Shown one piece after another: positions 1-26,792 of a DNA stretch of 26,792 bases. Where the stretch lies: the IMG/VR virus record IMGVR_UViG_3300027741_000231, positions 1-26,792 of that record. One strand, 5' to 3'. Numbering within the stretch: the stretch's first letter is position 1; each line of letters opens with the position of its first letter. A program made the translations under genes and the position numbers. The notes under the pieces were generated by a model. It did not search any database and was not told the origin of the DNA. It saw nothing but the letters and a program-made list of their open reading frames with translations. This stretch comes from a virus.

Positions 1-257
1 CTCTGGAGGGCCGTAGAAGCCATTGTAGTCTTTCCGTGACCTGGATTACCCACCAGCATAATTCCGAGCCCGCAGGAAGGGGATCCGGCCTTTTGAATGA
101 TCTCTCCATTGACTACTCTACCCACCCATTTCTTTACTGCTTCTAGTGCGGGTGTGGAATCTAAATCTGAGAACTCTTTCCCAATACTTTTCATTGGAAG
201 ACCGGCGTGTACGATTTGTTTACGGATGCTTGGAGCTTCTTTAGACAAGTCGTACAT
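1..257 (-). CDS. DnaC/IstB-like helicase loader ATPase (partial)
   Basis: The 5' part of a gene that runs off the left edge; about 85 residues are visible, starting MYDLSKEAPS. Near the edge lies a Walker A motif, GNPGHGKTT, preceded by the hydrophobic strand LGIMLV, as in AAA+ ATPases. An N-terminal region of about 70 residues before Walker A, in a gene directly after a winged-helix replication protein, fits a DnaC-like helicase loader. This protein would place the replicative helicase on the opened origin using ATP. The start overlaps the stop of the upstream gene in a TAATG arrangement, and GAGGGAGAA just upstream can serve as the ribosome binding site. Walker B, sensor motifs and the true length are outside the window, so another AAA+ ATPase of replication or transposition remains possible. 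Confidence 0.75.
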   Translation of the reverse strand, partial: MYDLSKEAPSIRKQIVHAGLPMKSIGKEFSDLDSTPALEAVKKWVGRVVNGEIIQKAGSPSCGLGIMLVGNPGHGKTTMASTALQ

Positions 258-1174
258 TATTCTCCCTCTAGTAAGCGCATCATCTTTTCTTGATGTGCTT
301 TAAATTTATCTGTAGAGTATGTAGGCTTCTCTGGCTTCTTAACAACTCCCTGAATTGTTGGGTAGTAGGAAAAGAATCTTTGCCATAGTGGTTTACCAAT
401 ACCAAGATCATTTAGGTTACGTGGATCTGCAAAAAACATACGCATGGCTTTTAAAATCTCGTAGCGTTGAGTACCTTCGCTAAGTTCTTTGTTGATCCAA
501 GTAGATAGATACTTGCCGTTTACCTGGTGCGATGTATTTGGAGCAGATTTCTCAACTAGGTCATAGAATTCTGCAATCAAATCTGTGGTAGACCAAAGCT
601 CCTCGGGAGTATTAATACGGTTACGGCTACTGCGTTGAGCCTTAACTGGTTTTTTATACTTGGCATTAAGACGAGTCTGACGGTCATCAACTTTACCTAT
701 AATGCCAGCAATAGTTTCTTCTTCGCCACGCTTTGCTTTAGGGGTTTCTTCTTCCCCATCAAGATTCCAACTCATCTCATTCTCCTTAAGGGGCGCTTGC
801 GCCCCCATAGTTAATAATCCGTTAGGATTATTAACTATGTTTGTACTAGTAGATATATCACTAGTACTAGTAGTTATATAGTTGTCTATGTATAGGTGCC
901 CTGAAAACGAGGGCACGGTAGAAAGCAGCTTTTTAGCCTCGTCTGTAAATTTTAGACGGGCAATCCACTGCCCGTTATTCTGTAAACGGACAGACTTAAT
1001 GTATCTAAGATCCTTAAGTTCATTGATGGCAGCCTGAAGTACGTCCCGACCTTCCGAGAATTCTTCACTCTTTTTTAAATCGTCAGCAGAAAACACCCGA
1101 CCCTTTTCAGCAAAGTAATAAAAAAGTGATCTGGCCCGTAAAGATAATTTTGGGTTAATAATTGGTTTTAGCAT
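257..1174 (-). CDS. Winged-helix replication initiator-like protein
   Basis: A 305-residue protein. Residues about 8-85 have the pattern of a winged helix-turn-helix: helices around LRARSLFYYFAEKG and ADDLKK, a recognition-type helix RDVLQAAINELKDLRYI, then a hairpin WIARLKFTDEA. A polar linker (about 90-180, rich in Thr, Ser, Glu and Lys) joins it to a C-terminal helical domain (about 190-285, ELWSTTDLIAEFYDLVEK). This two-domain layout, directly upstream of and overlapping a DnaC-like loader gene, matches phage replisome organisers (DnaD-like or lambda O-like roles). The start is supported by GAGGGAGGG six bases upstream. The linker DNA carries strong palindromes, described separately. The function is inferred from architecture and neighbourhood; a transcriptional regulator cannot be excluded. 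Confidence 0.6.
   Translation of the reverse strand: MLKPIINPKLSLRARSLFYYFAEKGRVFSADDLKKSEEFSEGRDVLQAAINELKDLRYIKSVRLQNNGQWIARLKFTDEAKKLLSTVPSFSGHLYIDNYITTSTSDISTSTNIVNNPNGLLTMGAQAPLKENEMSWNLDGEEETPKAKRGEEETIAGIIGKVDDRQTRLNAKYKKPVKAQRSSRNRINTPEELWSTTDLIAEFYDLVEKSAPNTSHQVNGKYLSTWINKELSEGTQRYEILKAMRMFFADPRNLNDLGIGKPLWQRFFSYYPTIQGVVKKPEKPTYSTDKFKAHQEKMMRLLEGE
790..805. repeat. GC-rich perfect hairpin, 7-bp arms with a TT loop
   Basis: GGGGCGC and GCGCCCC are separated by TT. The element sits in the linker-coding part of the initiator-like gene and directly abuts a second, AT-rich inverted repeat. It has no flanking T run, so it does not look like an intrinsic terminator. Confidence 0.7.
806..839. 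repeat. AT-rich perfect inverted repeat, 15-bp arms with 4-bp spacer (candidate origin element)
   Basis: The left arm CATAGTTAATAATCC (806-820) and the right arm GGATTATTAACTATG (825-839) are exact reverse complements around GTTA. A 15-bp perfect inverted repeat inside coding sequence is unlikely by chance. Its place inside a putative replication initiator gene recalls lambdoid phages, whose origin lies inside gene O. The origin role is inference. Confidence 0.6.
843..873. repeat. Two direct repeats GTACTAGTAG, 21 bp apart (iteron-like)
   Basis: GTACTAGTAG occurs at 843-852 and again at 864-873, a spacing of 21 bp or about two helical turns. The second copy overlaps the 12-bp palindrome ACTAGTACTAGT (860-871). 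Such phased short repeats beside an AT-rich inverted repeat are typical of initiator binding sites, but only two copies are present, and they also encode a Ser/Thr-rich low-complexity stretch of the linker. Confidence 0.45.
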
Positions 1175-1197
1175 ATAACCCTCCCTCTATATCTATC

Positions 1198-1473
1198 TTA
1201 CAGTCTATCCACCCTGTTTGGCAAACCGCGGGCTTGACGTGGAGAAATCCCTGCCAGTACTTGCTCTGTAGCAAGCGATAGGGTGAGTCCTACAAACGTA
1301 GTTGCTAATGTATAAACTACTAGATATAATAATCGTGTATTTAAATTAAGGCATGCAAGTAGACTTATGATTAAAGCCAACAGTCCTCGCCATTTTCCTA
1401 GCGGTTTGACTAAACTTTCTACAGCTGTTAAAATACAAGCTGTAGCCAGTCCTGCAATAATTACTATGCCCAT
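1198..1473 (-). CDS. Small multi-pass membrane protein, possible holin
   Basis: 91 residues with three likely transmembrane segments: about 2-20 (GIVIIAGLATACILTAVE), 29-45 (RGLLALIISLLACLNLN) and 47-70 (LLYLVVYTLATTFVGLTL). A short polar, basic C-terminal tail ends PNRVDRL. The size and three-segment topology suit a class I holin, and the gene sits at the end of the baseplate module, where lysis genes can occur. No endolysin gene is adjacent, so the holin role is only a possibility. The start is nine bases after the upstream stop, with a weak purine-rich site (GAGAATAG) in the end of the preceding gene. Confidence 0.5.
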   Translation of the reverse strand: MGIVIIAGLATACILTAVESLVKPLGKWRGLLALIISLLACLNLNTRLLYLVVYTLATTFVGLTLSLATEQVLAGISPRQARGLPNRVDRL

Positions 1474-1482
1474 AGATACATT

Positions 1483-4400
1483 CTATTCTCTAAATACAAC
1501 TCTGTCAATATCGAAAGCTTGACCCGATACATAGGTTGATGGGCTAAAAGTAACAGTAATAATGGCGTAGGCTGCTCCAGTAATTGTACTCACTGGGAAA
1601 GAGTTACCAACATATGCCCAACGATCAGTATGAGTAATAGTAACTGTCTTAGTTCTTGCAGCATCAGTTACAATAGAGTTGTTAGCTCCTGTAGAATCTT
1701 TTGAGTTTGTTGTTTTGTACCCAGTCAAATTGTCAAGGTATACTACAATTGCATTATCATTAATATCATAGTAATCTACTCTTAAAGAATAGCTACCTAA
1801 TGAGTTAGAATTTTTAGGGCGAATAGCTACAGAAGAATAATAACCAGCGTCTGCAATTATATAAATTTTTCCCGTTTTAAGACCAAAAGGTTTAGCACTA
1901 CTAGATCCTGCCGTTGTTACTGTGCAGTATCCTTGTCCGTGAGTTGTGATATCATTTAACAATGTGCCCCCAGCAATTTTTCTGGAAAGCGTAGAGTTAA
2001 CTGAAATCCAACCATTTAAATCTCTTTCAAATGAAGATGAGGGTATTTTAGCACCCGGCAAGTCTTCATACCTGTCTGACTGTACTCCCGGAATAATTGC
2101 CCAAGTACTTGCTATAGGCATATATTTATTAATAGTGTTTTTTAATCTTTTTAACTTTGCAGAGTAATTATAAAAATAATTGCTTTTTCCTCCACCAATA
2201 CTATTTGTCTTTGTAGCCCAAATAGTTTTAGCGGAGTTTAAAGGATTTGTTAAAGCAAAGGTTCCTGCATCAGAAATGTCTACATACGGTGTTGCAATTC
2301 TTCCATAGTTAACGGTTACCCCATCAATATGACAAATAGTTGATGTAGATCCAGAAGTATTTGCTACAGCTATTGTAAAAGGTACGGTTGTTTGGCCCGC
2401 AGTTAATTGAATATTTGTGTGTATTCTGTTCCACAAAGAAGCTTCCGTAGAAGGAATAGTAAAGCTATTTGAACCAATAGTATATGTTGCAACTGCTTTT
2501 CTAACCCAAGCAGATATAGTTAGGTCTTCTCCACCCAAAGCTGCTGAAGGTAAATAAGCTGTTCCTGTTATTGAACCTGTAGAACTATAAGTCAATTTTC
2601 CAAAGTATGCTCCGTATTTTGGAAGTGCTCCAGTATCAGAAGTAACCCGTGTTAATGTTCCTGTATTGGCAACCCAATCGGTAGTATTAATATCAAATCC
2701 CGAATTAGACATATAGTTGTACAATTCTTTTATTTCCCACATACAATCTTCGGGTGCTTGATAAGGTTGTGTTATAGGATTAGTAATAACTGCTCCACCA
2801 TCTCCGGAAAAAAATGGAAGTAATGTACTACCTTCTTCAAGTAAAATTCCATCTAACCAATAAGAATCACCAGCAATATTATCTGTAATATAAATAGTTA
2901 CTTTTGCTAAAGGATTTCCTGCATCTTGTGTAAATGGTGGTGTAACAGCATAAGTATAAACTGTTTGAGAAGATACTGTAGATAATGTAATGGGATCACT
3001 ATCTTCATAGTAATTTGTTAACGGATAGTATTGACCATCAACATCTGTTAAAACAGAAGTTTGTTGTTCTTTTGTTGCTTGGTTTGAAAATTCAACTCTA
3101 ATGCAAGCTGTTCTTGCAGCAGAGCCAAGAATACCGGCACTAACTAAAACTGATTGGCCAGGATTTAAAGCAACCCAATCAGAAATAATTGCAACCGTTC
3201 CATTAGCTATAGAAGTTAATTTTAAAGATTTTGTTCCGTGAATAATAGCTGCAGCAGTAGTACTGTCTGGTGTAATACTGCCATTAATTGTTGACCAAGA
3301 ACAATAGCCGTACTCAAACTCAGGATTATGCATATAGTTTTGTTTTTGTCCGCTAACAGTTAAATAAATTTTTCTAGCATCCTCAAATAAAAAGCTCTTT
3401 TCTGCTTCAGCAAACTGAAACATATCAAAATATAGCGTATTAGAAGAGCTAGAAGATGGGGTTACAGTAAGAGTTACCTTAGCAAATTTTGAGTTTAATG
3501 GGGATAACTTTCCATTTCTACCTGAATCTGATAAAGACGTAAACTCAGCAAAAGCAGTAGTAGTAGTAAGTACTGATCCAGCAGAAGTACTTCCTAAAGA
3601 ATTACCAAGCTGATCATACCAAGTAATACTAGCGGTAATAGTTGCTGAAGCGGTGACATGTCTAGCCCAACCACTAAAAACATATCTAGTATTTTCTTTA
3701 ATTGGGGTGCCACCTAAAAGAACAGAATTTCCAGATTTAGGTAAAGACATAGTTATTGGAGTAGTTGCTGCAGTAACTAATTTAGCTAATCCAAGTACTC
3801 TTGAGGGATTATTTACATCTACAAAAGGTGCTGGCGCAGAAATAGATGCTAAAGCGTAAGTAGTTGCTGTCAATGTTCCACTAGAAACACCCCAGTTACC
3901 TAATGATTCTTCAAAAGAAGAATCATTATAGTCTAACAAAAGATTATGTCCAACTATTGGGGTAGCATTCCAATGTACAAGCCCATTAGTATAGGTAATT
4001 AATCCTGCAGTTGTTCCTTTATATGAATTTGAAATGTTTCCTACAGCAGAAAGAGACCTATTATATGTGTCTCCTAAAGCCGCTTCGTTTTGAAATCCAA
4101 TACTAGTACCTTTATATTTTAATAATGAACTTGGGGTGTAAAAAGAATTATATTGATTTGCTAATAAAGATCCTTCTACTCTAAGGCGGTCGTACATAAA
4201 AGCAAAAACACCAAGAATAGTTGCTAAACTATTAGTATTATATGTTGATAGGCCTTCACCAACTCGGTCTATAGTGTTAAACCAAGCTTTAGGCAACCAA
4301 TTACTAATTTTAACTAAAGAATCTTTTTGGCCAACTAAAATAGTATAAGAACTTCCACAAAATTTCCAAGCAATCCCGTTAAATAACCATAATGAATAGG

Positions 4401-4704
4401 AAACTTCAACGTCTTCTTTATCAGTAATACTATCTGTATAGGTTGTAGATATAGTAGAGTACGCCCCACCAAAAATAATAGTTCCATCATAGGGATTGTC
4501 TAATGACCCTGAATAACTTCGTACTAAAGCCCAATGTGTTGGAGTTGTATCGTTAGGGTCAGGCGTAATAGGGTCCCAATCAATTTTAATTTTCTCATAA
4601 TCCAAAGACCTAGCAAGAATATTTGATTGATAGTAAACACTTACTACAGATGTTACACCGTAGCGAACTCCAGAACCATATCGTTTAGTACCATACTTTG
4701 CCAT
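1483..4704 (-). CDS. gpI-like baseplate/tail protein with FN3-like and carbohydrate-binding-like modules
   Basis: 1073 residues, directly downstream of the gpJ-like gene, where the P2 gpI homologue is expected. After a YG-rich start (MAKYGTKRYGSGVRYG), residues about 30-125 look like an FN3-type beta domain. Residues 130-250 (NWLPKAWFNTIDRVGEG, AFMYDRLRVEGSLL) resemble the helical gpI core, and 843-874 (LKRLKNTINKYMPIASTW) resembles its C-terminal end. Four jelly-roll-like modules of CBM4/9 type are interspersed, each opening with a N/S-x2-F-E/D...W pattern: about 263-435, 457-630, 664-805 and 888-1073. The protein probably joins the baseplate periphery to the cell surface and binds glycans. 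Typical gpI proteins are about 180-200 residues, so this is a large fusion. The gpI assignment rests on position and partial similarity. Confidence 0.65.
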   Translation of the reverse strand: MAKYGTKRYGSGVRYGVTSVVSVYYQSNILARSLDYEKIKIDWDPITPDPNDTTPTHWALVRSYSGSLDNPYDGTIIFGGAYSTISTTYTDSITDKEDVEVSYSLWLFNGIAWKFCGSSYTILVGQKDSLVKISNWLPKAWFNTIDRVGEGLSTYNTNSLATILGVFAFMYDRLRVEGSLLANQYNSFYTPSSLLKYKGTSIGFQNEAALGDTYNRSLSAVGNISNSYKGTTAGLITYTNGLVHWNATPIVGHNLLLDYNDSSFEESLGNWGVSSGTLTATTYALASISAPAPFVDVNNPSRVLGLAKLVTAATTPITMSLPKSGNSVLLGGTPIKENTRYVFSGWARHVTASATITASITWYDQLGNSLGSTSAGSVLTTTTAFAEFTSLSDSGRNGKLSPLNSKFAKVTLTVTPSSSSSNTLYFDMFQFAEAEKSFLFEDARKIYLTVSGQKQNYMHNPEFEYGYCSWSTINGSITPDSTTAAAIIHGTKSLKLTSIANGTVAIISDWVALNPGQSVLVSAGILGSAARTACIRVEFSNQATKEQQTSVLTDVDGQYYPLTNYYEDSDPITLSTVSSQTVYTYAVTPPFTQDAGNPLAKVTIYITDNIAGDSYWLDGILLEEGSTLLPFFSGDGGAVITNPITQPYQAPEDCMWEIKELYNYMSNSGFDINTTDWVANTGTLTRVTSDTGALPKYGAYFGKLTYSSTGSITGTAYLPSAALGGEDLTISAWVRKAVATYTIGSNSFTIPSTEASLWNRIHTNIQLTAGQTTVPFTIAVANTSGSTSTICHIDGVTVNYGRIATPYVDISDAGTFALTNPLNSAKTIWATKTNSIGGGKSNYFYNYSAKLKRLKNTINKYMPIASTWAIIPGVQSDRYEDLPGAKIPSSSFERDLNGWISVNSTLSRKIAGGTLLNDITTHGQGYCTVTTAGSSSAKPFGLKTGKIYIIADAGYYSSVAIRPKNSNSLGSYSLRVDYYDINDNAIVVYLDNLTGYKTTNSKDSTGANNSIVTDAARTKTVTITHTDRWAYVGNSFPVSTITGAAYAIITVTFSPSTYVSGQAFDIDRVVFRE

Positions 4705-4707
4705 GTA

Positions 4708-6456
4708 TTACACCCCACCAGTAACAGTACTAACTAAGTTAGATGCAAGTAGGTATGGAATTTCATTAGCTGCTAATGTTATAGTGTTTACTGATGTAGA
4801 TCCGTCTTTTGATAGTTGAGTTAAAGAAGTAGAGATTACTCCTTCTACACTTTGAATAGCAGAAGTTACTTCTGAAATATTTATAGTTCTTCCAAAAGTA
4901 TTATTTTCATATTGAAATAACCCGCCTGTTCCCAGCATAGCTTGATAAATTGCTAACTTTACGTCTGCATTTCTAAAAGCAGAGTCTATTGAAACTGTTG
5001 CTGCTACATAAATAGGCACATATGTTGGGGGAAGTACAGATACGTCAGTTCCTACCAAAATTTTATCTGCTAAATAAGCATCTACGCTATATGAAAGATT
5101 ATACCAAGATGAGGTAGGGGTTAAAGAAATAGCTAATCCACCTGCAACATAAAGATTTGTAAGGGTACTAGCTATAGTAAAACTAGATGTAGTAGGTATT
5201 GCTGTAATAGTTACGCCTGAAAGATTATAAACTGTTGGGTTTATGCCAGAAATATTTAAGGTATTACCAATAGCAAATCCGTGATCAGCATCGGTAGCAA
5301 AAGTAACTGCTGTTCCGGTAGTACTAATACCAATTATATTAGCTTGAGGATATCCAGTAGCAGCTTGTCCATCATCCATAGGTTGAACATACAAGTTCAC
5401 ATTTGTATAGGTAGTTGAAGCAGCATTAGCTTTACCTACTCCTTCAGAAAGTAAAGACAAAAATGCATAATCAGCTAAAGTTACTGCTCTACGTCTTGTA
5501 GTAGCGGCCGCTTTAATTTTTTTCTTTATGCCAGTCAAACTATCAGCATCAGCACCTCCAGTAGCAGGTGCATTATTAGATGCAGTAAAGTAAGATGTTA
5601 CTGCTGGATCAACATTTCCTGGAAAAAAAGTAACTTCTGTAATTGCCAAAGATTTAATATTTCCCGCAGATCCAACACTAGTTTTATAAGTTGCACTTAT
5701 TAACTGCCCGCTTGGTGGAATAGCTCCATTTACACCATCACCAAAAAGAATATTTACAGTGCCATCTTCATTAGGAAAAAGACCAAAAACTTTATCTTGA
5801 GGCCCAGCTTCTAAAAGATTATCCATATAAGACCAACTACCAAAAGCAATACCCTGCCCAATATAAGCTGTTACTGAATTATTGATTACTCCTGTATCTG
5901 CAACTGTAAAAAATTGATTTAACGAACCATCAGAAGTTCCAAGGTTTGCTGGAAGAGCAATATTATAGGTGCTATCAATTAAATCTGGACGGTCTGTATT
6001 TACTGTTTTTCCTTCTTGACAGACAAGAGAAATTGTTGCACCTGGAGCCACTGCAGTAGCAGCAGTCGTTGTTTCAAAGTAAACTTCTGAATAAATGCCA
6101 AATGATAGTGGGGCCATAACTTGAGTTCCTGCAGGAATATCTAAAGTATAGTCACTAATATTTGTAAACGTTACAGTTACTGTTGCAGGTGTTGGTCCAG
6201 ATGGAATATAATCATAAATTGAAGCCAAAGATAACAAGGTACTGCGTTGAATTGCTGTATCTAAGGTTGTTTCGTTTGCAATACGGTCTAAATAATGAGA
6301 CATAATGTCTCCCATATATGCAAATGATTCTACAAGTACATGTCCTAGATCTGAATAGTCAGTAGGATCCCACGTAGTTCCTGTGCGTTCTTTAATTAGA
6401 GCAATTAAATCTGCTTTTAATGCAGCAAAGTCTCTAGATGTATAGTCAATTTGCAT
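4708..6456 (-). CDS. Baseplate wedge protein, gpJ-like
   Basis: 582 residues. The N-terminus (YTSRDFAALKADLIALIKER, then SDLGHVLVESFAYMGDIMSHYLDRIANET) is the classic start of gpJ/T4 gp6-like baseplate wedge proteins. The core motif LFGDGVNGAIPPSG (about 237-250) and RRRAVTLADYAFLSL (about 321-335) also fit the family. The protein forms the dimeric wedges that ring the tail hub and drive baseplate opening. Residues about 371-446 are an inserted beta module also found in the sheath and an adhesin of this phage. The start is two bases after the gpW/gp25-like stop, with GCGGGG upstream. Confidence 0.92.
   Translation of the reverse strand: MQIDYTSRDFAALKADLIALIKERTGTTWDPTDYSDLGHVLVESFAYMGDIMSHYLDRIANETTLDTAIQRSTLLSLASIYDYIPSGPTPATVTVTFTNISDYTLDIPAGTQVMAPLSFGIYSEVYFETTTAATAVAPGATISLVCQEGKTVNTDRPDLIDSTYNIALPANLGTSDGSLNQFFTVADTGVINNSVTAYIGQGIAFGSWSYMDNLLEAGPQDKVFGLFPNEDGTVNILFGDGVNGAIPPSGQLISATYKTSVGSAGNIKSLAITEVTFFPGNVDPAVTSYFTASNNAPATGGADADSLTGIKKKIKAAATTRRRAVTLADYAFLSLLSEGVGKANAASTTYTNVNLYVQPMDDGQAATGYPQANIIGISTTGTAVTFATDADHGFAIGNTLNISGINPTVYNLSGVTITAIPTTSSFTIASTLTNLYVAGGLAISLTPTSSWYNLSYSVDAYLADKILVGTDVSVLPPTYVPIYVAATVSIDSAFRNADVKLAIYQAMLGTGGLFQYENNTFGRTINISEVTSAIQSVEGVISTSLTQLSKDGSTSVNTITLAANEIPYLLASNLVSTVTGGV
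5119..5346 (-). other. Inserted beta module in gpJ-like protein (copy 1 of 3)
   Basis: Encodes about residues 371-446 of the gpJ-like protein. Landmarks: TAVTFATDADHGFAIGNTL, then NISGINPTVYNLSGVTITAI, then SSFTIASTLTN. The order F-x-G-x2-hydrophobic, I-x-G, YNLSGVTI, FTI matches the modules at 16120-16377 and 26163-26396. The short beta-strand repeats recall the E1_FCCH-like or Ig-like modules sometimes reported in phage structural proteins; the family name is uncertain. Confidence 0.65.
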
Positions 6457-6458
6457 GA

Positions 6459-6851
6459 TTACCCCGCAATTATTCCGTTATATGTAATAGTACCTGTGTT
6501 AATGGTTAAGGATGTAAGTGTATCATCTGGAAGCTGTAAAGACAGGATTACATTCTCTGTCCCATCAATATTAGCCCCAGCAAATTCTACTGACATAACG
6601 CTTACTTCTGGAAGCCATTTAGATATAGCCTGGGTAATAGCTACCGGTATAGCTTTTTGAGAGTCCCCATCATTTTCAAAAAGTGACTTGCTCCAATCAA
6701 CCCCATAAGTAGGCAGCATAGGTCTTTGACCTACGTAAGTTGATAGTAGGGTTAAAACCCTATCAAGGTAGATTTTGGCAGCAGAAGTAGTATTTTGAAC
6801 TATTCCTTGAGAACCAATAGTATAAGGAAAGCTAATTGCTTGTTGTGTCAT
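6459..6851 (-). CDS. Baseplate protein, gpW/gp25-like
   Basis: 130 residues from the start MTQQAISFPY. Family marks are residues about 20-45 (TTSAAKIYLDRVLTLLSTYVG), RPMLPTYGVDWSKSLFE, then AITQAISKWLPEV and a beta-rich end. This is the gpW/T4 gp25 fold that links the baseplate wedge to the sheath. I chose the ATG at 6851 because it overlaps the upstream stop as ATGA and has GGGAG seven bases upstream; an in-frame ATG six codons earlier lies inside the preceding gene and has no better site. Position between the gpV-like and gpJ-like genes is canonical. Confidence 0.9.
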   Translation of the reverse strand: MTQQAISFPYTIGSQGIVQNTTSAAKIYLDRVLTLLSTYVGQRPMLPTYGVDWSKSLFENDGDSQKAIPVAITQAISKWLPEVSVMSVEFAGANIDGTENVILSLQLPDDTLTSLTINTGTITYNGIIAG

Positions 6852-7480
6852 GATTGGACTCCCATCCATACAGGGTGTTCAGGATTTCCCGCTATAAACA
6901 TTACCCAGACTAATTGCCCAACTACAGGAACTGATCTATGAAAAGTATGTTCAGGTGTTTTTACTGACGTGCTAGACGATGTTGTTCCTGGTGCGTATAG
7001 TCCACTAGCCGTAGTATATAAACTTGTTTCTTTTGTATCTGTTACAGATGTAGGAGCAGTTACAGCCAGCCCTTTATTAACCATAGTTTTAGTAGTTGTA
7101 TGGGCGTGATTAAGTTGCATTGTTGAGTCTTTAGCAACTACCGTAAGTGCTGGAATAGTAACTGAGTGCGTGTGAGTACCTGAAGGATAAGAAGGTCCAG
7201 TTCCAGAAGTAACTGTAGTAGAAGTTGTAGTCAACATTGCTGCTACTTGGGCAGCAGTATGGGGTAGATGATCTGGGTGATAGGATGAGTCTGTTACTGG
7301 TAAACAAGCTTCTGCCCAATTATGTGCTGCTTCTCCGGTAATTTGTTGCACTTGAACTTTAATTCTATTTCGTTTTAAAGGATCAGTAACGTCAACAACT
7401 TTTGCAGAATATATGCCAGGATAAACTGGACGTCCAATAGGGTCTAAACCATACTCAGATTCTAATTGTCTATAAGACAT
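6848..7480 (-). CDS. Baseplate spike/hub protein with gp5/gpV-type OB fold
   Basis: 210 residues. Residues about 15-50 (GRPVYPGIYSAKVVDVTDP, then KRNRIKVQV) are the opening strands of the OB fold of gpV/gp5/VgrG proteins. The C-terminus (SVPVVGQLVWVMFIAGNPEH, then PVWMGV) is the matching closing strands. Between them lies a long Thr/Ser/His-rich stretch (about 85-175, with HTHS and HAHT) instead of the more compact OB core, perhaps a loop or metal-binding segment. No lysozyme domain is present. The protein should sit at the hub tip below the gpD-like subunits. The start overlaps the upstream stop (TAATG). Confidence 0.85.
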   Translation of the reverse strand: MSYRQLESEYGLDPIGRPVYPGIYSAKVVDVTDPLKRNRIKVQVQQITGEAAHNWAEACLPVTDSSYHPDHLPHTAAQVAAMLTTTSTTVTSGTGPSYPSGTHTHSVTIPALTVVAKDSTMQLNHAHTTTKTMVNKGLAVTAPTSVTDTKETSLYTTASGLYAPGTTSSSTSVKTPEHTFHRSVPVVGQLVWVMFIAGNPEHPVWMGVQS

Positions 7481-8094
7481 TATCGCACTACCTTTCCATT
7501 AGATTTAGCAGACCATTTTATTGTCTGTTTTATATTTGCTGTGTTTGGTGCGCTATTTTTAAAGGGCGTGCTTCCAGCCACTATAGGTACAGAAACCGCT
7601 GATTTTTTCTTTACAGCAGTTGAATTAGTAATTCCATAGGTAGGGTTTAATATAGATGAATTAGGAGATAGAGAGTATTCAGTAAGGTTTGAATCAGAAG
7701 AGTCTAATGATTGACCAGCAAAATCATTTTGAATATCTCTAGTGTCAGACCTACTACTAGCGGTATTATCTATATCGCCAATAATATCTGTCCCCACCTC
7801 TAATAACATCATATAGTTAGCTAAACTACCACCAAAAACGTGTTTAATAGAAAGGACAGTCCAATAACCAGACATACCATTTGGCAAACCATCAAGATAT
7901 ATAGGGTCATAAGGACGCAAAGTAGCATGCCCAACAACACTAACTACGGCCCTATGTTGATACTTATGGCTATTACTATACGCTTGTGCTACTAGTTTAG
8001 ACTCAGATAAATCTTTAATAACTTCATGAGTGTGGTGTTTTTTAAAAATTGCTTTTTGATTTACATCAGACTTATTATTAGAAAAGTTACTCAT
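7480..8094 (-). CDS. C-terminal half of a split gpD-like baseplate hub
   Basis: 204 residues. Residues about 48-105 contain HRAVVSVVGHATLRPYDPIY, then LDGLPNGMSGYWTVLSIKHV, then FGGSLANYMMLLEVG. This is the pattern of the last beta-barrel of gpD/gp27-like hubs, where a ligand-ring or tube-docking domain ends in Y-x-V-x2-V-x-H and a strand with a conserved Tyr. The first half of the same hub is the overlapping upstream gene (ATGA junction), so the two products probably assemble together. The C-terminal 90 residues are polar Ser/Asn-rich and unassigned. The start is set by the ATGA overlap, with AAAGG upstream. Confidence 0.65.
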   Translation of the reverse strand: MSNFSNNKSDVNQKAIFKKHHTHEVIKDLSESKLVAQAYSNSHKYQHRAVVSVVGHATLRPYDPIYLDGLPNGMSGYWTVLSIKHVFGGSLANYMMLLEVGTDIIGDIDNTASSRSDTRDIQNDFAGQSLDSSDSNLTEYSLSPNSSILNPTYGITNSTAVKKKSAVSVPIVAGSTPFKNSAPNTANIKQTIKWSAKSNGKVVR

Positions 8095-8954
8095 TTAATA
8101 CCTTTCTTTTTTAGAAAATAAGTAGCACTGGGTATAACAACCCCAGGAGTTCCCTTTTTAGGGGCAGTATGTGCATGAGTTGCTTTTACTACAGAACCAG
8201 TTTTAGAGTTTGTTCCAGTCATAACCCGGTCTACACGAGAACCCATTTCAGGGGATTGATCTGAAATTACAGGTTCAAAAGAAAGAATCGTACCTGTCAT
8301 ACGAAGTTCTTTTGGAACTACTCCACCAACTTCATCGTCTACATAATTAAAATATGGGGCTGATTTTTTCTTACTTTGATATATTTTATCTTTAGATACA
8401 AAAGTAATGGTGGTGTTTTCAGTAAGTAACGCAAACCCAGTTTGCTGTGCTAAACGCCTGCAAAGTTGCCAATCACTTTGTCCAGCCTGAACAATTTGAT
8501 CCCTAACTCTAGGATCTCTTTGAGTAACTGCTTGCATAGCATGTTTTTTTGCAATCTTTGTAATTACTTGATCAGCTGTGCTTTTAACATAGATTTTTTG
8601 ATCTGTATTTTTTAATACCCAAGAAGCACCCACACAGATAATGTCTGTATTACCTCCTTGATGAGAGTTATCTTGCTGAATATGGGCAACATAACCTTTC
8701 CAAGTTTTTTTAAGTTTACCAGAACGATAGTTAAAAATAATTGGATTTCCAGAGGATATCGCTTCTCGTCTATTTGCTGGCTTACCTTTGTAGTGTAATA
8801 CAAGACGGTCATGTTCTTCAGGATTTTGGTACAACTCAGCACCAATTAAATGAAGGTCCATATCTGGAGATTTTGGAAAATCAGCAGTAAAATTACTATC
8901 TTTTGCGTTCGAACCCCAAATAAAATTTTGTTGCGCAGGACTATTAGTTTCCAT
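8091..8954 (-). CDS. N-terminal and middle part of gpD-like baseplate hub
   Basis: 287 residues. The family signature is residues about 120-180: STADQVITKIAKKHAM, then QIVQAGQSDWQLCRRLAQQT, then GFALLTENTTITFVSK. These match the gpD/XkdQ-type hub, where Q-x-x-QSDW-x-hydrophobic-x-RRLA is typical. The preceding strands (RLVLHYKGK, ISSGNPIIFNY, WKGYVAHI) form the first barrel. The normal C-terminal domain is missing and is supplied by the next gene. A Lys/His-rich end (HAHTAPKKGTPGVVI) is unassigned. The gene starts inside the LysM gene (11-base overlap) and ends in an ATGA overlap. Confidence 0.8.
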   Translation of the reverse strand: METNSPAQQNFIWGSNAKDSNFTADFPKSPDMDLHLIGAELYQNPEEHDRLVLHYKGKPANRREAISSGNPIIFNYRSGKLKKTWKGYVAHIQQDNSHQGGNTDIICVGASWVLKNTDQKIYVKSTADQVITKIAKKHAMQAVTQRDPRVRDQIVQAGQSDWQLCRRLAQQTGFALLTENTTITFVSKDKIYQSKKKSAPYFNYVDDEVGGVVPKELRMTGTILSFEPVISDQSPEMGSRVDRVMTGTNSKTGSVVKATHAHTAPKKGTPGVVIPSATYFLKKKGIK

Positions 8955-9225
8955 AAGGCACCCTAATAATTGTTCCTGGAGTAATATTAAATGGGTCAGT
9001 AATTTCTGGATTAACTTCCATAATTTCCCACCAATACTTAGCTCCTATACCAAAAATTTCAGAAAGTCTGGAAAGTGAATCCCCTTCTTTCCAAGTATAT
9101 GAAATATAATTTAAGGTATTAGATGTAGGAAAACGTCTAAATACGGAAATAATATAGTCCCCAGTGTACTTATGTTGAGTTTGCGCTAAGGGGCCGTCGT
9201 AATATCTAGATACTCTTTCTATCAT
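8944..9225 (-). CDS. LysM-domain tail/baseplate protein
   Basis: 93 residues from MIERVSRYYDG. Residues about 42-90 form a LysM domain: YISYTWKEGDSLSRLSEIFG, then YWWEIMEVNPEI, then ITPGTIIRVP. In contractile tails, LysM proteins of the gpX/XkdP type sit at the tube-hub junction. The ATG at 9225 overlaps the upstream stop as ATGA. A longer in-frame reading of 34 codons lies inside the preceding gene and is not needed. No strong ribosome binding site is visible, which suggests translational coupling. Confidence 0.85.
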   Translation of the reverse strand: MIERVSRYYDGPLAQTQHKYTGDYIISVFRRFPTSNTLNYISYTWKEGDSLSRLSEIFGIGAKYWWEIMEVNPEITDPFNITPGTIIRVPYGN

Positions 9226-10910
9226 GCTGGAGGATTCCCTTGCGTTTGTGTAGTAGTTTTGAGGTAACCGCGAAGATTTGTTGCATTTACACCGGTTCCA
9301 AATGCTTTTTGCGCTTCGGCATCCCAAAGAGCAGGGTAACGAGAGAATGTAATACTTACAGTACTTAACATAGGCACCATATATTCTGTAAACATTGCGT
9401 GATTTACATTAAAACTGGCTACTGAACCAAAGTAAGTTAAATTTTCATTTAATGAAAGCCAACACGGAACACCCGTAGTATAGCCAAAATCAGAAGTAGC
9501 ACCTTTATAGCTAGGGCTTAAAAGTAAAGAGTTATTTAAAGGAGTACCATTTAAAACTCTATAAAGAAATTCAATATCGTATTCAGTTCCACGATTTAAA
9601 ATTCCTTCTCGTTCTTTAACGTTTAAAGGTCGTCCATAAACAGTCGTTTCAGATACTCTAGGTTTATTCATGCGTAAATAACTCATGTCAGGAATTCTAT
9701 TTATATATATTTCAATAGTAACGTTTTGGTTACCCGACATTAAAATAGCAGGGTCGGCTTGACCTAAAGTCCAATCAACTGAATTATTAGAAGCGGTGCT
9801 ATACGTAATAGTTGTTGGGTTATACATAAATCTAAAACCCCAACGATGACCTGCCGTATAATTACTGCTAGAAGCAGATAGTGTACTAGGATTAAAATTT
9901 AAAGTTTTTGCACCATTTATATCTTGATATATTTTACCAAGTTTTGTATCTGGTTTATCAAAAGCAGCAGGTATTTTTAATTCATCAATATCTCCAAAAA
10001 GATTTCCATCTTCATCAAACATCTGCTCATATTTTAATCTATGGGCATTAGATCTACGTCTTGCATCCCAATGAGTTGGTGGATTCCAATCAAGATTTTC
10101 ATCCCTAACATCTGGAACAGATTTATCTGATTGTTGAGATACACTATCTCCACATTTAGCGCCATTTTTATAAGCCACATATAGTTTAGTATTTACAGCA
10201 GTTGTGCTTAATTTTTGTTTATTAGTTTGATTTGCCATATTTGTAGTAAGGCCGCTGTACAAAACCTTAGTAGCATTTAGATCAAATTGCCACATAACTG
10301 TGTAAGGGGCCGAGTTAGTAGGGGTATATTTAACTAAAACAAGCCATGATGTTGAACATTTATCATAGTAGCGATCAAAAATTAACATAGTGCCCGCTAA
10401 AAAACCAATAAAAGTATTAATATTATCCTCAGGATATGTAGGTTGTGTTACTCTTGTAGTAAAATTAATAGTGGCAACTCCTGCAGAAGTAGGCCAATTA
10501 ATTTGCGTAACTTCAGTCTTATTTACACCTGCATCTGTTTGGTAAAGTTTAAAAGTAGGCCGACAAGATACGGTTCCGGCTTCTTTACCAGTAGAATGAA
10601 CAACAGTAAATTCAATATGACCATCTCTTTCAATAATTTTACCAGCTTTAATATTACCGTTAGTACTATTAGTTACGTATGTATCCGCTGATATTTTATC
10701 TTGAGATAGTTGTGTGTCGCTACTGTTTGGGCCAGTTGCTTGAAATTGACTAAAAGTTCTATTAGTCTTATATACGTCTACTACATACCAAACATATATA
10801 CCATTATATACTGTTACGGGATTTTTTTTAATAGGGGTAGGGTTAGCACCTAACGTTCCGCTACTTTCACTTCCTAAATAAAGTTTAACATTTCCAAAAT
10901 AGTTAGACAT
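9222..10910 (-). CDS. Tail/baseplate protein of unknown fold with CIS-tube-like C-terminal part
   Basis: 562 residues with no transmembrane segment. The N-terminal 300 residues are beta-rich and unrecognised (VWYVVDVYKTNRTF, VMWQFDLNA), followed by a charged linker (DWNPPTHWDARRRSNAHRLK). The C-terminal part contains WGFRFMYNPTTITYSTA, then NQNVTIEIYINRIPD. An F-x-F/Y-NP-x2-I pattern followed by I-x-I-x-hydrophobic strands is the usual opening of tube-initiator (CIS tube) domains that precede LysM in Afp7/XkdP-type proteins. The LysM domain is encoded by the next, overlapping gene, so this may be the partner half. The gene follows the tape measure with a TAATG overlap. The tube-initiator reading is tentative. 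Confidence 0.55.
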   Translation of the reverse strand: MSNYFGNVKLYLGSESSGTLGANPTPIKKNPVTVYNGIYVWYVVDVYKTNRTFSQFQATGPNSSDTQLSQDKISADTYVTNSTNGNIKAGKIIERDGHIEFTVVHSTGKEAGTVSCRPTFKLYQTDAGVNKTEVTQINWPTSAGVATINFTTRVTQPTYPEDNINTFIGFLAGTMLIFDRYYDKCSTSWLVLVKYTPTNSAPYTVMWQFDLNATKVLYSGLTTNMANQTNKQKLSTTAVNTKLYVAYKNGAKCGDSVSQQSDKSVPDVRDENLDWNPPTHWDARRRSNAHRLKYEQMFDEDGNLFGDIDELKIPAAFDKPDTKLGKIYQDINGAKTLNFNPSTLSASSSNYTAGHRWGFRFMYNPTTITYSTASNNSVDWTLGQADPAILMSGNQNVTIEIYINRIPDMSYLRMNKPRVSETTVYGRPLNVKEREGILNRGTEYDIEFLYRVLNGTPLNNSLLLSPSYKGATSDFGYTTGVPCWLSLNENLTYFGSVASFNVNHAMFTEYMVPMLSTVSITFSRYPALWDAEAQKAFGTGVNATNLRGYLKTTTQTQGNPPA

Positions 10911-13276
10911 TAAAGTGCCTTTCCTAATGCATCAAGAACCTTACTAGAAGTAAGTTGTTTTCCAATATCTTTAACTAAACGTTGAGTTTCCCGAATACTT
11001 GCTTGAGCAATATTTACGTTCATATGTAAATTAATAACTGCAGTCTTACCACCCGAAGTATGTGTTCCAATTGAAGAACCTATATTCATTGCATCAAGTG
11101 ATCCACCACGATCCTCATTAGATCCTGTGCTGGCTAATGAAACACTTAAACTTGGACTGCTAAGGCTAGTAATAGATTTATTTGAATGTGAATTAATTTT
11201 TAAACCAGAAGTAACTGATCTAGCTACAGACATATTTTGTCCGGATACTGCTCTAGGACCTGCTACAGCTGAAGCAGTTAAACTTCCATTAGTAGGGGAA
11301 GCAGGCGCACCATTTAAATATGGTGCAGGGTTTACCCTAACACCGCTTTTATTAAGAAGCTCAAAATGCAAATGTGGGCCAGTAGAGTTACCAGCACCAG
11401 GTGCTCCAGCTTTACCGCCAGATTTACCTACAGCTTGTCCAGCCGCAACTTTTTGTCCTCTAGAAACATGAATTTGAGATAGATGGCCATAACGAGATGC
11501 AGTACCGTCATCGTGTTTTACTTCAACCCAATTCCCATAACCTTTAGCATCATTACCGATGGTACTAATAGCACCAGGTGCAACAGCAGTTAGGGCGCTA
11601 CCTACAGGCATTGCAAAGTCCATACCGTGGTGGTATGCAGAAATTCCAGGATGTTTAGAGTTATCTCTTGGTCCAAATCCAGAAGTTACAATAGCATTTT
11701 TTGGTCCAGGGAAAAAAAGTGACATCAAAGAAGATTCGCCACCTACTCCAGTACCTAAGTTACCGTGATCACTTGGACCACCAGTTGCGTAACCAATTCC
11801 ACCAGCAATAAGTTCTGGAAGAATAGTTTCACCTAATCCTGGTATAGCAGCAGTTATGCCAGCCCACTTTGCAGCATTACCTGCTCGTGAACGGAAACTT
11901 CCTTTAGAAGAATTTCCTTTAATAAGGTTTCCAGCAAGCATTGATCCGCCAGCAATTAAACCGCCCTTAAGCATTGATCCGCCTAGCATCTTTGCTGCCC
12001 CAGCACCACCTAGTGCTTCAAAAACACCGCCTGCTAATCCCTTTAATCCTAATGAGCTGCTGCCACCAAGAAGTTTACTTAATATTTTATACTCTAAAAT
12101 ACTTTTTCCTATGCCAATTCCTGCACCAGCTATACCAGAAGCTGTTCCACCCATGCCACCAGCATTAGGGAAGGTTTGTAAAATTCCTTTAAGGGTCATT
12201 AACCCATCATTAACGGGTCCAAGAATGTCTGCCATTTTGCTATATGCATCATTAAGGGATGCGGCTGTACGAAGAGAGGCATCATATCCGCCTACTAATC
12301 CTTGTTCAGTAGAAGCAAGTTTTTTATTTTCACTGGAGTTATAACGAAAGTTAGCACGAATAGGAGAACTTTGATCCACACCCATAGCATTTAAAACTTT
12401 ATTTGGATCACTCATTTGAGACGCGGTAAGTGGTCCACCATTAGATGCACGTGCAAGAATACCAGATTGAATCATCTGCATTAATTGAGCATCGCCACCA
12501 GTAATTTGTTGAATGGTTGCATAACCCTTACTTCCAGGGTTTAATACAAGTGCTGCTTGTTGTTTTGTAATCGTTTGTCCACGATACAAGAAACTATACA
12601 CGTCATTAATAATTTGGTTAGGTGGTTTTAGGTTACCTTGACGGTCACGAATTTGAATACCGGCACGTAAAAAACTCATGCCGTTCATACTGGCCATACT
12701 TCCGGCAGCTTGTTCGTTACTCATACCAGACATGGCGCTTAATCCACCAAGCTGTCCCATAATGTTTTTAGAGCTTAAAGAGCTAGCTGTATAACCACCC
12801 TGGTACATTAAATTCATCGCGGCCATGGTTGGACCCATAGCACTTGTAGCCCCACCGCTTACTTGACGGTTAGCTTGAAGAATTGCTTGACGAGAAGACA
12901 TTCCGCTAAGTCCGGCATATGTATCAGCACTCATGCGCTGTGTAACAGCCGCCATAGTATTTGGTGCCATAGAGTTATAAATAGCAGCGCCTACGCCTGC
13001 TACACCAATACCAATGCCAATTTTTTCAGCACGAGTAAATTCACCAAGGCCTAAACGTCCGGCACCAGGTCTTCCAGCAGCAGCTTTTCCTGTCGCAGCC
13101 TCAGTATCTTTAATGGCTTTAGACCACTTTTCAACCATCTCATCTACAAGTTTTGCAGCCTCTTTAAAATATTTAATAAAGTTTTTAGGAAGCCCATCAA
13201 AATCAACTTGGTCAGATGTAGGTGAAAAAGAGGTGGACTCAGCATCCGATGGTGGGAACATACTTTGAGTTGCCAT
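10910..13276 (-). CDS. Tape measure protein with internal M23 peptidase
   Basis: 788 residues. Helical, Gly/Ala/Ser/Met-rich sequence with hydrophobic segments (IGIGIGVAGVGAAIY, and Gly-rich stretches at 370-500) is typical of tape measures. Residues about 520-655 are an M23 zinc endopeptidase: H549 and D553 (HHGMD), H598 (YGHLS), and H635/H637 (HLHFE), so the metal site and catalytic histidine look complete. It should cut peptidoglycan cross-links as the tail penetrates. About 130 residues follow the peptidase. Tail length scales with the tape measure at roughly 0.15 nm per residue, which would suggest up to about 115 nm. The start has GGTGAT upstream and lies five bases after the small ORF at 13282-13404. 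Confidence 0.9.
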   Translation of the reverse strand: MATQSMFPPSDAESTSFSPTSDQVDFDGLPKNFIKYFKEAAKLVDEMVEKWSKAIKDTEAATGKAAAGRPGAGRLGLGEFTRAEKIGIGIGVAGVGAAIYNSMAPNTMAAVTQRMSADTYAGLSGMSSRQAILQANRQVSGGATSAMGPTMAAMNLMYQGGYTASSLSSKNIMGQLGGLSAMSGMSNEQAAGSMASMNGMSFLRAGIQIRDRQGNLKPPNQIINDVYSFLYRGQTITKQQAALVLNPGSKGYATIQQITGGDAQLMQMIQSGILARASNGGPLTASQMSDPNKVLNAMGVDQSSPIRANFRYNSSENKKLASTEQGLVGGYDASLRTAASLNDAYSKMADILGPVNDGLMTLKGILQTFPNAGGMGGTASGIAGAGIGIGKSILEYKILSKLLGGSSSLGLKGLAGGVFEALGGAGAAKMLGGSMLKGGLIAGGSMLAGNLIKGNSSKGSFRSRAGNAAKWAGITAAIPGLGETILPELIAGGIGYATGGPSDHGNLGTGVGGESSLMSLFFPGPKNAIVTSGFGPRDNSKHPGISAYHHGMDFAMPVGSALTAVAPGAISTIGNDAKGYGNWVEVKHDDGTASRYGHLSQIHVSRGQKVAAGQAVGKSGGKAGAPGAGNSTGPHLHFELLNKSGVRVNPAPYLNGAPASPTNGSLTASAVAGPRAVSGQNMSVARSVTSGLKINSHSNKSITSLSSPSLSVSLASTGSNEDRGGSLDAMNIGSSIGTHTSGGKTAVINLHMNVNIAQASIRETQRLVKDIGKQLTSSKVLDALGKAL

Positions 13277-13281
13277 TTACA

Positions 13282-13404
13282 TCACCGCCTTATCCTAGCC
13301 GTAGCTCTATTTAACCAATTTATACGTTCCCTCATACTAAGGTTACGTACTTCATTCAATGTCCACCCTGGATAGCTTTGAACTAATAAGTCCTGCATAT
13401 CCAT
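13282..13404 (-). CDS. Small chaperone-extension ORF before tape measure
   Basis: 40 residues from the first ATG (MDMQDLLVQS), ending in a basic helix with NLSMRERINWLNRATARIRR. A YPGWTLNEV segment plus an RER-x2-WL helix is typical of small proteins, such as DUF6760-type, between chaperone and tape measure genes of contractile systems. No good ribosome binding site precedes the ATG, and the frame stays open upstream (ANEIDYELL) to meet the end of the chaperone gene. It may therefore be made mainly as a frameshift extension. As a separate protein it would depend on reinitiation 22 bases after the chaperone stop. Confidence 0.65.
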   Translation of the reverse strand: MDMQDLLVQSYPGWTLNEVRNLSMRERINWLNRATARIRR

Positions 13405-13426
13405 GAGCAGTTCATAATCAATCTCG

Positions 13427-13435
13427 TTAGCGAAA
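13427..13435 (-). promoter_or_regulatory. Candidate +1 (or -2) translational frameshift site
   Basis: On the coding strand the chaperone ends TTG-TTT-CGC-TAA-C. Slippage of the Phe tRNA from TTT to TTC (+1) at codon 272 joins the chaperone to the open frame that encodes ANEIDYELL and then the 40-residue ORF, giving a 321-residue product. The last in-frame stop of the second frame lies at 13444-13446, so the shift must occur in the final five codons. A -2 slip would give the same frame. Confidence 0.5.
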
Positions 13436-14248
13436 CAACTCCGCTAAAGTTAGCGGAAGCGGTACCTCCGTGCCGCAAGACTGACATGGTATTTTTATTT
13501 CACTGAGTTGTGGTCCTGGGTTGCGGTTTGTAATCTCCTGTAAAATGTCTCTACGGTCTTTAAGACTAAGTTTTCTAACATCGTCTAAACCAAGAATTGG
13601 CATACCGTTGATAGACTCTATACAGTTTTTCAGAAGAATTGTATCCAATTCTGCTGAGGTTTTATTGGTTGAAGTTACAATAGCTTTTTGAGTACTTCCT
13701 GTAGGAAGTGACACTAATACTTCTCCAACCTTACAATTAACAGTAAAGGTATGCTCCCCATCAAGTTTTTTAAGGGGCACATCTTTAATCAAATCAATTT
13801 CAAATATTTGCTCTACACCACAACTAGGGCATTCCCCAGGTCCTAATTTAATATCAGAACCAAAAGTTACATTTCTAATTGCTAGGAGTAAAAGCTCACG
13901 ATCTCCAGCATACAAAGAATCTAAAAGTTCTTTGTCCGCAAGTTGGTCACCTATCTTTACAGTAGCTCTTTCTAAGATTGTTAGTAGAGCTTTGCCTGGA
14001 TCAGTAACCTTAGAGATGAGTTCTTCATCTAATCCGGTTAGTTCTCGTACTTCTGCGGTAGTAATCATTCCAAGAATTGGATCTGACAAACCACCTAATA
14101 GTTCAACATCTGTTACAGGTGGTGGGTTTGTAACGGTCTTTGGAGCGCTACTAGCCACCACCTGATCAGGATCTTTCATAGCTTTAGCTGCTAATTCATT
14201 TGCTAAAGCTGGGTTATGTGAAGCAGTTATAGTCGTATCAGTTGTCAT
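13427..14248 (-). CDS. Tail assembly chaperone / gp26-like protein with zinc-finger cysteines
   Basis: 273 residues between tube and tape measure, the canonical place of the tail chaperone. The N-terminal 45 residues are polar and probably disordered. Residues 60-130 are helical (EELISKVTDPGKALLTILER, then AGDRELLLLAIRNVTFG). CPSC (140-143) and CQSC (255-258) supply four cysteines that can bind zinc. The layout resembles T4 gp26-type hub chaperones (T4_baseplate family) and phage chaperones that coat the tape measure before tube assembly. The 3' end probably takes part in a programmed frameshift into the next small ORF. The start has AAAGG ten bases upstream. Function is inferred from position and architecture. 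Confidence 0.7.
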   Translation of the reverse strand: MTTDTTITASHNPALANELAAKAMKDPDQVVASSAPKTVTNPPPVTDVELLGGLSDPILGMITTAEVRELTGLDEELISKVTDPGKALLTILERATVKIGDQLADKELLDSLYAGDRELLLLAIRNVTFGSDIKLGPGECPSCGVEQIFEIDLIKDVPLKKLDGEHTFTVNCKVGEVLVSLPTGSTQKAIVTSTNKTSAELDTILLKNCIESINGMPILGLDDVRKLSLKDRRDILQEITNRNPGPQLSEIKIPCQSCGTEVPLPLTLAELFR

Positions 14249-14268
14249 ATTATTTACCTTTGTTTAGT

Positions 14269-14883
14269 TTAACGTCCTAGGAATGAAGTTCCGTCTGCTG
14301 AGCCTTCTTTAGTATACCCTGTTGCGTATTGTACATCCCAACCTTCATGAACTAGAGACATCTCTTCCACCATAAGGGTGTTAGCGCCTGCATCTAGATT
14401 GCTATAGGATAGTGATGAAATCCAAGCGTTATAAACTTTAAAGCGAAGTGAGGTATGTTGATCTTCAGGAAGATCTGCTTGAGCCCCGCCACCTTTATCT
14501 GCTTGTGGATTTGGATGACTTAGTACTTGGATAGTAAGGTCTGCACGAAATCCTTGTCCAACACCAGTTGTTAAGCTTGGGGTTAGAACTGAGAATAGAC
14601 GTTTCATCCACTTAATATTTGAATCTTGTCCCAACATTACTCCCTTAGAGAGAGTGATGGGTGTGAACGCTGATTGACCTGGAATCTGGTGAACGTTAGT
14701 ATTGTATCCACCTTCACGATAGGCAATAGGTTCTGTTGTTACACTAAGGCCGGAAAGAGAAACAAAACCCATTTTTAGGGGCTTAGATCCTTTACTCCAA
14801 TCAAGAGCCTCAAATGTTACTAAGAATTTAAAATTACGGACTGGATCCGTCATTAATGTACTTAATAGGTTTTCTGATGCCAT
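14269..14883 (-). CDS. Tail tube protein (T4 gp19-like family)
   Basis: 204 residues. The N-terminus DPVRNFKFLVTFEALDW, then MGFVSLSGLSVTTEPIAYRE, GGYNTNVHQIPGQSAFTPIT and LSKGV is the classic pattern of gp19/T4-like tube proteins: an N-F-x-V-F strand, S-G-L, E-x2-x-Y-x-E-GG, then L-x-x-G. The C-terminus YNAWISSLSYSNLDAGAN, then MVEEMSLVHEGW closes the barrel. It polymerises as hexameric rings around the tape measure, inside the sheath. It directly follows the sheath gene, with AAGGAG eleven bases upstream. Confidence 0.95.
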   Translation of the reverse strand: MASENLLSTLMTDPVRNFKFLVTFEALDWSKGSKPLKMGFVSLSGLSVTTEPIAYREGGYNTNVHQIPGQSAFTPITLSKGVMLGQDSNIKWMKRLFSVLTPSLTTGVGQGFRADLTIQVLSHPNPQADKGGGAQADLPEDQHTSLRFKVYNAWISSLSYSNLDAGANTLMVEEMSLVHEGWDVQYATGYTKEGSADGTSFLGR

Positions 14884-14898
14884 TTTTATTTATCTCCT

Positions 14899-16683
14899 TT
14901 ACGCTGTTGCGTTTCCTGTTAATTGCCCAAGCTTAATGACAATGAACTCTGCTGGGTACTGAAGAGCAACGCCTACTTCAATGTTAACTCGACCCGCTTG
15001 TAGGTCTGTAAAAGAAGTTGTAGTAGCATCACATTTTACATAATATGCTTGAGATGGATTTGTTCCACGTAGACCGCCTGATTGCCAATAAGAAAGCAAG
15101 AAACTGTTCAGTGTGGTACGAATTTGAGACCATAGACGTGAGTCGTTATTCTCAAATACGGCAAATGCTGATAGGTCATTCATAGACTTTTCAATATAAA
15201 TCAATGAACGACGTATGTTGATATAACGGTTGTTAGGTGTGTTATCTAGTGTACGACCACCCATAATAACTATACCTGCGCCAGGAACCTGACGAATAGC
15301 GTTAATTGGGTCTACAGATATATTGATTGCATCAAGTTCAGCATTAGTAAATAAATGCTCAGTTGAAACAGCAAGAGCCATAACATTTTGAAGACCTGCT
15401 GGAGTCTTGGCTGGACCACGAGTTGCATCAGTAGCAATGTATTGTCCAGCAACACCAGCACCGGGAGCTTGTAGACGTGTTACGCCAATTCCCTTAGTTG
15501 CGTCTGGAATGCTATACCATGGGTAATAAGCTGCTGCAATATTTCCTGAAGTATTTCCAGAAAAAATTGCATATGTAGCAGTTACTTGAGTCTGTGCTGC
15601 AGATACTGATAAACCTGAAGGAGTATCAAAAACTGCAAAACAATCATTGCGGCTAGCCGCATATGAAACAGCATCTCCATGAAATTGAGCAGTTAATTCA
15701 CTTGTTGATGCGTATGGAGCATCTGGCGCATAAATAACTAATGGGTTATTTACTGAGTCATAGGTTGTCCAAGCGGCTGAATAATCAGAACGACCTGGTG
15801 TTGAACCATCTACTCCTCCAGCTAAAGCAGTAGCAGTAACTGTTGCGGCAGGATATTTAGAGTTATCAATTCCTGAAGAAGAAACTTTAATAATTGCTGC
15901 TGGATTAGAGTTAATTACTGATAGGAAATAGTTACGATCGGTTGTTGCCATACTTAGGTCGGTATAGGAATCTACAAGAGTAGATGTAGAGTTTCCGTTA
16001 ACGATAGTTGTTTGGTAAACTTCTAAACCAAAACGAGCAGCACTTCCAGCAGAAACAATTTTAACAGAATAATTGGTAGACCAAGATCCTGCGTTAACTG
16101 CTTGTAGTGTAAATACTGGATTTGAAGCTACAGTTACAACTACAGTTGCTGTAGCAGAAGCTCCAGTTACGGCAGTTCCTGTAGCTGCGTTAGTAACAGT
16201 AAACTGTGAACCTGAACGTGTAGCAATCGTTACACCGGTTAGGTTGAATGCAGATGTTGAAAGACCAGTAATAGATACTGTCTGTCCAACAGCAAATGTG
16301 TTAGTAGCTGTGTATGTAATTGTTCCAGAAGTTGCAGAGGCTGCAGTTACTGTAGCAGTAGTAGTGGTAGTAGTTCCAGTACCATCAGTGATAGTTAAAG
16401 AACCTGCAGTAGCTCCTGAGCCTACTACACGCTTTACATAAAGATTACGGCCGCCATTAGCAAAAAAGTTATAGGCAGCCCAAGTTGTTGGGTATGAGTC
16501 ATTCAAGCCTCCAAAGGTCTTAAAGAAATCTGACCATGTACTTACTAGTACTGGTGCAGAAGAAGGACCTTGTGGAAGAGCTCCAACAAACGCACCGACA
16601 GCATTGCTGGTATCAGCAGGTGTCACAGTCTGTGGAAGAGCCACTTCTTGGATATAGACTCCGGGACGAGCAAATGTTGCCAT
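14899..16683 (-). CDS. Tail sheath protein
   Basis: 594 residues. The N-terminus FARPGVYIQEVALPQTVTP is the standard sheath opening (PGVY-x-x-E). The C-terminal domain has PGAGIVIMGGRTLDNTPNNR, then YINIRRSLIYIEKSMNDL, then EN-x-x-RLW and the closing strand VGVALQYPAEFIVIKLGQ. These are strong marks of contractile sheaths, which shorten to drive the tube into the cell. Residues about 103-188 are a Thr/Ala-rich beta module inserted between the first strand domain and the core; it is shared with the gpJ-like protein and an adhesin, and probably projects from the tail surface. The start has AAGGAG upstream. Confidence 0.96.
   Translation of the reverse strand: MATFARPGVYIQEVALPQTVTPADTSNAVGAFVGALPQGPSSAPVLVSTWSDFFKTFGGLNDSYPTTWAAYNFFANGGRNLYVKRVVGSGATAGSLTITDGTGTTTTTTATVTAASATSGTITYTATNTFAVGQTVSITGLSTSAFNLTGVTIATRSGSQFTVTNAATGTAVTGASATATVVVTVASNPVFTLQAVNAGSWSTNYSVKIVSAGSAARFGLEVYQTTIVNGNSTSTLVDSYTDLSMATTDRNYFLSVINSNPAAIIKVSSSGIDNSKYPAATVTATALAGGVDGSTPGRSDYSAAWTTYDSVNNPLVIYAPDAPYASTSELTAQFHGDAVSYAASRNDCFAVFDTPSGLSVSAAQTQVTATYAIFSGNTSGNIAAAYYPWYSIPDATKGIGVTRLQAPGAGVAGQYIATDATRGPAKTPAGLQNVMALAVSTEHLFTNAELDAINISVDPINAIRQVPGAGIVIMGGRTLDNTPNNRYINIRRSLIYIEKSMNDLSAFAVFENNDSRLWSQIRTTLNSFLLSYWQSGGLRGTNPSQAYYVKCDATTTSFTDLQAGRVNIEVGVALQYPAEFIVIKLGQLTGNATA
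16120..16377 (-). other. Inserted beta module in sheath (copy 2 of 3)
   Basis: Encodes sheath residues about 103-188. Landmarks: TATVTAASATSGTITYTATN, then TFAVGQTVSITGL, then AFNLTGVTIATRSGSQFTVT, then NAATGTAVTG. Element order and spacing match the copies at 5119-5346 and 26163-26396. The insertion lies where sheath proteins often carry extra surface domains. Confidence 0.75.
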
Positions 16684-16715
16684 TCGGGGTTACTCCTTAG
16701 GGTTAGGTTGTTTTC

Positions 16716-17345
16716 TTAGTGAGACGGTATTGTTGACCAAATAGTATTTACTGGGGTAGTTTGATATCCTAGTGATGTATTTACATCTGTTACAGTATAA
16801 ACTGCGCTGAGTTGATCAGGGAACAGTTCAGAACTGATACGAATGTTATAAACATTACTGAATAAACGTTTACCGCCTTCAGTAGTGTCTCTTTTTGAGA
16901 ACCCCAACACATCCAAACGACGCATAGTATTGTCTTCTGGTATGGTGAGTTGCCCAAATCTAAATGGTAGTCTACCAGGTGCAAACAACTTAGCCATAAT
17001 CTGACGATCATGGCGAGGTTGGCGGGACCAGGTGGAGACTTGGTAGATAAGATCTACGGGGATAGGAAAATTAACTGGCTGATTAAGACCATTATCGGGA
17101 TTAAGGTTTGGTGTAAATCCTTCTGGAATATAGGTTAAATCTACGCTACCTCTATGGGCACGTTCTGTATCCTCACGAACCCCAACTAAATCTAAGGTAA
17201 TATATGGATAGCTCTGTTGACGGATATCTTTATCAGGTTGTCCGTAATAAACTGCTACAGGACGTGTTGCATTTCCCGCATCTGATACGGTAAGTCCACT
17301 AAGAAGTGTTTTTAAAGCAGAGTCTTCATTAATAATAAATGTCAT
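16716..17345 (-). CDS. Tail terminator/completion-like neck protein
   Basis: 209 residues directly upstream of the sheath and directly after an HK97 gp10-like gene, the usual place of the tail terminator. The patterns are a start helix (EDSALKTLLSGLTV), YPYITLDLVGV, then IPVDLIYQVSTWSRQPRHDR and QIMAKLF. The last part, a strand and a helix bearing R-x-x-x-R-x-hydrophobic-hydrophobic, recalls tail-terminator proteins (gpU/gp15-like). It probably caps the tube and sheath and joins them to the head. The start overlaps the upstream stop as TAATG. Sequence similarity alone would not prove the family. Confidence 0.6.
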   Translation of the reverse strand: MTFIINEDSALKTLLSGLTVSDAGNATRPVAVYYGQPDKDIRQQSYPYITLDLVGVREDTERAHRGSVDLTYIPEGFTPNLNPDNGLNQPVNFPIPVDLIYQVSTWSRQPRHDRQIMAKLFAPGRLPFRFGQLTIPEDNTMRRLDVLGFSKRDTTEGGKRLFSNVYNIRISSELFPDQLSAVYTVTDVNTSLGYQTTPVNTIWSTIPSH

Positions 17346-17614
17346 TAGTTAGCCCCTAACATAAAGGTTCTAAGGGCAGGTGCTGGCGGAACATGTTGAG
17401 TTCCATACTCTAATGTAAGTACAGCGTCTTTAATACTTTGTGGGTATGAAATGGCGTGATTAGAACCGTCATGAGAAACCATGAGGTTATCTGTAATCTC
17501 TGAAGGCCAACCATATGATGAAGCATGGGTGCGAAGATTTTTTGTATACTCTTTAAGTACTTGCTTCTCTGCAGCAGTGATTATGGAGTTTAAGGTTTTT
17601 TTGAAACTAGCCAC
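17345..17614 (-). CDS. HK97 gp10-like head-tail joining protein
   Basis: 89 residues from a GTG start (ASFKKTLNSIITAAEKQVLK). The C-terminal LTLEYGTQHVPPAPALRTFM matches the HK97 gp10-like pattern of an E-x-G strand followed by P-x-P-x-LR. A helical N-terminus and the YPQSIKDAV segment fit too. It should act in head-tail connection or tail completion. I chose the GTG at 17614, which overlaps the upstream stop by eight bases. A longer reading from a GTG at 17677 adds 21 residues of odd composition that lie over the upstream gene. No clear ribosome binding site is visible for either. Confidence 0.65.
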   Translation of the reverse strand: MASFKKTLNSIITAAEKQVLKEYTKNLRTHASSYGWPSEITDNLMVSHDGSNHAISYPQSIKDAVLTLEYGTQHVPPAPALRTFMLGAN

Positions 17615-17768
17615 GGTTACGGAGCCATTTCGATAGCAAAAACCCTGCAGCAAAACCAACGACGATTTTTTTACCACCGTTTTGGTTAAGGCTGGCTAAG
17701 CCACGAACAAACTCCTGTTTATCGGCATCAGTCTCTTCACGAGCAAGCCGATTAGCTAAATTAATCAT
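17607..17768 (-). CDS. Small protein with C-terminal hydrophobic segment
   Basis: 53 residues, MINLANRLAREE to the end. A charged helix (RLAREETDADKQEFVRGL) is followed by a short hydrophobic segment (KKIVVGFAAGFLLSKWL) and a basic end (RNRG). The layout suggests a single-pass membrane or amphipathic peptide with no recognised family. The start has a strong ribosome binding site, GGAGG, five bases upstream. The gene sits after the terminator and before the gp10-like gene, so it opens the tail module. Confidence 0.65.
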   Translation of the reverse strand: MINLANRLAREETDADKQEFVRGLASLNQNGGKKIVVGFAAGFLLSKWLRNRG

Positions 17769-17839
17769 AATTCCTCCATAGGAAGGCGCAGGGTGTTACA
17801 AGCAGGGTTCCGGATTACTCCGGCGTCATTAGTAATCAT
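17765..17839 (-). CDS. Possible 24-residue leader peptide
   Basis: A short reading frame starting just after the terminator T run, MITNDAGVIRNPACNTLRLP, that ends in an ATGA overlap with the next gene. There is no good ribosome binding site; the only purine run is the terminator stem. The neat overlap is in its favour, but chance is plausible for an ORF this short. Confidence 0.25.
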   Translation of the reverse strand: MITNDAGVIRNPACNTLRLPMEEL

Positions 17840-17844
17840 AAACG

Positions 17845-17866
17845 AAAAAACCCCCTTGCGGGGGCT
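17845..17866 (-). terminator. Intrinsic terminator after the mini-protein cassette
   Basis: On the minus strand the sequence reads CCCCC-GCAA-GGGGG followed by TTTTTT: a 5-bp pure GC stem, a GCAA tetraloop and a T run. It follows the stop at 17872 by only a few bases. It should separate the upstream accessory/neck transcript from the tail module, or reduce its level. Confidence 0.88.
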
Positions 17867-17871
17867 AATCG

Positions 17872-18036
17872 TTACTTCTTTTTCTTTGCCTTACATGCCT
17901 TGCACTTGCCACAAGTACAGGCTTTGCCTTTAACCTTCTTGGCTAGCTTGGCATCGTTCTTTTCGTCTTGCTTTTCAAACTTCTTCTTTTGAGCCGGGGT
18001 CATGCCCTTTTCAAACTTCTTGTCATCATGAGCCAT
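17872..18036 (-). CDS. Lys-rich mini-protein with C-terminal Cys cluster
   Basis: 54 residues, MAHDDKKFEKGMTPAQKKKF at the start. A highly charged helical body, 20 of 54 residues Lys, is followed by CTCGKCKAC (residues 40-48) and a poly-Lys end. The CxCxxCxxC cluster could bind a metal ion, and the strong positive charge suggests nucleic acid contact; both are inferences. The start overlaps the previous stop as TAATG, and the terminator follows directly. I do not recognise a named family. Confidence 0.8.
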   Translation of the reverse strand: MAHDDKKFEKGMTPAQKKKFEKQDEKNDAKLAKKVKGKACTCGKCKACKAKKKK

Positions 18037-18179
18037 TACATGCCCTTCTTTCTTACTGCGCTAGTCTTCTTAGCCTTACCCTTTGAGTCAGACTTTTTAG
18101 CAAACTTCTTATTAGCAGCCTCTAGGGTCTTCATGCCGTGCTTAGCTTTTGGCTTACCACAGCCACAGGTAGCACACAT
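18036..18179 (-). CDS. Lys-rich mini-protein with N-terminal Cys cluster (47 aa)
   Basis: 47 residues. The N-terminus MCATCGCGKPKAKHGM has three cysteines spaced CxxCxC and a nearby histidine, enough for a four-ligand metal site. The rest is basic (14 Lys) with one short helix (KTLEAANKKFAKK). It resembles the next upstream gene in its first eight residues (MC-x-x-CGCG), suggesting duplication. It is joined to both neighbours by TAATG overlaps. Confidence 0.8.
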   Translation of the reverse strand: MCATCGCGKPKAKHGMKTLEAANKKFAKKSDSKGKAKKTSAVRKKGM

Positions 18180-18352
18180 TATTTCTTCTTCTTTCGTAGG
18201 GCAGCGAAGTCAGAGCTTTCTAGCTTGCCATCTTTGTCCATATCAAGCTTCTTCTGCTTTGGAGACATTTTTTTTGTAGTCTTCTTAGCGCCCTTCTTGC
18301 AGGCACCCTTACATCCCGGCTTTGAACAGCCGCATCCACATGACTTACACAT
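18179..18352 (-). CDS. Cys-rich mini-protein with EF-hand-like loop (57 aa)
   Basis: 57 residues. The first 18 hold six cysteines (MCKSCGCGCSKPGCKGAC), a metallothionein-like density. A Lys-rich linker follows (KKMSPKQKKL). Residues 38-51 read DMDKDGKLESSDFA, which matches the canonical EF-hand loop D-x-D-x-D-G-x-hydrophobic-x3-D/E, with Asp where Glu is most common at position 12. A basic helix and KKKK end the protein (18 Lys in all). It could bind both a soft metal and calcium. Function unknown. TAATG overlaps on both sides. Confidence 0.82.
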   Translation of the reverse strand: MCKSCGCGCSKPGCKGACKKGAKKTTKKMSPKQKKLDMDKDGKLESSDFAALRKKKK

Positions 18353-18558
18353 TATTTCTTACCTTTCGTATGGGGGTTCTTCTTATGCCATTCTTTAGTT
18401 GCCTTTACGCCTTCTTTGACGGTCTTAGCTCCGGCCTTCTTTGTTAGGTTAATCTTATCCCACTTAGGGTCATTTTTCCCCGCATGGTCAACTATAACGT
18501 CGCCTTGCTTGTTCTTTTTAACTACGTGGACTTTGCCACTAACCTTTAGTTTTGCCAC
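18352..18558 (-). CDS. Lys-rich mini-protein (68 aa)
   Basis: 68 residues from a GTG start, AKLKVSGKVHVVKKNKQGDV, continuing DHAGKNDPKWDKINLTKKAG and ending in a basic helix (ATKEWHKKNPHTKGKK). It has no cysteines. A short beta-type N-terminus and helical basic tail suggest a small folded protein, but the family is unknown. The GTG lies 20 bases inside the end of the previous gene. An upstream AAAG/GAAG run is a weak ribosome binding site. Confidence 0.7.
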   Translation of the reverse strand: MAKLKVSGKVHVVKKNKQGDVIVDHAGKNDPKWDKINLTKKAGAKTVKEGVKATKEWHKKNPHTKGKK

Positions 18559-18676
18559 TCTTCTTTACCTTTTCTGGAAGCTTCTTACCTTTAGGGGTCT
18601 TAGATTCAAATTCAGCTGCAAGCTTAGGGTCTTTAGCATAAAGCGCCCTACGTTGAGCCTGGGATTTAAAAGGCAT
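18539..18676 (-). CDS. MPFKS-type small phage protein (45 aa)
   Basis: 45 residues: MPFKSQAQRRALYAKDPK, then LAAEFESKTPKGKKLPEKV and a Lys-rich end. The layout MPFKS-x-AQ-R/Q-x-x-x-YA-x-x-P-x-x-A-x-E-F-x-x-x-TPK-x-KLP is a pattern I associate with a small protein family common in environmental phages; its function is unknown. It may be an accessory virion or head-assembly protein. An in-frame ATG 24 codons earlier lies inside the upstream gene; the ATG at 18676 is one base after that gene's stop and has AGG upstream. Confidence 0.8.
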   Translation of the reverse strand: MPFKSQAQRRALYAKDPKLAAEFESKTPKGKKLPEKVKKSGKTKG

Positions 18677-18677
18677 T

Positions 18678-18959
18678 TTATACCTGTGAGTACAGAACTG
18701 ATACTGCGTTAGCTGCTGTTCCCGCTGAAGAAATAGCGTAGATGGCATCGCTTGCTCTTACCCATAGCTGGTAAGTTGTACTGGCTGCTACAACGTGGCC
18801 TTTATTTGCCCCACTTACAGACACTGTATTATCCCCGATAAAAATAGATGCACTATCATTATTTTGAATAGAGATGGCGGTATATTCTGTAATACCGTTT
18901 AATGTTGTAAGTAGAGTAGCAGTAGTTGCCACTGTTTTATTTACATGTACTATAGCCAT
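18678..18959 (-). CDS. Small beta-rich virion protein, possible decoration protein
   Basis: 93 residues, beta-rich throughout: VHVNKTVATTATLLTTLNGI, then YTAISIQNNDSASIFIGDNT, then GHVVAASTTYQLWVRASDAI and YAISSAGTAANAVSVLYSQV. This alternation of strands with short turns looks like a compact jelly-roll or beta-sandwich. Similar small proteins occur next to head or neck genes in phages and are often guessed to decorate capsids. The position after a neck-like gene agrees. AAGGAG precedes the ATG. Confidence 0.65.
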   Translation of the reverse strand: MAIVHVNKTVATTATLLTTLNGITEYTAISIQNNDSASIFIGDNTVSVSGANKGHVVAASTTYQLWVRASDAIYAISSAGTAANAVSVLYSQV

Positions 18960-18968
18960 GGTTCTCCT

Positions 18969-19550
18969 TTATAGTGAAGTCTGATCAAAGGCAGTATAAC
19001 CAGCATAGCGCTGGAACTGCGAGTCGTTGACTAGTTCTTCGGCGTTGACTTGCTCACAGGATATCTGGAGTAAGGTGTATTTATTTTTAATAATACCATG
19101 TGGTGAGACCTGTGTTGGAGAGAATACTTCATTTCTGAATACGATTCTATCACGAAGGTATGCATCTGGGTTTATCTCTACGGTTGAAAGCTCACGGCGA
19201 TTAGCCGCATTTCCCCCATAAAAATTTAAATGGTTTTCAATAACGTCAACGTTAATAGTGACGGTTAAGATATCGGTGTTATAAAAACCACGATCGCTCT
19301 GTACACTAGCGCCTTGTTCTAAATGGGAGTTAACTACAGGAATAGTAAATGGGCTAAGCCATTTACGACCTCCACCAACTACTGATGAACCAACATCATA
19401 GATTGGGTCTACAGCAGTATTTATTGGATCAAATATCCACCAATCTACAAAAGTACCCACAGTTTGTACAAGCTCAACGCTAGTACCAGATACGTTTGAT
19501 CCACGTTCATAGGCTATATTAAAACGGCCCTCACGTTGATCTCCACGCAT
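18969..19550 (-). CDS. Neck / head-tail connector-like protein
   Basis: 193 residues from MRGDQREGRFNIAY. Features: FVDWWIFDPINTAVDPIYDV, then GGGRKWLSPFTIPVV, then ITINVDVIENHLNFYG-like strands (TVTINVDVIENHLNFYG) and RDRIVFRNEVFSPTQVSP. A DP-x-YD segment followed by G-RKW and beta strands is typical of a small neck or stopper protein between head and tail genes. I cannot name the family securely. The ATG at 19550 has AAGGAG five bases upstream and lies just after the previous stop; a longer in-frame start sits inside the previous gene. Confidence 0.55.
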   Translation of the reverse strand: MRGDQREGRFNIAYERGSNVSGTSVELVQTVGTFVDWWIFDPINTAVDPIYDVGSSVVGGGRKWLSPFTIPVVNSHLEQGASVQSDRGFYNTDILTVTINVDVIENHLNFYGGNAANRRELSTVEINPDAYLRDRIVFRNEVFSPTQVSPHGIIKNKYTLLQISCEQVNAEELVNDSQFQRYAGYTAFDQTSL

Positions 19551-19552
19551 GG

Positions 19553-19801
19553 CTACTCCTTTTCTTCTGCAAAGCTTACCTCTATAGTACCCCATTTATC
19601 TTCAGGGCAAGAGGCATTTGGCAATTTAGTTTTTAATGGCATAAAACAACCGCACAGTTTACATTGTTTTGTTGCTGAAATAAGGAATGGGCAGGAATTG
19701 CAGATATCCATACGTTCTTTTTGAACAGCAGGCATTACCTTTTCTAGATTCTTATTAAAGATATCCCAAGGTCTGGCCGGACGATCAAATGGATCTTTCA
19801 T
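19553..19801 (-). CDS. Small zinc-binding-type CxxC protein
   Basis: 82 residues from MKDPFDRPARPWDIF. Residues about 30-70 contain DICNSCPFLISATKQCKLCG, then CFMPLKTKLPNASCPEDKWG: cysteines in C-x2-C, C-x2-C-x-C and C pairs, probably a zinc site. This C-x2-CP...C-x2-CGC-x-M-x2-K...CP-x2-KW pattern belongs to a widespread small phage family without known function. The start is set by the ATGA overlap with the upstream gene; an earlier in-frame ATG lies inside that gene. Confidence 0.75.
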   Translation of the reverse strand: MKDPFDRPARPWDIFNKNLEKVMPAVQKERMDICNSCPFLISATKQCKLCGCFMPLKTKLPNASCPEDKWGTIEVSFAEEKE

Positions 19802-20127
19802 TCTGTAAAGTTTTCTCCATCCCACTTCCAACCTATTGTCGGTCGTGTAGGCCATTTTTCTTCTACAAGTTCAATCATTAAAGGTTCTGCCATAAGAAGG
19901 TTTTTTGTTTTTTCATCTACTGTAACTACTTCACGAACAACATTTTCTTTAACCATAGCAATATAAAATACACTTACTTTATGGTCATCGTGATTGTGTT
20001 TGGGCTGCTCAACATGTTCAATACCCTTAGATCTTTTAGATCTAGCTGATTTAGTTAATAGGTCAGCAAGCCATTCACGAATTAAAGGGCCTTTATCAAC
20101 AACTGGTTTTACCTTTTTTTTACTCAT
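19798..20127 (-). CDS. Small protein with shared GW-x-x-DG-type domain
   Basis: 109 residues. The N-terminal 50 are basic and His-rich (KSARSKRSKGIEHVEQPKHN). Residues 53-109 hold YIAMVKENVVREVVTVDEKT, then ELVEEKWPTRPTIGWKWDGE, then NFTE. The same short pattern (hydrophobic strand, N-x-V-x-x-V, a variable helix, then IGW/GMKY and F-T) occurs in the products at 20835-21062 and 25152-25433. Such proteins are often found near fibre genes of phages. Role unknown. The start lies eight bases inside the upstream gene, with GAGGAAAG upstream. Confidence 0.65.
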   Translation of the reverse strand: MSKKKVKPVVDKGPLIREWLADLLTKSARSKRSKGIEHVEQPKHNHDDHKVSVFYIAMVKENVVREVVTVDEKTKNLLMAEPLMIELVEEKWPTRPTIGWKWDGENFTE

Positions 20128-20800
20128 AAACTTTCCTCACCCATTGAAATTTTTTATAAAAATGTTTATTTAAAGATACTTTTTTTCCTAATTCTTTTGC
20201 TATACCGGTAAGTTCAAATGCATGACGATGTGTCCAAGAAGCACGTTTTACAGGAATTACTTGAGCATAGGGTGTTCCTTTAGGAATTATACCTTCAAAA
20301 CCTTCTTTAATAAAAAAGGGTATATTGCCGTTAGATATAAACCTATCACTTTCCATAAATGCAGAAACAGTTGTAAAAGGTAGGTCAAAACGATTATAAG
20401 GATGAGTAACAATTACGCTCCAACCACGGGGAGTTTTCCAACCCCATTGTGATTCCCAAATTAAACCGTTTACAGAATGACCCTCTGGACGAGGAATAGT
20501 AGCCCCCATTTGAGCTGGTCTTTCTGTTAAAACAGGTCCAGCATAATCCCAACCAAGTTTTTGTTTACCATCTTTATCAATAGTTACATGAATATCTGTT
20601 GGAGTAGTCAACATATACCCTGAAATCATAATGTCTAAAAAAGGCACACAAGATTTCATTCCATTTATAACTTCACCATTAGGCGAAGTAAAATGAAGTT
20701 CTCCCTCTTTGTACCATTTAGGTACATGAACTTTACCAGGTTCTGGATAACCAGCAGCAGTACTTTTGGGTTGTGACGGAATAAATTCAATAAGTTTCAT
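20120..20800 (-). CDS. Conserved phage protein of unknown function (226 aa)
   Basis: 226 residues, no transmembrane segment. Landmarks: PGKVHVPKWYKEG, then KSCVPFLDIMISGYMLTTPT, then ESQWGWKTPRGWSVIVTHPY and NRFDLPFTTVSAFMESDRF, IPKGTPYAQVIPVKRASW. A start PEPGKVHVPKWY, the CVPFLD-x-x-x-SGY motif and HP-x-NR-x-DLPF/T recall a conserved protein family of aquatic phages (possibly DUF6065); its function has not been shown. It may be an enzyme or a structural accessory. It sits in the accessory part between fibre and neck genes. The start has GGGG six bases upstream. Confidence 0.65.
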   Translation of the reverse strand: MKLIEFIPSQPKSTAAGYPEPGKVHVPKWYKEGELHFTSPNGEVINGMKSCVPFLDIMISGYMLTTPTDIHVTIDKDGKQKLGWDYAGPVLTERPAQMGATIPRPEGHSVNGLIWESQWGWKTPRGWSVIVTHPYNRFDLPFTTVSAFMESDRFISNGNIPFFIKEGFEGIIPKGTPYAQVIPVKRASWTHRHAFELTGIAKELGKKVSLNKHFYKKFQWVRKVYE

Positions 20801-20834
20801 ATTATGCCCCGATTAGTTTAGTATGTTTAGTAGA

Positions 20835-21062
20835 TTAGCTGACTGTAAATTCTTTTGTAGAAGGGTTGTACTTCATACCTGGTTGTTCTGTCCCTGTAAC
20901 TTGTACAAAAGTAGGGTTAGATAGATAAGCAGCTGCAGTCTGTCCATCAACGTTCATAAGATTTACTAATACGTTGTCAACAAGAAGTGCAATAAAATAT
21001 GGATTTGGTGTAATGTTCTCTGGCTTAGGTAGAACAAAATTTGGTACTTGAGGTAGGCTCAT
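20835..21062 (-). CDS. Small protein with shared GW-x-x-DG-type domain (copy 2)
   Basis: 75 residues: PNPYFIALLVDNVLVNLMNV, then DGQTAAAYLSNPTFVQVTGT, then EQPGMKYNPSTKEFTVS. After a Pro-rich start it matches the domain of the 109- and 93-residue neighbours: strand, DN-x-VLVN, short helix, then a G-x-x-Y...F-T end. It directly follows the cysteine-rich fibre gene, with AAGGAAA upstream. It may aid fibre folding or attachment, as small genes after fibres often do; this is inference. Confidence 0.65.
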   Translation of the reverse strand: MSLPQVPNFVLPKPENITPNPYFIALLVDNVLVNLMNVDGQTAAAYLSNPTFVQVTGTEQPGMKYNPSTKEFTVS

Positions 21063-21070
21063 GATTTTCC

Positions 21071-22285
21071 TTAGTTTGTAGTTGATGAGTAATCATCCAG
21101 GGAGGTTCCCTGGTTGTAGTCTGAAGGTGACAAAATTATACCAAATTTAGTGCCCGTTTGGGCAGAACCAGCATCATAAGTTATGTCAGCCCCAATTTGG
21201 GTACTCAGCTTATCTGAGTATACCTTAACTGCAACATTTTGAGAGTTAGAGGTTACCACAGAAATACTCTGAGCAACAGAGGAAATTGCTGTACGTACTA
21301 CTCTAGTTACGCTATTTGAAGCTGATTTAAGGATATAAACAAACGCTGGATAGGTAGTAGGATTTGCCGCAGTACACGTAGAACAGTTACAGGAATAATC
21401 GTAATAGCTACTACATGCAGTTCCGGTACTGCAGTTACAGGAATAGTCGTAATACGCACTACACCCATAGCCAGTAGCAGAATCGCAATAATAGGATCCT
21501 GGAGTGTAAGAAGCTGGAGAAAAATAAGAGCTAACGTATCCTGTGCAAGAGCCATAATAATATTGGGTAGTATATGCTTTACAGCAACCATAGGCAATAT
21601 AGTAGCTCCCATAAATAAACGCATAGCAAGTTCCGTTGTTTGAACATACAGTCTGCGACTGTGTGCATCCGTAAGTATAACTATACCCTGCACCGTAATA
21701 TGACGGGGTATATGAGCTTGGAGTGTAAGAACTGCCTGCCCCACAATAGGTGTAACTATAGGGGGAATTACAATATGAACAGGTAGAGCAATTATAAGAA
21801 TATGTGTAGTATCCCCCGGAACAATATGAACAGGTAGAACAGTTGCAACTATAGGTATAGTATGTAGTTAAAGCTTCTTGTACAGGGACGGCCCCAAACC
21901 AGTTTCCACTATCAGTAACCCAAAAAGCAGCGCCAGTACCGTTTGTAACTGACCCAATTGATTGGGAAGCATTTGCAGTTCCTTGAGTAATTGCGGCAAT
22001 AGGATAGTTAGATGGACTAGAACTTACGGCTTTAGAGCCATCTGCAGTCCAAGTTCCTCGAATTGCTTCCCAAGACTGACCATTATCCGTAGTTCCAAGA
22101 TTGCTATTAGTTGTTCTAGTAAAGGTATCTAAAATAGTTCCTGTAAACCATTGATACCAAGTTCCAGATACTTTAACAAATGCTTTAGATGCTACACGCC
22201 AACTTGAAGAGCCGCCTGTAGTAACTTTAACAAGTAATCCGCCTGCAGATTTCCAAGACCCATTAACTTTTAATTTATTAGGCAT
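21071..22285 (-). CDS. Fibre/adhesin with Cys/Tyr-rich insertion in a lectin-like fold
   Basis: 404 residues. Residues 1-48 are a short beta head (KLKVNGSWKSAGGLLVKV, WYQWFTG). Residues 51-135 begin a concanavalin/LamG-like sandwich: DTFTRTTNSNLGTTDNGQ, SWEAIRGTWTADG, then GAAFWVTDSGNWFGAVP. The fold is interrupted at 138-306 by about 170 residues rich in Tyr, Cys and Ser, then resumes (YPAFVYILKSASNSVTRVVR, KVYSDKLSTQIGADITYD). The insertion probably forms an exposed, disulphide- or metal-stabilised tip for receptor binding. No signal peptide is visible. The gene follows the repeat fibre with a TAATG overlap. Confidence 0.7.
   Translation of the reverse strand: MPNKLKVNGSWKSAGGLLVKVTTGGSSSWRVASKAFVKVSGTWYQWFTGTILDTFTRTTNSNLGTTDNGQSWEAIRGTWTADGSKAVSSSPSNYPIAAITQGTANASQSIGSVTNGTGAAFWVTDSGNWFGAVPVQEALTTYYTYSCNCSTCSYCSGGYYTYSYNCSTCSYCNSPYSYTYCGAGSSYTPSSYTPSYYGAGYSYTYGCTQSQTVCSNNGTCYAFIYGSYYIAYGCCKAYTTQYYYGSCTGYVSSYFSPASYTPGSYYCDSATGYGCSAYYDYSCNCSTGTACSSYYDYSCNCSTCTAANPTTYPAFVYILKSASNSVTRVVRTAISSVAQSISVVTSNSQNVAVKVYSDKLSTQIGADITYDAGSAQTGTKFGIILSPSDYNQGTSLDDYSSTTN
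21368..21874 (-). repeat. Cys/Tyr-rich insertion with internal protein and DNA repeats
   Basis: Encodes about residues 138-306 with 22 cysteines. Four related copies of a 13-14-residue motif occur: YYTYSCNCSTCSYC (142-155), YYTYSYNCSTCSYC (159-172), YYDYSCNCSTGTAC (278-291) and YYDYSCNCSTCTA (294-306). On the plus strand, CAGTTACAGGAATA occurs twice (near 21384 and 21432), as does GAACAGGTAGA (near 21778 and 21829), pointing to past tandem duplication. Confidence 0.85.
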
Positions 22286-23565
22286 TATTGATAAACCACC
22301 CAGAGATCTCCATCAGAACCTTGACCGCTAGTAGGGGACGCGGTTCCTACCCAAACATTTCTTACAACGCCTAAAGATGTAGAAGCTGACGTTACTGTAC
22401 CGTTTGCTTGTGCAACATATGAAGTAGTTGGTGCCACCCAAGTAGCAGTACTACCGTTGCTTGTTAAAACGGTTCCAGAGGCTCCTAAGCCTAGTCTAGA
22501 CACAGCTCCAGCTCCTGACCCAAGAATAAGATCTCCGGCCGTTGTAACGGTCGCTAGAGGGATTTTAGAGGTATCTGTAGGTACAGCCCAAGCAGCGGTA
22601 GTGCCATTGCTCACAAGAGCATATCCAGAAGTACCAATACCTAAACGACCAACGGTACCGTTACCTGTACCAAGAATAAGATCTCCGGCAGTTGTTACGG
22701 TAGAGAGAGGAATTTTTGTAGCAATAGATGCGGGTAGACCAGTTGTAGTTGCGGTCTGGACAGTAGCAAAGTCTGAAGCTGATACCGCTGTATTTGCCCA
22801 AGCAGGTAAACCAGAAACAACTGTTAATACTTGACCGGCAGTTCCTATACCTAGTCTAGTATTTTGAGTATTGTAATAGTGAAGGTCTCCAGCAGTAGTT
22901 AGCGTATTGCTTAAAAGATATGAAGGCAAAGTTGTCCATGCAGGAATGCCGCCTGAAACAGTTAAGTATTGGCCGGAAGTTCCAATTCCAAGACGAGCAA
23001 CTGCAGCTGATCCTGTGCCATAAATTAAATCTCCAGAAGTAGTTACTGTAGATAGAGGCACTTTAGCTGCAGCAGAAGTTGATGCGGCAGAAGTAGCCGA
23101 TGTTAAAGATGTATAGTCTGAACTACCTACATAGAGAACGTTATTAGATCCAACTTTAGGTAAACCAGCAGAGTCTAAGTTAAAGTTAAGAGTACTTGCG
23201 TTTGAGTAAGCTTCAATAAGGTTAAGGCTAGATGCTCCGGCACGAAGAGTTAAACCCTTATTAGTAGTGGTAGTAATTGTACTTCCACCTGCAGTTGATG
23301 TATAGGGTGCCCCTGTAACGCCAGAAACAAGTCCTGCTTCAATATTAGCAATGCGGTCGTATACAGTTCCCCAAAGAGTTCCTTGAGAAAAAGAACCTGT
23401 CCATGTTGAAACAAGGGGGTTTTGGGAAGTAGCAGCGCTACCTAGAATAGTTTCAATCTGCTTAACTTCCTCTTGGAGGGAGTTAACGTTATCCGCAATA
23501 ATAGTGTTGACAAGGTCCTGCTGAGCGGTATAGTTTCTTACGCTATTGGGAAATACAGCTGTCAT
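22285..23565 (-). CDS. Tail fibre with four 36-44-residue repeats
   Basis: 426 residues. The N-terminus (FPNSVRNYTAQQDLVNTIIA, NVNSLQEEVKQIETIL) is a helical, probably trimeric attachment region. Residues 168-377 hold four related repeats with the core TVTTAGDLI, R-LGIGTSG, and G-x-x-AW. The C-terminus VRNVWVGTASP, then GQGSDGDLWVVYQ is a common phage fibre ending. Repeated LGIGTSG blocks of this type form beta-helical shafts. The start has AAGGAG six bases upstream. It probably contacts the host, together with the Cys-rich protein encoded directly downstream. Confidence 0.8.
   Translation of the reverse strand: MTAVFPNSVRNYTAQQDLVNTIIADNVNSLQEEVKQIETILGSAATSQNPLVSTWTGSFSQGTLWGTVYDRIANIEAGLVSGVTGAPYTSTAGGSTITTTTNKGLTLRAGASSLNLIEAYSNASTLNFNLDSAGLPKVGSNNVLYVGSSDYTSLTSATSAASTSAAAKVPLSTVTTSGDLIYGTGSAAVARLGIGTSGQYLTVSGGIPAWTTLPSYLLSNTLTTAGDLHYYNTQNTRLGIGTAGQVLTVVSGLPAWANTAVSASDFATVQTATTTGLPASIATKIPLSTVTTAGDLILGTGNGTVGRLGIGTSGYALVSNGTTAAWAVPTDTSKIPLATVTTAGDLILGSGAGAVSRLGLGASGTVLTSNGSTATWVAPTTSYVAQANGTVTSASTSLGVVRNVWVGTASPTSGQGSDGDLWVVYQ
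22435..23064 (-). repeat. Four imperfect repeats in fibre gene
   Basis: The repeats encode residues about 168-210, 220-256, 284-327 and 334-377. At DNA level the last two are closest: CCAAGAATAAGATCTCCGGC starts at 22519 and again at 22669 on the plus strand, exactly 150 bp apart, which suggests a recent duplication. Confidence 0.85.
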
Positions 23566-23609
23566 GGTGCTCCTTAGTTATGCCCCTACTATAGCAGGAG
23601 GTATATCTA

Positions 23610-24167
23610 TTAGGAAGGGTTTATACGCTTAAAATTATCTATAATGGCTTCCACATAGTTACTAGGAATGTCCATAGTAAGTAACTTGGAAAATATAGCT
23701 TTTGACTCTTCGGCTCTTCCTATCCACCAACCAGCAACCGCTTTTTCAAACTCTAGGGCAAAGTTTCCAGGGTAGCCTACATCAACGGGCAGAGGCGTTT
23801 GTTCAACTTTAGAGAGCCCCATAACTGCCCAGGTATAGGCTTCATGCCATTCCGCTTTTTGTTCATGATACTGGGCCATAATAAAATAAGCTTCAGGACG
23901 ATCCGGGTTAACTATCAGGGCTTGGCGCCAACAATTAAGCACCGTATGCTCTCTGTTATTTTGAGTAGAAAGACAAACCGCCATTTTTAACAGGGAAGCA
24001 TATGCCAGGTCATTGTGGGTATCTACCCCATATTCAGCAGTCCTCAAATAAAAGGTTATAGCAGAAGCTGCCTGCTTAAGATCTTCGTACTTAACCGCTA
24101 CTCTAAAGTTTAACTCCGGGTTAAAAGGATCCTTAGACAGGTCTACTATCAACTCTTCAATTCTCAT
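23610..24167 (-). CDS. TPR-like protein paired with the GH130-like gene
   Basis: 185 residues from MRIEELIVDLSKDPFNPELN. Helix pairs with TPR spacing are visible: FRVAVKYEDLKQAASAITFY, YASLLKMAVCLSTQNNREHT, RPEAYFIMAQYHEQKAEWHE and EFEKAVAGWWIGRAEESKAI. These repeats have A-x3-Y/F and P-x-x-PEAY marks, as in TPR proteins beside phage glycan enzymes. It may scaffold or regulate the sugar-acting neighbour. The ATG at 24167 has GGAGG ten bases upstream and overlaps the previous stop by 11 bases; an ATG six codons earlier is less likely. Confidence 0.65.
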   Translation of the reverse strand: MRIEELIVDLSKDPFNPELNFRVAVKYEDLKQAASAITFYLRTAEYGVDTHNDLAYASLLKMAVCLSTQNNREHTVLNCWRQALIVNPDRPEAYFIMAQYHEQKAEWHEAYTWAVMGLSKVEQTPLPVDVGYPGNFALEFEKAVAGWWIGRAEESKAIFSKLLTMDIPSNYVEAIIDNFKRINPS

Positions 24168-25146
24168 AGTTAAGGGCCTCCACAATTAGTTCCTCTACCA
24201 ATATACCTGGAGTACGAATAATGAAGGCGCAGTTATCGCTGACGCTAAAGCTTAGGAGTAGATCCCCATCAAGCTCTGCCGCTCCAACGCAGAATTCAAT
24301 TCGAGCATCTAGAAAAGAAAAGGGTTTAGATAGACCTACTAGATCTAGATTGTTATTCCAGACACATAATCTATGACGATAGATACCGTCTTTTTGTATT
24401 AAGTAATTTTTAAATAGATCTACTTCGTGGGTGATTGAGATGTAACCGTCACCCCATCTGACAAGTTGAGACCCTCCACGTTGATCTTTGTTTGGTCTGA
24501 TACCTTGCTTGAGGGATACTTGTTTGGTAGTTTTGATCTCTGGGATGTATTGCACAACTTCCACAGGAGAAGCCCACTTAATAAAATTATAAGGCCTATC
24601 AGCAATAGGCATCCAGTTTTTTTCACAGTATGATGTATCAGGTTCTGGAGTCGGTATACGATCACGGCTAGCCTCTTTAACAGTCCAAGTTTCTTTATCA
24701 ATATCTATCTGGGTAAGTTCCATACGACCTTGACCACTAGTTGTGGTATCACGCCGCACCCCAATAACATAATACTTATTATCCCATTGAACAAGGCGAG
24801 CATCTTCTAAACCAACAAACTCCCAGATAGGGGTGTGTAGATTTAACATCTCTACCTTTGTGTGGTTAATAACTTCAAGGTTTTTATCTAATCTTACTAA
24901 GTAATTTTCAGTAATTAAACGTTGATCTTTTTCAGGGTGTAGGTATGCCAAAGGGCCCCAGGGTGAGGGAAAGAGCTGTTTATTCTCAGAGTGGTATAAC
25001 GTATAGTTAGTAGCCCTGACGTTAACTAAGATGTCACCATCACTATCTATGTAGATAGATGGATTCATTAAAGCTGTAAGATCATGTGGAAAAACTATGG
25101 GGGTTAACTTTCCGCCCAGTTCTACCGCCCTTTGCACCAAATTCAT
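24157..25146 (-). CDS. GH130-like beta-propeller glycan-active protein
   Basis: 329 residues. Motifs of GH130-type (beta-mannoside phosphorylase-like) five-bladed propellers are visible: NPSIYIDSDGDILVNVRATN (28-47), GLEDARLV (112-119), EKNWMPI (175-181), RGGSQLV (223-229) and HEVD (240-243), then IEFCVGA (283-289). GLEDAR and the later RGGS and HE are near the usual active-site loops. The protein could process mannoside-type glycans on the host surface or in glycan synthesis. Similar genes occur in large phage and virus genomes near glycosyltransferases. Activity is not certain, because catalytic residues cannot be proved here. Confidence 0.68.
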   Translation of the reverse strand: MNLVQRAVELGGKLTPIVFPHDLTALMNPSIYIDSDGDILVNVRATNYTLYHSENKQLFPSPWGPLAYLHPEKDQRLITENYLVRLDKNLEVINHTKVEMLNLHTPIWEFVGLEDARLVQWDNKYYVIGVRRDTTTSGQGRMELTQIDIDKETWTVKEASRDRIPTPEPDTSYCEKNWMPIADRPYNFIKWASPVEVVQYIPEIKTTKQVSLKQGIRPNKDQRGGSQLVRWGDGYISITHEVDLFKNYLIQKDGIYRHRLCVWNNNLDLVGLSKPFSFLDARIEFCVGAAELDGDLLLSFSVSDNCAFIIRTPGILVEELIVEALNYEN

Positions 25147-25151
25147 GTAGA

Positions 25152-25433
25152 TTATTCTACAGTAGGGTTAGCAACCTGAGCAACTAGGGCATCAATCTCG
25201 TCTTGTGTAAGGCCTGCATCAAGTAACTTCTGCGTAGCAGAATCTACCGGCTCTACAGGTTCAGGAGCAGTAAAGCGACCTGTCTCTTCATCATAAGTCC
25301 AACCAATACCCGCTGGGTTTTCAGACGTATATTCAATTAACTGTGCACCTAATGCGTTAGAGGCATCTTGTGGGTCATCTGCAACAATAACGTTGCTTAC
25401 TGTGTTTCCACCCATTACTGCATATGTAGCCAT
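25152..25433 (-). CDS. Small protein with shared GW-x-x-DG-type domain (copy 3)
   Basis: 93 residues: MATYAVMGGNTVSNVIVADD, then GAQLIEYTSENPAGIGWTYD, then RFTAPEPVEPVDSATQKLLD and a helix QDEIDALVAQ. The Y-x-V...N-x-VSNVIVADD start and IGW-x-YD...RFTAP middle are the clearest version of the pattern seen at 19798-20127 and 20835-21062. This arrangement is common in small phage proteins that follow fibre genes. It follows a glycine-rich adhesin, with AAGGAAA upstream. Confidence 0.75.
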   Translation of the reverse strand: MATYAVMGGNTVSNVIVADDPQDASNALGAQLIEYTSENPAGIGWTYDEETGRFTAPEPVEPVDSATQKLLDAGLTQDEIDALVAQVANPTVE

Positions 25434-25448
25434 ATCTATTTCCTTTTC

Positions 25449-26564
25449 TTAGTAGTATAAATATACAATGCCGTTGCCGCCTGAACCAGCAGTGCCACCT
25501 GATGTCCCCGCTCCACCGCCACCACCACCGTTACCGCCTTGTCCACCGTCATTTAAAGCACCAGTTGAAGTTCCTGCGGGATAACCATTTGCAAACCCTG
25601 CGCCCGCAAACCCACCGCCACCACCAGCGCCGCCAAAAGTTCCGCCAGTTCCACCAGTTGCAGTTCCACCAGCAAATCTGTCGCCAGTTCCACCGTTGCC
25701 TCCTGTTGCAATTGCTATTGTTCCAGCAGAACCACCACCACCAGCAATAGATCCTAAGCCACCATTTGAGGCAGTTCTATTGCCTGTTGGACCAGAGTTA
25801 CCTGCGCCACCACCTGCAGAAACACCAGCACCGCCAACACTTCCTGAACCACCGCCACCCGCATAACCAACTACTGTGGCACCTGCTATTGGTGCGCCAG
25901 TATAAGAAATAGTAGAAGCCGTTGAGCCAGCAGATACTGTTGTTGCGCCAGCACCAGCACCACCTTGAATACCACCATTAGAAGTCCATAAACCACCGCT
26001 ACCACCGCCAGCAAAAACCATTCCATAAATACTTGCGTTACCGCTTGCGCCGTTAGCGTAAGTTGAAGTTCCAACGCCACCTGTTCCAACCGTTACTGAG
26101 TTTGAAACATAAGTCCAACCAGCAGAATAACCACCTGCTCCACCACCACCTGCACCACCACCTGCGTTAGCCGTTCCAGTTCCGCTTGATGTACCAGTAG
26201 TTGCGTTCAAAATAGTAAATTGGGTAGATGTAGCAGATGAAATAATTACGCTATTTACGTTTAGGCTTGTTGAACCCGAAGCGATACCCAATCCTGCAAC
26301 AGTTACAGACTGACCTTGAACAAATGAATTGTTAGCCGTATAAATAATATTAGTTCCATTGCCTACTGCTGCGGTGACAGATGCCGTTGCCAAAACAGGA
26401 GAAGTTGCCCCTGCACCGCCACCACCAATCACAACTGCATAAACTCGGTTAATTCCTGCTGGGATTGTTACTGGAAAAGTTCCAGGGGTAGAGAACGTTT
26501 GACGCAACGTTAATCCATAGGGAGAATCAGTAAATGATGAATTGCTATAAATAGTTGCGCTCAT
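25449..26564 (-). CDS. Glycine-rich tail adhesin with inserted beta module
   Basis: 371 residues. The N-terminus (TFSTPGTFPVTIPAGINRVY, AVVIGGGGAGA) is a beta domain typical of glycine-rich fibres, where F-x-x-P...IPAG-x-x-x-V is common. Residues 57-134 are the module shared with sheath and gpJ. From 135 on the protein is dominated by GGGG, GGAG and GGNG blocks ending NGIVYLYY. Such glycine-rich tips in T-even-like gp38 adhesins form polyglycine helices that carry receptor-binding loops. The start has GGGAG upstream. It is probably a receptor-binding tip. Confidence 0.8.
   Translation of the reverse strand: MSATIYSNSSFTDSPYGLTLRQTFSTPGTFPVTIPAGINRVYAVVIGGGGAGATSPVLATASVTAAVGNGTNIIYTANNSFVQGQSVTVAGLGIASGSTSLNVNSVIISSATSTQFTILNATTGTSSGTGTANAGGGAGGGGAGGYSAGWTYVSNSVTVGTGGVGTSTYANGASGNASIYGMVFAGGGSGGLWTSNGGIQGGAGAGATTVSAGSTASTISYTGAPIAGATVVGYAGGGGSGSVGGAGVSAGGGAGNSGPTGNRTASNGGLGSIAGGGGSAGTIAIATGGNGGTGDRFAGGTATGGTGGTFGGAGGGGGFAGAGFANGYPAGTSTGALNDGGQGGNGGGGGGAGTSGGTAGSGGNGIVYLYY
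26163..26396 (-). other. Inserted beta module in adhesin (copy 3 of 3)
   Basis: Encodes residues about 57-134: ASVTAAVGNGTNIIYTANNS, then FVQGQSVTVAGL, then SLNVNSVIISSATSTQFTIL and NATTGTSSGTG. It interrupts the glycine-rich domain between GGGGAGA and GGGAGGGG, which shows an insertion into an existing domain. Order and spacing match the copies in gpJ and sheath. Confidence 0.75.
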
Positions 26565-26573
26565 AGTTGCTCC

Positions 26574-26792
26574 CTAGTAGAAAAGGTAAAGTATTCCTGC
26601 GCCACCAGCGCCAAATGTTGTTCCTGAACCTCCGCCACCACCGCCAAGCCCACCAGCACCACCAGCAGTTGTTACTGCGGGATTGCCATTACCTGCTAGT
26701 CCAGCCCCACCGCCGCCTGAACCATTAGCGTTTGTTCCTGATGAACCAGTACCGCCAGTTGTAACTGCACCAGTAAGAATATTTATCCCTGC
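26574..26792 (-). CDS. Second glycine-rich adhesin, C-terminal part
   Basis: Only the last 72 residues are in the window. They are glycine-rich (GGGGAGLAGNGN, GGAGGLGGGGGGSG) and end GAGGAGILYLFY, closely like the NGIVYLYY end of the neighbour. It is therefore probably a paralogue in tandem with the downstream adhesin. The 5' part, including any N-terminal domain or module, lies to the right of the window. Confidence 0.75.
   Translation of the reverse strand, partial: AGINILTGAVTTGGTGSSGTNANGSGGGGAGLAGNGNPAVTTAGGAGGLGGGGGGSGTTFGAGGAGILYLFY

Follow-up and report, generated by a model that had tools for sequence, protein, structure and literature searches.

A cysteine- and tyrosine-rich insert in a phage fibre protein probably forms a long antiparallel hairpin that runs out and back and is held by nested cross-strand disulphides, a cystine-ladder spike. 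The protein is encoded in a 26.8-kb viral metagenome record of a contractile-tailed phage (the window, 26,792 nt). Our analysis demonstrates that it belongs to a fibre family whose cysteines are even in number and fixed in position, and whose insert segments change in concert with their mirror-image counterparts. An antiparallel hairpin with nested disulphides would explain the parity, the fixed cysteines, the palindromic spacing and the coupled changes together.

The fibre gene and its insert

The fibre gene (positions 21071–22285; minus strand, as are its parts, the adjacent structural gene and the downstream genes described below) encodes 404 amino acids comprising an N-terminal anchor and a beta-sandwich split by the insert. 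The anchor (residues 1–50; 22136–22285), with the motifs KVNGSW / KVSGTWYQWF, also occurs in family members L009 and L014, with a similar one in L124. Alignment places the first part of the sandwich at residues 51–137 (21875–22135), ending in WVTDSGNWF, and the second at residues 305–404 (21074–21373); AlphaFold2 models them with pLDDT values of about 85–94 and, from residue 311, about 86–96. Between them, composition delimits an insert at residues 142–304 (21374–21862) with 22 Cys (13.5%), 40 Tyr, 32 Ser, 19 Thr and 16 Gly. All of the fibre's cysteines lie here and none in the rest of the protein, and the mean cysteine content of the window's other proteins is 0.54%. The original prediction of a Cys/Tyr-rich repeat insert with 22 cysteines in a fibre is thus confirmed.

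The four recurring CNCSTC-type motifs described in that prediction are also present, as two pairs of the form YYxYSxNCSTx at opposite ends of the insert: YYTYSCNCSTC (starting at residue 142) and YYTYSYNCSTC (159), then YYDYSCNCSTG (278) and YYDYSCNCSTC (294). The first pair belongs to a 17-residue duplication (YYTYS[CY]NCSTCSYC) in what would be the hairpin's outgoing arm (residues 142–219; 21629–21862), and the second to a 16-residue duplication (SxYYDYSCNCST) in the putative returning arm (residues 236–304; 21374–21580). Both duplications are directly visible in the DNA, with copies 51 nt apart in one and 48 nt apart in the other. Four-fold degenerate codons of the insert use all four bases at their third positions, as ordinary coding DNA does.

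The reading frame is open throughout and matches that of the homologues, and on this ground we rejected the frameshift that had been named as a possible refutation. That the insert arises from an error of frame or assembly, or has been diversified by a retroelement, is extremely unlikely: L015 and L016 have in common what looks like a break in frame within the insert, which would favour such a reading, but 40 complete relatives keep a single open frame and the insert is under purifying selection. We rejected retroelement diversification, as no reverse transcriptase (RVT_1) was found in the contigs of 18 relatives (0/18; these contigs may be incomplete). The break itself (L015:5900-6990 and L016:5900-6990) separates halves with 10 and about 10 cysteines and could reflect programmed frameshifting, a disrupted gene or an error common to both contigs.

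Structure prediction gave a partial view of the insert. In the AlphaFold2 model of the window's fibre, the core is modelled with pLDDT of about 85–96, the insert falls below 50 and residues 153–298 are left unmodelled; a model of the L002 group built from nine sequences reached a pLDDT of 33 and likewise gave no fold for the insert. In the former model the insert's ends do pair at its base, as strands 145–153 and 298–306, and we count this modelled pairing in favour of a hairpin. The idea that the insert interrupts a lectin-like sandwich thus held for the split sandwich and only weakly for the lectin likeness: in Foldseek searches of the PDB with the modelled core, the best matches were legume lectins at E 0.025 or worse with low TM-scores.

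A family of fibres from viral metagenomes

Searching for such insertions in other fibres, as had been proposed, turned up dozens of relatives on IMG/VR contigs. They have the same layout, with an insert of about 90 to 480 residues at the same point of the sandwich, directly after a conserved WVTDSGNW. Most of these contigs are fragments, with many near-duplicates among them, so that the number of loci exceeds the number of independent events; our statements on independence are based on insert types below 60% identity. Two scans with the core alone recovered further insert-bearing members and no homologue lacking the insert.

Outside these contigs, the family was hardly recognised by sequence. 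None of 29 members matched Pfam or PHROGs at E 0.01, no NCBIfam model fits the fibre, no relative was confirmed among GTDB genomes, and we found no description of such fibres in the open-access papers searched. In isolated phages, tblastn with four family members and a core-only query (with a low-complexity filter that masks the insert) gave only chance-level matches at E 5 and E 8, the former to Pelagibacter phage Greip, which we do not consider a relative. A Foldseek search of BFVD with the fibre model identified six proteins of "uncultured Caudovirales phage" (A0A6J5KM36, A0A6J7WYT9, A0A6J5RDN1, A0A6J7WRS3, A0A6J5REI5 and A0A6J5MLT4; E 1e-21 to 7e-11), to which no name or function is attached. 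Compared by modelled fold rather than by insert or cysteine pattern, these probably belong to the same family.

Some phages encode more than one such fibre. L010 has paralogues a few kilobases apart (ORFs 6025-7074 and near 11283) with 16 cysteines each, whose inserts are 73% alike and whose cores are 65% alike. L124 is the second fibre of the L024 phage and carries a different insert of 12 cysteines (CPSGG...SGTTC type), even in number and not palindromic.

Genomic setting

The nearest relatives of the window's tail sheath are those of Streptomyces phages of the BRock group (33–34% identity). Immediately upstream of the fibre gene lies a 426-aa virion structural protein (22285–23565; phrog_23837), which also adjoins the fibre in L009 and L014. 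Farther upstream of the fibre genes, 23610–25146 encodes a TPR-like protein, weakly matching a phage glycosyltransferase, and an unassigned 329-aa protein, both possibly involved in glycosylation of the virion or host. Downstream are a 75-aa protein (20835–21062; homologues in 18 of the loci examined), a 226-aa protein (20120–20800; phrog_7084) and a 100-aa DUF6171 protein with six cysteines (19553–19855), the latter two with homologues in 35 of 40 loci. The isolated-virus relatives of the phrog_7084 protein occur only in haloarchaeal tailed viruses, in one of which the gene is close to adhesin and tail-fibre genes.

Small proteins encoded downstream in the same operon had been suggested as redox or metal chaperones for the insert. 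This suggestion is not supported, since the 75-aa neighbour contains no cysteine and DUF6171 is not specific to the family: its occurrence in 71 isolated-phage records as well, for example in a nucleotide-metabolism region of Stenotrophomonas phage Moby, led us to reject a dedicated chaperone. Thioredoxin is encoded in 3 of 18 relatives' contigs.

Even numbers and fixed positions of cysteines

The total number of cysteines was even in all 40 complete members analysed, and all of these cysteines lie in the insert. Counts were 0, 10, 14, 16, 18, 22, 24, 26, 28, 30, 32, 40, 42 and 50; the last, for L043, is counted from the start common to its relatives, a post hoc correction from the 51 obtained with an upstream Met. 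Members found or read later (L124, L135 with 34 cysteines, L138 with 36, and L142) are also even. Clustering at 60% identity gave 16 cysteine-bearing insert types, or 18 with L135 and L138, for which uniformly even parity has a chance of about 4e-6 if parity is random. In bovine antibodies, even cysteine counts have been taken as evidence of disulphides (PMC7366855).

Cysteines are also fixed in position. Most pairs of close relatives keep every one (22/22, 24/24, 40/40 or 50/50), while as many as half of the remaining insert positions have changed. The insert's dN/dS was below 1 wherever it could be computed, and positive selection was rejected on this basis. At synonymous sites, the divergence of the insert often far exceeds that of the core (1.55 versus 0.17 for L054/L060) and sometimes falls below it (0.24 versus 0.46 for L053/L060). 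Taken with the dN/dS values, this variation in both directions suggests that inserts are exchanged as cassettes, which is more likely than positive selection.

We consider it very doubtful that the insert is a tyrosine-based or low-complexity adhesive or flexible surface with no defined fold, its cysteines serving for random cross-linking. Its composition and low pLDDT would fit, as would the Tyr-rich, cysteine-free inserts of L009 and L014; set against them are the fixed positions, even parity and dN/dS of the cysteine-bearing inserts. A tyrosine-based adhesive, as originally proposed, is not supported as the family's common feature, as the L013 insert is almost without tyrosine (24 Cys versus only 2 Tyr). 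The inserts of L009 and L014 are the kind of similar, cysteine-free insert that had been named as a possible refutation of the prediction. They limit that claim and do not remove it, because the same contigs encode a paralogue with 24–26 cysteines.

Mirror-image spacing and coupled changes

The spacing of cysteines along the insert is palindromic, with segment k matching segment n-k in length. Across 17 representatives the Fisher p was 3e-14, or 7e-7 once two terminal segments were trimmed from either side; both values are optimistic because some representatives are related, and the first mirror cases had been noticed before the tests were set up. The window's spacing (1,2,2,10,2,2,8,25,6,5,13,0,11,19,7,7,1,5,7,1,2) is moderately significant as a palindrome (r 0.81, p 0.017; log-ratio test p 0.035, or 0.086 when trimmed). 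Its centre, CYAFIYGSYYIAYGCC (residues 220–235; 21581–21628), is the proposed tip; the stretch CYAFIYGSYYIAYGCCKAY there resembles the centre of the L029 and L033 inserts although the arms differ. Lysine, rare in the inserts, is likewise central: in 21 of 24 cases it falls at a relative position of 0.36–0.64. The palindrome fails in L024 and L124 and is weak in L005, L023 and L029. In a rough control of ten other cysteine-bearing ORFs, one, a minus-strand ORF in L025, was palindromic at p 0.002. Two further controls, gp92 (61 Cys) and gp98 (23 Cys) of Synechococcus phage S-CRES3, have odd counts and are not palindromic (p 0.19 and 0.45, respectively); having no recognisable similarity to the family, neither is counted as a member. 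The former (L132:2930-4549; 539 aa), encoded near lectin-like tail genes of a cultured cyanophage, is a different kind of cysteine-rich protein.

Mirrored segments also diverge together. The divergence of segment k correlated with that of segment n-k at a pooled r of 0.43 in register (shift 0), falling to 0.30 at a shift of +1, 0.18 at -1 and at most 0.09 beyond. The palindromic spacing recurred in three members found after the hypothesis was formed, with r 0.98 for L138, r 0.98 for L142 and p 0.007 for L135 (combined p 6e-9), L142 belonging to the L085/L086 group and so not being a fully independent test. Individual comparisons illustrate the coupling of mirrored changes. L020 and L022 differ by a swap of modules at Cys 6–8 and 17–19 of 24, involving two SPSYPC modules in one arm and two YYYAC modules in the opposite arm; L034 has one more cysteine than L006 in segment 7–8 and one more in segment 17–18; L040 has five fewer cysteines than L043 on each arm; L001 and L002 differ mainly in segments 5–8 and 15–18 of 22; and on both arms, cysteine-free repeats of 10–11 residues number about two in L085 and about four in L086.

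This coupling bears on a third reading, in which a short beta stalk carries a compact disulphide knob, as in bovine ultralong CDR H3, and the cysteine pairing pattern varies between phages. A Cys/Tyr/Gly/Ser composition on a beta-sandwich, even cysteine counts and strands at the insert's base agree with such a knob, but a free knob predicts neither the palindromic spacing nor the mirror-coupled changes that we observed, and we regard it as improbable. As for the disulphide-knotted tip of the original prediction, parity, fixed cysteines and mirror-coupled segments indirectly support the disulphides, and they point to an orderly ladder rather than a knot.

A proposed cystine-ladder spike

From these regularities of sequence we infer the hairpin, its disulphides, the time at which they close and a contact role. 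The insert would be a long loop of the fibre's beta-sandwich, extending outward and returning as a single antiparallel hairpin, in which Cys i of the outgoing arm bonds Cys n+1-i of the returning arm. For the window this mirrored pairing predicts 11 rungs, from C147-C304, C149-C301, C152-C299, C155-C291, C166-C285 and C169-C283 on the outside to C172-C275, C181-C267, C207-C247, C214-C235 and C220-C234 on the inside. The strands would otherwise consist of Tyr, Ser, Gly, Thr and Asn, with the tip capped by a turn that often contains Lys and Gly; paired gains and losses on both arms would change the spike's length. An arm of about 80 residues, fully extended, corresponds arithmetically to about 26 nm. 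Standing on the sandwich, the spike probably contacts the host or stiffens the fibre tip. A receptor role is probable given that the fibre gene adjoins a virion structural protein and that the insert diverges fast. Phage fibres are synthesised in the cytoplasm, and since this is a reducing environment the bonds would most likely close after lysis.

The same hairpin could instead hold metal (Zn or Fe) at its cysteines along an oligomer axis, as the His-X-His sites of T4 gp37 hold iron. We consider this unlikely. Frequent CxC and CxxC motifs, the thiols favoured by cytoplasmic synthesis and the DUF6171 protein often encoded nearby speak for it, as does the L040 subfamily, in which CC stands opposite CxxC and would give four cysteines per rung. 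This CC subfamily (L035/L040/L043) fits the mirror pattern in a register shifted by one. However, many cysteine totals (10, 14, 18, 22, 26, 30, 34, 50) are not multiples of four, histidine is nearly absent at about 0.2% of insert residues, and DUF6171 lacks specificity, so that the metal-loaded tip first proposed is possible yet less likely than disulphides. Overall, the original interpretation of the insert is partly supported.

Comparison with known systems and significance

To our knowledge, no phage fibre is built on dozens of cysteines arranged as a ladder. The closest likeness in a fibre is the receptor-binding needle of the T4 long tail fibre protein gp37 (PDB 2XGF, cited in PMC10175313; also PMC7291167), an elongated antiparallel beta tip with a receptor-contact region, a shape proposed here from sequence. 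Mirror coupling is compatible with out-and-back strands of this kind, and the insert itself is unfolded in the AlphaFold2 models. The two differ in that gp37 is held by His-X-His and iron rather than by cysteine, has no sequence match to the family and does not share the position of our insert inside a beta-sandwich. Cystine-ladder hairpins of the theta-defensin type would share the topology of parallel disulphides across two antiparallel strands; those are small cyclic peptides with three disulphides and no homology to the fibre, whereas 5 to 25 rungs are predicted here in a linear virion protein. Their head-to-tail cyclic backbone is absent, the insert being internal to a 404-aa ORF. In bovine ultralong CDR H3, a loop rich in Cys, Tyr, Gly and Ser is likewise carried by a beta-ribbon stalk that leaves a beta-sandwich (PMC8602281, PMC7366855), but the fold is that of an antibody, the small knob holds one to a few disulphides and no palindrome has been claimed. 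The chances are about even that 5 to 25 nested rungs in a fibre sandwich, varying in length by coupled gain and loss of modules on both arms and with a topology legible from sequence, constitute a novel architecture.

For a low-complexity region left unfolded here by structure prediction, the mirror pattern specifies a topology that can be tested, and two distant segments of one protein are seen to evolve together. Even cysteine counts, palindromic spacing and lysine near the centre provide a signature with which such spikes could be sought in viral proteins that lack annotation. Should the ladder be real, these phages would have a regular protein rod of tunable length.
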